The position numbers and the translations under genes were made by a program. Shown in pieces: positions 1 through 64,000 of a DNA stretch of 64,000 nucleotides (position 1 is its first letter; each line of letters starts with the position of its first letter). This DNA is from Gemmatimonadota bacterium (GTDB lineage: Bacteria > Gemmatimonadota > Gemmatimonadetes > Gemmatimonadales > Gemmatimonadaceae). The notes beneath the pieces are model-generated. The model was given only the letters and a program-made list of their open reading frames with translations. It was not told where the DNA came from and ran no database searches. The stretch spans positions 1 to 64,000 of the forward strand of contig JAHFCU010000008.1 of the NCBI GenBank assembly GCA_023249305.1, read 5' to 3'.

Positions 1-1
1 C

Positions 2-274
2 CTCGAACGGCTTGCCGACGCCGGGGGCGGCGACGCGGCGACGCGCCGCACGCTCGAGCGGTTGATTCGAGAGGGCGACGATTTCGCCGCCGGGTTCGAC
101 CGCATGGCGTCGGAGCCGGAAGCGGACGGCACGACGTATGTGACGGAGTTCGTCGTCGAGGCGTCGTGGCGCAGTAGCGGCAAGGACATGGGCGCGCTGT
201 TCGACGTGCGTCTGCGCCTCGCACGCCAGGGCGAGGCGTGGATGCCGGCGGCGTACAGCGTCAGGGCGAGATAG
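2..274 (+). CDS. C-terminal part of an unknown protein (truncated by window edge)
   Basis: The reading frame is open from the first bases of the window to a TAG at 272-274, so the start lies upstream. About 90 residues are visible. They show a charged helical stretch (LERLIREGDD) followed by alternating hydrophobic segments (TYVTEFVVEASW, DVRLRLAR) that look like beta strands, ending AAYSVRAR. I do not recognise the family. The stop codon is followed within a few bases by the decamer repeat array at 281-430. Nothing visible assigns a function, and only the frame and end are supported. Confidence 0.6.
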   Translation, partial: LERLADAGGGDAATRRTLERLIREGDDFAAGFDRMASEPEADGTTYVTEFVVEASWRSSGKDMGALFDVRLRLARQGEAWMPAAYSVRAR

Positions 275-280
275 GCTGAC

Positions 281-430
281 GCAGAGCACAACAGAAGGCA
301 ACAGAGGACGACAGAAAACAACAGTCGAGGACGGAATTGATCAGAGGGGAGCGGCAACGAACGCCGCGCCCCTCTGTTTCACTCTGTTGTTCTCTGTCGT
401 CCTCTGTTGTCCTCTGTTGTCTTCTAACTC
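281..430. repeat. Inverted pair of 10-bp phased repeats between two convergent genes
   Basis: The left arm (281-325) repeats with a 10-bp period on the plus strand (units like ACAGAGGACG). The right arm (371-425) repeats its complement (CCTCTGTTGT) in the same phase. Between them, CAGAGGGGAGCGGC and GCCGCGCCCCTCTG form a 14-bp stem with one mismatch and a 7-nt loop. Each arm begins within a few bases of a stop codon: TAG of the upstream plus-strand gene and TAG of acnA on the minus strand. Read outward from either gene, the 3' region is therefore (ACAACAGAGG)n. The central hairpin could act as a bidirectional terminator, although no T-run follows. The same decamer recurs at 17452-17600. Confidence 0.85.
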
Positions 431-3135
431 GCCAGATTGCGCAGCACATACTGCAGGATCCCGCCATGCCGGTAGTAATTCATCTCCTCCGGCGTATCAA
501 TGCGGCTCCGCACTTGGAACGTCTTCGTGGCGCCAGCGGCGCCCACGGCCTTCACCGTGAGCGTTGCGCGCGGCGTCATCGCGTCACTCATGCCCTCGAT
601 GGTGATCGCTTCAAAGCCGGTGAGGCCGAGCGACTGGCGCGTGTCGCCGTTGACGAACTCGAGCGGCAGCACTCCCATGCCCACGAGATTCGAGCGGTGA
701 ATGCGCTCGAACGACTCGGCGATGACGGCGCGCACGCCCAGCAGCATCGTTCCCTTCGCTGCCCAGTCGCGCGACGACCCAGTGCCGTATTCCTTACCGG
801 CGATGACGACCAGCGGCGTGCCGGCTTTCTTGTACGCCTCGCTCGCCTCGAAGAAACTCGTCGGCTCCGCGTCAGGCGCCGTCCGCGTCCACCATCCTTC
901 CATGCCCGGCGTCAGTTCGTTCTTGAGGCGGATGTTCGCGAACGTGCCGCGCATCATCACCTCGTGGTTGCCGCGCCGTGCGCCGTACGAGTTGAAGTCT
1001 TTCTTCTCGACGCCGAGCGACTTGAGCCAGACGCCCGCTGGCGACTTCTCGGCGATGGAACCGGCCGGCGAAATGTGATCGGTGGTGATGGAGTCGGCGA
1101 ACATGCCGAGCACGCGCGCGCCGCTGATCGGCTGCACGCCCGGCGGCGTCTTCGTCATTCCCGCGAAGTACGGCGGGTGCTTGACGTACGTGCTCTTGTC
1201 ATCCCACGCGTATCGGTCGCCCGTCGGCACAGGGATGGCCTTCCACTGCGCGTCCCCGCCGAACACGTCGGCGTACTGTTTCACGAAGTACTCGCGCTTC
1301 ACGCTCGACAGCACGACGTCCTCGACTTCCTTCGGTGTCGGCCAGATCTCGCGCAAGAAGACCTCTACCCCCTCCCCGTTCCTGCCAATCGGCTCGCTCT
1401 CAAAGTCAATATCCACGCGCCCAGCGAGCGCGTACGCGACGACGAGTGGCGGTGAGGCGAGGTAGTTGAAGCGCGTCTGCGGATTCACGCGCCCCTCGAA
1501 GTTGCGATTGCCGCTCAACACCGCGGCCACCGTCAGCTTGCCGTCGTCAATCCCTTTGCTGATCGCCTCTGGCAGCGGCCCCGAGTTGCCGATGCACGTC
1601 GTGCAGCCATAGCCGGCAATCTGGAAGCCGAGCGCGTCGAGGGCCGGCTGCACTCCCGCCTTCTCGAAGTAGTCCTTCGCGACCTTCGAGCCGGGTGCGA
1701 GCGAGGTCTTCACCCACGGTTTGCTGGTGAGCCCCTGCGCGACGGCCTTCTGCGCCACAAGGCCGGCGGCGAGCATGACACTCGGGTTCGATGTGTTCGT
1801 GCAGCTTGTGATCGCCGCGATCACGACCGCGCCGTCGGTGAGGTCAAACTCCTTGCCGCGATGCGCCAGATGCTGCCGCGTCGAGACGGGCGCGGGCTGG
1901 TTCTTCTTGGCCGCGGCCTCCGCCCGCTGCTCGAGATGCGCCTTGAGCGACGCGCCGTAGGCGGCCTTCATCTGCGTCAACGGGATGCGATCCTGCGGCC
2001 GCTTCGGGCCCGCGAGCGACGGCACCACCGTCGAAAGGTCGAGCGCGAGTGTGTCGCTGTACACGGGATCGGGCGATCCCGCCTCGCGGAACAGCCCCTG
2101 CGCCTTGCAGTACGCCTCGACGAGCTTTACGTGATGCTCGTCGCGCCCGGAGAGGCGCAGGTACTTGAGCGTCTCATCGTCCACGGGGAAGAAGCCCATC
2201 GTCGCGCCGTACTCGGGAGACATGTTGGCAATCGTCGCGCGGTCAGCGAGTGACAACCCCGCCAGCCCGTCGCCGAAGTACTCGACGAATTTCCCGACAA
2301 CCTTCTTCTTCCGCAGCATCTCCGTGCAGGTGAGCACGAGGTCGGTCGCCGTCGCGCCGGCCGGCAGCTTGCCCGTGAGCTTGAACCCGATCACTTCGGG
2401 AATCAGCATCGACACGGGCTGGCCGAGCATCGCCGCCTCGGCTTCGATGCCACCCACGCCCCAGCCGAGTACGCCGAGGCCGTTGATCATCGTCGTGTGC
2501 GAGTCGGTGCCGACGAGCGAGTCACAATACGCCTCGCCCGTCTCCTTGTTCACGAAGACGACCTGCCCCAGGTACTCCAGGTTCACCTGATGGCAGATGC
2601 CGGTGCCCGGCGGCACGGCGCGAAAGTTCTTCAACGCCGTTTGGCCCCAGCGCAGGAACTGGTAGCGCTCGCGGTTGCGCTCGTACTCGAGGTTCACGTT
2701 GATCATGAACGCCGCGTCGGTGCCGTACTCGTCAATCTGCACCGAGTGGTCAATGACGAGGTCCACCGGCTGCAGTGGATTGATCTTGCGCGCGTCTCCG
2801 CCAAGGGTGGCGAGCGCGTCGCGCATCGCGGCGAGGTCCACCACGCAGGGAACGCCCGTGAAGTCCTGCAGCAACACGCGGCTCGTGCGGAAGGCGATTT
2901 CCTTGTCCACCGGCGTCTGCACGTTCCACGTCGCGAGCGTCTCGACGTCCGCCTTCTTCACGAAGGCTCCGTCCTCGTTGCGCAGCAGGTTCTCGAGGAG
3001 AACCTTGAGCGAGAAGGGCAGGGTGCGCGCGGTGCTGCCGGGCAGTCCCCCGACGGCGTCGAGCCGATAGTAGGTGTACGACTTGCCGTCGACAGTGAGC
3101 GTCGTGCGGCTTCCAAAGCTGTTGGAGGTTGCCAT
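424..3135 (-). CDS. acnA: Aconitate hydratase A
   Basis: This enzyme interconverts citrate and isocitrate through cis-aconitate in the TCA cycle, in the cytoplasm, using a [4Fe-4S] cluster. The 903-residue length matches the AcnA/IRP branch. The N-terminal part carries the substrate-loop motif [22 protein letters not shown]. The cluster cysteines are in [11 protein letters not shown] and [10 protein letters not shown]. The C-terminal swivel domain has [15 protein letters not shown], and the IRP-like junction [10 protein letters not shown] is present. The start is ATG followed by ATSNSFGSR. The gene is monocistronic in appearance: its stop runs directly into the decamer array at 281-430, and a 144-bp gap separates its start from the patatin gene behind it. 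I see nothing unusual in the coding sequence. Confidence 0.97.
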
Positions 3136-3279
3136 GGCCGTGTGGTCTAGTCGCCCGCTGAATCAGGTGCGGGGCGGGGTGATGGCCTAAGCCACTGGAC
3201 GCCGGAGGAAACGCGGCGGCCAGGCTACATCAATTATAGCGGACGGACGCTCCGCGGCGAGGGGAGCGACGCGAGCGCG

Positions 3280-4395
3280 CTAATCGCCGAGGACCTTGAA
3301 CTCCATCGTGCGGTGCCGCTGCCCGTCGCCGTCAATCACCTCGACGTTGATCGCCTGCACGGGGCACTCCTGCACAAACGCGCCGTCGGCGCGCGACCAC
3401 TCGAGCGTGCCGCCCACGGCCGTGGCCTTGCCGTCGGCGTCCATCTGCATCACGTCGGGCGCGAGGACTGCGCACATCCCGCAGCCCGTGCACCGCGCGC
3501 GGTCCACCGACACCTCGACACGGCGCCGCGGAAAGACGCCGCCCGAGGCATACAGTGTGTCGCCCACGCCATCGAGCACTTCGCAGGCGGCGGCGTAGCC
3601 GGCGTCCATCATCGCGCGGGTGTGCGCGAAGCTGAACCAGTTGAACTTCCACACGGCCGGTCGCACAAGAAGGAGCGGCGGCCCGCTCCACGTGGCGAGT
3701 TGCATCTGCTGCAACGAGCGCATCATCAGCTGCGCCGAGCGCATGAAGATGGACGCGAACCCTTTCTCGCGCACGCGGCGCGCCGCCGCGAGGCTGGTGC
3801 TCCCGACGTCCACGGCGATCACCGCATCGACGTTGCGTGATGCTGCGAGTGCGGGCGTGTTCTCCATCACGCCGCCGTCCACGCACGTGCGCCCATGAAT
3901 CACGCGCGGCGGGAAGAAGCCGGGCAGCGCACACGAGGCATACACCGCGTCAGCCACGCGTGCGTCCTGCAGTCCGGGCAACCCCCACACGACCTGCGAT
4001 CCGCGCTCAAGGTCCACGGTATTCACGAGCAGGGAGATCGAGAGGTCGCGAAACGTGCCCTCTGGCGACAGGCTGTCCACGATGGCCTGCAGCGGCTGCT
4101 CGAGATAGAGCGACGTGGCGAGCATCCGCTTCACCACCATGCCCATGTGGTCAATGCGGAACAGGTCGGGCTTCCGCAGCGACAGCGCGCGTGCTTCCAT
4201 CTGCTTGATGGTCAGGCCGCGCACGTACGCCGCGGCGATCAGCGCGCCGATGCTCGTGCCGGCGATGACCGTGGGGCGAATGCCGCGCTCTTCGAGCGCG
4301 CGCAGCACGCCGATGTGCGCGAAACCCTTCAGTCCGCCGCCGCCGAGGACGAGCGCGACGCGCGGCGGGATACCGGTCGCCGGTGGTCCTGTCAC
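3280..4395 (-). CDS. Patatin-like phospholipase fused to a C-terminal 4Fe-4S ferredoxin domain
   Basis: Residues 13-280 are a patatin-family serine lipase. The oxyanion motif GGGGLKG is at 18-24, the nucleophile elbow GTSIG places the serine at 48, and the DGG motif places the partner aspartate at 173, so the catalytic Ser-Asp dyad is intact. From about residue 292 the protein continues as a ferredoxin: CTGCGMC at 302-308 and CPVQAI at 344 give the C-x2-C-x2-C...C-P pattern of a single [4Fe-4S] cluster. Patatins normally cleave lipid acyl esters; the tail suggests a redox partner or redox control, which is inference. No signal peptide is visible, so it is probably cytoplasmic or membrane-peripheral. 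The start is GTG at 4395. The small secreted protein gene lies 37 bp upstream on the same strand. The fusion is in one uninterrupted frame. Confidence 0.88.
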   Translation of the reverse strand: MTGPPATGIPPRVALVLGGGGLKGFAHIGVLRALEERGIRPTVIAGTSIGALIAAAYVRGLTIKQMEARALSLRKPDLFRIDHMGMVVKRMLATSLYLEQPLQAIVDSLSPEGTFRDLSISLLVNTVDLERGSQVVWGLPGLQDARVADAVYASCALPGFFPPRVIHGRTCVDGGVMENTPALAASRNVDAVIAVDVGSTSLAAARRVREKGFASIFMRSAQLMMRSLQQMQLATWSGPPLLLVRPAVWKFNWFSFAHTRAMMDAGYAAACEVLDGVGDTLYASGGVFPRRRVEVSVDRARCTGCGMCAVLAPDVMQMDADGKATAVGGTLEWSRADGAFVQECPVQAINVEVIDGDGQRHRTMEFKVLGD

Positions 4396-4432
4396 GGCGT
4401 GCGGCGGCTGAGGTGCGGCGTGTACGGAGCGG

Positions 4433-4774
4433 CTACTGCAGGAACTGGTAGAGTCCCCAGAGGAAGACCACCGCGCCGCTGACGCTGATCAGCGTGCCGG
4501 CGCTGCCGCCGACCACGGCGCCGGTGAGCATGGCGGCGCCCCCGACGATCATCATCGCCCGGTTCTGCTTGGTGTCCTGGCGGAACGGCACGGGTGTCGG
4601 CACTGGCGCGGGCGCGTTGAGTGTATTGCGCACCCCAACCGTCATGTTGGCGAGCACGGGCGCAGCCGACACGCGCATCGTCGGCGCGCCCTGCGCGAGT
4701 GCAAACGCGGGCAACGATGCCGCAACGATCGCGGCGAAAAGGGCGAAGCGAAGGATCTTCATCATGTGCTCCAT
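4433..4774 (-). CDS. Small exported protein with a C-terminal membrane segment
   Basis: This is a 113-residue protein. An N-terminal signal peptide (KILRFALFAAIVAASLPAFALA) is followed by Q, fitting cleavage at ALA|QG. The mature part has a Pro-rich stretch (APAPVPTPVPF) and a glycine-rich hydrophobic hairpin, AMMIVGGAAMLTGAVVGGSAGTLISVSGAVVFLWGLYQFLQ, that could be one or two membrane passes. I do not recognise the family; short proteins of this layout are frequent in Gemmatimonadota. The start could be any of three closely spaced ATGs (MEHMMK). It is divergent from the permease at 4863 and precedes the patatin fusion on the same strand by 37 bp. Confidence 0.65.
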   Translation of the reverse strand: MEHMMKILRFALFAAIVAASLPAFALAQGAPTMRVSAAPVLANMTVGVRNTLNAPAPVPTPVPFRQDTKQNRAMMIVGGAAMLTGAVVGGSAGTLISVSGAVVFLWGLYQFLQ

Positions 4775-4862
4775 GAAGCGGGGTGCAGGTGTATCGGTCC
4801 TTCGGTAGCTTTACCGACGATACATCATCGCCGTTCCCTTTGTCACCCCACGGGCCCTCCAG

Positions 4863-6179
4863 ATGAGCGTTGCACCCCACTCTTCGCCCACCCTCGACGC
4901 TGACCGCGGCCTCACGCGCGCCATCGGTGTCTGGGGCCTCGCCGCCGCCGTGTTCAACACCACGGTCGGAGGCGGGATCTTCCGGCTCCCCGGTTCGGTC
5001 ACGGGGCTGATCGGCCCGTCGGCGCCGCTGGTCTACGTGATTTGCGCGCTAGCCATGGGGCTCGTCGTCCTCTGCTTCGCCGAGGCGGGAAGCCGCGTGT
5101 CGATGACGGGTGGCCCGTACGCCTACGTCGAGCTGGTCTTCGGCCCATACGCGGGCTTCATGAGTGGCGTCCTCCTCTGGCTGCTCGGCACGACCGCCAT
5201 GGCGTCGGTGTCGAGCGCCTACGCGGGCTTCATCGGCACGCTCATTCCCGCCCTCGGCCAGCCAGTGCCGCGCGCGCTCGTGCTCGCCGTCAGCTTCACC
5301 TTTCTGGCCGCCGTCAACGTGCGCGGCGTCAAACAAGGTACACGGCTTATCGCCGTGGTGAGCATCGCCAAGCTGCTGCCGCTCCTCACGCTCGTCGCCG
5401 TCGGCGCCGTGGCCATCGCGCCCGCGCATCTCGTGGTCGAGAGCATGCCCGCGGCCAGTTCGTTCGCGCGGACTTCCATCGTGCTCATCTTCGCCTTCAC
5501 AGGTGTCGAGAGTGCGCTCGTGCCGTCCGGCGAAATGAAAGAGCCCTCGCGCACGGTGCCGCGCGCGCTGGCCATCGCGATGATCGGCGTCACCGCTCTC
5601 TACATCTCCATCCAGTTGGTCGCGCAGGGTGTGCTCGGCGTCGAGGAACTCGCCGCTGCGAAAGCGGCGCCGCTCGCCGCCGTCGCCGACCGGCTGATGG
5701 GATCGCCCGGCCGGCTCCTGCTCCTCATCGGCGCCGCGGTCTCGACGTTCGGCTATATGTCGGGCATGACGCTGGCCATGCCGCGCGCGCTTTTCGCGTT
5801 CGGGCGCGACGGCTTCCTCCCGCGCCAAATGGCCGCGGTCCACTCGGCCTTCCATACGCCGTGGCTCGCCATCGTCCTGCAGTCGGCCGTCGTCTGCGTG
5901 CTCGCGGTCGTCAACGAGTTCGAGGCGCTGGCGGTGCTCGCCAACCTGTCGGCGCTGCTGCTCTACTTTGTCTGCGCCGTCGCTGCGTGGGAGCTGCGCC
6001 GCCGCGGCGTGCAGAACGAGGGCACGACGCCGTTTAACCTGCCGCTCGGCCCGACTGTTCACGTGCTCACGTGCGTCGTCATCGCGTGGCTGCTGACGAG
6101 CATCACGGCCGCCGAGTGGCGCTCGGTGGGCACGGTGCTCGTGGTCGCGACTGTCCTGTTCTTCTTCCGGCGCAAATGA
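4863..6179 (+). CDS. APC-family amino acid permease
   Basis: This 438-residue integral membrane protein has about 12 hydrophobic segments. The first carries the APC substrate-binding signature (FNTTVGGGIFRLPG), comparable to the GxGIF motif of the family. Further family features are AEAGSRVSMTGGPYAYVELVFGP and FAFTGVESALVPSGEMKEPSRTVPRAL. It should import or exchange an amino acid across the inner membrane; the substrate cannot be read from sequence. Its stop codon overlaps the start of the kynureninase-like gene (ATGA), which suggests translational coupling and makes tryptophan or a related aromatic compound a reasonable guess. Confidence 0.9.
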   Translation: MSVAPHSSPTLDADRGLTRAIGVWGLAAAVFNTTVGGGIFRLPGSVTGLIGPSAPLVYVICALAMGLVVLCFAEAGSRVSMTGGPYAYVELVFGPYAGFMSGVLLWLLGTTAMASVSSAYAGFIGTLIPALGQPVPRALVLAVSFTFLAAVNVRGVKQGTRLIAVVSIAKLLPLLTLVAVGAVAIAPAHLVVESMPAASSFARTSIVLIFAFTGVESALVPSGEMKEPSRTVPRALAIAMIGVTALYISIQLVAQGVLGVEELAAAKAAPLAAVADRLMGSPGRLLLLIGAAVSTFGYMSGMTLAMPRALFAFGRDGFLPRQMAAVHSAFHTPWLAIVLQSAVVCVLAVVNEFEALAVLANLSALLLYFVCAVAAWELRRRGVQNEGTTPFNLPLGPTVHVLTCVVIAWLLTSITAAEWRSVGTVLVVATVLFFFRRK

Positions 6180-7372
6180 GCGACGTCGATCCGCTGCTCG
6201 CTTTTCGCGCCGAGTTCCCGATCCTCGAACGCTGCTGCTATCTGGTGAGCAACTCGCTGGGGGCGATGCCGCGCGCCGTCCCCGATCGCCTCGCTGAGTA
6301 CGTGGACGCTTGGAGCGAGCGCGGCGTGCGTGCGTGGGCCGAGGGCTGGTGGGAGATGCCGGTCACTGTGGGGAACGAAATGGCGCCGCTGATCGGCGCG
6401 TACCCCGGCGAAGTCGCGATGGTTCCCACTGTCACCCTCGCGCAGGTGGCGGTGCTTTCGGCGCTCGACTATCCGCGCGAGCGCGGCACGGTGGTGATGA
6501 CCGCACTCGATTTTCCGTCGGTGCGCTATGCCATCGAACAGATGGCGCCACGGCTCGGCGCGCGGGTGGAGGTCGTGCCCAGCGACGACGGGATCACCAT
6601 CGATGGCGACCGGTTGTGCGCGGCCATCACGGAGCGCACGCGGCTCGTGGCCATCTCGCACGTGCTCTTTCGCTCCGCGTCCATTCTCGATGTGCAGCGC
6701 ATTTGCTCCCACGCGCACGCGATGGGCGCGCTGGTATCGCTCGACGGATACCATGCTGTGGGCGTGATGCCGGTGGATGTCCGCGCGATCGGCTGTGATT
6801 TCTACAGCGCCGGTGTGTTGAAGTGGCTCTGCGGCGGGCCCGGCGGTTCGTTCCTGTGGGCATCGCCCGCAATGAGCGCGGCGCACACGCCGGCGCTTAC
6901 CGGGTGGCAGGCGCACGCGCGTCCGTTCGCGTTCGCCGACCAGATGGACTACGCCGCCGGCGCGTGGCGTTGGCTCGGCGGCACACCGGTGGTGCCGGCG
7001 CTCTACGCCAACCTCGAAGGCCCGCGATTGCTGGGGCGCGCCGGCATGCAGGCGGTGCGCGCCAAGTCGGTGCGCCAGACGTCGCAGCTGATCGCGCTCG
7101 CCGACGCGCGCGGCTACCCCGTGTCAGCACCGCGTGACGCCCCCCAGCGCGGCGGCACGGTCGCCTGCGACGTGCCGCACGCGGCCGAGGTCGCGCGCAC
7201 CCTGCTCGCGCGCGACGTCGTGATTGACTACCGGCCGGGCGCCGGCATTCGCGTCGCTCCGCATTTCTACACCAGCAATGCGGAAGTGGAGCGTGCCGTC
7301 GGCGAGATTGATGACATCCTGCGCACCGGCGCGTGGCGCGCGTTCGAGGGCGTGCGGTCCACCGTCATCTAG
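6176..7372 (+). CDS. Kynureninase-like PLP-dependent enzyme (class V aminotransferase fold)
   Basis: This 398-residue protein has the fold-type I PLP layout. The aspartate for the cofactor pyridine is in VSLDGYHAVG (D190), and the Schiff-base lysine is in SAGVLKWLCGGPGGSFLW (K216). The segments LTGWQAHARPFAF and WRWLGGTPVVPALYA resemble kynureninase, which cleaves kynurenine to anthranilate and alanine. A related cysteine-desulfurase-fold enzyme remains possible, so the substrate is not certain. The ORF track starts upstream at 6071, but the ATG at 6176 overlaps the permease stop by 4 bp and begins the conserved region (MSDVDPLLAFRAEFP), so I use it. The pair with the permease suggests uptake and breakdown of one amino acid or its derivative. 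Confidence 0.85.
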   Translation: MSDVDPLLAFRAEFPILERCCYLVSNSLGAMPRAVPDRLAEYVDAWSERGVRAWAEGWWEMPVTVGNEMAPLIGAYPGEVAMVPTVTLAQVAVLSALDYPRERGTVVMTALDFPSVRYAIEQMAPRLGARVEVVPSDDGITIDGDRLCAAITERTRLVAISHVLFRSASILDVQRICSHAHAMGALVSLDGYHAVGVMPVDVRAIGCDFYSAGVLKWLCGGPGGSFLWASPAMSAAHTPALTGWQAHARPFAFADQMDYAAGAWRWLGGTPVVPALYANLEGPRLLGRAGMQAVRAKSVRQTSQLIALADARGYPVSAPRDAPQRGGTVACDVPHAAEVARTLLARDVVIDYRPGAGIRVAPHFYTSNAEVERAVGEIDDILRTGAWRAFEGVRSTVI

Positions 7373-7421
7373 CGATACCGCGGCGGTTGCGGCCCCCTCG
7401 CGGCGCCGATAGCTTCGCCGC

Positions 7422-7649
7422 ATGCCAACTCCCCCACGCAAGCTGCGCAAGCAGTACGTCAACGCCGAGTATCCCAAGCTCGTGCTGCGGTTCGAGGACG
7501 GCCACGAGATTCGCATCGTCAAGGGCACCGGCAAGACCTTCGACTGCTGGTCCGGCGAGTCCATCAAGCTGCTGGCCGTCATCGATCCCGAGGAGCGCGA
7601 ACGGACGCACGTCGGCACGAAGAAGGCCGATGAGTTCGATGATGCCTGA
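7422..7649 (+). CDS. Small conserved-looking protein of unknown function
   Basis: The gene encodes 75 residues beginning MPTPPRKLRKQYVNAEYPKLVLRFEDGHEIRIVKGTGKTFDCWSGESIKLLAVIDPEER. The pattern suggests a small beta-rich domain with a basic N-terminus and acidic C-terminus. There is one cysteine. I see no signal peptide or membrane segment and do not recognise a family. It sits between the kynureninase-like gene and the serine hydrolase on the same strand; its stop at 7647-7649 lies only 7 bp from the chosen start of the hydrolase. Confidence 0.6.
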   Translation: MPTPPRKLRKQYVNAEYPKLVLRFEDGHEIRIVKGTGKTFDCWSGESIKLLAVIDPEERERTHVGTKKADEFDDA

Positions 7650-7656
7650 GCGCGCG

Positions 7657-8544
7657 ATGCGCTTTCGTTCGGCAGCACTGGTCCTTGCGCTGCTCGGCGC
7701 CTCAGGCGCGCGCGCCGTCGCGCAGAACACGACGGTGGTGGCAACGCTGCAGCAAAGACTGCGCGAGATCGCCGATGCCCACCACGGCGTCGTCGGCTAC
7801 AGTATCACCAACCTGGTCACAGGCGAGCACCTCGAGCGTCACGGCAACGAGACGTTTTCCACGGCGTCGTTGATCAAGGTGCCGGTGCTCGTCGCGCTCT
7901 TCGATCTTGCGGAGAAGAAGCAGTTGTCGCTCGACGATCCGGTGGTGCTCACTGAGATCGACAAAGTCGGCGGCACCGGGCAGCTGCGCGGCCTGCACAC
8001 GCCGCTCACCCTGCACCTGTGGGACGCCGCGTGGCTGATGTCCGTGCTCAGCGACAACACGGCGACGAACTTGATCCTCGACCGCATCAAGATCCGCCGC
8101 GTCTGGCAGAAGATGGAAGCGCTGGGCCTGCCGCACACGAAAGTGTTCTCCGCCTCCATGATTCGCATTGCCAGCGTCGCCCCCGACAGTTCGGCAAAGT
8201 ATGGCCTCGGCGTGACGACTCCTAACGAGATGGCGCAGCTCTTCGAGTTGCTGGTGCAGGGCAAGGCCGTGAGCCCGGCGGCCGACTCGACCATGCTGTG
8301 GATCCTGCAACACAATGACGACGACACCAAGCTGGCGCGCTTCACCTACGGCGTGACGCTGGCGCACAAAACTGGCCAGACCGAAGCGGTGCGCACGGAC
8401 TGCGGTGTCTTCCACTTGCCTGCACCGGTGATCACCTGCGTGCTCACCAAGGACAACGCCGACAAACGCTACGCCGCGGACAGCGAGGGAAACGCGGTCA
8501 TTGGACGCATCGGAGAGGCCGTCGTGAAAGCGTGGAAGCCCTGA
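7657..8544 (+). CDS. Class-A-beta-lactamase-fold serine hydrolase, exported, lacking an obvious Glu166
   Basis: After a signal peptide (MRFRSAALVLALLGASGARAVA|QN) the 295-residue protein shows three class A active-site motifs: SLIK at 71-74, SDN at 132-134 and KTG at 238-240. The omega-loop glutamate (ExxLN, Glu166) that activates the deacylating water in true beta-lactamases is not visible; the corresponding stretch reads SMIRIASVAPDSSAKYGLGVTTP. It may therefore be a penicillin-binding or amidase-type serine enzyme rather than an efficient beta-lactamase. It acts in the periplasm. I chose ATG 7657 because it gives a clean signal peptide; ATGs at 7630, 7639 and 7642 are alternatives. The 3' end overlaps psuG by 13 bp. 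Confidence 0.85.
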   Translation: MRFRSAALVLALLGASGARAVAQNTTVVATLQQRLREIADAHHGVVGYSITNLVTGEHLERHGNETFSTASLIKVPVLVALFDLAEKKQLSLDDPVVLTEIDKVGGTGQLRGLHTPLTLHLWDAAWLMSVLSDNTATNLILDRIKIRRVWQKMEALGLPHTKVFSASMIRIASVAPDSSAKYGLGVTTPNEMAQLFELLVQGKAVSPAADSTMLWILQHNDDDTKLARFTYGVTLAHKTGQTEAVRTDCGVFHLPAPVITCVLTKDNADKRYAADSEGNAVIGRIGEAVVKAWKP

Positions 8545-9467
8545 CGGGCCACGTGGACGACCAACCCCGCGTTGTGCACTGGTCTCCTGGCCTCGCGGCG
8601 CAGCGCCGCGATCGCGCGATTGTCGCCCTCGAGAGTTCGGTGTTCGCGCAAGGTCTGCCGGTTCCCGCGAACCGCGAAGCCCACCGCCGCATGTGCGAAG
8701 CGGTGCTCGCCCACCACGCAGCCCCTGCCGTGCTCGCTGTCCTGCGCGGCGTGCCAACGATCGGCCTCGAAGGCGACGACCTCGAGCGTTTTCTCCGGCG
8801 CGACGGCGTCACCAAGGTCTCGGCGCGCGATTTGGGCTGGGCTGCCGCGCGCGCCCTCGACGGTGCCACCACAGTGGCGGCATCGCTCGCGCTCTGCACT
8901 GCTTCCGGCCTCGACGTCTTCGCGACGGGTGGCATCGGCGGCGTCCACCGCGAGCCACCGTACGACGAGTCGGCCGACCTGCTCGAGCTCGCGCGCTCAC
9001 CGGTCATCGCCGTGTGCGCAGGCGCGAAGTCCGTCCTCAATCTGGCGGCGACGCTCGAACGGCTCGAGAGCTACGGAGTTGCGGTCATCGGCTTCGGCAC
9101 TGACGAGTTCCCGGGCTTCTTCGCGCGCCACACCCGGCTCGCCGTGACGGCATCCACCGATGATCCGGCGGTCATCGCGCAGGCCTTCCGAACGCACCGT
9201 GACTTGGGACGGCCCGGCGCCATGCTCGTCGTACAGCCCCCGCCGGCGGATACGGCGCTTGACGCGCAGCTCGTCGAGGATGCCGTACGGCGTGCGCTCG
9301 GTGAGGCGCGGGACGCGGGGGTCAAGGGCGGCGCGGTGACGCCGTTTCTGCTGGCTGCCGTCGACCGCGAGACGCGCGGCGCATCGCTCCAGGCCAACCT
9401 CGCCCTGCTCGAGGCCAATGCCGCGCTGGCCGCTCGCATTGCCGTAGCCTTGCGCGAAGCCGGATGA
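8532..9467 (+). CDS. psuG: Pseudouridine-5'-phosphate glycosidase
   Basis: PsuG splits pseudouridine 5'-phosphate into uracil and ribose 5-phosphate, recycling a modified nucleoside from RNA turnover in the cytoplasm. The 311-residue protein has the family segments VALESSVFAQGLPVPANR near the N-terminus, VFATGGIGGVHRE in the middle, VCAGAKSVLNL, and GVKGGAVTPFLLAAV near the C-terminus. Length and order match the single-domain PsuG/IndA family. The start is GTG at 8532, inside the end of the preceding gene. No partner pseudouridine kinase (PsuK) is encoded next to it; a kinase elsewhere in the genome would be expected. Confidence 0.93.
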   Translation: MEALTGHVDDQPRVVHWSPGLAAQRRDRAIVALESSVFAQGLPVPANREAHRRMCEAVLAHHAAPAVLAVLRGVPTIGLEGDDLERFLRRDGVTKVSARDLGWAAARALDGATTVAASLALCTASGLDVFATGGIGGVHREPPYDESADLLELARSPVIAVCAGAKSVLNLAATLERLESYGVAVIGFGTDEFPGFFARHTRLAVTASTDDPAVIAQAFRTHRDLGRPGAMLVVQPPPADTALDAQLVEDAVRRALGEARDAGVKGGAVTPFLLAAVDRETRGASLQANLALLEANAALAARIAVALREAG

Positions 9468-9554
9468 CGCCGCCGGCCACCCCCCGTTGAATGCGCTGCG
9501 CACGCCCGTTTACCTTGCGGTCAACCCTCAACGTCGCAGGAGGTCAGTCGAACG

Positions 9555-10667
9555 ATGTCGTCTTCGTTCCTGAGTTCCGAAGAGTACGACGAAAGAGCGC
9601 ATCAGCAGTACAACGAGGGAAACTTCGATGGCGCCCTCGCCACGCTGCATGAAGGGCTGGCCCTCTACCCGAATGCCGTGGAGCTTCACGTCGGGGTAGG
9701 CTACGCCCGGCTCGCGCGCGACGAGTACGCATGGGCGCGCCGCAGTTTTGAAGAGGCGCTAGTCCTCGACCCGGAGCACGAAGACGGCCTCGCCGGCCTT
9801 GGCGAGACGCTGCTGCGCTTCGGCCACGTGGACGCCGCCAAGCGGGTCTTCGCGCGCGTCCGCGCGCTGGGTTACGAGGACGACATCGAGCTCATGCAGC
9901 AGATTGGGCGCGCGCTGTTCCGCGAGGACGAGTTCACCGAGGCGCTCGAGTTCTTCGAGGTGGCGGTTCGCCAGACACCCGACAACGCGGAAGCCGTGGC
10001 GCTCGTCGGTTACACGCACCATCGCCTCGGCCAGGACGATGCGGCCGTGGACGCGCTGCGACGCGCCCTCAAGATCGACCCGGGCTTCGCCGAAGCGCGC
10101 ATCTACCTCGGCAACCTGCTCTATGACCGCGGGGACCTCGAGGCCGCGCTGTATCAGCTCGACCAGACGCAGCCTGAGGATCACTGGGACGAACTCGGCA
10201 TCTGGCGCCTGATTGAACTGCGCAAGTCGCACTTGCGACTGCCCGACGGCGACTCGTCGTTCGAGCCGTGGGAGGCACGCCTCGCCGAACTCGCGCCGGT
10301 CATTGATCCGACGGACGAGATGCTCAATGACCTCGAGACACGGTTCAACGAGCAGGACGCGCAGGAAATGCGCGAGCAGTTGGAACTCTTCAGCACGCTC
10401 CTCACCCAGCTCGCTGGAGATCGCGAGCCTGAGGCAGCGCATCGCGTCGTCGGCAACGACGAGCGCAGCTACGACGGCACGTGGGACGAAATCGTCGAAC
10501 AGATGCGCGCCGCCACCGCGAGTGCCGCCCAGCGCACCATGCAGGAGTTCATGCAGAGCGAGGCGCGCCGCGGCTTCGCACTCACGGGCATGCTCATTCC
10601 CGCCGCCGACGCCGAGAGCTTCCTGCGCGGCTGCGCCGACGCCGGCCTCCTGCGCATCGTCCACTGA
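9555..10667 (+). CDS. Tetratricopeptide repeat protein
   Basis: A strong ribosome-binding site (AGGAGGT) precedes the ATG. Residues about 10-200 hold consecutive TPR helices, for example EEYDERAHQQYNEGNFDGALATLHEGLALYPN, ARRSFEEALVLDPEHEDGLAGLGETLLRFGHVDAAKRVFARV and DAAVDALRRALKIDPGFAEARIYLGNLLYDRGDLEAAL. The remaining 170 residues are acidic and helical (TWDEIVEQMRAATASAAQRTMQEFMQ) and not a recognised domain. No signal peptide is visible, so it is probably a cytoplasmic scaffold. Its partner is unknown. Its TGA overlaps a CTG that could begin the M16 peptidase frame. Confidence 0.88.
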   Translation: MSSSFLSSEEYDERAHQQYNEGNFDGALATLHEGLALYPNAVELHVGVGYARLARDEYAWARRSFEEALVLDPEHEDGLAGLGETLLRFGHVDAAKRVFARVRALGYEDDIELMQQIGRALFREDEFTEALEFFEVAVRQTPDNAEAVALVGYTHHRLGQDDAAVDALRRALKIDPGFAEARIYLGNLLYDRGDLEAALYQLDQTQPEDHWDELGIWRLIELRKSHLRLPDGDSSFEPWEARLAELAPVIDPTDEMLNDLETRFNEQDAQEMREQLELFSTLLTQLAGDREPEAAHRVVGNDERSYDGTWDEIVEQMRAATASAAQRTMQEFMQSEARRGFALTGMLIPAADAESFLRGCADAGLLRIVH

Positions 10668-10708
10668 GCGCGACAGCCCTGCTCGACACGGCGCTGGCGC
10701 CGGGGCGG

Positions 10709-13300
10709 GTGCATCGCCACCGGCTCGCCAATGGCCTCACCGTTGTCGTCGCCTCCGACGACCGAGTCCCCGTCGTCGCCATCGTCACGTGGGTCTCGGC
10801 GGGCTACTTCGACGAGCCCGACGACAGGGTAGGCGTCGCGCACGTGCTCGAACACATGTACTTCAAGGGCACGCCCTCGCGCGGCGTGGGCGAGATCGCC
10901 CGCCAGACCAAGGCCCGGGGCGGCTATCTGAACGCCGGGACGATCTACGACCACACGAGCTACTACACGGTGCTGCCCGCGTCGGGATTCGCCGCGGGGC
11001 TTGAGATCCAGGCGGACGCATACGCCAACTCCCTCATTGAATCGGAGGAGCTCGCTCGCGAAATCGAGGTGATCGTCGAAGAGGCCAAGCGCAAGGCCGA
11101 CAGCCCGCATGCGCTCGCCACCGAGACGCTGTTCGAGTTGTTGCACGACCGGCATCGCATGCGCCGTTGGCGCATCGGGCGCGAACCGGGGCTCCGCGCC
11201 CTCACACGCGACCACGTGCACGGCTTCTATCGCGCGTACTATCGACCGTCCAACACGGTGCTCGCGATCGCGGGCGACGTGAATGCCGACGAGGCGCTGC
11301 GCCTCGCGGAGCGATTGTACGGTGGCCTGCCGGATGGCCAAGTGCCGCGCGACCGCGGCCCGTCAGAGCCGCCGCGGCGTGACTTTCGGCTCCGCGAGTG
11401 GATGGGGGACATCACGCGCGCGGAGCTCGCGATCGGCTGGCGCACGCCGGCCATCACGCACCCCGACGCACCGCGGCTCGACGTCGTTGCCAGCGTGCTC
11501 GCCGCAGGCCGGTCGTCGCGACTGTATCGCGCCGTGCGCGACCGCCAGCTCGCGTCGTCCATCTCGGCGTACCAGTACACCCCAGTGGACCTCGGCGTTT
11601 TCGTCGTGCATGCCACCGTGCGCGCGGAGCAGGCACTCGCTTGCGCTGGCGCCGCCTGGGACCAGCTCTCCCGCGTTCGCACGGGCGATGTCACCGAGGA
11701 CGAACTCGCGCGCGTCCGGCGGGTGCACGAAGCACAGTGGCTGCGACGTCTCGAAACCATGGAGGGCAGGGCCAACCATCTCGCGGCGTGGGAAGCGATG
11801 GGCAACTGGCAGCGGGGTCATGCGTACTTCGAGGCGATGCAGCGCACGACGGTGCAGGATCTGGCCAGTGCCACCCAGCGCTCACTCGATCCCGACACGG
11901 CGGCCGTGGTCATCTATCAGCCGAACGGCACGGCAGCGATCGCCTCGAGTGCCGGCGCACTGCGCACGGCGCTTGACGCGGCATCACCCGCGCCGCTCGC
12001 GGCGAGTGCGGCGGTGCCCGCCGCGGGCGTCGCCCGCACACGCGTCGCAGCCGAGGCCGAAATCGCCGGCGTGCGCATCTATCGCACGGGCTCCGGCGTT
12101 CCGGTCCTCGTGAAGCGGACGCCGCGTGCGCCCATCGCGTACGCCGGCGTCTTTGTGCGCGCGGGCACTGACGTCGAGGCGCCGGCACAGTTGGGCGTCT
12201 CGACGTTGACGACGCGCGTCTCGCTGAAGGGGACGCACACGCGCGACGCGGCCCACATCGCCGAGGAAGGCGAGCGCCTCGGCGCGTCGCTCACCGCCGG
12301 CGCCGGCGCCGAGCTGATGCACTGGACGGTGTCGGTGCCGGTCGCCCAGCTCGAGGGCGCGCTCGCCTTGATGGGCGACGTTGTGCAGACGCCGACGATG
12401 CCCGACGACGCTGTGGCGAGCGAGTGCTCGGTGGCGCTCGCGCAGCTCGCACAACTGCGCGACGACATGTACCGCTACCCGCTGCATCTCGCCGCGCGTG
12501 CGGCATGGGGCGCACACCCGTACGCGCGAACGTCGCTGGGCACGGAGCCCACGCTCGCGGCGCTGACCAGCGACGACCTGCGTGCGTGGCACCGCAACGC
12601 CGTGGCCACGGGCGAGCAGGCGATCGTCGTGGTCGGCGATGCCGATCCCGACGCGCTCGCCGGCATGGCGGCCGGCGCCTTCGCGTCGCTCGTGAAGGCT
12701 CCGCACCGCCTCATCGCTCCTCCCGACTGGCCGAACCGCATCGTCTGCGATGTAGAGCGAAGGGACAAGGCGCAGACCGCGTTCGCGCTGGCCTTCCCCT
12801 GCCCGGCGCGCAATGATCCGCGTCGCTACGCCGCGGCCCTCCTCGGCGGCGTTGCCAGTGGGCTCGGCGGACGGTTCTTTGAAGCGCTGCGCGACAAGCA
12901 GTCGCTGGCCTACACGGTCATCGCGTCTCCCGTCGTGCGACCGCTCGCTGGGCTGTTCGTGACCTACATCGCGACGTCGCCGGAGAAGGAGGACGACGCC
13001 CGCCGCAGCCTGCTCACCGAAATCGAGAAGCTGCGCGCGGCGCCGGTCATGGAAGAGGAACTGCACCGCGCGCGGACGTACGCGCTGGGCACGTGGGCCA
13101 TCCGCCAGGAGAGCGGCGGCGCCGTCATGGGCGATATTGCCGACGCCTGGCTGTTCGGCTCGCTCGAAGAACTTGCCGACTTCGAGCAACAGATGCGCGC
13201 GATCACGTCCGCCGACCTACGCGCGGTGGCCGTCAGGTATCTCGATCCCGCGCGTCGCGTCGAGGGCGCGGTGCGCGGCGAGGCCGGACGAACGGTCTAG
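10709..13300 (+). CDS. M16 family zinc metallopeptidase, two-domain
   Basis: The N-terminal half carries the inverted zinc motif HVLEHMYFKGT (HxxEH) and the downstream glutamate region EVIVEEAKRKADSP. The C-terminal half repeats the fold without zinc ligands and has the typical GLGGRFFEALRDKQSLAYTV segment of the non-catalytic domain. Such peptidases degrade short peptides in a clam-shell chamber. No signal peptide is evident, so the location is unclear. The start is uncertain: the ORF track extends into the TPR gene in another frame, GTG at 10709 precedes the conserved start (HRHRLANGLTVVV), and CTG at 10664 overlapping the TPR stop is another candidate. The 863-residue length fits a duplicated M16 protein. 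Confidence 0.88.
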   Translation: MHRHRLANGLTVVVASDDRVPVVAIVTWVSAGYFDEPDDRVGVAHVLEHMYFKGTPSRGVGEIARQTKARGGYLNAGTIYDHTSYYTVLPASGFAAGLEIQADAYANSLIESEELAREIEVIVEEAKRKADSPHALATETLFELLHDRHRMRRWRIGREPGLRALTRDHVHGFYRAYYRPSNTVLAIAGDVNADEALRLAERLYGGLPDGQVPRDRGPSEPPRRDFRLREWMGDITRAELAIGWRTPAITHPDAPRLDVVASVLAAGRSSRLYRAVRDRQLASSISAYQYTPVDLGVFVVHATVRAEQALACAGAAWDQLSRVRTGDVTEDELARVRRVHEAQWLRRLETMEGRANHLAAWEAMGNWQRGHAYFEAMQRTTVQDLASATQRSLDPDTAAVVIYQPNGTAAIASSAGALRTALDAASPAPLAASAAVPAAGVARTRVAAEAEIAGVRIYRTGSGVPVLVKRTPRAPIAYAGVFVRAGTDVEAPAQLGVSTLTTRVSLKGTHTRDAAHIAEEGERLGASLTAGAGAELMHWTVSVPVAQLEGALALMGDVVQTPTMPDDAVASECSVALAQLAQLRDDMYRYPLHLAARAAWGAHPYARTSLGTEPTLAALTSDDLRAWHRNAVATGEQAIVVVGDADPDALAGMAAGAFASLVKAPHRLIAPPDWPNRIVCDVERRDKAQTAFALAFPCPARNDPRRYAAALLGGVASGLGGRFFEALRDKQSLAYTVIASPVVRPLAGLFVTYIATSPEKEDDARRSLLTEIEKLRAAPVMEEELHRARTYALGTWAIRQESGGAVMGDIADAWLFGSLEELADFEQQMRAITSADLRAVAVRYLDPARRVEGAVRGEAGRTV

Positions 13301-13302
13301 CG

Positions 13303-13351
13303 CGAGTCGCACGGTGCGAAAGTCGCCACGCGCCACGCGTCACGCCCGACG
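13303..13351. repeat. Short 7-bp phased repeat after the M16 stop codon
   Basis: Directly after the TAG of the M16 gene the sequence shows a weak 7-bp period that becomes clear at 13324-13351: CGCCACG CGCCACG CGTCACG CCCGACG. It lies between two convergent genes. It is shorter and more degenerate than the other phased repeats in this window, so this assignment is tentative. Confidence 0.5.
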
Positions 13352-13356
13352 CGCGA

Positions 13357-14088
13357 TTACCGATGCGTGCTCGGCAGGAACCCAAGGGCCCGATTGAGCC
13401 AGCGAACGAACGGCACCATGGCCGTGAAGTCCTTCATCACGGTCGTAGCGACCTTGGAGGACAGCGCGTCCGCGTCGGAGAGCGCGCGCGACGCGGTGAA
13501 CGAGTTGAAGCGCAGCCAGCGCTCCGCCGGGTGGCCGGCCGCATAGCCGCGCGGCAAGCGCTTGAGCAGCACACCCGGATCGTCCTCGGTCAGTCCGCCG
13601 AATCGTCGCGTGAACGACCGCGCGAGCACGACTGACTCCCACGCATCCGGATCGTCGGCAATCGCATCGCGCACGAGCCGGAGCTTCGGGCGCGGCGGCA
13701 TCCAGAGCCCGGCGGCAACCAGCGACGCGCCGGGTTCAAGGTGGAAATAGAATCCTGCGCCGCCGTCAACGGTTTGTCCGACGCCGCGCCCCGGCGCGCG
13801 ATGGAAGATCCAGAATGCCGCGTGAGATTTGTACGGCGACTTGTCCTTCGAGAAGCGAATGTCACGATGAATGCGGAAGAGCGATGCCTTGGGATCGCCC
13901 ACGAACTCGGGGGCGACCGTCGCAAACCGCACGTCGAGCTCCTCGACAAACGCCTTGAGCGGTGCCTTCACTTCGTGTTCGTAAGTGGCGCGATTCACTT
14001 CGAACCAGTCGCGGCGGTTGTTCTTCTTGAGCGCGCGCAGGAAGGTAAGTGCGGCCGGACGGAAGCCGGAGAAGGGACGCGTGATCAT
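13357..14088 (-). CDS. DUF2461 (TIGR02453) family protein
   Basis: This 243-residue protein begins MITRPFSGFRPAALTFLRALKKNNRRDWFEVNRATYEHEVKAPLKAFVEEL, the characteristic opening of the DUF2461 family. The family segments LFRIHRDIRFSKDKSPYKSHAAFWI and GAGFYFHLEPG follow. The biochemical function of the family is not established. The ORF track starts far upstream, but ATG 14088 begins the conserved region and overlaps the stop of the upstream membrane-protein gene by 4 bp, consistent with coupled translation. Confidence 0.88.
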   Translation of the reverse strand: MITRPFSGFRPAALTFLRALKKNNRRDWFEVNRATYEHEVKAPLKAFVEELDVRFATVAPEFVGDPKASLFRIHRDIRFSKDKSPYKSHAAFWIFHRAPGRGVGQTVDGGAGFYFHLEPGASLVAAGLWMPPRPKLRLVRDAIADDPDAWESVVLARSFTRRFGGLTEDDPGVLLKRLPRGYAAGHPAERWLRFNSFTASRALSDADALSSKVATTVMKDFTAMVPFVRWLNRALGFLPSTHR

Positions 14089-15674
14089 CGCGGTGGTGGT
14101 GGGAGGGTCGTCGTTGGCGAGCGCACGCTGCGAACTGCGGAATCTGAGGCTATCGCCGCCGTGTCGGGAATTGTCGTCGCTGGAGTTAGGTCGCGTTGGA
14201 CGCGCAGAGCGGCCGCAACGTCGGCAAGGGCGCGGCGCGCTCGGCCCGACGCGGTGCGCAGCCCGGCCGCCGCCGTGATGTCCGAGGCGTCGCCGGCGAT
14301 GACACCGCGCACCCATGGGCGTGCGGCGCTCCAGGCAAGCGCGTGGCGCACGAGCTGCTGCTGCACTACCTCGCCCATGACGATCGGGGCGGTCGGCACG
14401 CCGACGATCCACACATCCGGCATGACGCGCGCGAGCGACGCCCACCGCGCCACCGCGTTCAACGCGGCCACGAATGCTCTTGGCTCCGCCGCACCGTCGT
14501 GCGTTGCGAGCGCCACCGCATCCACACGAGAACCGCCGGCCATCACCCAGTCGGCGAGCGCGCTATCGGCCGGTGAACTCGCGTCCGTGGCGAGCGCGAC
14601 GGTCACGTCCCGGTCCACGCGGCGCGCAGTCGCCGCGGCGCGCTCGTAGTACGCCCGCCATCCGTCAGCCCCGGGCGCGCCGGGGCCCGTCGTCACGCGC
14701 TCTGCCGGGAGGAGCACGTCGGGTCGCAGCCGGCGAACGATGCGTTCAATCAGCGCCTGGCGCGCTCGCGCTGTCGCGCCCTCGCCGGGTGTGATGCGAC
14801 CGCCGAGCGTCAGCGTCACGACAAGCAGGAGCGAGTCGCGCCGCGGCTCGATGCTCCGGGCGACGGAGTCGAGCACGCCCGCCGTCACGGCGGGCGGATC
14901 AAGTTCCACGTGCAGTGCCGTCACGCCGAGCGAGTCGGCGAGCGCCATGTCGTGACGCGCGGTGGCCGACGACGGCGGGCCGGCGAGCGTTCCAAAGACG
15001 CGCACGCCGATCGCCAACTCACCGCGCGCGCTTGCGTCGCTGGAACCAACATCGAGAGCACGTGTGCTGCTCAGCGTATCGAATGCACGCGGCAACGCGA
15101 GGGCCGTGCACACGACAACGAGCGCACAGCCGCTGGCAAGCAGTGCGCGCGCCACGCGCGTGATGCGCGCTCGCGCCGGCGCGGCGCTCGCGAGCGCGGG
15201 CATGAATAGTGCCGCGCCCCAGGGAAAGACTACGTCTCCCAGTCCTGCCGTCGCGAGCGACGATACGGCCACACCCGGCGCGAGCGCCCATACGGGCAGC
15301 GCGCCGCCCACGCTCACGATCCACCGGGTGGCCGCCACCCACGCGACGAGAAGGTTGAACACTGCGATCAACAGTGTGCTGGCGCGGCTGGCGCGGCTGA
15401 TCACGAACGCCCACAGCGCCTGCAGGGCGATGCTCGCGGTCACGAGAGGCCAGAGCCAGGCCAGCGGGCCGAGCACGCGCGCGCCCGGCGCCGTCGGCGC
15501 GAGCAGGCCGATGACGAGCGCCGGCAAGAACAGGAACGCGCCGAGTCCCGACAAAACCCTGAAGCCCTTGCTCGTCTCCGGCAGGTCGGACAGCCGCAGG
15601 CCGAGCGAGAAGTTCCAGATGAGGAGCGCGACGGCGCCCGCGCCGAGCGCTGCGGGAAGGCTCCAGGCTGGCAT
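14085..15674 (-). CDS. Polytopic membrane protein with a large soluble C-terminal domain, unknown
   Basis: The first about 200 residues hold six or seven hydrophobic segments (for example AALGAGAVALLIWNFSLGL, VLSGLGAFLFLPALVIGLLAP, LLASGCALVVVCTALALP). The remaining 330 residues form a soluble domain with repeated strand-helix units (LGVTALHVELDPPAVTAGVLDSVARSI, LLLVVTLTLGG, VDAVALATHDG, VMPDVWIVGVP). That rhythm could be a TIM-barrel-like domain, but I cannot match it to a named family. The soluble part is probably periplasmic. It shares a 4-bp overlap with the DUF2461 gene and follows the AdoMet-decarboxylase-like gene by 28 bp, so these genes are probably cotranscribed. Confidence 0.75.
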   Translation of the reverse strand: MPAWSLPAALGAGAVALLIWNFSLGLRLSDLPETSKGFRVLSGLGAFLFLPALVIGLLAPTAPGARVLGPLAWLWPLVTASIALQALWAFVISRASRASTLLIAVFNLLVAWVAATRWIVSVGGALPVWALAPGVAVSSLATAGLGDVVFPWGAALFMPALASAAPARARITRVARALLASGCALVVVCTALALPRAFDTLSSTRALDVGSSDASARGELAIGVRVFGTLAGPPSSATARHDMALADSLGVTALHVELDPPAVTAGVLDSVARSIEPRRDSLLLVVTLTLGGRITPGEGATARARQALIERIVRRLRPDVLLPAERVTTGPGAPGADGWRAYYERAAATARRVDRDVTVALATDASSPADSALADWVMAGGSRVDAVALATHDGAAEPRAFVAALNAVARWASLARVMPDVWIVGVPTAPIVMGEVVQQQLVRHALAWSAARPWVRGVIAGDASDITAAAGLRTASGRARRALADVAAALRVQRDLTPATTIPDTAAIASDSAVRSVRSPTTTLPPPPR

Positions 15675-15702
15675 GGTCAGGCCGCGCGGCGCCGAACGAC
15701 CT

Positions 15703-16056
15703 TCAGCCGCGATCGCTGTGGGTCGCGCGCGTCGCTCGCAGGTTCAGTCGCCGCGTCACCACGTCAATGGCCTTGCGCGCGTCCTTGGCAGCGCTCACAA
15801 GCAGATCAACCGCAAGCACACCTTCGTCCGGCACGGTGTGCAGTGCGACGTGGCCGAGGTCGAGCAGCAGGATGATCACCAGGCCGCCGCGCGGCAGCAG
15901 ACGCACGATCGGCGGCTCCACCGCCGTAAGACCGGCGGCGCCCGCTGCCGCGATGAGCAGCCCCGACAGCGAGGCCTGATCGCGCAGCAACGAGCCCGCG
16001 ACGCCGCGGAAGTCCGCGGCATCGTGTGTCATCAGCGCCGGCACATGATCGCGCAT
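15703..16056 (-). CDS. S-adenosylmethionine-decarboxylase-like protein lacking the processing serine
   Basis: The 117-residue protein matches the core of bacterial AdoMet decarboxylase (SpeH): LGHVALHTVPDEGVLAVDLLV aligns with the family signature ESHIAIHTWPE-GYAAVDVF. In active enzymes the Ser of ESH is cleaved to make the pyruvoyl cofactor; here that position is Gly (G68), and the catalytic Cys following the AVD segment is also absent (VSAA). It is therefore unlikely to make decarboxy-AdoMet for spermidine synthesis unless another mechanism applies. I chose ATG 16056, 2 bp after the M28 stop, over the longer ORF starts. A degenerate or repurposed homologue is the best description. Confidence 0.6.
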   Translation of the reverse strand: MRDHVPALMTHDAADFRGVAGSLLRDQASLSGLLIAAAGAAGLTAVEPPIVRLLPRGGLVIILLLDLGHVALHTVPDEGVLAVDLLVSAAKDARKAIDVVTRRLNLRATRATHSDRG

Positions 16057-16058
16057 GG

Positions 16059-17441
16059 CTAGGGAGCAGGTGGCGGGGCCGGCGGCGCGGCCGCCGGGGC
16101 GCGCGGCGGCGCTCCCGTGGAGGCGACCGTGGTGAGTGAACGGTGGCCGTCGGCGCTGACCGAGCGCACCGCCGCCCACCCGTCGTCAAGTTGCTCGTCG
16201 AGCAGGTAACTGTTCACAGTGCCTGCGTCGTATACCTTCGTCCACGTTGGTGAAGTCGTAGCCCGGAACAGCACTTCGTAACGTGCCGCGCCGGGTGCCG
16301 ACTTCCAGCTCACCGTCCACTTCTGCCCGCCCGAGGCGCGGTCGCGGCGCGCGACAACGCTGTCCACCGGCGGCGGGGCAGATCCAAGCGATGCAACCGT
16401 CGCGAGGTTGAGCCGCGTGACACCGGCGACATACGGGAAGTTGACCCCCGTGAGGTCGTCGGTGGGCAGATGCTGCCGCTTGGTGTCCTCGAGTCGCTCG
16501 GTGAATCGAAGCGCCGGATCCCCAAGCCGATGGAACGGTGAGTGGTCGCCGCCGCGGCCGATGCGGTCGAGGCGGAAGGTGGGCCGCACCTCGAGGCGCG
16601 GCGTGTAGAGCGCACCGATGCCCCACACGTAACGCGACAGCTCGCCGCTGCGCGATGGCACGGAATCCACGGCGTACGTTCGCACGCTCGTCGAATCCAC
16701 GCGGCCGTCGTCGGCCATGACGTTGCCGATGATGTCATCGGTGAAGGCCGCGACGACGGTCTTCTGCTCATCGTGCAGCCGCCGTGCGAGTCCGGTGGCG
16801 CCAAGCAGGCCCTGCTCTTCCGCGGCGACCACTGCGAAGACGATCGTCGCGTCGAAGCCCTTGGGGAACCGTTTCGACATGACGCGCGCCAGCTCGACCA
16901 CGGCCGACGCCCCTGATCCGTCGTCGTCGGCGCCCGGCGCGTCGCTCGTGGCGTCAGCCGCATCGGTGGAGCAGATGCACGAGTCGTAGTGCCCGCTGAT
17001 CACCACGACGCGCGACGTGTCGCGCCCCGGCAGCCACGCAAGGACGTTCACCACGCGCGCCATCGGGCGGTCGCGGAAGCGCGCGATCTGCACGTCGTGC
17101 GGATCGTACTCAACGCGCAGGCATCCACCGCAGTCGCGGCTATAGGCTCGCAGTTCGCGATACAGGAACCGGCGTGCCGCGCCAATGCCGCGCGCATCGG
17201 ACGCCGTGTCGCTCAGCGTGTGCCGGGTACCGAACGCCACCAGCGTGCTGTCGGTGACGCGGATGCGCGCCGGCGACACATCGGCGAGCGCCGCCGCGAT
17301 GCGCGCGTCGCGCGCGAGCCCCATCGCCACGTCCGGCGCGGGGGCCAACGGAGCCGCAGCGCGCGCCGTCGCGGCCGGGCGGCGCTGGGCCAGCGCACTC
17401 GAGGCGGCCAGCAGGGCGGGGAGCAGGTGAAGAAGGCGCAT
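16059..17441 (-). CDS. Exported M28 family zinc aminopeptidase with C-terminal fibronectin-like domain
   Basis: A signal peptide (MRLLHLLPALLAASSALA|QR) is followed by a propeptide-like stretch and the M28 catalytic domain. Visible metal-site segments are VVISGHYDSC, GADDDGSGASAVVELARV and AVVAAEEQGLLGATGLA. The C-terminal about 100 residues (KWTVSWKSAPGAARYEVLFRATTSPTWTKVYDAG) resemble a fibronectin type III module. It should act on peptides outside the inner membrane. The 581-residue ORF in the track starts inside the decamer repeat; ATG 17441 gives a 460-residue protein with a proper signal peptide. Upstream lies the decamer array and then the cNMP-binding gene. Confidence 0.9.
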   Translation of the reverse strand: MRLLHLLPALLAASSALAQRRPAATARAAAPLAPAPDVAMGLARDARIAAALADVSPARIRVTDSTLVAFGTRHTLSDTASDARGIGAARRFLYRELRAYSRDCGGCLRVEYDPHDVQIARFRDRPMARVVNVLAWLPGRDTSRVVVISGHYDSCICSTDAADATSDAPGADDDGSGASAVVELARVMSKRFPKGFDATIVFAVVAAEEQGLLGATGLARRLHDEQKTVVAAFTDDIIGNVMADDGRVDSTSVRTYAVDSVPSRSGELSRYVWGIGALYTPRLEVRPTFRLDRIGRGGDHSPFHRLGDPALRFTERLEDTKRQHLPTDDLTGVNFPYVAGVTRLNLATVASLGSAPPPVDSVVARRDRASGGQKWTVSWKSAPGAARYEVLFRATTSPTWTKVYDAGTVNSYLLDEQLDDGWAAVRSVSADGHRSLTTVASTGAPPRAPAAAPPAPPPAP

Positions 17442-17451
17442 GGGCGTTTCC

Positions 17452-17600
17452 ACAGAGTACAACGGAAGGGAACGGAGAACAACAGAGTACCAGAGCTTAC
17501 GACAGAGTACGACGCAGGGGCGAACCCCGTTGGCCCGCCCCCCTGTCGTTGACTGTTGTGCTCTGTTGTTCTCTGTTGTTCTCTGTCGTGCTCTGCCGCT
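17452..17600. repeat. Second inverted pair of 10-bp phased repeats
   Basis: The left arm repeats units such as ACAGAGTACA and the right arm repeats CTCTGTTGTT, both with a 10-bp period. Near the centre, ACGCAGGGGCG and CGCCCCCCTGTCGT can pair imperfectly. On the minus strand the right arm starts immediately after the TAG of the cNMP-binding gene (TAG CGGCAGAGCACGACAGAG), the same arrangement as after acnA at 424. The left arm is the 5' region of the M28 gene. The unit is shared with 281-430, so this is a dispersed element and not a local tandem duplication. Confidence 0.85.
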
Positions 17601-18063
17601 AGAACATCGACATCGCCAGGAAGCTCCGCAGGCTGTCGTTCGTCGACCGGAGGCGCGATGACAGCAGGCGCGTGCACGACCAGAGCACCTTGTACGCCAG
17701 TTCGCGGTTGAAGTCGAGCAACAGCTCGAAGTCGCTGCGTGAGATCGACAGCAGCTTGCACCCGCCGTTCGAGATCGCGTCGGTGGAACGCTCGCTGCGG
17801 TCAAACACGGCCATCTCGCCGAACAGCGCCCCCTTCTTGAGCACGGCGAGCGCCTCCTCGCCGCTCCCTGGGATCATGCGGCTGATGCGCACCTCGCCCT
17901 CAACGACGAGGTACAGCCGGTTGCCCGGTTCGCCTTCCTTGAACACGTACTCGCCGCTTACGAACTCCTGCGTGCGGCATACTTCCGAGACGCGGGCAAG
18001 TTCCCCCTCATCGAGGTCCTGGAAGATGGCGACGCCCTTTAACAGTTCGGTGTAATCAGCCAT
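17599..18063 (-). CDS. Cyclic-nucleotide-binding domain protein
   Basis: The 154-residue protein is essentially one CAP/CRP-type effector domain: FQDLDEGELARVSEVCRTQEFVSGEYVFKEGEPGNRLYLVVEGEVRIS, then GALFGEMAVFDRSERSTDAISNGGCKLLSISRSDFELLL. The phosphate-binding cassette FGEMAVFDRSERSTDA has the expected FGE and R-S/T features. No helix-turn-helix follows, so it is not a CRP-type DNA-binding regulator; it probably regulates a partner by binding a nucleotide. The start is ATG 18063, preceded by GAGGG; a GTG at 18084 in the track is less likely. It reads into the decamer repeat. Confidence 0.88.
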   Translation of the reverse strand: MADYTELLKGVAIFQDLDEGELARVSEVCRTQEFVSGEYVFKEGEPGNRLYLVVEGEVRISRMIPGSGEEALAVLKKGALFGEMAVFDRSERSTDAISNGGCKLLSISRSDFELLLDFNRELAYKVLWSCTRLLSSRLRSTNDSLRSFLAMSMF

Positions 18064-18146
18064 CGCGCCCTCTGTGGGTGACACGGGGATCTGGGGCCAA
18101 GCTACCCGCCGCCCGCGGTGCTGGCAAGCATTTGCCGAGGCGGGTT

Positions 18147-18686
18147 ATGTTGCGCCCCATGGAGCGCGACACCCTCGCCACGCTGCCGAACGCCATTTCG
18201 CTCTCCCGCCTGTTCCTGGCGGCGCTCTTTCCGGCCGTCCATGATCACGACGTCCGACTGCTCATCCTCGCCGCGGTCGGCCTGACCGACTTTCTCGATG
18301 GCTGGCTGGCCCGCCGCCGGCACCAGTTCAGCCGAATGGGCGCGCTCATTGACCCCTTCGCCGATCGCATCTTCATTCTGGTAGCCATTTGCACGCTCCT
18401 GCTTGAGGGCGATGTGACCACCGTGCAGTACTTCGTATTCATCCTGCGCGACATCGCCACGGCGGCCGCCTTCGTTGTGGCCAAGAGCGTCGCCTCGCTC
18501 CGCTCGGCAACCTTCAAGGCGCGGTTCTCGGGCAAGCTCGCCACCGTCCTGCAGCTCGTCGCGTTGCCGGCCATCGTCATTGATGCACGGGCGACCGCGT
18601 GGGCCGTTAGCGTTGTTGGCGCGGCGGCTGTCGTCTCCATCGCCGATTACTCCATCGCTCTGTGGCGCGCGCGGGAGCGCGCCTAA
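18147..18686 (+). CDS. CDP-alcohol phosphatidyltransferase
   Basis: This integral membrane enzyme joins a CDP-activated lipid or alcohol to an acceptor during phospholipid synthesis. The complete family signature D-x2-D-G-x2-A-R-x8-G-x3-D-x3-D is visible as DFLDGWLARR...GALIDPFAD. About six hydrophobic segments flank it over 179 residues, similar to PgsA and CrdS-type enzymes; the acceptor (glycerol phosphate, inositol or cardiolipin-type) cannot be decided. I prefer ATG 18147, preceded by GAGG at good spacing; ATG 18159 is an alternative. It is divergent from the cNMP gene and followed after 1 bp by a beta-barrel-like protein. Confidence 0.88.
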   Translation: MLRPMERDTLATLPNAISLSRLFLAALFPAVHDHDVRLLILAAVGLTDFLDGWLARRRHQFSRMGALIDPFADRIFILVAICTLLLEGDVTTVQYFVFILRDIATAAAFVVAKSVASLRSATFKARFSGKLATVLQLVALPAIVIDARATAWAVSVVGAAAVVSIADYSIALWRARERA

Positions 18687-18687
18687 A

Positions 18688-19179
18688 GTGCGCACGCCCG
18701 GCCTGCGGGGCCTGACTCTCACAATCCTGCTTGGCGCGGCGGAATCGCTCCCCGCGCAATCGTTCACGTTCCGGCCGTTCATGCAGGCCGAGTTGCGCGC
18801 TGAAGTCAGTGTGGCGCACCGTGCGGCGGCGATTGCGATGGCAGGCGCGAACGTTCCGCTCGGCTATTACGTCCGCGCCGGCTTCGCTGCCGGGCTCGGC
18901 GTGGCTGACATGCCTGACGGCGCGGCCCTCTCGACACGCGCTGATGCCGCCCTCCGATTCCTGCTCGACCCGTTCGCCGACCATGCGTGGGGACCGTACG
19001 CCGGCGGCGGTCTCACGGTGCGGCGCGACGGCGACGCGCGCGCGCGCGCCGGCGTGTTGTTCATCGTCGGCGTCGAAGGGCGTCGCTCCGGTCGCTGGAC
19101 GCCGGCCGTCGAAGCGGCGCTCGGTGAAGGTGCGCGCCTCGCGGTCGTGCTCAGGAGGTCGCGCGCGAACGGCCGCTGA
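18688..19179 (+). CDS. Exported protein with outer-membrane beta-barrel features, unknown
   Basis: The GTG start lies 1 bp after the preceding stop and gives a signal peptide VRTPGLRGLTLTILLGAAESLPA followed by Q. The mature 140 residues consist of alternating short amphipathic segments with Gly and aromatic residues (GYYVRAGFAAGLGVADM, HAWGPYAGGGLTVRRDG, ARAGVLFIVGVEGRR, WTPAVEAALGEGARLAVVLRR), typical of a small eight-stranded barrel. I do not recognise a specific family. It is probably cotranscribed with the phosphatidyltransferase. The ORF track entry starts upstream in another gene. Confidence 0.7.
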   Translation: MRTPGLRGLTLTILLGAAESLPAQSFTFRPFMQAELRAEVSVAHRAAAIAMAGANVPLGYYVRAGFAAGLGVADMPDGAALSTRADAALRFLLDPFADHAWGPYAGGGLTVRRDGDARARAGVLFIVGVEGRRSGRWTPAVEAALGEGARLAVVLRRSRANGR

Positions 19180-19230
19180 TGACGGAGTTCGGAGTTCATC
19201 TTGTTCGTTTGTCACTCCGCCCCCCAACGC

Positions 19231-19260
19231 AAAACGCCCCGTCGCGTCGCGACGGGGCGT
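19231..19260 (-). terminator. Intrinsic terminator for the gene at 19287-19574
   Basis: ACGCCCCGTCGCG at 19234-19246 pairs perfectly with CGCGACGGGGCGT at 19248-19260. Read on the minus strand, the hairpin is followed by TTTT. It lies 27 bp beyond the stop of the minus-strand 95-residue gene. Because the stem is symmetric it could also stop plus-strand transcription from the barrel gene. Confidence 0.8.
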
Positions 19261-19286
19261 CGGCCTTCTGGAAGTTGCGGTGTGAC

Positions 19287-19574
19287 CTACGCTGTGGCGA
19301 CTACGTCGTTGCTCGCCGTTGCCGAAGTGCCCGACCGGGGCGGCTGAGCGAAACGTTCACCGAGGGTCCGGAGCTCGGCGATTTCCACCGCCGACAACTC
19401 GAAGAACCGCTCCGCAAAGTACTGCATCGTTTCGTCAAACCACTCCCGCTGGTGCTCCGGGTCGCACCCAACTACGCCGCAGCTGATGATGTGCTGGAAC
19501 AACTCATTGCGCGCCTGATCCTTCGGCGACGGTTCGCTGCCTGGCCTGCGATTCCTCTGTCGACCCTTATTCAT
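19287..19574 (-). CDS. Small helical protein of unknown function
   Basis: The 95-residue protein has a basic N-terminus (MNKGRQRNRRPGSEPSPKDQARN) and a helical core, ELFQHIISCGVVGCDPEHQREWFDETMQYFAERFFELSAVEIAELRTLGERF. Two cysteines spaced by four residues (CGVVGC) are notable. There is no signal peptide. I do not recognise the family. Support for a real gene comes from its own intrinsic terminator at 19231-19260 and the relatively AT-rich upstream region (about 19575-19660), where a promoter is likely. Confidence 0.6.
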   Translation of the reverse strand: MNKGRQRNRRPGSEPSPKDQARNELFQHIISCGVVGCDPEHQREWFDETMQYFAERFFELSAVEIAELRTLGERFAQPPRSGTSATASNDVVATA

Positions 19575-19668
19575 CTCGTCGGAAAAGTAGTGAGAATTGC
19601 GTGAATGAAAACTAAGCGACGCCTGCCTCGTTTCCTAGCCTACAGAACGCAGATCACCAGTCTTTCGT

Positions 19669-20553
19669 TTATGGCTGGTGCGCGCGCTCTCCGAGCGCGC
19701 GCGGGGCGTCTGCGTCGTGCAGCGGCGCGGCCCACTCAGCGAGCAGTGCAGCGAGTGCGTCGGGCGCGTCCTCGGGGATCAGTCGTCCCGCCATCGGTAC
19801 CGTGCGGAGCTCCGCACCGCAGATGGCGGTGGCGAGGCGCGTCGCATCCGCGGCCGTGCACCACGCGTCGTGCGCGCCGCGCAGCACCAGCGTTCGCGCG
19901 GTGACTCGTCCGAGGTCGACCTCATCCAGATCGCTGTCGGTCACCGCGTTTGCGAGTCCCTGCAGGTGACGCACGCCGTCGGCGCCGACGTACGGTGCGG
20001 CGTAGCGCGCCACCAGCTTCGCGGGCATCGCCTCGAGCGTGGCGACGCCGCGCGTCAGCAAGGGACCAAGCCAGGCGGACGCGCCGAGCATGCTTCGCGT
20101 GGCTTCGAGCAAGTGGACAGCGGTCAGTCGCCCAAACTCGGCCAAGTCCTTGCTGCGCGCGTGTCCCGGCGCTGGCGGGCTGATCAACACGACGCCGTGC
20201 ACGCGCGCAGGCCTCGTGGCCGCGATGCGTAACGCCACGGCCGCGCCCAGATCCATACCGACCAGTGTGGCGCGGCCGATCCGCAGCGACGTCATCGCCT
20301 GTTCCACCGCTAGTGCCTGCGCCGCGAGGCCAAACGCACCCTCGACCGGCCGGTCCGACTCGCCGTGTCCAAGCAGGTCAAGCGCCCACGCCGTCACCCG
20401 GCCCAACGGCAACGCCGGCGAGACGCGCCGCCAGAGAAACGAGGACGTCCCGAACCCATGCAGCAGCACCAGTGCATGGTCGCCGAATCCGAACCGCTCG
20501 GCATGCAGCTCGCCAACGCCGACGGGAATGCGGATGTGGTCGAAGCGAGTCAA
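19669..20553 (-). CDS. Alpha/beta hydrolase-fold protein with an altered catalytic triad
   Basis: The 294-residue protein has the fold's oxyanion segment LVLLHGFGTSSFLW and LGHGESDRP loop. The nucleophile elbow reads LVGMDLGAAVA, so the nucleophile position is Asp101, as in haloalkane dehalogenases and epoxide hydrolases, in place of Ser. The position of the catalytic His (normally G-H-xx-xx-E-x-P) reads AGRLIPEDAP, with Arg257. An acidic residue is present in RGAHDAWC (D229). With no His the usual hydrolysis is doubtful; it may be non-hydrolytic or trap an intermediate, which is inference. The start is TTG at 20553. Its 5' side faces the heptamer repeat at 20557-20745. Confidence 0.8.
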   Translation of the reverse strand: MTRFDHIRIPVGVGELHAERFGFGDHALVLLHGFGTSSFLWRRVSPALPLGRVTAWALDLLGHGESDRPVEGAFGLAAQALAVEQAMTSLRIGRATLVGMDLGAAVALRIAATRPARVHGVVLISPPAPGHARSKDLAEFGRLTAVHLLEATRSMLGASAWLGPLLTRGVATLEAMPAKLVARYAAPYVGADGVRHLQGLANAVTDSDLDEVDLGRVTARTLVLRGAHDAWCTAADATRLATAICGAELRTVPMAGRLIPEDAPDALAALLAEWAAPLHDADAPRALGERAHQP

Positions 20554-20556
20554 GGG

Positions 20557-20745
20557 ACAGACGGTAGACGGTAGATAGTAGAAGGTAGCTGCTCGCGGCT
20601 CAAACTACCTGCGACGGGGTATCAATGCAGCATTCGCGCAGAAACGACCTGCAGGCGTCCGCCGTCTACCGTCCGCCGTCTACCGTCCGCCGTATACCGT
20701 CCGCCGTCTACCGTCTACCGTCTACCATCTGCCGTCTGCCGTCTT
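20557..20745. repeat. Inverted 7-bp phased repeat, CCGTCTA family
   Basis: From 20655 to 20745 thirteen consecutive heptamers follow one another (GCGTCCG, CCGTCTA, CCGTCCG, CCGTCTA and so on, ending CCGTCTT). From about 20557 to 20590 the complementary unit appears in the opposite orientation (GTAGACG GTAGATA GTAGAAG GTAG). About 65 bp of unrelated sequence separates the arms. The element fills the intergenic region between the divergent hydrolase and DsbA-like genes, so any promoter for either gene must lie inside or beside it. Related units occur at 49203, 50571 and 50920. Confidence 0.85.
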
Positions 20746-20804
20746 GAGCCCGTCCCCCCGCGCCCAGTAGCTTTCGGCAACCTCCAATCCGACGAGCCTC
20801 CCAC

Positions 20805-21518
20805 GTGGCCAACCGAAACGCGCGCGCGTCCCAAAAGCAGTTCACCTTTCTGCTCATCGCCGTCGGCGTCATTGGCGCCGGCGCGCTCGGCTGGGTCACG
20901 ACGCGCCCGAAGGGAGGCGGCCAGGCAATTGATCCGAACATGCCGCTCGGCACCGCGCAGGGGTTCATGTACGGATCGCCCGACGCACCCGTGAAGATCA
21001 TCGAGTTCGCCGACTTCGAGTGCCCGGCCTGTGGCCAGTTTGCCACGCTGACCGAGCCGGACGTGCGCGAGCGTCTGGTGAAGACCGGAGTCGCGTCAAT
21101 CGAGTTCTTCGTCTTCCCGCTGCCGATGCATAAGAACACGTGGTCGGCGTCGAACGCCGCGTACTGCGCCAACGAGCAAGGGAAGTTCTGGGAAATGCAC
21201 GACCGCCTGTTCTACACGCAGGACCTCTGGAATGGTGAAGCGACGTCAAGCCCCGACAAGAAGATGAAGGGCTACGCGGCGGACATCGGGCTTGATGCCG
21301 GCAAGTTCGACGCGTGCTTCGACAGCCAGAAACACTACCCGAACATCAAGGCCAGTGGCGCGGAGGCGGAGAAGCGTCTGGTCACCGAGACGCCATCGTT
21401 CATCATCGGCGGGAAGTTGTATGCCGGGAGCCTTCCGTACGACCAGATCAAGAAGCTCGTCGATTCCGCACTCGCCAAGGTGCCAAAGGCCGACACGGGC
21501 AAGAAGGGCGCCAAGTGA
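20805..21518 (+). CDS. DsbA-like thioredoxin-fold disulfide oxidoreductase, membrane anchored
   Basis: One N-terminal hydrophobic segment (FTFLLIAVGVIGAGALGWV) anchors the protein so that its thioredoxin-fold domain faces the periplasm. The active site is FECPACGQF (C73, C76), with the helical insertion and a cis-Pro loop ETPSFIIGG. This is the DsbA/BdbD-like layout, 237 residues. It should insert or rearrange disulfide bonds in exported proteins. The start is GTG 20805. The gene overlaps the VKOR gene by 4 bp (GTGA), which would regenerate its active site. Confidence 0.92.
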   Translation: MANRNARASQKQFTFLLIAVGVIGAGALGWVTTRPKGGGQAIDPNMPLGTAQGFMYGSPDAPVKIIEFADFECPACGQFATLTEPDVRERLVKTGVASIEFFVFPLPMHKNTWSASNAAYCANEQGKFWEMHDRLFYTQDLWNGEATSSPDKKMKGYAADIGLDAGKFDACFDSQKHYPNIKASGAEAEKRLVTETPSFIIGGKLYAGSLPYDQIKKLVDSALAKVPKADTGKKGAK

Positions 21519-21955
21519 CGCGACGCATGATCCTCGCCGTGCTGAGCCTCGTCGGGCTCTACGTGGCGATGTACCTGTGGTTGTACAAGCTCGGCATCGT
21601 CGGCACGCTCAGCTGCAAGATCGGGAGCTGCGAGAAGGTCAACACCAGCCCGTACGCCATCCTGTTCGGCGTGCCCATCGCCTTCTGGGGCGTGCTGTAC
21701 TACGTGGGCCTCTTCACCGCGGCCCTCCTCAGCACGACGGATCGGTTCGGCAACGACCGGCGCATGGCTCCGGCCTTGGTGGCGCTTACCGGCTGGGGCG
21801 TGCTCTTCAGCGCCTACCTCACCTACCTTGAACTCGCGGTCATCCACGCCATCTGCCAGTGGTGCGTGGTGAGCGCCATTCTCGTGGTCGTGATGTTTGC
21901 GCTGGCGGTGGTGGAACTCCGGGCCGGCCGCGCAGGGCGAACTACGCCCGCCTAA
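21515..21955 (+). CDS. VKOR-family disulfide-generating membrane protein
   Basis: Bacterial VKOR homologues reoxidise DsbA-type proteins by passing electrons to quinone, replacing DsbB. The 146-residue, four- to five-segment membrane protein has the loop cysteines C34 and C39 (SCKIGSCEKV), the conserved Ser45 followed by FGVPIAFWGVLYY, and the quinone-proximal CQWC motif (C114, C117). The start is GTG 21515, overlapping the DsbA-like stop codon, so the two are translationally coupled. The 3' end overlaps the convergent gene at 21942 by 14 bp. Confidence 0.92.
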   Translation: MTRRMILAVLSLVGLYVAMYLWLYKLGIVGTLSCKIGSCEKVNTSPYAILFGVPIAFWGVLYYVGLFTAALLSTTDRFGNDRRMAPALVALTGWGVLFSAYLTYLELAVIHAICQWCVVSAILVVVMFALAVVELRAGRAGRTTPA

Positions 21956-22304
21956 TCTCGCCGCGCTTCGCCTCTGAAGCTTCGCTCAACCGCAGCCGCG
22001 GCCGAAGTTCTTCGCCCTGTTCCTCGCGCCGTGCAGGCAGGAGTTCGCGGCCGAGCACCACGAGAACGCGCGTCACCACCACCGAGGCGAGCGGCTCCGG
22101 CACCGACATCTCGCGGATGTAGGTGTCAATGGCGCGGTCAAACGGCAGTTCTTCCGCCAGAGCGTCAACAAACGTCAGCGCGTTCTCGACGTGCGTGCGC
22201 ACGAGCGCCTCTTCCGCGCGCGCCTGCGCGAGCCGCATGCGCCGCTCGGCGCTCGCCGGCAGCTTGCGGGGGAACAGCGATTCGGGAAGGACGTTCTCTA
22301 GCAC
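21942..22304 (-). CDS. Helical protein of unknown function
   Basis: The 120-residue protein is predicted mostly helical and highly charged: RRMRLAQARAEEALVRTHVENALTFVDALAEELPFDRAIDTYIREMSVPEPLASVVVTRVLVVLGRELLP. There is no signal peptide or clear membrane segment. I do not recognise a family. It overlaps the end of the VKOR gene on the other strand by 14 bp and lies 30 bp downstream of the Ser/Thr kinase gene on the same strand, so it may belong to the kinase transcript. Confidence 0.6.
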   Translation of the reverse strand: MLENVLPESLFPRKLPASAERRMRLAQARAEEALVRTHVENALTFVDALAEELPFDRAIDTYIREMSVPEPLASVVVTRVLVVLGRELLPARREEQGEELRPRLRLSEASEAKRGEIRRA

Positions 22305-22334
22305 GATGGAATTACGACCAAAGGGGGCGAGAGG

Positions 22335-23318
22335 TTACGCGCGGCGCGTGAAGGCCAGCGCTATCGCGGCCGCGGTGGAGACGACCGCCAGCGCCCACGG
22401 CAGCCACCACGGCATCCGCTGCAGCAGGCTGCGCAGGGATCCGTTCCCGCCAGATGAGGCCGGCCGCAAAGCACGCACGATGTCCGCGGCCCGCTGTGGA
22501 CGATGGTCAGGCGACTTCTCGAGGCACTTCATCACGAGCTTCAACAGTACTGCGGGCGCGTCGGGGCGCCGCCTGCCGATGGGCTCCGGCGCTTCCTTCG
22601 CGTGCGCGATCATCACCTGCTGGGGCGACTTGCCGCGGAACGGCGGATGCCCGGTGAGCATCTCGTACGCCACGCACCCTACGCTGTAAATGTCGGCGCG
22701 ATGATCGAGCGTCGGGTCGCCCGCCGCCTGCTCGGGCGCGATGTACGTCGGCGTGCCCAGGCTCGTCCCCTGCAGGGTGAGCCGCGGCGGCGTGGAGGCG
22801 CTGACGCCGCTCGCGGCGGTCGCGTTGCTCACCGCCTTGGCGATGCCGAAATCGAGCACGACCGCCTGCCCGTGGAAGAACATCACGTTCTCGGGCTTGA
22901 TGTCGCGGTGCACCACGCCCTCGGTGTGTGCGAAGTCCAGCGCCCCCGCGATCTCGAGCAGGATCTGCGAGATGCGGTCAATGCTCATCGGCCGCTCGCG
23001 CGACATCAGCTCGCGCAGCGACTCGCCCTCGACGAAGGGCATCGAATAGAAGAGCTTGCCGTCTACGGCCCCGGCGTGCAGCAACGGCACGATGTGCGGA
23101 TGCTGCAGTCGCGCCGCCAGCGCGATCTCGCGCTTGAACCGCTCGGCGCTCAGCGTCGCCGCCAGCTCCGGATCCAGCACCTTGAGCACGACCTTTCGGT
23201 TGAGCGACCTCTCGACGGCGAGGAACACGCGCGACATGCCGCCGCGCGGCAGCTCGTCCTCGAGGACGTAGTCCGCCGCGAGGCTCTGTTGCAGTTCGTC
23301 GCGCAAGTCAGACGTCAT
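22335..23318 (-). CDS. Serine/threonine protein kinase with C-terminal membrane anchor
   Basis: The protein is a bacterial Hanks-type kinase: Gly-rich loop and catalytic Lys region LPRGGMSRVFLAVERSLNRKVVLKVLD, catalytic loop VVHRDIKPENVMF, DFGIAKA, and activation segment GTPTYIAPEQAAGDP. The last about 25 residues (WWLPWALAVVSTAAAIALAF) form one membrane helix ending RRA, so no extracellular sensor domain is present. Many Gemmatimonadota carry large families of such kinases; the target is unknown. ATG 23318 is preceded by GAGGGG and gives 327 residues; the longer ORF in the track is less likely. Confidence 0.93.
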   Translation of the reverse strand: MTSDLRDELQQSLAADYVLEDELPRGGMSRVFLAVERSLNRKVVLKVLDPELAATLSAERFKREIALAARLQHPHIVPLLHAGAVDGKLFYSMPFVEGESLRELMSRERPMSIDRISQILLEIAGALDFAHTEGVVHRDIKPENVMFFHGQAVVLDFGIAKAVSNATAASGVSASTPPRLTLQGTSLGTPTYIAPEQAAGDPTLDHRADIYSVGCVAYEMLTGHPPFRGKSPQQVMIAHAKEAPEPIGRRRPDAPAVLLKLVMKCLEKSPDHRPQRAADIVRALRPASSGGNGSLRSLLQRMPWWLPWALAVVSTAAAIALAFTRRA

Positions 23319-23370
23319 CACACCCCTCGCCTTGGGAGCACCGGCGCCGTGGCCGGCGCCATCGTCCATC

Positions 23371-23420
23371 ACAATCCGGAATCAGGATCCTGTATCGCAA
23401 TCCGAGTTCCAAGTCCTCAA
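23371..23420. repeat. 7-bp phased repeat flush with the acs stop codon
   Basis: Seven heptamers (CAATCCG GAATCAG GATCCTG TATCGCA ATCCGAG TTCCAAG TCCTCAA) fill the gap between the acs stop and the kinase start. On the acs strand the order is TGA then TTGAGGACTTGGAACTCGG. Nearly the same words follow the stop codons of ggt (28122) and pilC (55279) in the same phase. Confidence 0.75.
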
Positions 23421-25385
23421 TCAGCTTTCGTCCGCTTCGTACTGGTCCTTAAGAGATGCCACGACACTCGGATCCGCCAGCGTCGTCGTATCGCCGAGCG
23501 TGCGGCCCTCGGCGATGTCGCGCAGCAGCCGGCGCATAATCTTGCCCGAGCGCGTCTTCGGAAGGTCGGCGCTGAAGAGGATGTCGTCCGGCCGCGCGAT
23601 GGCGCCGATCTTCTCGGCCACGAATTCGCGCAGTTCGTCGCGCAGCGCCGGACTCTGATGGAAGCCGTCGCGCAGTGTGACGAATGCCGCGATGGACTGC
23701 CCCTTCATCTCGTGCGTCTTGCCCACCACGGCCGCCTCGGCGACGGCTTGGTGCTCAACCAACGCGCTCTCCACCTCCATGGTGCCGATGCGGTGGCCCG
23801 CGACGTTCAGCACGTCGTCCACACGCCCCATGATCCAATAGAAGCCGTCCTCGTCGCGCTTGGCGCCGTCGCCCGGGAAGTAGAGATCGGGGCGGCCCGC
23901 CCATTTGGTGAAGTACGTTTCCACGTAACGCGCGTCGTCGCCCCAGATCGTGCGGAGCATGGACGGCCAAGGCTTGGTGAGGGCGAGCAGACCGCCGCCC
24001 ACCGGAATCTCGTTGCCCTTTGAATCGAGCAGTGCCGCGTGATAGCCGGGCAACGGCTGCGTCGCGCTTCCCGGCTTGGTCGCCGTCAATCCCGGCAGCG
24101 GCGAGATGACGATCGCGCCGGTTTCCGTCTGCCACCACGTGTCCACGATGGGGCAACGGAGGCCGCCGATCACCTTATGGTACCAGATCCAGGCCTCTGG
24201 GTTGATCGGCTCGCCAACGGTGCCGAGCAGACGCAGGCGCGAGAGATCGTGCCGCGCGGGATGCTGTTCGCCCCACTTCATGAAGGCGCGAATCGCCGTC
24301 GGCGCCGTGTAGAAAACCGAGACGCCGTACTTCTCGCAGATCTCCCAGAAACGATTGCGCTCCGGCCAGTCGGGTGCGCCCTCGTACATCACGCATGTGG
24401 TGCCGTTGGCCAGCGGGCCGTACACCAGGTACGAATGACCCGTGATCCAGCCGACGTCAGCCGTGCACCAGAACACATCGTCTTCCTTGAGGTCGAAGAC
24501 ATATTTTGTGGTGGCCGTCACGCCCGTGAGATAGCCGCCGGTGGTGTGCACGATGCCCTTCGGCTTGCCGGTCGTTCCCGACGTGTAGAGGATGAACAGC
24601 ACATCCTCGGCGTCCATCGCCTCGGGGGCGCAGTCGGCTTTGGCCGCCTGCATGAGACGGTGCCACCAGTGGTCGCGTCCCTCCTTCATTTGCGCGAAGG
24701 ACTCGTCGCCCATGCCACCCGGGCGGCGCTGCACGACGATGACGTGCTTCACGCACGGCGCGCCTTCGAGCGCCTTGTCGGTGTTCCGCTTCAGCGGCGA
24801 CACCTGGCCGCGGCGGTAGCCGCCATCCGCGGTGATCAGCACCTTCGCCTGGGCGTCGTTCATCCGGTCGCGCAGCGACTCGGGAGAGAAGCCGCCGAAG
24901 ACCACGCTGTGGATCGCGCCGATGCGCGCGCAGGCGAGCATCGCGATCGCCGCTTCAGGGATCATCGGCAGGTAGATGCCCACACGGTTCCCGCGCTTGA
25001 CGCCGAGCGACTTGAGCACGTTGGCGAACTTCTGGACTTCGCGGTACAAGTCCCAGTAGGTGAGCACGCGCGAGTCACCCGGCTCGCCCTCCCACACAAT
25101 CGCCGCCTTGTTGCGGTGCGCGCCGCGCACGTGGCGGTCAATGCAGTTCACCGAGACGTTCAGCCGGCCGCCGTGGAACCACTTCGCGTGCGGTGGCGTC
25201 CAGTCAAGCACGTCGGTAAACGGCACCATCCATTCCAGCTCGAGCGCGTGCCGCGCCCAGAACGCTTCAAAGTCAAGCGCAGACTCGGCGTGCAATGACG
25301 TGTCCTTCACCACCGCCTGATGACGGAAGTGTTCCGAGGGCGGGAAGGAACGGTTCTCGGTGAGCAGCGTGTCGAGATCGGACAT
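23421..25385 (-). CDS. acs: Acetyl-coenzyme A synthetase
   Basis: This AMP-forming ligase makes acetyl-CoA from acetate, ATP and CoA. The 654-residue length is typical. Visible family motifs are the adenylate-binding loop [45 protein letters not shown], and the C-terminal [24 protein letters not shown] and [14 protein letters not shown]; the Lys in SGK is the acetylation-regulated catalytic lysine in characterised enzymes. I chose ATG 25385 (MSDLDTLL) over the 60-bp-longer ORF. Its stop runs directly into a heptamer repeat. Confidence 0.97.
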
Positions 25386-25437
25386 AAGTGTGCGGCGGGG
25401 AATGGCGGGAGGCCGCCGTTGGCTGGGGCCAAGGACG

Positions 25438-25452
25438 GCATTCAATGAATGC
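25438..25452. promoter_or_regulatory. Perfect 15-bp palindrome upstream of acs
   Basis: GCATTCAATGAATGC has 7-bp perfect arms around one base, 53 bp upstream of the acs start codon. It is a plausible operator for a dimeric regulator of acetate use. No known regulator is identified from the sequence, and a palindrome of this size could occur by chance. Confidence 0.35.
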
Positions 25453-25676
25453 GACAGACGATAGCCGGGGCGAGGGTCGTGGGCAACGTGCTTCGGCGCG
25501 TTCCACGCACGCCGTTTGCGCTGTGACGATTCGGATTCGCGTCGTGACTATAAGCGAAAATGACGGTGTTCGGCGAGCTGCCTCGCGAAGCGCGGGAAGC
25601 GCCACGGGAAGACGCCATCACGATGTGATAATCGCGTAAATGACAGCATAGCAATGTGTTATCGCACTGCTAGTTC

Positions 25677-25692
25677 TGGCACGTTTCTCGCA
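25677..25692 (+). promoter_or_regulatory. Sigma-54-like promoter for the STAS gene
   Basis: TGGCACGTTTCTCGCA matches the sigma-54 consensus TGGCACG-N4-TTGCA with one change, and the GG and GC doublets are separated by exactly 10 bases. Transcription would begin near 25703, about 15-20 bases before the riboswitch-like structure, which supports it. No activator gene is visible nearby. Confidence 0.45.
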
Positions 25693-25718
25693 GTACAAGG
25701 GTGCACCAACTGAATGCT

Positions 25719-25812
25719 GCATCACCCGACAAGAGCACACCCGTTGTGAGACGGGGCCGCAAAACCAGGAATCTCAGACGAGCGAGACGGTCCGGTTGCC
25801 GAAGGTGGCGAG
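25719..25812 (+). ncRNA. Probable cyclic-di-GMP-I (GEMM-I) riboswitch
   Basis: The leader of the STAS gene has the order of conserved GEMM-I elements: an outer stem CACC (25723-25726) with GGTG (25804-25807), a first hairpin CCCGTTGTGAGACGGG, the joining segment CCGCAAAACCAGG, a second hairpin with arms ATCTC and GAGAC, and the diagnostic 3' segment GGTTGCCGAAGG. The 5' joining segment AAGAGCACACC differs from the usual CAGGGCAAACC. GEMM-I RNAs bind cyclic di-GMP and control downstream genes. I recognised it by eye; a covariance search is needed to confirm it. The start codon of the STAS gene is about 75 bases further on. Confidence 0.7.
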
Positions 25813-25885
25813 GTCCGATGAAGACCGAGCAGGCGACTGGAGGGAAGAGCGGAAGGCGATGGTCGGACGCAGCGAGGAGGTCACC

Positions 25886-26197
25886 ATGTATCCGCCAATG
25901 CAACCAGATCAGGTCGTCCTGCAGGCCCCCGAACGTCTCGTGTCGGAGCACAGGCTTGACTTCCGGCGTGACGCGCTTGAACGGCTGATGAAGGCTGCTG
26001 CTGAAGGCGCGCAGCGTATCACGATCGACCTGCGCGACACGCGCGAGGTGGACGCGAGCGGCCTAGGCGTGCTCGTGCTTCTGCAGAAGCGCGCGCGGGA
26101 GAGTTTCCTCAGCACGCGCCTGACGCATACGCCTCCCACGGTGCGCCACCTCCTGCACCTCACGCAGCTCGAAGGCCTCTTCGAGTTCGAGGACTGA
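25886..26197 (+). CDS. STAS domain protein (anti-sigma-factor-antagonist type)
   Basis: The 103-residue protein is a single STAS domain: ERLVSEHRLDFRRDALERLMKAAAEGAQRITIDLRDTREVDASGLGVLVLLQKRARE. The segment DASGLG holds the Ser that partner-switching kinases phosphorylate in SpoIIAA/RsbV proteins. It could relay a switch to an anti-sigma factor or another partner; no kinase or sigma gene is adjacent. The start ATG 25886 has a perfect Shine-Dalgarno, which rules out the longer ORF at 25796. A probable cyclic-di-GMP riboswitch and a sigma-54-like promoter precede it, so expression is likely tied to the motile/sessile signal. Confidence 0.88.
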   Translation: MYPPMQPDQVVLQAPERLVSEHRLDFRRDALERLMKAAAEGAQRITIDLRDTREVDASGLGVLVLLQKRARESFLSTRLTHTPPTVRHLLHLTQLEGLFEFED

Positions 26198-26212
26198 TCC
26201 ACGCGGTGCGAT

Positions 26213-26239
26213 CCTCGCGGCGCGATCGGCGCCGCGAGG
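26213..26239 (+). terminator. Hairpin terminator after the STAS gene
   Basis: CCTCGCGGCGC pairs perfectly with GCGCCGCGAGG around a 5-base loop, 16 bp after the STAS stop codon, followed by TTCGCTCT. It has no long T-run but is very stable. Confidence 0.65.
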
Positions 26240-26291
26240 TTCGCTCTGAAGCGCGCGGATCCAGCGCGCGCGCGACGAGCGGCGTTATTCT

Positions 26292-26322
26292 ACCGGATCC
26301 GGCCACTTCGGCCGGGTCCGGT
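26292..26322 (+). terminator. Second hairpin just upstream of ggt
   Basis: ACCGGATCCGGCC and GGCCGGGTCCGGT form a 13-bp stem with one G-T pair and a 5-base loop, followed by TCTCCTTT. It may be a second terminator for the STAS unit or a leader structure that influences ggt, whose start codon lies 20 bp further. Confidence 0.55.
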
Positions 26323-26342
26323 TCTCCTTTCCCGCCCTTGCC

Positions 26343-28121
26343 ATGACGACCTCTTCTCGCCTCCGCTCACGCGCCGCCGTGCTGGGCGCCCTCGTCCTCG
26401 GGGCCTGCGGGCTGCAGCCTCCGGCCGCCTCACCGCCGCCGATGTACGCCAAGCGCGCGGAGTCAACGCGCGGCATGGTGACCGCGTCGCATGCCGCCGC
26501 CGCGGCGGCCGGGGCGACGATACTCCGCGAGGGCGGCAACGCGATTGACGCCGCGGTGGCCACAGCTTTCGCGCTGGCGGTCGTGGATCCATCACAGACC
26601 GGGCTCGGCGCGGGCGGCGGGTTGCTCGTCTGGCACCACGACGCCAAGCGCGCCGATGCGCTCGACTTCTATGCGCGCACGGGCGCCGACTCCAACTGGG
26701 CGCGCGCGGACACTGCCTCCATGCGCCGGCCGATCAACGGCCGCGCCGCGGGCATTCCGGGCGCGGTCGCTGGCCTGCTTGAAGCACACGGCAGGTGGGG
26801 CAAGCTGCCGCTGCCTCAGGTGATGGCGCCGGCGATCGCGCTGGCGCGCGACGGCTTCATCGTATCGCCGCTGCTGGCGCGGACCTCCGAAAGCTCCCGC
26901 GCCAAGCTCACCGCCGACAGCGCAGCGGCCGCGCTTTTCTTGCCGGGTGGCGTTGCGCTGCGGCCCGGCGACCGGCTCGTGCAATCGCAGCTGGCGCAGA
27001 CGCTGGAGACGATCGCACGCGGCGGACGGGCCGCGTTCTACGAAGGCGAGCTCGCCGAGAAGGCCGTGGCGAAGATGCGGGCGACGGGGAGTCCGGTCAC
27101 CGTGGCGGACTTCAAGGACTATCCCGTCGCGGTGACGCGGCCGTTGTGCACGCCATGGCTTGAGTACACGCTGCTGTCGGCTGGGCCGCCACTCGGCGGC
27201 GCCACGCCACTCGCCGCGCTCAACCTGCTTGCCGCGTCGAACGCGGCGGCACTCGGTTCCCCGACGACGCAGGGCGCGGCCGCCGTGCAGATTGTCGGTG
27301 CAATTCGCGTGGCGGAGAGTGACGTCGGACGCTTCCGCGGCGATCCCGCGTACTTCGGTGTGCCGGCGCGTGGACTCACCAGTCCATCGTTCGCCGCTAA
27401 GCGCGCGGGCGCCATCGCCGCGCTCGACGGCGGCAACGCACCCGCAGCGGGTGATCCGTGGCCCGACGATGCGATCGCGCCGACTGGTGCCTGCGCCGCG
27501 CTCGACGGCTGGGGGGCGAGCCAGCTCGGCGCTGAGAAGGCGTCGGCGCCCCGTGGACCAAGACCCAACGGTGACGATGACGCGTGGGCGGGGTCGAACA
27601 CGACGCACTTCAGTGTCGTGGACGGCGAGCGCAATGCGGTGGCGATGACGTTCACGGTGGGGGTGCTGTTCGGGTCGGGCGTGTATGTGAACGGCTACTT
27701 CCTCAACTCCGGCGGCTCGAACTTCGACAACGCAACCCGCGGGACGAACCGGTATGCCAGCTCCACGATCAATCCAACGATCATCCTGAAGGGCAATGAT
27801 GTTCGTATGGTGGTCGGCGCCGCGGGCTCGCAGTACATCCCGACGTCCACGACGCAGGTGACGTTCCGCCATCTCGCGTTGGGCGAGGATCCGTGGCTCG
27901 CGATCGCGTCGCCACGGCTGCAACCGGCGCAAGGTCGCACCGTCGAGGTGGAGGCTGGCTTTGCCCCCGAAGTCTATGCCATGCTGCGCGCTAAAGGTTA
28001 CTTCCCGCTCTCGCGCGTCGGCGACATCATGTTCGGCGGCGTGCACGCCATCGCGGTCATGAAGGGGAAGCTCATCGGCGTGGCGGATCCGCGGCGGGAC
28101 GGAGCAGCCATTGGATACTGA
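26343..28121 (+). CDS. ggt: Gamma-glutamyltransferase, lipoprotein
   Basis: GGT cleaves or transfers the gamma-glutamyl group of glutathione and similar peptides in the periplasm. The 592-residue precursor has a lipoprotein signal (VLGALVLGACG, lipid-modified Cys22), the N-terminal family segment GGNAIDAAVATAFALAVVDPSQTGLGAGGG, and the autoprocessing site SNTTHFSVVDGERNAVAMTF, where Thr420 would become the nucleophile of the small subunit. The small subunit also has GYFLNSGGSNFDN. The substrate-binding glycine segment and length match the family. Its TGA runs directly into a heptamer repeat. Confidence 0.93.
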   Translation: MTTSSRLRSRAAVLGALVLGACGLQPPAASPPPMYAKRAESTRGMVTASHAAAAAAGATILREGGNAIDAAVATAFALAVVDPSQTGLGAGGGLLVWHHDAKRADALDFYARTGADSNWARADTASMRRPINGRAAGIPGAVAGLLEAHGRWGKLPLPQVMAPAIALARDGFIVSPLLARTSESSRAKLTADSAAAALFLPGGVALRPGDRLVQSQLAQTLETIARGGRAAFYEGELAEKAVAKMRATGSPVTVADFKDYPVAVTRPLCTPWLEYTLLSAGPPLGGATPLAALNLLAASNAAALGSPTTQGAAAVQIVGAIRVAESDVGRFRGDPAYFGVPARGLTSPSFAAKRAGAIAALDGGNAPAAGDPWPDDAIAPTGACAALDGWGASQLGAEKASAPRGPRPNGDDDAWAGSNTTHFSVVDGERNAVAMTFTVGVLFGSGVYVNGYFLNSGGSNFDNATRGTNRYASSTINPTIILKGNDVRMVVGAAGSQYIPTSTTQVTFRHLALGEDPWLAIASPRLQPAQGRTVEVEAGFAPEVYAMLRAKGYFPLSRVGDIMFGGVHAIAVMKGKLIGVADPRRDGAAIGY

Positions 28122-28261
28122 TTGAGGATTTGGACTCAGGATCGCGAAAGAGGATCGCGACTAGCGAACGAGAATGGCGATTGGGCTGACGCGGGCCAAT
28201 CGCGATACGTAATCCGCGATCGGAATCCGAAATCAAAATCCTGAGTCCAGATCAATAATCG
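28122..28261. repeat. Inverted 7-bp phased repeat between the convergent ggt and aquaporin genes
   Basis: The left arm starts at the ggt stop codon (TGA, then TTGAGGATTTGGACTCAGG) and the right arm at the aquaporin stop on the other strand. GGACTCAGGAT at 28132-28142 is the exact complement of ATCCTGAGTCC at 28238-28248, and an inner pair CGATTGG and CCAATCG lies near the centre. Both arms keep a 7-bp period with words such as GGATCGCG and GGATTCC. The pair can fold as a long imperfect hairpin and may terminate transcription from both sides. Confidence 0.8.
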
Positions 28262-28966
28262 TTACGGCTGCGCCCCAATCGCGCCGTGATCCACGGGCTC
28301 CGGCTCGTCCGTGGCCAGCAACTTCTCATAAATGAGTGCCGCGAGGATCCCGCCCGTGATCGGCGCGAGCCAGTAGATCCCCTGCGCCTCGAAGATGCCG
28401 CTCGCGAAGGCCGGCCCGAACGACCGTGCCGGGTTCACCGAGGCGCCGGTCAGGTTCCCAAACGCGAGGATGTCGCAGGCGAGGGCGAGGCCGATGCCGA
28501 ACCCGCCGATGCGTGGCGCGCGATGGTGCACCGCAGTGCCGAACACGGCCCAGACGAGGAACATCGTCCCCGCCATCTCGAGCAGAAACGCCTGGCCGGA
28601 GGTCACGTCGAGCGACACCGACTGGCCGCCGCCGCGCGTCGCCGCGAAAAGCGCGGCGGGGAACGTGGCCTTGAGTGTGAGGGCCGCCGCGGTCGCGCCC
28701 GCCACCTGCGCCACCACATAGAGACCCGCCATCATCGGCTCGATGCGGCGCACCACGAGCAGCCCAATGGTGACCGCGGGATTGAAGTGCGCGCCGATGT
28801 TCATGAAGGCCGACACGAAGACCGACAGCACGAGGCCGTGGGCCAGCGCGACGGCAACGAGGTTCCCACCGCCTTGGCTGGCCTGCATGATGGCCGCGCT
28901 GCCCACAAACGTCAGCGCGAAGGTGCCGATGAACTCAGACAGGAAGTGGCGGACGGAATCGCGCAT
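28262..28966 (-). CDS. Aquaporin (MIP family channel)
   Basis: This 234-residue inner-membrane channel has six hydrophobic segments and both half-helix signatures: AHFNPAVTIG (about residue 60) and GASVNPARSFGPA (about residue 178). The N-terminal LSEFIGTFALTFVGSAAI is typical of the family. The second NPA is followed by RSFGPA, as in water-selective AqpZ-type channels. Selectivity for water over glycerol is inference. The gene faces ggt across a repeat element. Confidence 0.93.
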   Translation of the reverse strand: MRDSVRHFLSEFIGTFALTFVGSAAIMQASQGGGNLVAVALAHGLVLSVFVSAFMNIGAHFNPAVTIGLLVVRRIEPMMAGLYVVAQVAGATAAALTLKATFPAALFAATRGGGQSVSLDVTSGQAFLLEMAGTMFLVWAVFGTAVHHRAPRIGGFGIGLALACDILAFGNLTGASVNPARSFGPAFASGIFEAQGIYWLAPITGGILAALIYEKLLATDEPEPVDHGAIGAQP

Positions 28967-29063
28967 GGCATGGTCCCGGGAAAGGTCGTGTGACGAACAG
29001 ACGACGCAGCGAAACTAGGCCGCGCGATTCCACCCGGCCACCCCCGTAGACGGCCGCGGGCCG

Positions 29064-29555
29064 TCAGCGGTCCACGTCGGGCGCGAAGCGGCCGTACTGG
29101 CGAAGCGCATAAACGAGCGGCTCGTCGCCGTGAACCTGCGCGCTCAGCACTTCGCCGACAATGATCACGTGATCGCCGCTCACGTGCTCCGCCACACGCC
29201 GGCACACGAGGTGCGCAACGGCTCCATCAACAAGCGCGGGCCCCTCGGCCGCATGCGTAATGGCCACGCCTTCAAACCGCTCAACTGCCTGATCGGCGAA
29301 CCGCACGGACAACTCCGCCTGCCCCACGGCGAGAATGCTCACGCCAATCGTGTCAGCACCACGCAGGCGCGGCAACACCGTCGCCGCGCGGTCCACGCAG
29401 GCGAGCACCAGCGGCGGATCAATCGAGAGCGAGCAGAACGCGCTCACCGTCATGCCGTAGTCGGCGCCGTCGGTCCCGCGCGCCGAGACTACGGTCACGC
29501 CGGAGGCGAATCGCGCGAGTGCCGCGCGGAAGTCGTCGCGCCCGATGCCGTTCAC
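29064..29555 (-). CDS. Flavin reductase-like FMN-binding protein
   Basis: The 163-residue protein matches the flavin reductase domain family: FRAALARFASGVTVVSARGTDGADYGMTVSAFCSLSIDPPLVLACVDRAATVLPRLR, then FAVNVL-equivalent GVSILAVGQAELSVRFAD, and a closing GDHVIIVGEVLSAQVHGDEPLVYALRQYGRF. Such proteins reduce FMN or FAD with NAD(P)H and often supply a monooxygenase partner. No monooxygenase is adjacent. The start overlaps the DUF92 stop by 4 bp, suggesting coupled translation. Confidence 0.9.
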   Translation of the reverse strand: MNGIGRDDFRAALARFASGVTVVSARGTDGADYGMTVSAFCSLSIDPPLVLACVDRAATVLPRLRGADTIGVSILAVGQAELSVRFADQAVERFEGVAITHAAEGPALVDGAVAHLVCRRVAEHVSGDHVIIVGEVLSAQVHGDEPLVYALRQYGRFAPDVDR

Positions 29556-30439
29556 GGCTGCCAGAAGGTGACGGCCGCGAGGCCGCCCACGGCCGTCGCG
29601 ATCAGGTTCACGGTGTCATTGGTCACCCAGCGCACGCCCTTGCGATGCCGGCTGCGATACCCGCACGTGTGCACGCGCCGCTCCGTCCACGCCTCGCAGA
29701 TGTCGCACCACCGCTGCGACTGCACGCCGGCGCCAAGCAGGGAATCAGCGAGCACGCCGGCCAGCCCACCGACGAACACCGCCTCGAGTCGTGGCACATC
29801 AAACGGTACGGTGAACGAGACGACGGCGCAGAGCGCCATGACGAACGCGCCGACCACCGCCGCGGCTGTGCCGTACACGCTCACCGCACCCGACGTCCCC
29901 GGCGTGACGGAGCGCCCGGTCAGAAGCGAGCGCGACGACGACGCCAGGGCCATGCCGATCTCGGTGGCCCAGGTGTCCGCCATCGCCGTGGCGAGCGCGC
30001 CAAACGCGAAGAGTCCCGCGTGCCACGAACCGACCAGCGCCCAGCCGAGCGCCGCACCGGCGAACAGTCCGCCATTGGCGAGCACCTGCCACGCGTCGCG
30101 CGCACGCGTCTCCGGCAAAACCGAACGCGATCGCTGCCGCTTGTCGCCGGCGCGCCAGTTGCCGAGGAACACCGAGCTGTAGAAGAACAGGGCGAGCGAC
30201 ACACCCCATGGAATGCCGCCGATGACGGCGGCCGTCCCGACGCCGAACGCCGCGTACTCTCCGCCGAGCGTCAACCGGCCGCGACGCGCGGCGGCGCCGG
30301 CCGCGATGCCCGCAAGGGTGCCGCCGACGAGCATGCGAGGGATGATGTCAACGAGCACGGGGCGGCGCGAGATCCGGAAGAGAGGCCTGCGGATATTCTG
30401 CGGCGCGAACGGCGCGCGCAAGGCACTCGACGAACGCAT
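29552..30439 (-). CDS. DUF92 family membrane protein
   Basis: The polytopic protein of up to 295 residues has the DUF92 (TIGR00297) features GGEYAAFGVGTAAVIGGIPWGVSLALFFYSSVFLGNW, LANGGLFAGAALGWALVG and ATAMADTWATEIGMALASSSRSLLTGRSVTPGTSGAVSVYG. The plant member VTE6 phosphorylates phytyl phosphate; the bacterial role is unknown. The C-terminal CDICEAW and HTCGY cysteines could bind metal. The start is uncertain: ATG 30439 has no clear ribosome-binding site and an internal GTG is possible. Confidence 0.85.
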   Translation of the reverse strand: MRSSSALRAPFAPQNIRRPLFRISRRPVLVDIIPRMLVGGTLAGIAAGAAARRGRLTLGGEYAAFGVGTAAVIGGIPWGVSLALFFYSSVFLGNWRAGDKRQRSRSVLPETRARDAWQVLANGGLFAGAALGWALVGSWHAGLFAFGALATAMADTWATEIGMALASSSRSLLTGRSVTPGTSGAVSVYGTAAAVVGAFVMALCAVVSFTVPFDVPRLEAVFVGGLAGVLADSLLGAGVQSQRWCDICEAWTERRVHTCGYRSRHRKGVRWVTNDTVNLIATAVGGLAAVTFWQP

Positions 30440-30486
30440 CGTGTCGCTTGTTCAGCCCTGCAGTCGCGGGTTACCTTGCGACACCG

Positions 30487-31116
30487 ATGCCCGGACCTGT
30501 TGATCCCCTCATTCCGTTGAGCCTTCTCGAGGCGGTCCGCACGGTGGACCTGCCCGACAACGACTTCGAGGCGGAATTTGTGCACGAGCTGCGGAACAAG
30601 CGGCTCGGACTGTCCGACACCGTCTTCACGCAGATCAGGCGTTTCACCGAGGCGGTGCGGCGCAAGCAGCGCACCGACTACACCGAGGCGACCGGCATCG
30701 CACGCCTCATCGGGCGCCGCCCCGACGCCGAGGCGGTCTTTCGCGAAGCGGGACGCAACTTCGCGCGGCAGGTCTACGGCACCATCTCGCCGGTGAGCCG
30801 CAGGCTCATGCACTCGCTTCCCGCGCTGCTCACTCGCCCCCTCGCGCTCCGCCACGTGCGGCGCGTTGCGCGGCGCTACATGCAGGGATCCGCCCGCCGT
30901 ATGGGCGGAAGCATCATCTTAGTAGTGTCTGATTCGGTGACCCGAGACGCCGCGCCCAAGCTTGCGGGCTGCGCCTACTATGAGTCGGCGCTGCGCGAGC
31001 TCATCCAACTGATGGTCGGCGGAGTGGGCGCCGTTGACCATGTGCGCTGCGCTACGCGCAGCGAAGGCAGCTGCGAATGGCGCGCCGAGTGGCGCCCGGT
31101 TCGCGGCAAGGGCTGA
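30487..31116 (+). CDS. Conserved hypothetical protein with V4R/DUF2378-like C-terminal region
   Basis: The 209-residue protein starts MPGPVDPLIPLSLLEAV. The C-terminal part (AGCAYYESALRELIQLMVGGVGAVDHVRCATRSEGSCEWRAEWR) resembles the V4R/heme-NO-binding-like regions that end in a C-x-n-C-x-W pattern. The middle is helical (DTVFTQIRRFTEAVRRKQRTDYTEATGIARLI). There is no signal peptide. The family match is by eye and only moderately sure. The stop lies 4 bp before the M24 peptidase start, so the two are probably cotranscribed. Confidence 0.6.
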   Translation: MPGPVDPLIPLSLLEAVRTVDLPDNDFEAEFVHELRNKRLGLSDTVFTQIRRFTEAVRRKQRTDYTEATGIARLIGRRPDAEAVFREAGRNFARQVYGTISPVSRRLMHSLPALLTRPLALRHVRRVARRYMQGSARRMGGSIILVVSDSVTRDAAPKLAGCAYYESALRELIQLMVGGVGAVDHVRCATRSEGSCEWRAEWRPVRGKG

Positions 31117-31120
31117 TCCC

Positions 31121-32299
31121 ATGCTCAATCCGGCAACTGTCGCATCTCTCCAGGGCGCCATCCGCGAGGCGGGCTATGACGGCTGGCTTCTCTATGACTT
31201 CCGCGGCATCAACGCCGTCGCTAGCGGCCTCGTCGGCATCAAGGGCTTTGTCTCGCGCCGTTGGTTCGTGTGGGTGCCCGTTCAGGGCACGCCCGTGGCC
31301 ATCACCCACGTCATCGAGCAGACGCCGTGGCGTGACTGGCCCTCCGCGTGGGAGAATCGCCAATACAGCGCGTGGCCTATGTTCGAAGCCGAAGTGGCCC
31401 GCTGCGTGAAGGGCAAGCGCATCGTGATGGAGTACTCTCCGGGCGACGCCGTGCCGTACGTGGACTACGTGCCGGCCGGCGTGCTCGAGCTGGTGCGCGC
31501 GGCGGGAGCGACGGTCGAAACCTCCGGCGACCTCGTGACGAGATTCCTCGCCGTGTGGAACGACGAGGAATGCCGCACGCACCGCATTGCCGCCGAGCAA
31601 CTCAAGGAGATCGCGTACACCGCCTTCAAGAAAGCGGGCGCCGCGGCTCGCGCCGGCGCGCCGATCACCGAGTACGCGCTGACCGAGTGGATGCGCGGCG
31701 AGTTCGCGCGGCTCGGCCTCTGGACGGACCACGGCCCCAACGTGTCGGCCACCGAGAACGCGGCCAACCCGCACTACGATCCGTCGCCCGACGCGCCGCG
31801 TCCGCTCAAGGTCGGTGACCTCGTGCTCATTGACCTCTGGGCCAAGGCGCCCGACGGAATGTGGGCCGACCAGACGTACATGGCGAGCATCGGCGAGCCG
31901 AGTGCGAAGGCGGTCGAGGTATGGAACACGGTGCGCGATGCGCGCGACGCGGCCATCAAGTTGTTGCGCGAAAAGCTCGCGGCCGGCGGTCCGGTCCGCG
32001 GCGGCGAGGCGGACGATGCTGCGCGCGCCGTCATCGTGGCGCGCGGCTACGGCCAGTACTTCACGCACCGCACGGGCCACAGCATTGATGCCAGCGGGCT
32101 GCACGGCTCCGGGGCGCACCTCGACAATCTCGAAACGCGCGAGGAGCGCGTGCTCCTCAGCGGCAGCGGCTTCTCCATCGAGCCTGGGATCTACCTTCCC
32201 GGCGAAATCGGCGTACGCACCGAAGTGAACGCGTACGTGGACGGCAAGACGCTCGTCGTCACGCCGGCCGAGCCGCAGATGGAGCTCGTGATCGTCTAG
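31121..32299 (+). CDS. M24 family metallopeptidase (Xaa-Pro aminopeptidase-like)
   Basis: The N-terminal creatinase-like domain (IREAGYDGWLLYDFRGINAVASGLVGI) is followed by the pita-bread catalytic domain. Metal-ligand segments are visible in order: LVLIDLWAK, WADQTYMASIG, THRTGHSIDASGLHGSG, FSIEPGIYLPGEIG and RTEVNAYV. It should remove N-terminal residues before proline or cleave a related small substrate in the cytoplasm. ATG 31121 gives 392 residues and starts directly before the conserved region; the longer ORF overlaps the preceding gene in another frame. Confidence 0.9.
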   Translation: MLNPATVASLQGAIREAGYDGWLLYDFRGINAVASGLVGIKGFVSRRWFVWVPVQGTPVAITHVIEQTPWRDWPSAWENRQYSAWPMFEAEVARCVKGKRIVMEYSPGDAVPYVDYVPAGVLELVRAAGATVETSGDLVTRFLAVWNDEECRTHRIAAEQLKEIAYTAFKKAGAAARAGAPITEYALTEWMRGEFARLGLWTDHGPNVSATENAANPHYDPSPDAPRPLKVGDLVLIDLWAKAPDGMWADQTYMASIGEPSAKAVEVWNTVRDARDAAIKLLREKLAAGGPVRGGEADDAARAVIVARGYGQYFTHRTGHSIDASGLHGSGAHLDNLETREERVLLSGSGFSIEPGIYLPGEIGVRTEVNAYVDGKTLVVTPAEPQMELVIV

Positions 32300-32381
32300 T
32301 CGCAGGAGTGCCCGAACGATTACTTCCGGCGGCGCGCGTGCCCGTGGTGCAGACGGCGCGCGCGCTGCAACTTTGCGGGCC

Positions 32382-33698
32382 ATGCAACTGAAACGTGAGC
32401 TGGGCCTGTTCTCTGCCGCGCTTGTGGTCGTCGGCGGTATCATTGGCTCCGGCATCTTCTTCACACCGGCGGCGACGGCCGCGGCGCTGCCGTCAGCCCC
32501 GTGGGTGCTCTTCGTCTGGGCGCTCGGTGGCCTCGTCGCCCTCGCTGGCGCGCTGACGTACGCCGAACTGGGCGCCATGCTTCCCGAGGCCGGCGGCGCC
32601 TACGTCTATATCCGCGAAGCGTTCGGGCCGCTCCCTGCGTTCCTCTCCGCCTGGATGAACGCGGGCCTCATCTCGAGCGGCGCGATCGCCGCCGTCGCGA
32701 TGGGCTTCGCCGGGTACCTCGCGCGCTTCGTGCCGCTCGGCGCAGTCGGTGGACCCATGGGCGCGGCCGCGATCACCATCGTCGCGCTCGCGGCGACCAA
32801 CGTGCTCGGCATCCGTCCGGGCGTCGCGGTGCAGAACGTGCTCACCATCGCGAAGATCGCCGCGCTCGCCGGACTCGTCGTCGGCGGCCTCGTGGTGGTC
32901 GGCGGCGGCGCGCACGTCGCCGCACCGGCCGCTGCCACGCCCGCCGCACCGTCCCTCGCGCGCGGTTTCGCGGCCGCGTTCGTGGCCGTGCTCTTCACCG
33001 TCGGCGGTTGGCAGCAGATGAACATGATCGCCGGCGAAATCCGCGACCCGGCGCGCAACATCCCCCGCGCGCTCGCCATCGGTATCGGCATCGTGATCGC
33101 CGTCTACCTCGGCGTGACGGGCACGTACCTCGGCGCCCTTGGCCGTGATGGCCTCGCAACGAGCGCCGCCCCCGCCGCCGACACGGCCGCGCGCATCGGT
33201 GGCGCCGCCGCGGCCACCGCCATCACCGTGGCGGCGATGCTCTCGATCCTCGGCTTCGTGAACGTCGCGCTGCTGACCAATGCGCGCGTCGTCTTTGCGC
33301 TCGGCGCCGACGTGCCCGTGCTGCGCGCGGCTGGACGCGTGCATGCACGCTTCGGATCGCCGTGGGTCGCGCTCGTCATGCTCGGCGGCTGGTCGCTCGC
33401 GCTGCTCGTCGTCACGCGCGGGAGCATCGGCACACTGCTGGGCGGCGTCGTCTTCGCCGACTGGATCTTCTTCGCGCTCGGCGCCGCGTCAGTCTTTCGG
33501 CTGCGGGCGCTGCGCCCCGACGCCGCGCGGCCATACAGAGCGCTGGGCTATCCGTGGCTCCCTGCATTCTTCGTCGCGGCGGGCGTCGTGGGCATCGTCA
33601 GCGCGTACGTGAGCGAGCTGCGGATGTCGCTCTTCGGCACCGGGCTGCTGGCGCTCGGCGCACTGCTCTGGCTGGCCGCGCGCGCGAGGGAGCGCTGA
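32382..33698 (+). CDS. APC-family amino acid permease
   Basis: This 438-residue inner-membrane transporter has about 12 hydrophobic segments. The substrate-binding GSGIFFTP is in the first, followed by LTYAELGAMLPEAGGAYVYIREAFGPLPAF and FTVGGWQQMNMIAGEIRDPARNIPRAL. It belongs to the LAT/YkbA-like side of the family. The specificity is unknown. It follows the M24 peptidase by 82 bp, which suggests a link with peptide or amino-acid use. ATG 32382 is preferred to TTG 32373. Confidence 0.9.
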   Translation: MQLKRELGLFSAALVVVGGIIGSGIFFTPAATAAALPSAPWVLFVWALGGLVALAGALTYAELGAMLPEAGGAYVYIREAFGPLPAFLSAWMNAGLISSGAIAAVAMGFAGYLARFVPLGAVGGPMGAAAITIVALAATNVLGIRPGVAVQNVLTIAKIAALAGLVVGGLVVVGGGAHVAAPAAATPAAPSLARGFAAAFVAVLFTVGGWQQMNMIAGEIRDPARNIPRALAIGIGIVIAVYLGVTGTYLGALGRDGLATSAAPAADTAARIGGAAAATAITVAAMLSILGFVNVALLTNARVVFALGADVPVLRAAGRVHARFGSPWVALVMLGGWSLALLVVTRGSIGTLLGGVVFADWIFFALGAASVFRLRALRPDAARPYRALGYPWLPAFFVAAGVVGIVSAYVSELRMSLFGTGLLALGALLWLAARARER

Positions 33699-33707
33699 CC
33701 CGCGACG

Positions 33708-34616
<909 letters not shown>

Positions 34617-34623
34617 GCTGCGC

Positions 34624-34908
34624 TCACGGTGTGCTCGTCTGGTTCGCCCGCGCCTTGAGGTCGGCGCGGACTGCGTAATCGCGCGTCGCGTGCCACGTCG
34701 CCGCAAGCACCACTACCAGCGCCACGGCGGGGACGATGGCGTACGCCCATTCGATGCCGCGCCGCGCCCGGTCCGACGCGGCGGCGCGAATGGCCCGCAT
34801 CGTCGAGCGCAGGATCATCACTTGGCTGACGGCCACGAGCGCGACGGCCAGCCAGAAGATGGGAATCAGAGGAAGCGACACGAGTGGAGCGGGGAATGAG
34901 TGGGCCAT
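34624..34908 (-). CDS. Small two-helix membrane protein upstream of ctaB
   Basis: The 94-residue protein has two hydrophobic segments, LVSLPLIPIFWLAVALVAVSQVMILRS and IEWAYAIVPAVALVVVLAATW, separated by a basic loop (RAIRAAASDRARRG). I do not recognise the family. The 7-bp spacing to ctaB suggests cotranscription and a possible role in heme or oxidase assembly, which is inference from position only. Confidence 0.65.
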   Translation of the reverse strand: MAHSFPAPLVSLPLIPIFWLAVALVAVSQVMILRSTMRAIRAAASDRARRGIEWAYAIVPAVALVVVLAATWHATRDYAVRADLKARANQTSTP

Positions 34909-35024
34909 GACGCATGGCGCGCAGGAGAAGAATCGCCCCCCTGACCCTTCAATTCAACAGACGCGGCCCTTCCTCTGTGCATTGCCCTCTCGCGCTGGCG
35001 CGCGGCGACCGCTACACTAGCGCG

Positions 35025-36389
35025 ATGCACGCGACCACGCCCCCCGCCACTTCGCCGGCCCCCACGCTCCAGCGTCGCCTCGGGCTCTGGACCGCCATCG
35101 CGGTCGTCATCGGCTCGACCATCGGCTCTGGCATCTTCCGGTCGCCGGCCGGCATCGCCGACAAGCTGCCCGGCCCGCTACCCATGCTGTCGGTGTGGGT
35201 GGTGGGCGGCATCTTCGCACTCTGCGGGGCGCTGACACTCGCCGAGGTGGCCAGCGCGCTGCCGCAGACCGGCGGCATTTACGTGTTTGTCCGCGACGGA
35301 TGGGGACGGCTGGCAGCGTTCCTGCTCGGCTGGGGTCAGTTGGTGATGATTCGCGCCGCGTCACTGGGAGCGATTGCCATCACGTTCAGCGAGTACTTCC
35401 ACCGGGTGATCGGCATTGATCCTGTCGCCCCCGAGCACATGCTGCAGGTGCGGCTCGGCGCGGCGCTCGCCATTCTGGCGACTGGGACGTTCAACATCAT
35501 GGGCGTCCGACTGGGTACGGCGCTCATCAACCTCACCGTGCTCGCCAAGTACGGCGGGCTCGTTTTCATTGTGATCATCGCGCTCGCCATCGGGCTGCCG
35601 CAGAGCGGCGGGCATTTCACGCCCGCGCTGCCGTCGGGGAGCTTCACAACCACGGCCTTCGGACTCGCGCTCGTCTCCACGCTCTGGGCGTTCGACGGCT
35701 GGGCCGACCTCAGCTATGCGGCGGGCGAGGTACGCGATCCTCAGCGCATCCTGCCACGCGCGCTGATTGGCGGCACCCTGCTCGTGATCGCCATCTATTT
35801 GATGGCGAATGTCGCGTACCTCGCGGTGATGCCCATCGAAGAGATCCGGACGTCGAAGCTGGTTGCCGCCGACGTGGCACAGCGGCTCATCGGGCCTGGG
35901 GGTGTGGTCTTCGTGGCCGTCACCGTGATGCTGTCGACCTTCGGCACGCTCAACGCGTCGCTCTTCACGACGCCGCGCATCTTCTTTGCGATGGCAGACG
36001 ACCGGCTGTTCTTCCCGGCGGTCGCCAAGGTGCATCCCAAGTTCGAGACGCCGTGGGTGGCCATCGCGCTGACGGCCGGCTTGGGAGCCATGTTCGTGCT
36101 GCTGCGCAGTTTCGAGCAGCTAGCCGACGCCTTCGTGACGGCCTTCCTGCCGTTCTACGCACTGGCCGTGGCGTCCATCTTCCGGCTCCGCGGGCGTCCC
36201 GGGTATGCGCCGTCGTTCCGGGTGCCGGGTTATCCCGTGGTGCCGCTGCTCTTCGTGGTCTCGGTGGTCTACCTGCTCGCGAACGGGTTCGTGAACCCTG
36301 AAAGCCGGTGGATGACCGCGTCGGTATTCGGCGTGCTGCTCGCGGGTGTCCCGGTCTACTACCTGACGGTCGGGCGCAAGACTGGGTAG
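35025..36389 (+). CDS. APC-family amino acid permease
   Basis: This 454-residue inner-membrane transporter has about 12 hydrophobic segments. The first carries IGSTIGSGIFRSPAGIA, followed by LTLAEVASALPQTGGIYVFVRDGWGRL and LVSTLWAFDGWADLSYAAGEVRDPQRILPRAL, typical of LAT-like amino acid transporters. It is the third APC permease in the window and is not coupled to an enzyme gene. ATG 35025 begins directly before the conserved region; the longer ORF upstream is not supported. Confidence 0.9.
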   Translation: MHATTPPATSPAPTLQRRLGLWTAIAVVIGSTIGSGIFRSPAGIADKLPGPLPMLSVWVVGGIFALCGALTLAEVASALPQTGGIYVFVRDGWGRLAAFLLGWGQLVMIRAASLGAIAITFSEYFHRVIGIDPVAPEHMLQVRLGAALAILATGTFNIMGVRLGTALINLTVLAKYGGLVFIVIIALAIGLPQSGGHFTPALPSGSFTTTAFGLALVSTLWAFDGWADLSYAAGEVRDPQRILPRALIGGTLLVIAIYLMANVAYLAVMPIEEIRTSKLVAADVAQRLIGPGGVVFVAVTVMLSTFGTLNASLFTTPRIFFAMADDRLFFPAVAKVHPKFETPWVAIALTAGLGAMFVLLRSFEQLADAFVTAFLPFYALAVASIFRLRGRPGYAPSFRVPGYPVVPLLFVVSVVYLLANGFVNPESRWMTASVFGVLLAGVPVYYLTVGRKTG

Positions 36390-36441
36390 GAGCGGGAGGA
36401 ACCAAACGCAAGCGCCGAATTACCCCAGGAACCGCGGCGGC

Positions 36442-36500
36442 GTCACGTGACCAACAGGTGACTTTTCTACGTTGACCGCCTTGCCTGTTCGCTCTAATTT
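36442..36500 (+). promoter_or_regulatory. Candidate promoter and operator of the TonB-dependent receptor gene
   Basis: TTGACC (36472-36477) and TAATTT (36495-36500) are separated by 17 bp in an AT-rich patch that stands out from its surroundings. Just upstream are the palindrome GTCACGTGAC (36442-36451) and a further GTGAC 11 bp from its second half. The leader to the start codon is about 165 bases long, with no recognised riboswitch. The -10 match is weak. Confidence 0.35.
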
Positions 36501-36670
36501 AAACGCTTGTCCCCGCCGAGAGCGGCAGGCGCGGCGGCGATGATGTGAAAGCTGCGAACACGCGGTCGGACAGGTTTCGCGTCGTGTTGCGTGGCAGGGT
36601 GCCTCCTCGATACGGCCCTTTATAGATGCGTTCCGGCGGTCCTCCCAACCCCTTCTCGAGAACCTTCAAC

Positions 36671-39600
36671 ATGAAGACCCGCTCGCTGATTCGTGCAGTG
36701 GCAATACTTGCAGCAGCCCTCGCGCCAATCGCGTCGTTGCAAGCGCAGGGCATGACGACCGGCTCCCTCACCGGAACGGTCACGGATGAAGCGGGCGCTC
36801 CGCTCGAGGGCGCGCAGGTGCAGGTGCGCAATGCGCTGACCGGCTACAATGCCGGCACCGTGACGCGCGCCAATGGCCTCTATCGCCTCAATGGCCTCGA
36901 GCCGAACAACGCCTACCGGATCGTCGTCCGCCGCATCGGCTACTCGCCGGTCGCGCGCGAGGCGATCACGATCGCGCTCGGCGAAGCGCGCCGCGAGGAC
37001 TTCAAGCTCTCGCAGGCGGCGACCACCCTCAGCGGCGTGACCATCACGGCCACGTCCTCCAACGCGGTCATCACGCCGTCGAAGGCGGGCACCACGGCGG
37101 CCATCTCGGACTCCGCGCTGCGCCGGCTGCCGACGATCAACCGCAACTTCACGGACTTCGTCTCCCTGGTGCCGCAGATCTCGACGACCACCGGCTACCT
37201 CTCCGGCGGCGGCGTCAACCTCCGTCAGAACGCGATTCAGATTGACGGCGCGGCGTCCAGCGACCTCTTCGGCCTGGGTACGACCGGCCAGCCGGGTGCA
37301 TCGGCGAACGCCAAGTCGATTCCGCTCGACGCCGTCAAGGAGTACCAGGTCATGCTGTCGCCGTTCGACGTGCGCCACGGCAGCTTCGGCGGCGTGCTCA
37401 TCAACGCGGTGACGCGAAGCGGCACGAACGACTACCACGGCAGCTTGTACGGAGACGGCCGCAGCCAGAACATGACGCGCAAGGCGCCCGTCAACAATCC
37501 GTTCAAGACGCGCCACGGCAGCGTGTCCATCGGCGGTCCGATCATCAAGGACAAGCTGTTCTTCTTCTTCAGCGGCGAGCAGCAGATCCTGAACAACCCG
37601 GCGACCGGCTCGTACATCGGCGCGTCGGACCAGTACATCTCGCTGGCGTCCATCGAGGCCGTGAAGCTGGCCGCGCAGAAGTACGGGCTGGCCGACGCCG
37701 GTTCGGGCGAGGCGCTCCCGCGGACGAACCCGAACCTGAACTACTTCGTCCGGCTCGACGCGAATCTGCCCTGGAACACCCGCTTGGTGCTCCGCCACAA
37801 CTTCGCCTCGGCCGACTACACGTCGTTCAGCAGGAGCTTCGCCACGTCCTCGTCGCCGAACTTCAACCTGACGTCGAACAAGTACGCGCTCAGCAACACG
37901 AACAAGAGCTCGGTGATCGAGCTGCTCACCAACATGCCGCGCGGTTCGTACAACGAGTTTCTGGCGAACGTCTCGACGATCAAAGACTTCCGCACGGTGC
38001 CAGTGAAGTTCCCGCAGGTGACGGTGCAGGGTGTCGCCCGCACCGACGTTCCGACGCAGACGACGAACGTCGTCTTCGGCACCGAAGCGTCGTCGCAGGG
38101 CAACTCGCTCGACCAGAAGGTCGTCGAGCTGACGGACAACTTCACTATTCCGCTCGGCTCGCACTCCATCACGGCGGGCGCCAAGATGACCCGCTACAGC
38201 TGGGTCAATCTCTTCGCCCAGAACTCGATGGGCACGTGGACATTCGCCACGCTCGATGACTTCACGAACGGCAAGACCAAGAGCTACGTGGCCAGCGCGC
38301 CGGCGCCGACCGATCCGTACAAGGGTCTCGCGACGGTCAAGACGTTCAACTACACCGCGTACATCGAAGACAAGTGGCAGGTGACGTCGCGCATGCTGCT
38401 GACGCTTGGCGTTCGCTACGACAAGCCGACGTTCGACAACGTGCCGCCGCTGAACCAGGAAGTGCTGACGGACTACGGCCGCGCGACAACCAGCGTGCCG
38501 CACCTGGCGCAGATCTCGCCGCGCTTTGGCTTCAACTGGGACGTGACCGGCGACCAGCGGAACCAGTTGCGTGGCGGCGTCGGCGCGTTCAGCGGTCCGC
38601 CGCCGTACGTGTACCTCTCGAACGCGTTCGGCAACTCGGGCCTCAGCGGCTTCACGGCGCTGTCGTGCACGGGCGCGGCGATCACCAATTCGACGACCTC
38701 ATCGCTCTTGCCGCCCGCCTTCAGCTCCGCGGCCGCGGCCAGCCCGCCGACGTCCTGCATCGCGGGCACGCGTCCGGACGGCACGGTGGCGCCGGCAGCG
38801 ACGATCTCAGGTCCGTCATCCGGCGCGTCGGTGAACACCATTGATCCGACGTTCAAGATGCCCAAGTACCTCAAGGCGACGGTCGGCTTTGATCACCGCA
38901 TGAAGAACGGCATGATCGCGACCATCGAAGGCCTGTGGACGAGCTCGATCAACAACGCGTTCTACCGGAACCTGGCGTTGGGAGCAAGCCCGGTCGCGAA
39001 GGACGCGCACGGCCGCCAGCTCTACGGCATCCTCACGGCGTCGGGCGCCACTGCGACGACCACGGGGCCGCGCACCGTGGTGCTCGACCTCACGAATGCC
39101 AAAGGCGACTACACCTGGAGCGTCACCGCTCAGCTGCAGAAGGCCTTCAGCAAGAACTTCGACGGGTCCATCGCCTACACGCGCCAGCAGTCGTTCGACG
39201 TGGTGGCGGTTACCAGCTCCACCGCCGGTTCGAACTATCGGTACCAGCGTTCCATCAGCGGCCGACTCGACGACAAGACGGTCACGCGCTCGAAGTACGA
39301 CCAGCCGCACCGCTTCGTCGCCACGGGGTCGTGGCGTTCGTCGTGGGGCATGGACGTGGCACTCACGTACACCGGCAACTCCGGCGCGCCGTACGACTAT
39401 ATCTATGGAACGAACGGCGGCACGACGGGCGACTTGAACGGCGACGGCCAGACGCAGAACGACCTGATTTACGTGCCGAAGAACGCCGCCGATCCGACGG
39501 AGATCCTGTTCACCGGCTACAACAGTACGAATGCGACGACGAAGGCAGCATCCGATGCGTCGGCGGCGGCGTTCGAGACGTTCATCAAGAGCATCCCGTG

Positions 39601-40009
39601 CCTGAACGAGGCGCGTGGGACGATCCTCAAGCGGAACGCGTGCCGCAATCCGTTCGCGCACGAGTGGGACCTGTCGATCGGCCAGAACCTCGGCAAGCTC
39701 GGCCTGTCCGACGCGCTGCACGCCCCGGCGCTGAACAACCTGCTCGTCCGCTGGGACGTCATCAACCTCGGCAACTTCATCAAGAAGAGTTGGGGCTGGC
39801 AGAACTTCTCGAGCCAGAGTAGCACCTGCGGCCAGATCTGCAGCGCCACCGTGGCGATCGTGCACACGGGCAACGCCCTGCCGACCGGCACGACCAACAG
39901 CCCGAATGCCATCCCGATCGTGAACTTCAGCCCGACGTACACGGCGTGGGACACGAACAACCTCTCCTCCAACTACCGGATGCAGCTGTCGTTCCGGTAT
40001 AGCTTCTAG
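36671..40009 (+). CDS. TonB-dependent receptor, Oar-like, with CarboxypepD regulatory-like domain
   Basis: A signal peptide (MKTRSLIRAVAILAAALAPIASLQA|QG) is followed by a carboxypeptidase-regulatory-like domain (GSLTGTVTDEAGAPLEGAQVQVRNALTGYNAGTVTRANGLYRLNGLEP), a plug region (DSALRRLPTINRNFTDFVSLVPQIS, GVNLRQNAIQIDGAASSDLFGLG) and a long beta-barrel ending in the aromatic SFRYSF, as expected for an outer-membrane protein. The 1,112-residue length and order resemble Oar of myxobacteria and Bacteroidota OmpA-related receptors. The ligand is unknown. I chose ATG 36671 for the signal peptide. A strong hairpin terminator follows at 40030. Confidence 0.9.
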   Translation: MKTRSLIRAVAILAAALAPIASLQAQGMTTGSLTGTVTDEAGAPLEGAQVQVRNALTGYNAGTVTRANGLYRLNGLEPNNAYRIVVRRIGYSPVAREAITIALGEARREDFKLSQAATTLSGVTITATSSNAVITPSKAGTTAAISDSALRRLPTINRNFTDFVSLVPQISTTTGYLSGGGVNLRQNAIQIDGAASSDLFGLGTTGQPGASANAKSIPLDAVKEYQVMLSPFDVRHGSFGGVLINAVTRSGTNDYHGSLYGDGRSQNMTRKAPVNNPFKTRHGSVSIGGPIIKDKLFFFFSGEQQILNNPATGSYIGASDQYISLASIEAVKLAAQKYGLADAGSGEALPRTNPNLNYFVRLDANLPWNTRLVLRHNFASADYTSFSRSFATSSSPNFNLTSNKYALSNTNKSSVIELLTNMPRGSYNEFLANVSTIKDFRTVPVKFPQVTVQGVARTDVPTQTTNVVFGTEASSQGNSLDQKVVELTDNFTIPLGSHSITAGAKMTRYSWVNLFAQNSMGTWTFATLDDFTNGKTKSYVASAPAPTDPYKGLATVKTFNYTAYIEDKWQVTSRMLLTLGVRYDKPTFDNVPPLNQEVLTDYGRATTSVPHLAQISPRFGFNWDVTGDQRNQLRGGVGAFSGPPPYVYLSNAFGNSGLSGFTALSCTGAAITNSTTSSLLPPAFSSAAAASPPTSCIAGTRPDGTVAPAATISGPSSGASVNTIDPTFKMPKYLKATVGFDHRMKNGMIATIEGLWTSSINNAFYRNLALGASPVAKDAHGRQLYGILTASGATATTTGPRTVVLDLTNAKGDYTWSVTAQLQKAFSKNFDGSIAYTRQQSFDVVAVTSSTAGSNYRYQRSISGRLDDKTVTRSKYDQPHRFVATGSWRSSWGMDVALTYTGNSGAPYDYIYGTNGGTTGDLNGDGQTQNDLIYVPKNAADPTEILFTGYNSTNATTKAASDASAAAFETFIKSIPCLNEARGTILKRNACRNPFAHEWDLSIGQNLGKLGLSDALHAPALNNLLVRWDVINLGNFIKKSWGWQNFSSQSSTCGQICSATVAIVHTGNALPTGTTNSPNAIPIVNFSPTYTAWDTNNLSSNYRMQLSFRYSF

Positions 40010-40029
40010 AGCGAACGACGCGAACCAAC

Positions 40030-40067
40030 GATGCGGGGGGCTGGCCAAGTGGCCAGCCCCCCGCATC
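40030..40067 (+). terminator. Hairpin between the convergent TonB receptor and lptG genes
   Basis: GATGCGGGGGGCTGGCC pairs perfectly over 17 bp with its complement around the loop AAGT, 20 bp after the receptor stop codon. No T-run follows on either strand, but the stem is extremely stable and lies between two convergent genes, so a bidirectional role is likely. Confidence 0.75.
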
Positions 40068-40092
40068 ACGTTCCGGGCCGTCGCGCGGGCGC

Positions 40093-41178
40093 CTAGGTGC
40101 GCACTCTCGCCAGCAGCAACAGGCCCAGCGAGCCAAAAACGATTCCCGGAAGCCACGCCGCAAGGTTCGGCGGCACGAGCCCCTTCGATCCGATGGCCTG
40201 CGTGAGTTGCACGAGCATGAGGAAGACGACCGTCGTGACGAGGCTGATGCCGGCGCCGAACGCGGTGCCGCCGCGCTGCGTGCTCGTCGCCAGCGGCGCG
40301 CCAAACAGCATGATGATGAGGCACGTCGCGGGAATCGCGATCTTGAGCATGCGCCCCACCTTGAGCGCCCCCACGTCGCTCCCCGACCGCTCGAGCGCGT
40401 CAATGAACGTCCCGAGCTCAGCGAAGGTCATCTCCTCCGGCACTTTCGAGCTGGCCATCAGCGCCTTGGGATCCTCCGTCATCCGGCGGTCGCGCAGCGA
40501 GTCGAACGCGATACTGATGCTCATCGCGTCGCTGGGCAAGATGTGCATCACGCCGGCCTGCAGCATCCACTGCTTCCGCCGCAGGTCATACTTGCCGGAC
40601 CGTGCGCTCACGAAGTAGGTCGGGTACGTCGCGTCCTTTCCCTTGCGCTCCACCACCACCTGGTTGAGCGTGCGCTGTTCGACGTCGGCCCCCGCAATCG
40701 TGTACACCCGGCCGCCCTCGGCGGCGTACGTGAAGTTGAACCGCGAGGACCGGTTGCTGAACTGCCGTTCCTTGAGGAGCTCGACGCGCCGCGCGTTCGT
40801 GTACGGCGACACCGCGCCGATGCCCAGTCCCGCCACCATCGCGAGCAGGGCGCCGAAGGCCATCGGCATGATGAACCGGTAGAAGCTGATCCCGCTCGCC
40901 TTGGCGGCCGTGATCTCCGAGTGGCGCGTGAAACTGCCTACCGAGAAGACCGTGGCGAACAGCACCGACGCCGGGAGGACGAGGAACATCGTGTCCGGCA
41001 CGCCATACAGGTAGGCGAGCGCGATGCTCTGCGGTGACAGGTTGCGGTTCAAGTACTTGTCGAGCTTTTCCGTGAGGTCGAGGACGATGACCAGCACCGG
41101 AAAACCCAGCGCCGTGCCGGCGAAGATCTTCAGCCACTCGGCGAAGACGTAGCGATCCAGCGGCTTGAGCATCCGCAT
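40093..41178 (-). CDS. lptG: LPS export permease LptG
   Basis: This YjgP/YjgQ-family inner-membrane protein works with LptF and the ATPase LptB to extract lipopolysaccharide for transport to the outer membrane. The N-terminal part (LKPLDRYVFAEWLKIFAGTALGFPVLVIVLDLTEKLDKYL) and the segment SEITAAKASGISFYRFIMPM are family features. A periplasmic beta-jellyroll-like domain occupies the middle and three membrane helices end the 361 residues. Its ATG overlaps the lptF stop (TGATG), so the two are translationally coupled. Confidence 0.9.
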   Translation of the reverse strand: MRMLKPLDRYVFAEWLKIFAGTALGFPVLVIVLDLTEKLDKYLNRNLSPQSIALAYLYGVPDTMFLVLPASVLFATVFSVGSFTRHSEITAAKASGISFYRFIMPMAFGALLAMVAGLGIGAVSPYTNARRVELLKERQFSNRSSRFNFTYAAEGGRVYTIAGADVEQRTLNQVVVERKGKDATYPTYFVSARSGKYDLRRKQWMLQAGVMHILPSDAMSISIAFDSLRDRRMTEDPKALMASSKVPEEMTFAELGTFIDALERSGSDVGALKVGRMLKIAIPATCLIIMLFGAPLATSTQRGGTAFGAGISLVTTVVFLMLVQLTQAIGSKGLVPPNLAAWLPGIVFGSLGLLLLARVRT

Positions 41179-42725
41179 CAGCGCCGCCGCCGCACGAGTC
41201 TTAGCACCCGTCGCCGCGCCCGGTATAGAAGTTCGGTCGTTTCACTGCCGCGGTTCGTCGTCCCCTCGCGGCCAAGGCGCACGGTTAGCGCGAGCCCGAT
41301 GCTGCCGAGGATGAAGTTCGGTGCCCACATCCCCCAGAACGGCGTCAGGAAATCGCGGTCGGCCATCGTCTCGCCGACGATCAGTCCCACGTAGTAGAGC
41401 CCGAAGACGGCGAGCGACACGCCGATCGTCATGCCGACGCCGCCGCGCGGAAAGCGCAGCGCGATGGGCGCGCCGAGCAGGACGAACACGAAGCAGGCGA
41501 CGGCGATGGCGAACTTCTTCTCGATCTCCACCGAGTGGCTGTCCACGATGTTCGCCGCATTCAGGAACTCGAGCTTGGTGCTCTCGGCGATCAGCGTGCG
41601 CGAGGCCGACGTTGCGGTGTCCCCTTCGGCGATGAGGCCTGCGGACGGCGGCAAGCTTGCGCGATGGCGCTGCGGTGGCACGGGATCCTGTGTAATGGGC
41701 GCGATGGCCGGCGGTCCACGCGGCGGCGCCGTCGGTCGCTTCGCTTTGTCCTGCGGTAGCATCGCCGCCGCGGCGGTCTTGATGTGGAGCGTCGCCATCA
41801 GCTTGCAATAGGCTGCGCCGAGTCCCGGGCGCAGCACGTCCGGCTGCATCGTGCGCGCCAGCTTGCGGTCGTACTTCCACATGATTTGCCACACGCTGTC
41901 GCGCGTGCGTCCCGCGCGGACCACGCGGTCGTTCAGCTCGCAAATGGTCATCTCGCGGTCGCTCTTGTAGAGGCTATCGGGAGACTCGCTTTCAAACTGG
42001 TTGCCGACGCCGCGCACCTTGATGAAGTCGGTGCGGAAGAAATTGCGCTGGAGCCGCGTCGGCTCCACCACCGAGACCTCCGTCATCGAGCCGCTGTGCA
42101 GCGTCAGCAGCAGGTCCACCTGATCGGACGACAGTTCCAGCAGCCCGCTGTCGGCGTGAATGGTGCGGCGCTTCTGCGGCAGTGAGAGATCGTAGATCGT
42201 GACTTCCCGCATCATGCTCGTCGCGCGGTCAATGCGTCCGGCGCGCAGGTACAGCCGGTTCGGCGACACCTCGTTGATGATCTGCTCCTTGAACGCAACC
42301 GTCGGCTTCTTGCGCGAGATGTCGGTGGTCAGCGTCGCGAGACGGTGGTTGGCGCGCGGCAGCACCTGGTCGTTGAACCAGACCATCAGGAGCGTGAAGC
42401 CGAGCGCGGCGACGAGCACTGGGGCGACCAGGCGGTGCATGGACACGCCGCTCGCCTTGTACGCCGTGATCTCGTTCTCCGACGCGAGCCGGCTGAAGGC
42501 GTGCAGCGTGGCCACGAGGATGGCCATCGGCAGCGTCATCGCGACCGTGAACGGAATCGAGAGCGCGAAGAACTCAATAATCGCCCGCGCCGGGAGCCCC
42601 TTGCCGACGAGGTCGCCGAACTTCTTGGCGATGTAGTTGAGCAGCAGCAGCGACGTGAGCGCGGAGAGCGCGAACACGAGCGGGCCGACGTGCTCCCTCA
42701 GGATGTACTTGGAGGTGATCTTCAA
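41178..42725 (-). CDS. lptF: LPS export permease LptF
   Basis: This is the partner of LptG, 515 residues. The N-terminus KITSKYILREHVGPLVFALSALTSLLLLNYIAKK and NEITAYKASGVSMHRLVAPV match the family. The periplasmic part carries an unusual Pro-rich, low-complexity insertion of about 70-100 residues (PTAPPRGPPAIAPITQDPVPPQRHR) that makes the protein longer than typical LptF. The start is TTG at 42725; the longer ORF of the track runs through the divergent intergenic region and is not supported. The gene is divergent from sprA with about 110 bp between the starts. Confidence 0.88.
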   Translation of the reverse strand: MKITSKYILREHVGPLVFALSALTSLLLLNYIAKKFGDLVGKGLPARAIIEFFALSIPFTVAMTLPMAILVATLHAFSRLASENEITAYKASGVSMHRLVAPVLVAALGFTLLMVWFNDQVLPRANHRLATLTTDISRKKPTVAFKEQIINEVSPNRLYLRAGRIDRATSMMREVTIYDLSLPQKRRTIHADSGLLELSSDQVDLLLTLHSGSMTEVSVVEPTRLQRNFFRTDFIKVRGVGNQFESESPDSLYKSDREMTICELNDRVVRAGRTRDSVWQIMWKYDRKLARTMQPDVLRPGLGAAYCKLMATLHIKTAAAAMLPQDKAKRPTAPPRGPPAIAPITQDPVPPQRHRASLPPSAGLIAEGDTATSASRTLIAESTKLEFLNAANIVDSHSVEIEKKFAIAVACFVFVLLGAPIALRFPRGGVGMTIGVSLAVFGLYYVGLIVGETMADRDFLTPFWGMWAPNFILGSIGLALTVRLGREGTTNRGSETTELLYRARRRVLRLVRRRR

Positions 42726-42834
42726 CGGATCGGCCCTGGGGCGTGGGAAGGGCAGAACTGCCGGTGACGCCGAGGGTTGTAGGGTGTCGGACCGTCCGTA
42801 TATTCCACTCGCCGACCGCTCAGAAGCAAGGTCT

Positions 42835-45800
42835 ATGGATGCGCGGCCCCCGCGACCCCCGCAGCCGTCGCGGTCCGTGGTGCTGCGTGTCACGTGGTGC
42901 CGTCCCTGCTACCCCGATCTGCCTCATTTGGTGCGCGCTCTCTGCTTCCTCGCCGCCTGCTCGATGGCGTTGCCGCTGGCGGCCCAGTCTCAGGGTGCAC
43001 CGCCGGCGCGTGGCGAGCCGTCCGTTCTGACGCCGTTCCATTTGACGTTCGTGCGCCCGCCCGCGCTTGCCCCGGGGGGCAGCCTCTCGCGCGAGCGGCT
43101 GACGCCCGAGGAGGTGGGTCGTCGCGCGGCCGCAGCCGCGCATGTGCGCGCGCAGCGCACGATTGAGGCGCAGTGGCGCACGTCCATCCAAGCCGCGCTG
43201 CGCGCCGCCCCGGGCCTCCCCGGCGGCGCCGCGGCCGCGCCGCGGATCATCGCGGCGAAAGACTCGTCGCTGCGAGCGCAGGCCGCCGACCTCTTCGGCC
43301 AGTACGCCGACCTCGGCCTCGCCCTCAATGGACGGCTCGAGAGCCGCGTGAACCGCACGAAGAACGAGCGTTGCATCAGCAGCCAGTTCTTCAGCGTCGG
43401 CTGCAAGGGGACGTTCCAACCGATCTTCGATTTCCAGTTCGATGTGCGCACGGGCGGCGTCGTCGCCGACCGCGTCCACCTCAACGTGGACTACGACAGC
43501 AAGCGCGAGTTCGACGCGTCGAACAACATCCAGGTCTACTACCAGGGCAAGAGCGACGAGCTGATTCAGAAGCTCGAGGTCGGCAACGTCACGTTCCAGC
43601 CCCCCGCGAGCCGCTTCATCACCGGTGGCATCCCCAGCGGCAACTACGGCCTGCAGGCCATCGGCCAGATCGGGCCGATGCGATTCCGGACCATCGTGGC
43701 GCAGCAGAAGGGCAATGTCAGCAAGGACCGCGTATTCACGGTCGGCGATCGCACCGTGCAGTCGGTGGACCGCGAGATCGAGGACTATCAGGTCGAGCCG
43801 CGGCGCTTCTTCTTCACCGTGGACCCACACCGCTTCACCGACTTCCCGAACATTGACCTGCTCAACGGGACGCAGCTGCAGCGGCTCGCCGCGTCGCTTC
43901 CAGATTCGGTGCGGCCGTCGCGCATCTACCTCTACCGCCTGCTCATCGGCGGCCAGCCGCCCAACCCGAACGGCCCGCAGTTCAAGCTGATCGGCGATCC
44001 CGCGTCGCGGCGCGGCCAGGTATACGAGCTGCTGCGCGAGAACGTCGACTTCTACACCGACCCGTCGCTGCTCTGGGTCGCACTCGTGCGCCCGCTCAAC
44101 CTCAACAATGAGCGCCTCGTCGTGGCGTACACGGTGCGCCTCAACGGACGCGACACGACCATCGCCGCCACCGGCGGCACGCCCGACTTCGAGTACACCG
44201 ACGGCGACCAGTACGCGAACCTGCTGTGGGATCCGACGGTGCGTCCGACCGACGCGGCGTTCGAGCGCGAGATCCGTGCGATCTACCGCGTCGGTGGCGA
44301 GGACGTGCGTCGCAACACGGTGACCGCGCGCATCGTAACCGGCGCGTCGGGCGACCAGGAAAAGCCGGCCGCCGGCACGGCCGATACGTGGCTGCAGCTC
44401 TTCGGGCTCGCGCAGTCGGGGAACAGCGCGACCTTCGACATCGACAACCGCCTCTTCCCGCGTACGGGCGATCCGAACTACACCGTGGGCGGCGCGGCCG
44501 GCACGAAGATCCTGCGCGATCACTTCCTCGTCTTCCCGTCGCTGCGGCCGTTCTCGCGCACAGGCCTCGCGCAGCCCGCCGGCAACCCGTCGAGCGAGGC
44601 GATCTACACGACGCCGGGCGAGTACCTCTACTCCATCCAGCATCCGCAGTCCACGTACCGCATCCGCCTGCGGTATGACGCAGAAGGAGGCGGCGACGCG
44701 GGCACGCTCGCGCTCGGCGCCGTGCAGGTGCGGCCGAATTCGGAGCGCCTGACGCTTGACGGCCGCGTGCTGCAGCGCGACCTCGACTACAAGGTGGATT
44801 ACGACCTCGGCCGCGTCACGTTCCTGCGCCCCGACACGCTCTTCCCCAGTGCGCGGCAGGTGTCGGTGCGCTACGAGGAGAATCCGCTCTTCGCCGCCGC
44901 GCCGAAGAGCATCCTCGGCTTCGCGTCGCAGTTCCCGCTCGACGTGGGCGAGATCAACGTGATGGCCATCGCGCAGAGCCAGCGGACCACGTTCACGCGC
45001 CCGCCGCTCGGCTACGAACCGCAGTCGTCGCTCATCGCCGGGATCAGTGGCACCTTCGACTTCGACGCCGACCCGCTGACCCGCGCCCTTCAGCGTCTCC
45101 CATTCGTGCACACCACGGCGCCGTCGCGCGTGCACCTCGACGCCGAGGTGGCGACGAGCCGCCCGCAGGCGAACAGTGCGGGGCAGGCGTACCTCGAGAG
45201 CTTCGAGGGGGAGGGTGGAACACTCGTAAACCTCTCGGACCCGGCGTGGCTGAACAGTAGCCAGCCCGCGCTCGGCAAGCTCCTGCCGTCGCGGATCGGT
45301 GGCGCATCGTCGCTTGACCTCTCGCGCGCCGCCACGATCGCGTGGCAGAACAACGGCCTCAGCGCCGCGGGCCAAACCGTCACGTTCACGCTTCAGCAGA
45401 TTGACCCGCTGGTGAACATCATCGGCTCGGGACTGCAGCAGCCCGAGCAGATGCTCTGGCTCACGCTCTATCCGCTCAGCGTGGGCGGCGCGTACAACGA
45501 CGCGACGAAGAAGTACCAGTGGCAGGTGAACAACACCACCCTCGGGCGGCGCTGGCGGTCGGTCCGCACCGTGCTCAACGCGTCAGGCACCGACCTGTCG
45601 CGCATCGAGAACATCCAATTCTGGACGCTTATTGACACCGCAGCCGCACACCGTCAGCGCAATCCCACGCTGGTTTTCGATTTCGGCGACATGTCCGAGA
45701 ACGCCGTCGCCCTTGCTCCCACACGCCTCGTTGTCTCACGCAACGGCGCGACGACCGACACGCTCTACTCGGGCCGCACCATCGTCGGGCTCGACTCGCT

Positions 45801-48800
45801 GCACTCCGAACGCGACGCGTTCTCGCGCTCATTCAACCAGGAGCGAGACGACAAAGGTCTCCCAGGTGACGTGGTGCCGAGCCTTCCATTTACGTCGCCA
45901 GATTCTTCGGGAGTGCTGAGCAACTACGCCATGTGCCAGCGAGGTGACGTGAAGCTCAACCGCCTCGGCGACGCAAAGACCAATTGCACGGTGCGCAACG
46001 GCCGGCTCGACGAGCACGACATTGACCTCGACAACACGCTCAACTTCGTCTCGTCGCAGCGGGAGAGCGAGCGGCTGCTGCGCTACGTCGTGGATCTGGC
46101 GGACTCAAAGGCCTACACGCGCGTCGGCAACTGCGAAGTCACTCAGGTGGACAGCTCTGGCGGCGCAGCCGAGAGCAACACGCTGTGCTGGGTGCTCTTC
46201 CGGCTGCCGTTCAACGCACCCTTCGACACCATCGCCGGCGGGCCCGCCATCCGCCGCGTCCGCGCCCTGCGACTGACGATGATCAGCGGCGCCGGCGCGC
46301 GCGACGACGCATTCACGCAGCTTCCCCTCGCGCAGTTCCGCCTGACCGGCGCGTCGTGGCTCAAGCGGGCGGACCGCACCCTCACCGGCATCGCCGGCGA
46401 CCGCGCCGGACTCGGCGCCGTGCAGGCCTCGACCATCGGCACGATGGACCGCGACTCGACGAGCGGCCTGATCTACGACTCGCCGCCGGGCGTCAGCGAC
46501 GCGCCCGATCAGATCATCACCGGTCTCGAAAACCAGCGCGTCCAGATCAACGAGCGCTCGATGCGCGTCACGGCGCAGCAGCTTGGGCCGTTCCAGCGCG
46601 CCGAGGCGTACCAGCGATTCGCCGAGGGGAGCCGGAACTTCATGCAGTACCGCGAACTGCGCGTATGGGCGCGCGGGCGCGGCAACGGCTGGGGGCAGGA
46701 CGGTGAGGTGAACTTCTTCGTCCGGCTCGGGCGCGACGCCGACAACTTCTATCTCTACCGCACGCCGGTGAGCGCTGGCACAGGGCCGGCAGCCTGGCTC
46801 CCCGAGGTGCGCGTGGACTTCGATAAGTTCTTCGCCCTGCGCGCGCAGTTGCAGAACGCGTTCCTGCAGAACAGTCCTGACTCGCTCGCGTGCCACGGCG
46901 CGGACTCCGTACTGATCGCACGCAGCGGACTCCCGACGGGCGTGAGCGTGCACCGTTATGCGGCCTGCGCCGACGGGTACATGGTGTACACGGTGGACCC
47001 GAACATCAGCGCGCCGAACCTCGCCGCCGTGCAGGACCTCGCGGTCGGCATGATACGCGTGGACTCGGGGGGCAAGAGCCCGTCACGCATCATGCCGGGC
47101 GACACGCTCGAGCTGTGGGTGGATGACATGCGCCTCACGCGCGTGGACAACACGCCGGGTTACGCGGCGCAAGTGGGGCTCAACGTGACGGCGGGCGACA
47201 TCGGCACCTTCCGCGCCGGATTCAGCCACCGCGACGCCAACTTCCGCCAGCTCAACGAGACGCCGTCGTACGTGTCGGACAACCAGTTCGACATCGGCAC
47301 GTCGCTGCGTCTCGACAAGCTGCTTCCGGCGGGGCTCGGCTACGCCATCCCGCTCACGGTCAATCACTCAGCCGGGGCGAACAATCCGCTGTACGTGTCG
47401 CGCTCCGACCTGCGTGGCGACGGTATCCGCGGACTGCGCACGCCGCGCAGCGGCGCGACGAACGTGGGCATGTCGCTGCGCCGCACCGCGCCCCTGCGCG
47501 AAGGATGGCTGGCCGCGATCGTGAACAACCTCGGCGCCTCCGCCAACTACGGCGCGGCCAGCGCGCGCAGCGAATACCAGGACGGCAAGAGCAGCAACTT
47601 CAACGCGGCCGTGGACTACAACCTTGCCTCGCAGGCCAAGCTGCGACCGATGCCGCAGTGGGTGGATAACGTCGTTGGCGTGTTCCCGCTCTGGCTGCAG
47701 AACACCGAGTGGGTGCAAGCGCTGCGCAACGCGCAGCTGCGCCTCAACCCGTCGAGTGTGCGCCTGAGCAGTGCAGTCGCGCGCGCCACGGATCGCCGCA
47801 TGGCGTTCCTCAAACCCGCCGAATCGCTCGCCGACACCGGCCGCCTCGTCACCGGGCAGACGCATGTGTGGCGCAACGCCGCCGGTGTGGAGCTCCAGCC
47901 ATTCGACGCGCTCCGCGCGCGCTGGGATTTCACGTCGCTGCGCGACCTGCGGCAGTACGGCGATTCCTCGCCGACCGCGATCGTCGCCACGAGCGAGCGT
48001 AGCCGCCTGTTCGGGATGGACGTCGGCCTCGAGCGCGAGCGGCAGATGAACGCCGCGATCGGCTTTACGCCGACCATCGCGTTCTGGATGCGTCCGCGGA
48101 TTGACCTCACCAGCGCATACTCGATGCAGCGCGACCCCAACTCGCGCACCCTCGTGCGCGACGCCGACACCACCGGCGGCTACCATCTGCCGCGTCGCGT
48201 CAACAACACGCAGACCATCGCGCTTGGCGCCAGCATTGACCTGCCGTCGGCACTCCGCGTCTACTTCCACGACTCGCTGGTCACACCAATGCTGGTGCAG
48301 GCGCTGCAACCGCTCGACATCCAGGCGAGCCGGTCGCTCGTTTCGGCGTTCGACGGGGCGCCGTTCACGCCGGGGCTTGGATACCAGCTCGGATGGGGCG
48401 GCATTGACCACTTCCGCGCGCAGAACGGGCTCAATGCGACGAGCGCGGGGAGCAATGCGCAGGTTTCGCTCAGCACGGGGATCCGCCTGCCGCTCGGCAT
48501 GGCGCTTGCCACGCGCATGCAGCGCGTCAACTCGCGCAACTGGACGCGACGCTTCGACAACACGCAGACCGTGATTGACGGCGAGCAGCTCACGCTCCCC
48601 GACCTCACGCTTCGCCTCACGCTGCGGCCGCAGCTGGTCAGCCGGTTCATCACGAGCATCGGCGGCAGCGTGCGCTACTTGAACACGCGGCAGTCGAGCG
48701 TCGTGCCCAGCGAGATCGCCGGCGCCGCCGCCGATGTGCGCGTGAGCCGCGTGACGAGCTACCCCGTGAATGGCAGCGTCACGTGGAACGTCGGCACGGG

Positions 48801-49206
48801 CCTCTTGACGTCGTTCGGGCTGGGCGGCACCCACCGCATTGACTCCGTGCCCGGCAGCATCACCGAGTCGCGCTCGCGCGACCTCAACGCCGACCTGTCG
48901 CGCGCCGTGAAGCTGCCGTCCCGGTGGAAACTCAAGAACGATCTCCGCACGCGGTTGAGCTACCAGGCGAGCAGCGCGCAGTCGTGGGTGCAGAACCAGA
49001 ACGCCTCCGGCAAGCGGAGCCGCCTCGCCGACAACGGACGCCAGGCGATCAACGTGAACGCCGATGCCGACGTCGCCGAGAACCTGACGTTCTCGCTCAC
49101 TGGGGCGCGCATCGTCACCTTTGATAACAACCTGAACCGGCGCTTCTCGCAGATCGTCTTCACGGCGGTGTTGCAGGTGTCGTTCTTTGCGGGAGAGATC
49201 AGATGA
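42835..49206 (+). CDS. sprA: SprA-type giant outer-membrane translocon protein
   Basis: The 2,123-residue precursor starts at ATG 42835, preceded by AAGG, and has a signal segment LVRALCFLAACSMALPLAA|QSQG. SprA is the outer-membrane channel of the type IX secretion and gliding system in Bacteroidota. Matching features are FDFQFDVRTGGVVADRVHLNVDYDSKREFDASNNIQVYYQGK, LQAIGQIGPMRFRTIVAQQKG, GEINVMAIAQSQRTTFTRPPLGYEPQSS with the LTRAL-LP segment after it, and YLESFEGEGG near residue 786, equivalent to the YIDDFEG stretch of SprA. Strand-rich sequence continues to the terminal aromatic SFFAGEIR. It reads straight into the M28 lipoprotein gene. No other type IX gene is visible in the window, so cargo export is inferred. 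Confidence 0.85.
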   Translation: MDARPPRPPQPSRSVVLRVTWCRPCYPDLPHLVRALCFLAACSMALPLAAQSQGAPPARGEPSVLTPFHLTFVRPPALAPGGSLSRERLTPEEVGRRAAAAAHVRAQRTIEAQWRTSIQAALRAAPGLPGGAAAAPRIIAAKDSSLRAQAADLFGQYADLGLALNGRLESRVNRTKNERCISSQFFSVGCKGTFQPIFDFQFDVRTGGVVADRVHLNVDYDSKREFDASNNIQVYYQGKSDELIQKLEVGNVTFQPPASRFITGGIPSGNYGLQAIGQIGPMRFRTIVAQQKGNVSKDRVFTVGDRTVQSVDREIEDYQVEPRRFFFTVDPHRFTDFPNIDLLNGTQLQRLAASLPDSVRPSRIYLYRLLIGGQPPNPNGPQFKLIGDPASRRGQVYELLRENVDFYTDPSLLWVALVRPLNLNNERLVVAYTVRLNGRDTTIAATGGTPDFEYTDGDQYANLLWDPTVRPTDAAFEREIRAIYRVGGEDVRRNTVTARIVTGASGDQEKPAAGTADTWLQLFGLAQSGNSATFDIDNRLFPRTGDPNYTVGGAAGTKILRDHFLVFPSLRPFSRTGLAQPAGNPSSEAIYTTPGEYLYSIQHPQSTYRIRLRYDAEGGGDAGTLALGAVQVRPNSERLTLDGRVLQRDLDYKVDYDLGRVTFLRPDTLFPSARQVSVRYEENPLFAAAPKSILGFASQFPLDVGEINVMAIAQSQRTTFTRPPLGYEPQSSLIAGISGTFDFDADPLTRALQRLPFVHTTAPSRVHLDAEVATSRPQANSAGQAYLESFEGEGGTLVNLSDPAWLNSSQPALGKLLPSRIGGASSLDLSRAATIAWQNNGLSAAGQTVTFTLQQIDPLVNIIGSGLQQPEQMLWLTLYPLSVGGAYNDATKKYQWQVNNTTLGRRWRSVRTVLNASGTDLSRIENIQFWTLIDTAAAHRQRNPTLVFDFGDMSENAVALAPTRLVVSRNGATTDTLYSGRTIVGLDSLHSERDAFSRSFNQERDDKGLPGDVVPSLPFTSPDSSGVLSNYAMCQRGDVKLNRLGDAKTNCTVRNGRLDEHDIDLDNTLNFVSSQRESERLLRYVVDLADSKAYTRVGNCEVTQVDSSGGAAESNTLCWVLFRLPFNAPFDTIAGGPAIRRVRALRLTMISGAGARDDAFTQLPLAQFRLTGASWLKRADRTLTGIAGDRAGLGAVQASTIGTMDRDSTSGLIYDSPPGVSDAPDQIITGLENQRVQINERSMRVTAQQLGPFQRAEAYQRFAEGSRNFMQYRELRVWARGRGNGWGQDGEVNFFVRLGRDADNFYLYRTPVSAGTGPAAWLPEVRVDFDKFFALRAQLQNAFLQNSPDSLACHGADSVLIARSGLPTGVSVHRYAACADGYMVYTVDPNISAPNLAAVQDLAVGMIRVDSGGKSPSRIMPGDTLELWVDDMRLTRVDNTPGYAAQVGLNVTAGDIGTFRAGFSHRDANFRQLNETPSYVSDNQFDIGTSLRLDKLLPAGLGYAIPLTVNHSAGANNPLYVSRSDLRGDGIRGLRTPRSGATNVGMSLRRTAPLREGWLAAIVNNLGASANYGAASARSEYQDGKSSNFNAAVDYNLASQAKLRPMPQWVDNVVGVFPLWLQNTEWVQALRNAQLRLNPSSVRLSSAVARATDRRMAFLKPAESLADTGRLVTGQTHVWRNAAGVELQPFDALRARWDFTSLRDLRQYGDSSPTAIVATSERSRLFGMDVGLERERQMNAAIGFTPTIAFWMRPRIDLTSAYSMQRDPNSRTLVRDADTTGGYHLPRRVNNTQTIALGASIDLPSALRVYFHDSLVTPMLVQALQPLDIQASRSLVSAFDGAPFTPGLGYQLGWGGIDHFRAQNGLNATSAGSNAQVSLSTGIRLPLGMALATRMQRVNSRNWTRRFDNTQTVIDGEQLTLPDLTLRLTLRPQLVSRFITSIGGSVRYLNTRQSSVVPSEIAGAAADVRVSRVTSYPVNGSVTWNVGTGLLTSFGLGGTHRIDSVPGSITESRSRDLNADLSRAVKLPSRWKLKNDLRTRLSYQASSAQSWVQNQNASGKRSRLADNGRQAINVNADADVAENLTFSLTGARIVTFDNNLNRRFSQIVFTAVLQVSFFAGEIR

Positions 49207-49258
49207 TGGACGGCAGACGACGGATGGGAGATGGGAGATCGGAGATGGCAGATCGCCG
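49203..49258. repeat. 7-bp phased repeat spanning the sprA stop and the next gene's start
   Basis: Eight heptamers (ATGATGG ACGGCAG ACGACGG ATGGGAG ATGGGAG ATCGGAG ATGGCAG ATCGCCG) begin at the sprA stop codon. They contain ATGs in more than one frame, so the start of the downstream lipoprotein gene is ambiguous. The complementary unit (CTCCCAT, CTCCCGT) occurs at 50920-50954, before pilB. Confidence 0.8.
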
Positions 49259-50210
49259 GGAGCTCAAACGAGGGCTCAGTGGCGTGGCTCTCGCGCTCGC
49301 CCTCAGCGCAATGCTCACCGCCTGCGCACGGAAGCCCGACGCGCCCCCCGTGCGTCCCATCGTCACCACCGAATTCGATGGCGACGCGGCGCTCAAGTAT
49401 GCGGCGGCGCAGGTGGCATTTGGACCGCGTGTGCCAGGATCCGGCGCGCACCGCAAGGCCGGCGACTGGATCGTCGCGCAGATGAAGGCGCGTGGCGCCA
49501 CGGTCGTGGAGCAGACGTGGATGCACACCGCGCAGAGCGCTCGGAAGCTCCCGCTGCGCAACATCCTCGCGCGTTTCAATCCGCAGGCACGAAACCGCGT
49601 GCTCTATCTCACGCACTGGGACACACGCCCGACCGCCGACATGGAACCTGATCCGGCCGACCAACTCCTGCCGATCGACGGAGCCAACGACGGCGCATCG
49701 GGCGTCGGGCTGTTCGTGGCGCTCGCGGACGCACTGCAGAAGAAGCCGTCGGCCTTCGGCGTGGACCTACTCTTCGTGGACGGCGAGGACTACGGCGAGT
49801 TCGGGCCGCCGTTGGTAGACGTGCTACTCGGCTCGACCTACTTCGCGTCGCACCTGCCGGAGTCTGGCTACAAGCCCGTCTTCGGCATCCTCTTCGATAT
49901 GATCGGCGACGCCGACCTGCGCATTCCACAGGAAATCAACTCGGTGCAAATGGCGCCGGACGTTGTACAGCGCGTCTGGTCGAAGGCGGAAGAAATGGGC
50001 CGCGGCTCGGTGTTCGTCACGCGGGCTGAGCAGCAGATCACGGACGATCACATCCCGCTGCTCAGCGTCGGGCTCAAGGTGATTGACGTGATTGACCTCG
50101 ACTACGGACCGGGAAACTCGTACCACCATTCCCGCCAGGACACGATGGACAAGATCTCGGCGGCGTCGCTGAAGATCGTCGGCGATGTGGCGCTGGCGTT
50201 GCTGCGGTAG
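49245..50210 (+). CDS. M28 family lipoprotein, glutaminyl-peptide cyclotransferase-like
   Basis: A lipoprotein signal peptide (LKRGLSGVALALALSAMLTAC) is followed by an M28 zinc domain. The metal-site segments are LYLTHWDTRP, DGANDGASGVGLFVALADAL and LLFVDGEDYGEF. The segments LLGSTYFASHLP, GILFDMIGDADLRI, ITDDHIPLLSVGLKVIDVIDLDYG and SYHHSRQDTMDKIS align with glutaminyl cyclases of Bacteroidota, which turn N-terminal Gln of exported proteins into pyroglutamate. The exact reaction is inference; a peptidase is the alternative. ATG 49203, coupled to the sprA stop, would add 14 residues encoded by repeat sequence; I prefer ATG 49245. Position directly after sprA supports a role in maturing exported proteins. 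Confidence 0.82.
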   Translation: MADRRELKRGLSGVALALALSAMLTACARKPDAPPVRPIVTTEFDGDAALKYAAAQVAFGPRVPGSGAHRKAGDWIVAQMKARGATVVEQTWMHTAQSARKLPLRNILARFNPQARNRVLYLTHWDTRPTADMEPDPADQLLPIDGANDGASGVGLFVALADALQKKPSAFGVDLLFVDGEDYGEFGPPLVDVLLGSTYFASHLPESGYKPVFGILFDMIGDADLRIPQEINSVQMAPDVVQRVWSKAEEMGRGSVFVTRAEQQITDDHIPLLSVGLKVIDVIDLDYGPGNSYHHSRQDTMDKISAASLKIVGDVALALLR

Positions 50211-50291
50211 GCAGCCGGGTTCTGCGTGCGAACGCCGCGGCGCGCAATGCCGCGGTGACGGGACGGCGAGGCGCGCACGTCAACATGCGGC

Positions 50292-50855
50292 ATGCCGACG
50301 CCAGCTGAACGACAGGCGCTCCTCTTCTTTGCCGCTGTTGCCGCGCTGGGGGTTGGCGTGAACGCGTGGCGCGCGGCGCGCGGCGGCGAACACGTGCTGG
50401 CCGGATCGCCCAGCGATCTCGCGGCGCAAATCGCCCGCGTCGACTCGGCCGTCGCGAGTTCTCCGAGCCGTGAGGCCGGCCGCGCCGCGCTTCGCAAGCG
50501 CAACTCCGACAAGGCGGCCAAGCGGCGAAAGCCGGCGGTTGCAGCGCCGCTGCCGGCTCCGACGCAACTTACCGTCTACCCTCTACCGTCTACCGTCAGC
50601 CGTATCGATCTCGACCTCGCCCCCGCCGCCGCGATCGAGTCGCTGCCGCGGATTGGCCCTGCGCTCGCGGCGCGCATTGTCGCCAACCGCGACTCGTTCG
50701 GCGCGTTCGGGTCGCTCGAAGGACTGCAGCGCGTGCGAGGCATAGGTCCCGCCCTCACGAAGGGGTTGCGCGAACGCGTTGCCTTTTCCGGGATTCCTCG
50801 CGAGGGCGTCCCGACCGCAAAGAGCAAGGCAAGCCGGCGCCCTGCGGCGCCTTGA
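50292..50855 (+). CDS. ComEA-like helix-hairpin-helix protein
   Basis: An N-terminal membrane segment (LLFFAAVAALGVGVNAW) is followed by a basic linker and two HhH motifs: IDLDLAPAAAIESLPRIGPALAARIVANRDSFGAFGSLEGLQRVRGIGPALTKGL. ComEA-type proteins bind double-stranded DNA during uptake by naturally competent bacteria, and type IV pilus genes follow directly. The linker segment LTVYPLPSTVSR is encoded by a 7-bp repeat (50571-50605), which makes this region vary in origin from the rest of the gene. The 187-residue length includes a long Ala/Pro tail. Confidence 0.85.
   Translation: MPTPAERQALLFFAAVAALGVGVNAWRAARGGEHVLAGSPSDLAAQIARVDSAVASSPSREAGRAALRKRNSDKAAKRRKPAVAAPLPAPTQLTVYPLPSTVSRIDLDLAPAAAIESLPRIGPALAARIVANRDSFGAFGSLEGLQRVRGIGPALTKGLRERVAFSGIPREGVPTAKSKASRRPAAP
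50571..50605. repeat. CCGTCTA-family heptamers inside a coding region
   Basis: Five heptamers (ACCGTCT ACCCTCT ACCGTCT ACCGTCA GCCGTAT) lie within the ComEA-like gene between its linker and HhH domain and keep the frame open. They are the same unit as at 20655-20745. Confidence 0.7.
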
Positions 50856-50919
50856 CACCCCCCAGTCCGGGGACGACTTTCACTCATTAGAGGCAGGCCG
50901 AGTCCCCTCGGGACGCGGT

Positions 50920-50954
50920 CTCCTGTCGCCTGTCTCCCGTCTCCCATCTGCCTC
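50920..50954. repeat. Heptamer array directly upstream of pilB
   Basis: Units CTCCTGT CGCCTGT CTCCCGT CTCCCAT CTGCCTC end 6 bp before the pilB start codon. They are complementary to the array at 49203-49258. No Shine-Dalgarno is visible for pilB in this stretch. Confidence 0.65.
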
Positions 50955-50960
50955 TCGGCT

Positions 50961-52790
50961 ATGGCCACTCCCGCCTCATCCGGCTCTGAACGCCTCGGTG
51001 ATCTCCTCCTCAAGGAGGGGCTCATCACGAAGGAGCAATTGGAGAAGGCGCTTGCCGAGCAGAAGCAGAGCGGCACGCGCGTCGGCTACAACCTCGTCAA
51101 GCTCGGCTTCGTCCCCGAACTCGAGATCACGAAGGTACTGGCGAGGCAGCACAAGATGCCGGCCGTGGACCTCTCGAAGTTCGAGGTGGATCCGAAGATC
51201 GTGAAGCTCATCCCCGCCGACGTCGCGGTGAAGCACCTCGTGCTGCCGCTCAAGCGCGACGGGCGCACGCTCACCGTCGCGATGGCCGACCCCACGAACA
51301 TGGGGGTCGTGGACGACCTCAAGTTCATCACGCGGTACGACATCTTCCCCGTGATCGCGGGCGAGTTCACACTCAAGAACGCGATCGAGAAGAACTACGA
51401 GTCAAGCGACGTCCAGATGGGAGCGCTCCTCGAGGAAATCGAGGGGCTTGACGCCGAAGCCGACGTCGAGGTCGTGGAGGACCAGGACGACGACGCGGCC
51501 GCCGGGCAGGCGCAGCTCGTTGACGACGCGCCCGTCGTGAAGCTACTCAACGCCATTCTCACCGACGCGGTGAAGCGGGGCGCCTCGGACATCCATTTCG
51601 AGTGCTTCGAGCACGAGCTGCGCGTGCGCTACCGCATTGACGGCGCGCTCATGGAGATCATGAAGCCGCCCAAGAAGATGCAGGCGGCGCTCATCTCGCG
51701 CTTCAAGATCATGTCGGCGCTCAACATCGCCGAGCGGCGCGTCCCGCAGGACGGGCGCATCAAGCTGAAGATGGGCAAGAAGGTCATTGACTACCGCGTC
51801 TCGACCTTGCCCACGATCTTTGGCGAAAAGGTCGTGCTCCGCATTCTCGACAAGGGCAACCTGACGCTCGACCTCGAGAAGTTTGGCATCGAGCCGCGTG
51901 CCGAGCGCGAGCTGATGGAGGCGGTGAGCAACCCGTACGGCATGGTGTTGGTGACGGGCCCGACGGGCTCGGGCAAGACGACCACGCTGTACTCGGCGCT
52001 GTCGAAGGTGAACAGCATCGACACGAACATCATGACGGCCGAAGACCCGGTGGAGTACAACATCTTCGGCATCAACCAGGTGCTCGTGCGCAACGAGATC
52101 GGGATGACCTTCGCCGCGGCGCTGAAGGCGTTCCTTCGGCAGGACCCGAACATCATCATGGTGGGCGAGATCCGCGACCTCGAGACGGGCGGCATCGCCA
52201 TCAAGGCCGCGCTCACCGGCCACCTCGTGCTCTCGACGCTGCACACGAACTCGGCGCCGGAAACGGTGACGCGCCTGCTCGACATGGGGCTCGAGCCGTT
52301 CAACGTCAGCTCGGCGCTCAACCTGATCCTCGCGCAGCGCCTCGTCCGCCGCATCTGCGGGCAATGCAAAGAGAAGTACATGATCACCGATGAGGAGCTC
52401 TCGACCGCCAAGATCACGCGGAATACGACCTACCGCGAGCTGCGTTTCACTGAAGAGGCGCTGCGCGACGCCGTATCACGCGCGTCCAAGGAAGCGGCGC
52501 CGCTTGTCGCGAACGTCACCCTCGACACCAAGATCGCCGACGTGCCGCTCTGGAAGGGGAAAGGCTGTGACGCCTGCGGTGGCAACGGCCTCAAGGGGCG
52601 CCAGGGACTGTACGAAGTGATGTTCATGACGCCGCGCCTGCGGCGCCTCATCCTGCAGAACGTCGGTGCCGCCGAGATCAAGGAAGGGGGCATCGAGGAC
52701 GGCATGCTCACGCTCCGCATGGACGGCTGGCTGAAGGCCCTGAAGGGCGTGGTCCCGCTCGAACAAGTGCTCCGCGAAACGAGCGCCTGA
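50961..52790 (+). CDS. pilB: Type IV pilus extension ATPase PilB
   Basis: PilB hydrolyses ATP to add pilins at the base of the pilus. The N-terminal MshEN-type domain (RLGDLLLKEGLITKEQLEKALAEQ) is followed by the GspE/PilB core: SDIHFECFEHELRVRYRIDG, Walker A GPTGSGKTTTLYSAL near residue 333, Asp box TAEDPVEYNIFGINQV, Walker B-like IIMVGEIRDLETGGIAIKAALTGHLVLSTLHTN, and the zinc motif CGQC...CDAC. MshEN domains bind cyclic di-GMP in some members. The 609 residues include an acidic linker. The pilT gene follows after 43 bp. Confidence 0.96.
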   Translation: MATPASSGSERLGDLLLKEGLITKEQLEKALAEQKQSGTRVGYNLVKLGFVPELEITKVLARQHKMPAVDLSKFEVDPKIVKLIPADVAVKHLVLPLKRDGRTLTVAMADPTNMGVVDDLKFITRYDIFPVIAGEFTLKNAIEKNYESSDVQMGALLEEIEGLDAEADVEVVEDQDDDAAAGQAQLVDDAPVVKLLNAILTDAVKRGASDIHFECFEHELRVRYRIDGALMEIMKPPKKMQAALISRFKIMSALNIAERRVPQDGRIKLKMGKKVIDYRVSTLPTIFGEKVVLRILDKGNLTLDLEKFGIEPRAERELMEAVSNPYGMVLVTGPTGSGKTTTLYSALSKVNSIDTNIMTAEDPVEYNIFGINQVLVRNEIGMTFAAALKAFLRQDPNIIMVGEIRDLETGGIAIKAALTGHLVLSTLHTNSAPETVTRLLDMGLEPFNVSSALNLILAQRLVRRICGQCKEKYMITDEELSTAKITRNTTYRELRFTEEALRDAVSRASKEAAPLVANVTLDTKIADVPLWKGKGCDACGGNGLKGRQGLYEVMFMTPRLRRLILQNVGAAEIKEGGIEDGMLTLRMDGWLKALKGVVPLEQVLRETSA

Positions 52791-52833
52791 CGCACGGCGC
52801 GCGGCGCTCAAACCCAATGACCTGGATCCGTTC

Positions 52834-54024
52834 ATGACTGGTGCACCCCCCACCGCCGCGCCGAGCGCGGCGCCGCAGCAGCAGGGAGTCAACCTTCGCG
52901 TCCTCCTCGAAGAGATGATCGAGCGCGGCGCGTCCGACCTGCACATCACGGCCGGCGAGCGCGCCAAGATGCGCATTGACGGCGAGATCACGAACTCGCG
53001 CATCGAGTATGTGCTCAACCCCAAGGACACGCTGCAGCTCGCCTACTCGGTGCTCACCGAGAACCAGAAGAAGCGCTTCGAGATGGAGGACGAGCTCGAC
53101 TTCTCGTTCGGCATCCAGAATCTGGCGCGCTTCCGCGGCAACGTCTTCAAGCAGCGCGGCTGCGTCTCGATCGTGATGCGGCAGATCCCGTTCTCGATCA
53201 AGACGTTCGACGACCTCCACCTCCCGCCGGTCATCGCCCGTATGGCGGAGAAGCCGCGCGGCCTGGTGCTCGTCACGGGGCCGACGGGCTCGGGCAAGTC
53301 CACCACGCTCGCCGCGATGATCGACAAGATCAACCGTGAGCGGCACGGCCACATCATCACGGTGGAAGACCCGATCGAGTTCATCCACCGCCACCAGGGG
53401 TGCATCGTCAATCAGCGCGAGGTCGGCACCGACACCAAGTCGTTCCAGAACTCGCTCAAGTACGCCCTGCGCCAGGATCCCGACGTCATCCTCATCGGCG
53501 AAATGCGCGACCTCGAGACCATCGCGGCGGCGCTCACCATCGCCGAGACGGGCCACCTCGCGTTCGCCACGCTGCACACCAACTCGGCGGCCGAGGCGAT
53601 CAACCGCATCATCGACGTCTTTCCTAGCCACCAGCAGGCGCAGGTGCGTGCGCAGCTCTCGTTCGTGCTGGAGGGCATCATCACGCAGACGCTGCTACCC
53701 AAGAAGAGCGGCAAGGGGCGGGCGATGGCGGCCGAGATCCTCGTCGTCACGCCGGCCATTCGCGCGATGATCCGCGACGACAAGATCCACCAGATCTACT
53801 CGTCCATGCAGTCGGGCAAGAAGTTCGGCATGCAAACGATGAACGACGCGCTGTATCAACTGTACATGGCGCGCGACGTATCGGAGGAAGAGTGCATTCG
53901 GGTCTCGAGCGACCCGAACGAGTTCCTGCGCCTCATCGGCAAGAGCCCGGTCGAGGGCGACGCCGATCCGAAGGCGGCGTCAGGCAAGCCCGGGGCGTCG
54001 GCCGCCGGCGGGTTGCGCCGGTAA
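52834..54024 (+). CDS. pilT: Type IV pilus retraction ATPase PilT
   Basis: PilT disassembles pilins during retraction, powering twitching and DNA uptake. The protein has Walker A GPTGSGKSTTLAAMIDKIN near residue 149, the Asp box VEDPIEFIHRHQGCIVNQREVG, Walker B ILIGEMRDLETIAAALTIAETGHLAFATLHTN and the PilT-specific AIRAMIRDDKIHQIYSSMQSGKKFGMQTMNDAL. The start is ATG 52834; its 396 residues include Ala/Pro-rich ends. It lies between pilB and pilC in one apparent operon. Confidence 0.96.
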   Translation: MTGAPPTAAPSAAPQQQGVNLRVLLEEMIERGASDLHITAGERAKMRIDGEITNSRIEYVLNPKDTLQLAYSVLTENQKKRFEMEDELDFSFGIQNLARFRGNVFKQRGCVSIVMRQIPFSIKTFDDLHLPPVIARMAEKPRGLVLVTGPTGSGKSTTLAAMIDKINRERHGHIITVEDPIEFIHRHQGCIVNQREVGTDTKSFQNSLKYALRQDPDVILIGEMRDLETIAAALTIAETGHLAFATLHTNSAAEAINRIIDVFPSHQQAQVRAQLSFVLEGIITQTLLPKKSGKGRAMAAEILVVTPAIRAMIRDDKIHQIYSSMQSGKKFGMQTMNDALYQLYMARDVSEEECIRVSSDPNEFLRLIGKSPVEGDADPKAASGKPGASAAGGLRR

Positions 54025-54081
54025 CGGCTCGGCCGTCCTTGAGTAGGGCCTTTTCTCTCTCGATCCGCTAACCGGTCGCCC

Positions 54082-55278
54082 ATGCCGTCCTTCCAGTATA
54101 CCGCACGCGATGCCAAGGGTGACCTGAAGACCGGCACCCTCGAAGCCGCGACCAAAGACGACGTGATGACGCAATTGCGCCAGAAGCGCATGAACGTCGT
54201 CAAGGTCGAGGAGCAGGCAAAGGCGAAGCAGAAGACAAGCGGCTCGATCGCGATGCGCGACATCGTGATCTTCACCCGCCAGTTCTCCACGATGATCAAC
54301 TCGGGCCTGCCGCTCGTGCAGGCGCTCGACATCCTCAGCAAGCAGACGGAGAACAAGGCGCTCTCGGCGGTGACGCGGCAGGTCGTGTTCGACGTCGAGT
54401 CCGGCCACACCGTCGCCGACGCGCTGGCCAAGCATCCGAAGGCGTTCAGCGACCTGTACGTGAACATGGTGGCCGCGGGAGAGGCCGGCGGCATTCTCGA
54501 CACCATTCTCATGCGCTTGGCGACGTTCATGGAAAAGAACGACGCCCTCGTGCGCAAGGTGAAGGGCGCGATGATCTACCCTGGCGTCATCATGAGCGTT
54601 GCGGTCATCGCCGTGGTGGTGCTGCTCATCTTCGTGATCCCCGTCTTCCAGGGGATGTTCGCGAGCGTCGGCCTCGCCCTGCCGCTCCCGACGCGCATCG
54701 TGATCGGGATGTCGAACATCCTCAAGGGCTACTGGTGGCTGATCGGCGGTGCCGGATTCGGCGCGTACACCGGCACCCAGCGGTATTACGCCACATCCAG
54801 CGGCCGGCTGGCGCTCGACAAGCTCATGCTGAAGATGCCCGTGCTCGGCGACGTCATCCGCAAGTCGGCGGTGTCGCGCTTCACGCGCACGCTTGGCACG
54901 CTGATCAGCTCGGGCGTGTCTATTCTCGACGGCCTCGAGATCACGGCCAAGACGGCGGGCAACCGCGTCATCCAGGACGCGATCATGCAGTCGCGGACGT
55001 CCATCGCCGGCGGCGACACCATCTCCGCGCCGCTCGCCAAGAGCAACGTCTTCCCGCCGATGGTGATCTCGATGATCGCGGTCGGCGAGCAGACCGGCGG
55101 CCTGGACGAAATGCTCAGCAAGATCGCCGACTTTTATGATGAAGAAGTGGACGCGGCGGTCGGTGCGCTGCTTGCGGCGATGGAACCAATCATGATTGTG
55201 TTCCTCGGCGTGGTCGTCGGCGGCATGGTCGTCGCCTGCTACCTCCCGATCTTCGACATGATCAATGCGGTGCAGTAA
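54082..55278 (+). CDS. pilC: Type IV pilus platform protein PilC
   Basis: PilC is the inner-membrane platform that couples the motor ATPases to the pilus. The 398 residues show two GspF domains: IVIFTRQFSTMINSGLPLVQALDIL...VNMVAAGEAGGILDTILMRLATFMEK and SRFTRTLGTLISSGVSILDGLEITAKTAGN...MISMIAVGEQTGGLDEMLSKIADFYDEEVD. Hydrophobic segments GVIMSVAVIAVVVLLIFVIPVFQ and PIMIVFLGVVVGGMVVACYLPIF anchor it. The pilMNOPQ and pilin genes are not in the window. A heptamer repeat and a terminator follow. Confidence 0.96.
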   Translation: MPSFQYTARDAKGDLKTGTLEAATKDDVMTQLRQKRMNVVKVEEQAKAKQKTSGSIAMRDIVIFTRQFSTMINSGLPLVQALDILSKQTENKALSAVTRQVVFDVESGHTVADALAKHPKAFSDLYVNMVAAGEAGGILDTILMRLATFMEKNDALVRKVKGAMIYPGVIMSVAVIAVVVLLIFVIPVFQGMFASVGLALPLPTRIVIGMSNILKGYWWLIGGAGFGAYTGTQRYYATSSGRLALDKLMLKMPVLGDVIRKSAVSRFTRTLGTLISSGVSILDGLEITAKTAGNRVIQDAIMQSRTSIAGGDTISAPLAKSNVFPPMVISMIAVGEQTGGLDEMLSKIADFYDEEVDAAVGALLAAMEPIMIVFLGVVVGGMVVACYLPIFDMINAVQ

Positions 55279-55345
55279 CGGCGACTGAGGATATGGAATC
55301 CGGATTGCAATTCCGGATCGCGATTGTGGATGCCGATTGACGATC
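55279..55345. repeat. 7-bp phased repeat after pilC
   Basis: Nine heptamers from 55283 (GACTGAG GATATGG AATCCGG ATTGCAA TTCCGGA TCGCGAT TGTGGAT GCCGATT GACGATC) start four bases after the pilC stop. The first three units closely match those after acs and ggt. It ends just before the terminator hairpin at 55351. Confidence 0.75.
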
Positions 55346-55350
55346 ACATG

Positions 55351-55383
55351 CGAAGGCCGCCCGCAAGGGCGGCCTTCGTGTTT
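55351..55383 (+). terminator. Intrinsic terminator between the convergent pilC and pirin genes
   Basis: CGAAGGCCGCCC and GGGCGGCCTTCG form a 12-bp perfect stem with a GCAA tetraloop, followed by TGTTTC on the plus strand. It follows pilC after the heptamer repeat and could also serve the minus-strand pirin gene. Confidence 0.8.
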
Positions 55384-55406
55384 CTAGCGGCGCGCTTCGC
55401 GCCCCC

Positions 55407-56309
55407 CTACGCGCTTTTCCTAATGAACGTCCCCTGCCGCAGGTCGGTGATGGCTTGGTGCACTTCTTCCTTGGTGTTCATCACAATCGGCCCATACCAC
55501 GCCACCGGTTCCTCAAACGGCTGCCCCGACGCGAGCAGGAAGCGAATCCCCTCGTCGCCGGCCTGAACGACGATCTCGTCGCCGTTGCCGAAGACGACGA
55601 GCGAGCGGTTGCCCGTCGACTCGCGCACGATGCTGTCGTCGGCCTTCTCGGTCAGCACGCCAAACGGCTCGGAGGCGTCGCGGAATGTGCCGCTGCCGGC
55701 AAAGACGTACGCGAACGCGTTGCGCCGCGTGTCAATCTTGATGCGCTTCTTCTTGCCCGGCGGCACGGAGATGTCCACGTAGCTCGGGTCGGCCGCGATC
55801 CCCTCAACCGGGCCGCTCTTCCCCCAGAAGTCGCCGACGATCACGCGCGCCGCCGTGCCATCGTCATCAATGATCGAAGGAATGTCCTTGGCCTGGATGT
55901 CCTGATAGCGAGGCCTCGTCATCTTGAGATGCGCCGGCAGGTTGGCCCAGAGCTGGAACCCGTGCATGCGCCCAGCCGGATCACCCTGCGGCATCTCGTG
56001 GTGCATGATCCCCGAGCCGGCCGTCATCCACTGCACGTCGCCCGCGCCAAGCAGACCCTTGTTGCCGAGCGAATCGGCATGCTCCACCGTGCCGGCCAGC
56101 ACGTACGTGATGGTCTCGATGCCGCGATGCGGGTGCCACGGAAAGCCGGCTTGGTAATCCGTCGGCGTGTCGCCGCGAAAATCGTCGAACAACAGGAACG
56201 GATCAAACTCGGTGGTCTCGCCGAACCCGAAGGCGCGGTGCAGCCGGACGCCGGCCCCTTCCATAGTAGGGCGGGCGCTGATGATGCGATTGACGGGACG
56301 CAATGACAT
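55407..56309 (-). CDS. Pirin family protein
   Basis: Pirins are bicupin metal proteins; some oxidise quercetin. The metal ligands are visible in PWHPHRGIETITYVLAGTVEHADS (H59, H61) and MTAGSGIMHHEMP (H103, E105). The C-terminal cupin (SVPPGKKKRIKIDTRRNAFAYVFAGSG) lacks such ligands, as usual. The 300-residue length is normal. ATG 56309 (MSLRPVNRII) is preferred over the longer ORF. A perfect 18-bp palindrome overlaps its likely promoter. Confidence 0.92.
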   Translation of the reverse strand: MSLRPVNRIISARPTMEGAGVRLHRAFGFGETTEFDPFLLFDDFRGDTPTDYQAGFPWHPHRGIETITYVLAGTVEHADSLGNKGLLGAGDVQWMTAGSGIMHHEMPQGDPAGRMHGFQLWANLPAHLKMTRPRYQDIQAKDIPSIIDDDGTAARVIVGDFWGKSGPVEGIAADPSYVDISVPPGKKKRIKIDTRRNAFAYVFAGSGTFRDASEPFGVLTEKADDSIVRESTGNRSLVVFGNGDEIVVQAGDEGIRFLLASGQPFEEPVAWYGPIVMNTKEEVHQAITDLRQGTFIRKSA

Positions 56310-56351
56310 GGGGGGCTCCGTGGTGCGGTCGCGGGGCGGGACGCCACGCGA

Positions 56352-56369
56352 TATCTTAGTACTAAGATA
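56352..56369 (-). promoter_or_regulatory. 18-bp palindromic operator upstream of pirin
   Basis: TATCTTAGTACTAAGATA is a perfect palindrome in an AT-rich patch 43 bp upstream of the pirin start. On the minus strand TTGCGG and TATCTT, 16 bp apart, could be the -35 and -10 elements, so a bound regulator would cover the -10 region. The regulator is unknown; pirins are often controlled by stress-sensing MarR- or HxlR-type repressors. Confidence 0.6.
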
Positions 56370-56478
56370 AAACGCTTTTGAAGATCCGCAAGGGCGGCTC
56401 AGCCGGACGTGGTGGCTCCTGCGTCCGCGCCCGCGCGCCGCGACCGGAAGGCGCTGCGGCCGCCCCAAACCCACTGAC

Positions 56479-56540
56479 CTACTACTGGCATAGTTGACAA
56501 ACGGGACGGGTTGCCATACCTTCTACTACGAACATAGTAG
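56479..56540 (+). promoter_or_regulatory. blaI-type promoter with two operators
   Basis: TTGACA (56494-56499) and TACCTT (56517-56522) are 17 bp apart. Two dyads with the same plan flank them: CTACTACTGGCATAGTTG (56479-56496), overlapping the -35, and CTACTACGAACATAGTAG (56523-56540), just after the -10, with centres 44 bp apart. BlaI/MecI repressors bind dyads built from TAC and GTA half-sites, so autorepression of the blaI-like gene is strongly suggested. Confidence 0.75.
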
Positions 56541-56552
56541 TCAGGAGGCACG

Positions 56553-56933
56553 ATGGACGAACTGACGCTGGGCGAGCGGGAACTCGATATCATGGCCGTG
56601 CTCTGGGAAACCGGCGCCGGAACCGTCGGCGAAGTGCGCGAGCGGCTCCCCGTGCCGCTGGCCTACACCACCGTCCTCACCATCCTCCGCAACCTCGAGG
56701 CGAAGGGCTACCTCAGCCACACGGTGGACGGCCGAGCCCATCGGTACCGGCCGCGTATCGCGCAGCGTGCGGCGCAACGCAGCGCCCTCAAACGGATGCT
56801 CTCGCGCTTCTTCTCAGGCTCGCCAGAATTGCTCCTCGCGCGTCTCGTCGCTGACGGTAACGTCGATGCGCAGGCGCTGCGCGAAATGGCCGAACGTGTG
56901 GCACGCGGCAAGCACAGCCGGAGGACGCGATGA
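56553..56933 (+). CDS. BlaI/MecI family transcriptional repressor
   Basis: The 126-residue protein begins LGERELDIMAVLWETGAGTVGEVRERLPVPLAYTTVLTILRNLEAKGYLSHTVDGRAHRYRP, the winged-helix domain of the BlaI/MecI family, followed by a short C-terminal dimerisation region (RFFSGSPELLLARLVADGNVDAQALREM). A strong AGGAGG precedes the ATG. Its stop overlaps the downstream M56 gene (ATGA), the usual arrangement with a BlaR1-type sensor-protease that cleaves the repressor. Two matching operators lie in its promoter. Confidence 0.93.
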   Translation: MDELTLGERELDIMAVLWETGAGTVGEVRERLPVPLAYTTVLTILRNLEAKGYLSHTVDGRAHRYRPRIAQRAAQRSALKRMLSRFFSGSPELLLARLVADGNVDAQALREMAERVARGKHSRRTR

Positions 56934-58597
56934 TCGCCACCTGGATGGTCGCGTCCATGGCGCTCGCCGCCGCGCTCGGCGCCGCCGCATTGCTGCTCGA
57001 ACGGGCGCTCCGCCTGCTCAGCCGACAGGGACGCGCGCCGTGGACCGTTGCCATCGTCGGTGCGGTCGCGTGGCCGGTGCTCTCCTCCGCGCTTGCGCGG
57101 CCTGACCTGCAGGTCGCCACCGTGCGGGCACTCAACGTCGTCTCACGCGCAACGGTCGCGCTCCCCGAACCTTCGCTCGACACGACGGTGTCGTGGCTCG
57201 CGCGACTGCAAACGCTCGACCAGCCGCTGCTCGTCGCCTGGCTGGTCTTTTCGGCGCTCTTGCTGTTGCGCATGGTCTGGGCGATGGCCGCGCTGCATCG
57301 CGCCGCCCATCGGGCGCCGCTCACGGTGGTTGACGACACCGCGGTGCGCATGACCGCCGACATCGGGCCAGCGGTGTTCGCGCTCTGGAACTCGCACCTC
57401 TTGCTCCCACGCTGGCTCCTGGACCTCGACGAACCGCTGCGCCGCCTGGTGATGGCGCACGAGCGCGAACACGTGCGCGCCCGTGATCCGCAGCTCATTG
57501 TCGCGACGTTCGTCCTTGTCGCGCTCATGCCGTGGAATGCCCCGCTGTGGTGGCTCGCGCGGCGGCTGCGCACCGCCTCGGAACTCGATTGCGACGCCCG
57601 CGTGCTGCGGGCCGGCGCCGACGCCCACACCTACGGCCATCTCCTACTCCTCATCGCCCAGCGGCAGGCAAACGCACGGTTCCTGCCGATGATGGCGGGC
57701 GCTCCATCCACCCTGCACGCAAGGATCATCGCCATGTCAGTTCAGCGTCCACCAAGGCCGGCCCTGCGGGCCGCGTTCCTTTCGGTCGTCGCGCTCGCCC
57801 TGCTCGCACTCGGCGCAAGTCCGGCGCTCGCGCGCCCTCTCGCGAGCGCGCGGCTGGTTCTTCCGTCAATGCTCGCGCCGATACCTCAGGGTGCGCAGCC
57901 GACGAAGGCTCCAGCGACTACGCCGACTGCCGTCCCCACGAAGGCGACAGTGAAAGACGTGCAATATGCGGTGCCTCGGAACGCGACCAAGGACACCGGC
58001 ACCGCGAAAACGGCAAAGCCGGTGGTGACGGTCCTGATCGACAAACAGGTGGTGATGGCGCCAGGCTCGGCCGCGCCGCGCTATCCGGAAATTCTCAAGA
58101 GTGCCGGCATCACCGGCAGCACGCACGTGATGTTCGTCGTCGACACGAACGGGAGCGTTGATGAGAGCACGCTGAAGGTGATCCGGACCGCGCATCCGCT
58201 CTTTGTTGAGGCGGTGAAGGTGGCGCTCCCCGGCCACCGGTTTCATCCTGCACTCGTCGGCAGTCGCCCCGTGAAACAACTCGTGCAGGTGGTCTACCGC
58301 TTCGCGACGGTGAAATTCCCCGCGCTTGACTCCGTGCAGACCGTGAAGAACGTGCCTGCCTTCGAGATCATGATCACCGGCAATGATCAGCAGCAACCCG
58401 CAATCTCCCGGCAGCCACTGGGAATCGCCGCGTCGCTGTACGTCGTTGATGGCATGCGTGTCTCTCGCGACAACGTAATGAAGTTGCCCGCGGAGAGAAT
58501 AGAGAAGGTCGAGGTGCTCAAGGGCGACGCCGCCCGCGCCAAATACGGCGACGACGGCAAGTACGGCGTGATCCTGATCACCACGAAGCCGAGGTAA
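56930..58597 (+). CDS. M56 BlaR1-type metalloprotease fused to a TonB C-terminal domain and a plug-like segment
   Basis: The N-terminal 300 residues are a BlaR1-type membrane protease: four to five membrane segments, zinc motif AHEREH (H177, E178, H181) and ASELDCDARVL (E218). BlaR1's penicillin-binding sensor is absent. Residues about 365-455 form a TonB_C-type domain (RYPEILKSAGITGSTHVMFVVDTNGSVDESTLKVIRTAHPLFVEAVKVALPGHRFHPA). The last 75 residues (ASLYVVDGMRVSRDNVMKLPAERIEKVEVLKGDAARAKYGDDGKYGVILITTK) look like the VDG...IEKVEVLKG...GVILITT core of a TonB-receptor plug. The periplasmic part may sense envelope or receptor state and drive cleavage of the BlaI partner. Translationally coupled to blaI. 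Confidence 0.88.
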   Translation: MIATWMVASMALAAALGAAALLLERALRLLSRQGRAPWTVAIVGAVAWPVLSSALARPDLQVATVRALNVVSRATVALPEPSLDTTVSWLARLQTLDQPLLVAWLVFSALLLLRMVWAMAALHRAAHRAPLTVVDDTAVRMTADIGPAVFALWNSHLLLPRWLLDLDEPLRRLVMAHEREHVRARDPQLIVATFVLVALMPWNAPLWWLARRLRTASELDCDARVLRAGADAHTYGHLLLLIAQRQANARFLPMMAGAPSTLHARIIAMSVQRPPRPALRAAFLSVVALALLALGASPALARPLASARLVLPSMLAPIPQGAQPTKAPATTPTAVPTKATVKDVQYAVPRNATKDTGTAKTAKPVVTVLIDKQVVMAPGSAAPRYPEILKSAGITGSTHVMFVVDTNGSVDESTLKVIRTAHPLFVEAVKVALPGHRFHPALVGSRPVKQLVQVVYRFATVKFPALDSVQTVKNVPAFEIMITGNDQQQPAISRQPLGIAASLYVVDGMRVSRDNVMKLPAERIEKVEVLKGDAARAKYGDDGKYGVILITTKPR

Positions 58598-58608
58598 GAG
58601 CTCGGACG

Positions 58609-58640
58609 GCGGCCCCGGTCGCTGACGAGACCGGGGCCGC
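58609..58640 (+). terminator. Hairpin terminator after the M56 gene
   Basis: GCGGCCCCGGTC and GACCGGGGCCGC pair over 12 bp around an 8-base loop, 11 bp after the stop codon. No T-run is present. Confidence 0.65.
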
Positions 58641-58739
58641 GCGCGCACTACCAGGCCTGGGTATGAGCGGTGGGCGGATTGCGGAACATCCATTGCTCAC
58701 GTCGCTTACAATTGAGGGATCTCCTCCCCCCGCCTGGCC

Positions 58740-59612
58740 ATGTCCAAAGCAGCCCCCCCAAGCCTCCGCGCCTTCGCCGCCACGCTCAAGGAGCGGCGCG
58801 ACGCCGCCTCGTTCGGCCTCCAGGTCAAGCAGAGCGCACAGCGGTGGGCCGACGACGTGCTCTCCGCGCTCTTTCCGCACTTCTGCGCCAAGACCTACCA
58901 GAGCGCCGGCGAACTCGAATCCGAACTCGTTCGGATGGAAAGCGAACTCGGCCGGATGATCGGACCGCTGCTCACGAGCAGTTCGTCAGTCGCGGAGGCG
59001 GCGAGCCCTCAGGAGAAGGCGCACGCCTTCTTCGAGACGCTCCCCGTCATTCACGCGGCGCTGCTCCTCGACGCCGAGGCGATCAATGCGGGCGACCCGG
59101 CCGCCGAGAGCCTCGATGAGGTGATCCTCGCCTATCCGGGCTTCATGGCGATCGCCATCCATCGGCTGGCGCATGAACTCTATCGCCTGCGGGTGCCGAT
59201 CTTCCCGCGCCTGCTCGGCGAGTATGCCCACCAGGTGACCGGCATAGACATCCACCCCGGCGCGACGATCGGTGCCTCGTTCGCGATTGACCACGGCACC
59301 GGGATCGTCGTCGGCGAGAGCACGATCATCGGCAACAACGTGAAGGTGTATCAGGGCGTCACGCTCGGTGCGCTGAGCGTGACGAAGAGCATGGCCCGTT
59401 CGAAGCGGCATCCCACCATCGAAGACAATGTCGTCATCTACGCGCAGGCGGTCATACTCGGCGGCGATACCGTGGTCGGTCACGACAGCGTCATCGGCGG
59501 CAATGTCTGGCTGACGCATAGTGTGCCGCCGCATTCACTGGTGCAGCACGAAGCCGATGTGACGGTGCGGCCAAAGGACGTGAACGGGACAGATGCCGTC
59601 GGCGCCGTTTAG
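58740..59612 (+). CDS. cysE: Serine O-acetyltransferase
   Basis: The enzyme makes O-acetylserine from serine and acetyl-CoA for cysteine synthesis. The N-terminal 120 residues are helical, then the left-handed beta-helix begins: PGFMAIAIHRLAHELYRLRVPIFPRLLGEYAHQVTGIDIHPGATIGASFAIDHGTGIVVGESTIIGNNVKVYQGVTLGAL, followed by hexapeptide repeats IEDNVVIYAQAVILGGDTVVGHDSVIGGNVWLTHSVPPHS. The HPGA and DHGTG segments hold the active-site His residues. The length (290) matches the EpsC/long CysE type. Its stop overlaps the convergent phosphoesterase gene by 4 bp. Confidence 0.93.
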   Translation: MSKAAPPSLRAFAATLKERRDAASFGLQVKQSAQRWADDVLSALFPHFCAKTYQSAGELESELVRMESELGRMIGPLLTSSSSVAEAASPQEKAHAFFETLPVIHAALLLDAEAINAGDPAAESLDEVILAYPGFMAIAIHRLAHELYRLRVPIFPRLLGEYAHQVTGIDIHPGATIGASFAIDHGTGIVVGESTIIGNNVKVYQGVTLGALSVTKSMARSKRHPTIEDNVVIYAQAVILGGDTVVGHDSVIGGNVWLTHSVPPHSLVQHEADVTVRPKDVNGTDAVGAV

Positions 59613-60358
59613 CGTCCACCTGTACGCAAGTAGTCGGCGAAGTCGTTTGGCAGCGTGCTCTCGGTGATAGCGCGCGCGGCCGTCTCGACGTCGTAGGAAA
59701 CCCGCACACTCTCCACGCGCACCTCGCCGTTCGCCGCGACATCGAGCAACACGTAGCCCGCCCGCGGATCGCCATCCTTCGGGCGACCCACGCTCCCGGT
59801 GTTCACGTAGTGAATGCCCCCGACCGTGCGTTGCCACGGGATATGTGTATGGCCAAAACAGGCAATGTCTCCGGCGCGCAAGCCGAGCGCGTCGCCCATC
59901 TTGGCCAGGAACTCGTCACTGCGCTCCTGATGCACGTACACGGTGTTGAGCGCCTGATTGCCGTGGATGAGAGCGACCGTCGGTCCGCTGGCATGGCCGC
60001 CGAGCGGTCGAAGGTCGATGCGAAACGGCAAGCCACCCAGAAACGCTTTCGTCGCGGCCGATGTGTGCTCGAGCGTCCACCCGAACGACAGGTGCGACAG
60101 TTCCTCTTGTTGCGGGTCCTCGTAGCGGCAGCCGCAGTGCTTCGCGTGGGTGGCGACCGTCGAGTCATAGTTGCCGGCCACGCCATGAATGCCCACCGCG
60201 CGAAGCCGCGCCACCGTCTCATCCGGCCACGGCGCATAGCCAACGAGGTCGCCCAAATGGTACGTGGCGTCCGCATCGCGGCGCGCGCTGATATCGGCGA
60301 GCACGGCGTCGAGCGCCGGTAAGTTGGCGTGGATGTCGGAGATCAGTGCGTAGCGCAT
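59609..60358 (-). CDS. Calcineurin-like metallophosphoesterase
   Basis: The 249-residue protein carries the five metal-site motifs in order: LISDIHANLPAL (D, H), HLGDLVGYAPWPDE (GD), GVAGNYDST (GN), ALIHGN and CFGHTHIPW (GHTH), followed by YVNTGSVGRPKDGDPRAGYVLLD. This is the YfcE/diadenosine-tetraphosphatase-like group; the substrate is unknown. ATG 60358 (MRYALISD) begins at the first strand; the longer ORF is unlikely. It is 58 bp upstream of the ACR3 gene's stop on the same strand. Confidence 0.92.
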   Translation of the reverse strand: MRYALISDIHANLPALDAVLADISARRDADATYHLGDLVGYAPWPDETVARLRAVGIHGVAGNYDSTVATHAKHCGCRYEDPQQEELSHLSFGWTLEHTSAATKAFLGGLPFRIDLRPLGGHASGPTVALIHGNQALNTVYVHQERSDEFLAKMGDALGLRAGDIACFGHTHIPWQRTVGGIHYVNTGSVGRPKDGDPRAGYVLLDVAANGEVRVESVRVSYDVETAARAITESTLPNDFADYLRTGGR

Positions 60359-60415
60359 GCGCGTGTCGGGGGGCGATGAGTGGGGCGCGGCCGATAACGT
60401 GGCCAATGGTCTGGT

Positions 60416-61507
60416 CTACGGAGCAGTCACCGCCACGGCGCCGTAGAAGCGGCGGCGGAACGCGAGCGCGACATTCACCAGGCCAATCAGCACGGGCACC
60501 TCGACGAGCGGTCCGATGACCGTCGCAAATGCCTGGTCGGAACTGATGCCGAACACCGCCACGGCGACGGCGATCGCCAGCTCAAAGTCATTACTCGCCG
60601 CCGTCAGCGACACGGTCACGTTCTGTTCGTACGAGGCGCCCACGGCGCGCGCCTTGGCGGAGAAGAACGTGATGAAGAACATCGCCACGAAGTACAGCGT
60701 GAGCGGAATCGCCACGCGCAGCACGTCGAACGGGAGTTGCACGATGAGGTTCCCCTTCAGCGAGAACATCACGACGATCGTGAAGAGCAGCGCCACCAGC
60801 GTCATCGGGCTCACGCGCGGAATGAACACGTGGTCGTACCACTTGGCCCCTTTGATGCGCAGAAGCACGAGGCGACTCACGAGCCCGGCGACCAGCGGAA
60901 TGCCGAGGTAGATGCCAACGGTTGTGGCGATCTCGCTCACGGCCACGTGCACGGTGACGCTCGCCATGCCGAAGAGCGGCGGAAGGAACGTCAGGAAGAC
61001 CCAGGCGTACACGCCGTACAGCAGCACCTGGAAGATCGCGTTGAGCGCCACGAGTCCCGCGACGAGATCCTTGTCACCCTTGGCGAGGTCATTCCACACC
61101 AAGACCATCGCGATGCACCGCGCGAGCCCCACCAGGATAAGCCCCTGCGCGTAGCCCGGCAGGTCCGCGAGCAGGAAGATGGCGAGCACGAACATCACGA
61201 GCGGCCCGATGATCCAGTTCTGCAACAGCGACAGCGCGAGAACGCGTCCATTCTGGAACGCAGCGCCCAGTTTCTCGTAGCGCACCTTCGCCAGCGGTGG
61301 ATACATCATCAGCACAAGTCCAATGGCGATCGGGATGTTGGTCGTCCCCATCTGCACGCGTTCGATCCACTGATCCACGCCAGGCAGGGCGTACCCGAGC
61401 GCAACGCCCACCGCCATCGCGAGGAAGATCCACAGGGTGAGCCAGCGGTCGAGCGCCGAGAGCTTCGCGCTGATAGAGTCCGCCGTCGCCGACGTACGTG
61501 CGCTCAC
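60416..61507 (-). CDS. acr3: Arsenite efflux transporter, ACR3 family
   Basis: ACR3 expels arsenite across the inner membrane. The 363-residue protein has about ten membrane segments. The family's conserved cysteine region is visible as [26 protein letters not shown], and further ACR3 features are [33 protein letters not shown] and [33 protein letters not shown]. The start is GTG 61507; the longer ORF overlaps the GNAT gene in another frame. It is the last of four arsenic genes on this strand. Confidence 0.94.
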
Positions 61508-61547
61508 GAGATGCCCTCGAGCGAGGTCACGCGATACGCACCGTGTG

Positions 61548-62015
61548 TCACGGCAGCGGACGCCGCATGACCGTTGCTGACGCTGGGCACACCGCCTTGA
61601 ACTCGCCCGAGTGCTGCACGTCCTCCGGCACCTCGTCGCGCGCAACCTGCGTGAAGCCGAAGTGCGGGAAGTACTCTTCGGCTGTGGTGGTGAGCAGGTA
61701 AAGGGCGTGAATGCCACGCGCCTCGGCATCCGAGATCACGCGCGCCACGAGCGTGCGGCCGAGCCCCTTCGACCGCCATGCCGGCGCCACCGCGACCGAT
61801 CGCAGCAGCGCATGCTCGGCGCACACCTCAAGGCCCGCGACGCCGACGATCTCGCCAGTAGCCTCCGCCACCACGAAGGAGGGGAGCGCATCGCGCACAC
61901 CGTCGAGCGGCAATGTGCTCTCTGTGAGCAACCGCTCAACCGCGGCAAGATCGGACGGCTGCGCGGCGCGCAGCTGCGCTTCGACTCCGATTGTTGCTCC
62001 ACGCCTGGTCAGCAT
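61548..62015 (-). CDS. GNAT acetyltransferase, ArsN-like
   Basis: The 155-residue protein has the GNAT acetyl-CoA loop [50 protein letters not shown]. The pattern [10 protein letters not shown] is found in ArsN2-type proteins of arsenic loci, and its position between arsM and acr3 supports that. The substrate, possibly an arsenical, is inferred from context. Start ATG 62015; GTG at 62024 is an alternative. Confidence 0.85.
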
Positions 62016-62031
62016 ACGCGTCACCTCGAGT

Positions 62032-63051
62032 TCAGCAGCACCCCTTTGGCCCGCATCCGCATCCACCGCCGTTCTCTTTCATAGCCGCTCCGAGCGTCGC
62101 CAGCTCGCGCTTCGGCTTGGCCTTACGCTCGGCGGCGGCGGGCGAAGCCGCCGCCGCTCGCGGGGCGCCGCCCGGCTTTGTCGCGCGAACGAAGGCGCTC
62201 ATCACCTTTCCGTCCACCAGATCAACGAGCGCCATGTCGAGTCCGGTGCCCTGAATGAGCGCCGCGGCATCGGCGCGCGTGTATATGCGCGTCGGTTCGA
62301 TGCTCGCGTCGGTGAAGCCCACCTCGGTCAGCAGCGCGATGAACTCCCGCTCCTCGAGCGCGCCCGCCACGCACCCCGTCCACAGCGCCATGTTCTCCTT
62401 CACCACCGCGGGCAGCCCCTCGCGCACCACGACGTCGCTCACCGCGAAACGGCCGCCGGGCTTCAGCACGCGGAATGCGTCCTTCAGCACCGCCCGCTTG
62501 TCTCCTGACAAGTTGATCACGCAGTTGGAGATGATCACGTCCACCGTGTTCGCCGGCAATGGGATGGATTCGATATGGCCTTTGAGAAACTCGACGTTCG
62601 TCGCGCCCGCCTTCGCCTTGTTCTCGAGTGCGAGCGCAAGCATCTCATCGGTCATGTCGAGGCCGTATGCCTTGCCTGTTCGCCCGACGCGCTTGGCCGA
62701 GAGCAGCACGTCAATGCCGCCACCAGAGCCGAGGTCGAGCACCACTTCGCCTTCGGCCAGTTCGGCGAGCGCGGTCGGATTGCCACAGCCGAGCGACGCC
62801 AGCAGCGCCTCGGACGGAATGCCGGCGATTTCACCGGCCTCGTAGAGGTCCGATGTGATCGGATCCCACGACTCACTGGTCGCGCCGCAGCAGCCGCTCG
62901 ATCCGTCCGCGGGGCCGCAGCCGCAGGCGCCTTGCGTGGCGCCATCAGTCACACGTTGCGCCGCGGCGCCGTAGCGCGCGCGCACCGTGTCGCGAATCTC
63001 GTCGAGCGTCATTTGTGACCTTGCCGAGTCTTGTGTTGCGGTAGTGCTCAT
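62032..63051 (-). CDS. arsM: Arsenite methyltransferase
   Basis: ArsM methylates arsenite with S-adenosylmethionine, producing less toxic or volatile species. The AdoMet motif VVLDLGSGGGIDVLLSAKRVG is followed by NCVINLSGDKRAVLKDAFRVLKPGGRFAVSDVV and LWTGCVAGALEEREF, which carry the arsenic-binding cysteines. The N-terminal ACGCGPADGSSGCCG and the C-terminal GGGCGCGPKGCC are Cys-rich extra metal-binding stretches. GAGGGGG gives a good ribosome-binding site for ATG 63051. An ArsR-type operator lies just upstream. Confidence 0.94.
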   Translation of the reverse strand: MSTTATQDSARSQMTLDEIRDTVRARYGAAAQRVTDGATQGACGCGPADGSSGCCGATSESWDPITSDLYEAGEIAGIPSEALLASLGCGNPTALAELAEGEVVLDLGSGGGIDVLLSAKRVGRTGKAYGLDMTDEMLALALENKAKAGATNVEFLKGHIESIPLPANTVDVIISNCVINLSGDKRAVLKDAFRVLKPGGRFAVSDVVVREGLPAVVKENMALWTGCVAGALEEREFIALLTEVGFTDASIEPTRIYTRADAAALIQGTGLDMALVDLVDGKVMSAFVRATKPGGAPRAAAASPAAAERKAKPKRELATLGAAMKENGGGCGCGPKGCC

Positions 63052-63072
63052 CGCCCCCTCGTGAATCAGGTA

Positions 63073-63088
63073 ATCAAGAAATGTTGAT
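63073..63088. promoter_or_regulatory. ArsR-type operator upstream of arsM
   Basis: ATCAAGAAATGTTGAT has 5-bp perfect arms around six bases, and shares ATCAAGAAAT-TTG with the site at 63466-63481. It lies 22 bp upstream of the arsM start and downstream of arsR, so arsM has its own controlled promoter or a second repression site. Confidence 0.7.
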
Positions 63089-63111
63089 GAGTGGGATACG
63101 CGAACGGCCGG

Positions 63112-63453
63112 TCACCGGCAGCACGATCCCGTCCGGCGGATGGGGAGCACGCCTTTGTGCGGCTGCATTGCCACCGCGAGGTCGTGCACGTCGGCTAGGG
63201 CACCGGGGACGATCTTATAGTACGACCAGCGTCCCTCGCGCCGATCGGTGACGACTCCCGCCTCCTTAAGCACGCGCAAGTGAAACGAGAGCCGAGACTG
63301 CGCCGCACCCAGCTCATCCTGCAGTTCGCACACGCACCGCTCGCGATCGCGCAGCATCTCGAGAATCGCGAGCCGCGTGGCGTCGGAGAGCGCATGAAAG
63401 AGCGATTCGGCGCGTGCGAGGTCAGGAAGGGCAGTGCGGGCGGCGGTGACCAT
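63112..63453 (-). CDS. arsR: Arsenic-responsive ArsR family repressor
   Basis: The 113-residue winged-helix protein has ESLFHALSDATRLAILEMLRDRERCVCELQDELGAAQSRLSFHLRVLKEAGVVTDRREGRWSYYKI. CVC in the alpha-3 helix is the classic arsenite-binding site, and a C-terminal GSCCR adds further thiols. Binding of As(III) would release it from the operators at 63073 and 63466. ATG 63453 is preferred; the promoter placement suggests a leaderless transcript. TTG 63462 is an alternative. Confidence 0.93.
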   Translation of the reverse strand: MVTAARTALPDLARAESLFHALSDATRLAILEMLRDRERCVCELQDELGAAQSRLSFHLRVLKEAGVVTDRREGRWSYYKIVPGALADVHDLAVAMQPHKGVLPIRRTGSCCR

Positions 63454-63459
63454 GGTTCT

Positions 63460-63488
63460 CAATATATCAAGAAATATTGTTGCGTCAA
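63460..63488 (-). promoter_or_regulatory. arsR promoter with operator in the spacer
   Basis: On the minus strand TTGACG (63488-63483) and TATATT (63466-63461) are 16 bp apart. The dyad CAATAT...ATATTG (63460-63479), containing ATCAAGAAATATTGTT, fills the spacer and -10. The start codon ATG at 63453 lies only 7 bases after the -10, so transcription probably begins at or next to it. Confidence 0.7.
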
Positions 63489-63504
63489 GGTCACCGGCCG
63501 AGGT

Positions 63505-64000
63505 TCAGAACTCCATCGTAATACCCGCGCTGGGCAGCCACCCGAGCAGCAGCTCCGGAGACCGTGTGACGGTGATGCGGTTGTTCGACGCTGAGGTCTT
63601 ATAATGAATGGCCGACGGGTTCTGCGTATCGAAGATGTTGAACACGTCCACAAACATCGTCATCGATCGCCGGCCGATGGTCACTTCGCGCGTCACACGG
63701 GCGTCCATGCGATGGTACCAAGGGAGGCGGTGCGCGCCGAGGTCTGTGACCGGGCCGTACACCGTGAGCACCGTGGGACTCTTGACTCCCTTGGAGTTCT
63801 TGACCGTGTCGAGCACGAACTGCACCGGCGATTCCGGCCACCCACTGTGCGCCTGCGCGGCGACGCTTACGTGCCAGCGCTTCTCCCCGGGGCTCCACGT
63901 GGCGTCGAGGTAGAATGTGTGCGGCTGGTCCCATGGGCGAACGACGTCCGTGACGCCCACGCGGTCGGTCACGCGCGCATGTGCGTAGCTCACCGCCCAG
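63505..64000 (-). CDS. C-terminal end of a TonB-dependent receptor (truncated by window edge)
   Basis: The frame is open to the window end. About 165 residues of beta-barrel are visible: DQPHTFYLDATWSPGEKRWHVSVAAQAHSGWP, LPWYHRMDARVTREVTIGRRSMTMFVDVFNIFDTQNP and the last strand LLGWLPSAGITMEF ending in Phe, as in outer-membrane barrels. VDVFNIFDTQNP is a typical late-strand motif of TonB-dependent receptors. Its substrate is unknown; the arsR gene is directly downstream on the same strand. Confidence 0.85.
   Translation of the reverse strand, partial: WAVSYAHARVTDRVGVTDVVRPWDQPHTFYLDATWSPGEKRWHVSVAAQAHSGWPESPVQFVLDTVKNSKGVKSPTVLTVYGPVTDLGAHRLPWYHRMDARVTREVTIGRRSMTMFVDVFNIFDTQNPSAIHYKTSASNNRITVTRSPELLLGWLPSAGITMEF

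Follow-up and report, generated by a model that had tools for sequence, protein, structure and literature searches.

The closest described relatives of the regulatory RNA considered here are the c-di-GMP-I (GEMM-I) riboswitches of Rfam family RF01051, represented by Vc2, and the 3',3'-cGAMP (GEMM-Ib) riboswitches of Geobacter, represented by Gm0970 (PMC8835794). The base at position 20 of the ligand pocket is a selectivity factor in these RNAs and not an absolute filter, and c-di-GMP can be bound by cGAMP riboswitches by means of a protonated adenine (PMC9262584). On the side of synthesis, Hypr enzymes are recognised by Ser or Thr at the base-reading position together with a GGDEF motif (PMC6456294). 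Comparable STAS systems include antagonists of the RsbV/SpoIIAA type, HsbA of Pseudomonas aeruginosa (PMC6482189) and a STAS-associated riboswitch candidate from Streptomyces (PMC11109978). No report of a GEMM riboswitch ahead of a STAS gene was found in the open-licence literature.

In the present work, we have analysed a 64 kb stretch of DNA (64,000 nucleotides; hereafter the window) from a metagenome-assembled genome (2.5 Mb in 83 contigs, 78.6% complete) of the Gemmatimonadota, a phylum of bacteria from soil and groundwater that has received little study. A preliminary description had read one locus of the window as a GEMM-I riboswitch and a sigma-54-like promoter that place a lone STAS gene under direct c-di-GMP control. 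The riboswitch, the sigma-54-type promoter and the single-gene STAS unit stand and are conserved far beyond the window, whereas direct control by c-di-GMP does not follow from a pocket with A at position 20 (A20). Our analyses indicate that the STAS gene is probably doubly gated, by sigma-54 transcription and then by a cyclic-dinucleotide GEMM-I leader that would tune the translation of an antagonist-type STAS protein. The features of the locus are summarized in Table 1.

Table 1. Features of the STAS locus (positions within the window)
Feature	Position	Strand	Remarks
Conserved element, TCAC-N3-GTGA inverted repeat followed by GTAA half-site	25616-25639	+	Genus alignment; candidate enhancer/activator site
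Sigma-54-type promoter, TGGCAC-GTTTC-TCGCA (GG-N10-GC), TGGCACGTTTCTCGCA	25677-25692	+	Kept in 11/11 genus members
Predicted transcript 5' end and conserved leader, CAACTGAA...GCTGC	25703-25720	+	12 nt past the -12 GC; genus-conserved
GEMM-I aptamer	25723-25807	+	P1 25723-25728/25800-25807; P2 with GUGA loop; P3
A at Vc2-G20 equivalent	25734	+	G in RF01051 and RF03167 consensus column
A47 equivalent; C92 equivalent	A25761; C25799	+	Alignment with Vc2 and Gm0970
Possible switching strand, GTCGG and GCAGCG	25862-25874	+	Complements CCGAC (25726-25730) and TGCTGC (25715-25720)
Shine-Dalgarno AGGAGG	25875-25880	+	5 nt before ATG; genus-conserved
STAS-domain protein, 103 aa	25886-26197	+	STAS models; DASGLG with serine at classical phosphorylation position
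Strong hairpin directly after STAS stop	26198-26260	+	-43.9 kcal/mol, z -4.3; terminator-like, without long T run; very stable hairpin at 26213-26239
Second strong hairpin, before ggt	26292-26322	+	-28 kcal/mol, z -5.3; without long T run
Gamma-glutamyltransferase gene (ggt)	26343-28121		Next after STAS; PF01019

A GEMM-I aptamer in the STAS leader

The sole RNA family detected by cmscan in the window at Rfam thresholds is RF01051, which matches positions 25724-25803 of the forward strand with 53.1 bits against a gathering cut-off of 35 (E 1.5e-7 for the 64 kb window), and no second match to this family was found in the host genome (2.5 Mb, 78.6% complete). We also built a covariance model (R1) from the STAS-linked class, the window sequence included, and it places the aptamer at 25721-25808 with 94.5 bits. 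In 17 STAS-linked aptamers, 96.8% of the pair cells are standard in the GEMM-I fold and two-sided changes occupy 33 cells compared with 13.2 in shuffles, with none of 500 shuffles as high; clear compensatory pairs are found in both P2 and P3. The RF01051 score and the covariation of the helices thus bear out the GEMM-I identity proposed in the preliminary description. Assignment to RF03167 (c-di-GMP-I-GGC) was rejected for the window sequence, which scores 53.8 bits against a cut-off of 59; this model is the top-scoring one in Rfam for most STAS-linked aptamers.

The sigma-54-type promoter and its upstream element

The pattern TGGCAC-N5-TYGCW occurs a single time in the window, and the genus/family pattern TGGCACGNTTYTYGC a single time in the whole host genome (both by pattern search). 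Upstream alignment of the genus members reveals that the box is retained in all of them while the flanking sequence diverges. The -12 element here is TCGC, not the textbook TTGC, and the same is true of most copies. The gene rpoN is encoded in 10 of the 11 genus genomes, including the host (PF04552, E 1.5e-64). Beyond the genus, the 350 nt upstream of each of 59 STAS orthologues were scanned, and the best GG-N10-GC site agrees with the consensus at 9 or more of 11 positions in 49 of them, a level reached by only 4.5% of shuffled upstream regions; the GG-N10-GC spacing is constant across these 49 while the middle varies. Hence both the sigma-54-like promoter described earlier, with its TGGCAC -24 element, genus-wide conservation and an encoded rpoN, and the start claimed just upstream of the riboswitch, predicted here at about 25703 and some 20 nt before the aptamer, are upheld. 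An element similar to the conserved inverted repeat, rTCAyNNTGTGA, lies 58-60 nt ahead of the -24 element at L061 and L065, which belong to other genera.

Four extra matches to the promoter pattern are present in the genus, viz. one before groES and the rest in coding-like or unclear context. At the groES locus (L084, genome G010), the box TGGCACGGTTCTCGCA precedes a CIRCE-like repeat and the gene, a hint that a chaperonin gene may be controlled by sigma-54.

Distribution of the promoter and the riboswitch

Each of the 11 genus genomes contains one RF01051 match and one close STAS orthologue, and in the aligned upstream regions conservation extends over the promoter box, the spacing, the aptamer and the Shine-Dalgarno sequence. 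STAS orthologues are present in 77 of 149 relatives, and a GEMM-I aptamer precedes 18 of the 59 that were read outside the genus. The aptamer-bearing genera belong to the same family (g19, g23, g28, g34, and g35) or to another family (g38, g45, g52, g56, g60, g61, and g63); with one further aptamer-STAS leader (L226), the riboswitch is found in about 30 STAS leaders from two families of the order.

In all 18 aptamer leaders outside the genus, the distance from a sigma-54-type site to the STAS match downstream of it is 184-313 nt, compared with mostly 50-135 nt where the aptamer is lacking. As most riboswitch-less STAS orthologues also have a sigma-54-type site upstream, the promoter looks to be the older and wider trait, and the riboswitch lies between promoter and gene. 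A STAS tree of weak resolution requires nine or more gains or losses of the aptamer, and within genus g19 the aptamer is absent at L062 but present at L065. At two loci of family f3 (L157 and L165), sub-threshold matches to the cspA thermoregulator were observed upstream of STAS orthologues without riboswitch and sigma-54-type site.

The STAS protein and its neighbourhood

The protein matches PF13466 (STAS_2; 38 bits) and PF01740 (STAS; 34.2 bits), both over the Pfam cut-offs. Its best NCBIfam match is TIGR00377 (anti-sigma factor antagonist), with 31.5 bits below the curated cut-off of 53.45, and its only PDB match is the anti-sigma factor antagonist TM1442 (E 0.0012). The serine of DASGLG is mostly kept in family f1 (Thr in two members, Cys in one), and family f2 has DSAGLG with alanine instead. 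The acetyl-CoA synthetase gene (acs) is the divergent neighbour of the STAS gene, and the order acs-STAS-ggt is conserved in the genus members read. That the gene forms a single-gene (monocistronic) unit, isolated by the two strong hairpins that follow it, is well supported and agrees with its earlier designation as lone.

No kinase or sigma factor is encoded beside the STAS gene. The STAS fold and the DASGLG serine are consistent with the partner-switch role that the preliminary description gave to the protein, and the missing adjacent kinase speaks against it; we infer this role as the most likely one. A conserved cluster elsewhere in the genus (L119, L121, and L125), in which the neighbours of the STAS gene were identified by eye, consists of a phosphate acetyltransferase-like gene (pta) followed by genes for a STAS protein, an RsbW-like kinase and a GAF-PP2C-like protein, and it is a candidate partner set for the STAS protein. 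This cluster was not found in the host genome at its 78.6% completeness, and a stand-alone HATPase_c_2 protein is present in 8 of the 11 genus genomes and was not seen in the incomplete host genome.

The expression platform

Inspection of the sequence between aptamer and ATG detects no terminator-like hairpin with a T run, and translational rather than transcriptional control is therefore favoured. Pairing of the GTCGG and GCAGCG segments with the 5' leader is predicted by RNAalifold from the 11 genus leaders, in columns that are near-invariant and with a single-sequence p of about 0.3. Directly before the Shine-Dalgarno sequence, five leaders (L076, L145, L162, L164, and L167) have 7-11 nt (GTCGGGC-like) that are complementary to the P1/J1-2 strand, with p of 0.003-0.037 each and a combined p of 0.005 for all 29 leaders; the GTCGG and GCAGCG segments of the host genus occupy the corresponding place and are shorter. 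The arrangement in genus g38 is an OFF design: GCCGAA is immediately followed by the Shine-Dalgarno sequence, which falls within the 3' strand of P1. Duplex energies of 5'-leader against 3'-leader segments gave no average signal relative to shuffles (mean z -0.49), and when P1 was forced in folding, the exposure of the Shine-Dalgarno sequence changed inconsistently in the genus, some rows having scored an upstream GGAGG and not the true site. The ON or OFF direction in the host genus cannot be predicted from sequence and folding.

Cyclic-dinucleotide synthases of the host and its relatives

Asp occupies the guanine-reading position in each of the six GGDEF proteins encoded by the host genome, so that c-di-GMP is very probably made by the host. 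A degenerate DNA pattern search of the 11 genus genomes (the host being 78.6% complete) found no Hypr-type GGDEF; the sole match to the strict Hypr pattern, in genome G007, is a protein that is not a GGDEF. No cGAMP synthase was found in the host genome in searches for Hypr GGDEFs and for CD-NTases, the latter as the SMODS family. Elsewhere in the order, the degenerate pattern detects Hypr-type GGDEFs in 17 or more genomes, a result that suggests cGAMP synthesis in parts of the order outside the riboswitch-STAS genomes; the 17 Hypr genomes and the 30 riboswitch-STAS genomes show no overlap (Fisher p 0.024, uncorrected for shared ancestry). GGDEFs with the Hypr signature ND..GH..GS and the GGDEF motif were recorded in Gemmatimonadales families f1 and f2 at L172-L184, L187, L191, and L198.

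The ligand and alternative interpretations

The pocket bases were placed by alignment with the Vc2 and Gm0970 sequences, and the call at base 20 was confirmed independently against the Rfam consensus lines. The A47 and C92 equivalents are invariant across the 29 STAS-linked aptamers, 27 of which, from two families, have A at position 20 (L065 has G and L068 has C), whereas the majority of the other GEMM-I RNAs read from this order have G20. A20 is the state of the cGAMP riboswitches, and for this reason the direct c-di-GMP control claimed earlier is not established. The leader could instead be a 3',3'-cGAMP riboswitch in which A20 has switched the selectivity, so that the STAS gene would answer to cGAMP and not to c-di-GMP. 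Besides the pocket, the STAS-linked aptamers share with Gm0970 a GNRA loop on P2, here of the GYGA type, and a short UCUC/GAGA P3; base 20 is a known, though not absolute, selectivity factor (PMC9262584), and other Gemmatimonadales possess Hypr GGDEFs. However, the pattern search found a Hypr GGDEF in none of the 30 riboswitch-STAS genomes, the readable GGDEF signatures of three near-complete genus genomes all have Asp or Asn at the site in question, an SMODS cyclase is present in just 1 of the 11 genus genomes, and the same gene is preceded by a G20 aptamer at L065 and a C20 aptamer at L068. With A20 in the aptamers and no Hypr GGDEF found in the riboswitch-STAS genomes, the pocket points to cGAMP and the enzymes to c-di-GMP, which is somewhat favoured. 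We infer that the ligand is a cyclic dinucleotide, reasonably likely c-di-GMP, possibly but with clearly lower probability cGAMP, and only with a small chance another compound.

It is rather doubtful that the aptamer is real and the STAS protein is not a partner-switch component but an MlaB-like or other structural STAS protein. The single gene without kinase or sigma factor alongside, a weak match to an MlaB model and the alanine in place of the canonical serine (DSAGLG) in the other family are compatible with such a role, whereas no Mla transport genes were recognised nearby in the conserved acs-STAS-ggt synteny, the DASGLG serine is retained in most of the protein's own family, and the best curated match is to the anti-sigma factor antagonist superfamily. 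Improbable to a greater degree is the proposal that a regulator other than sigma-54 binds at the conserved TGGCAC-N5-TCGC box and that transcription starts from a sigma-70-type promoter; although the -12 element is mostly TCGC and the 5' end is predicted, the GG-N10-GC spacing held in 49 of 59 orthologues through a varying middle, the encoded rpoN, and the occurrence of the same box at the right distance before other aptamers of the class and before groES in a relative all argue for sigma-54. A decayed riboswitch with no regulatory effect might account for the several orthologues without an aptamer, even inside one genus (L062 versus L065), but the compensatory changes in P2 and P3 and the near-invariant pocket bases over two families make this reading highly improbable.

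Related aptamers beyond STAS genes

A search of the 149 genomes with model R1 yields 44 matches that score 74 bits or more, of which about 30 are STAS-linked. Among the others, L221, L224, L225, and L232 each combine an A20 aptamer with a sigma-54-type site of its own, located 58-78 nt before it, which indicates that the pairing of sigma-54-type sites with A20 GEMM-I aptamers is not confined to STAS genes. The next frame at L221, L224, and L225 encodes a small secreted lipoprotein with HExxH, two of which have no Pfam match, and the frame downstream at L232 looks like a relative read out of frame. It is conceivable, though unlikely, that these loci form an order-wide Gemmatimonadales regulon, in which sigma-54-type promoters and A20 GEMM-I leaders before STAS regulators and the small HExxH lipoprotein would sense some cyclic dinucleotide different from c-di-GMP, the product of an enzyme not recognised as a Hypr GGDEF or SMODS protein.

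Other GEMM-I RNAs of the order were also observed. L213, L214, L215, L216, L219, and L220 are of a distinct form (CAGAGCAAAGCC or AAGAGCAAAGCC) with A at position 20; it stands in tandem with a second GEMM-I in several genomes, all of its genomes have Hypr GGDEFs, and the frames readable behind L213-L216 look like surface proteins with Ig-like repeats. In genome G135, a STAS-type A20 aptamer (L209) precedes a putative lipoprotein of 229 aa, and the STAS orthologue of this genome (L139) has no aptamer. In genome G012, a sigma-54-type site accompanies a class member with G20 (L233), which precedes a membrane protein of 437 aa that resembles the N-terminus of a GGDEF protein (L005).

Proposed mechanism and comparison with known systems

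In the double gating that we propose, RpoN holoenzyme, presumably together with an enhancer-binding protein at the TCAC-N3-GTGA element, would decide whether the STAS gene is transcribed, and the GEMM-I aptamer of the resulting 5' leader would bind a cyclic dinucleotide. P1 would compete with the pairing of its 5' strand to the sequence adjoining the Shine-Dalgarno site, and the ligand would in this way set STAS translation. The product is most likely an anti-sigma-factor antagonist-type partner, and it possibly works with the RsbW-like kinase and the PP2C phosphatase that genus members encode at another locus. If this is true, three layers of control, namely activation by sigma-54, a riboswitch for a cyclic dinucleotide and a STAS partner protein, are wired into one small gene, a combination for which no precedent was found in the open-licence literature. 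As A20 is conserved where no Hypr GGDEF was found, it becomes testable whether one pocket base is predictive of the natural ligand outside Geobacter, and the varying occurrence of the aptamer at the same sigma-54/STAS locus provides natural experiments in riboswitch gain and loss and in changing expression platforms.

The components of this locus are known and their wiring is unreported in the open-licence literature; the RNA adds a member to a known riboswitch class. With the c-di-GMP-I riboswitches of RF01051 it shares the fold, the P1-P2-P3 layout, the A47 and C92 equivalents and the position in a 5' leader, and it differs from them in having A where Vc2 has G20, in its short P3 and in its STAS target behind a sigma-54-type promoter. 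It differs from RF03167 in the same base (A versus a consensus G) and in GCAAA versus GCGAA in J2/3. The Geobacter riboswitch Gm0970 (PMC8835794) has the same A20/A47/C92 pocket, a GNRA (GCGA) loop on P2 and a short P3, but the present RNA occurs in another phylum before another target gene, in genomes where no Hypr GGDEF was found by pattern search. The protein has the STAS fold and phosphorylatable serine motif of the RsbV/SpoIIAA-type antagonists, and the link between partner switching and c-di-GMP is paralleled by HsbA, an antagonist with ties to the diguanylate cyclase HsbD (PMC6482189); unlike in these systems, there is no adjacent kinase, and the link would be an RNA in the STAS mRNA and not a protein contact. 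The Streptomyces candidate (PMC11109978) is likewise a structured leader ahead of a STAS gene, but it is another RNA and is not described as a GEMM fold.
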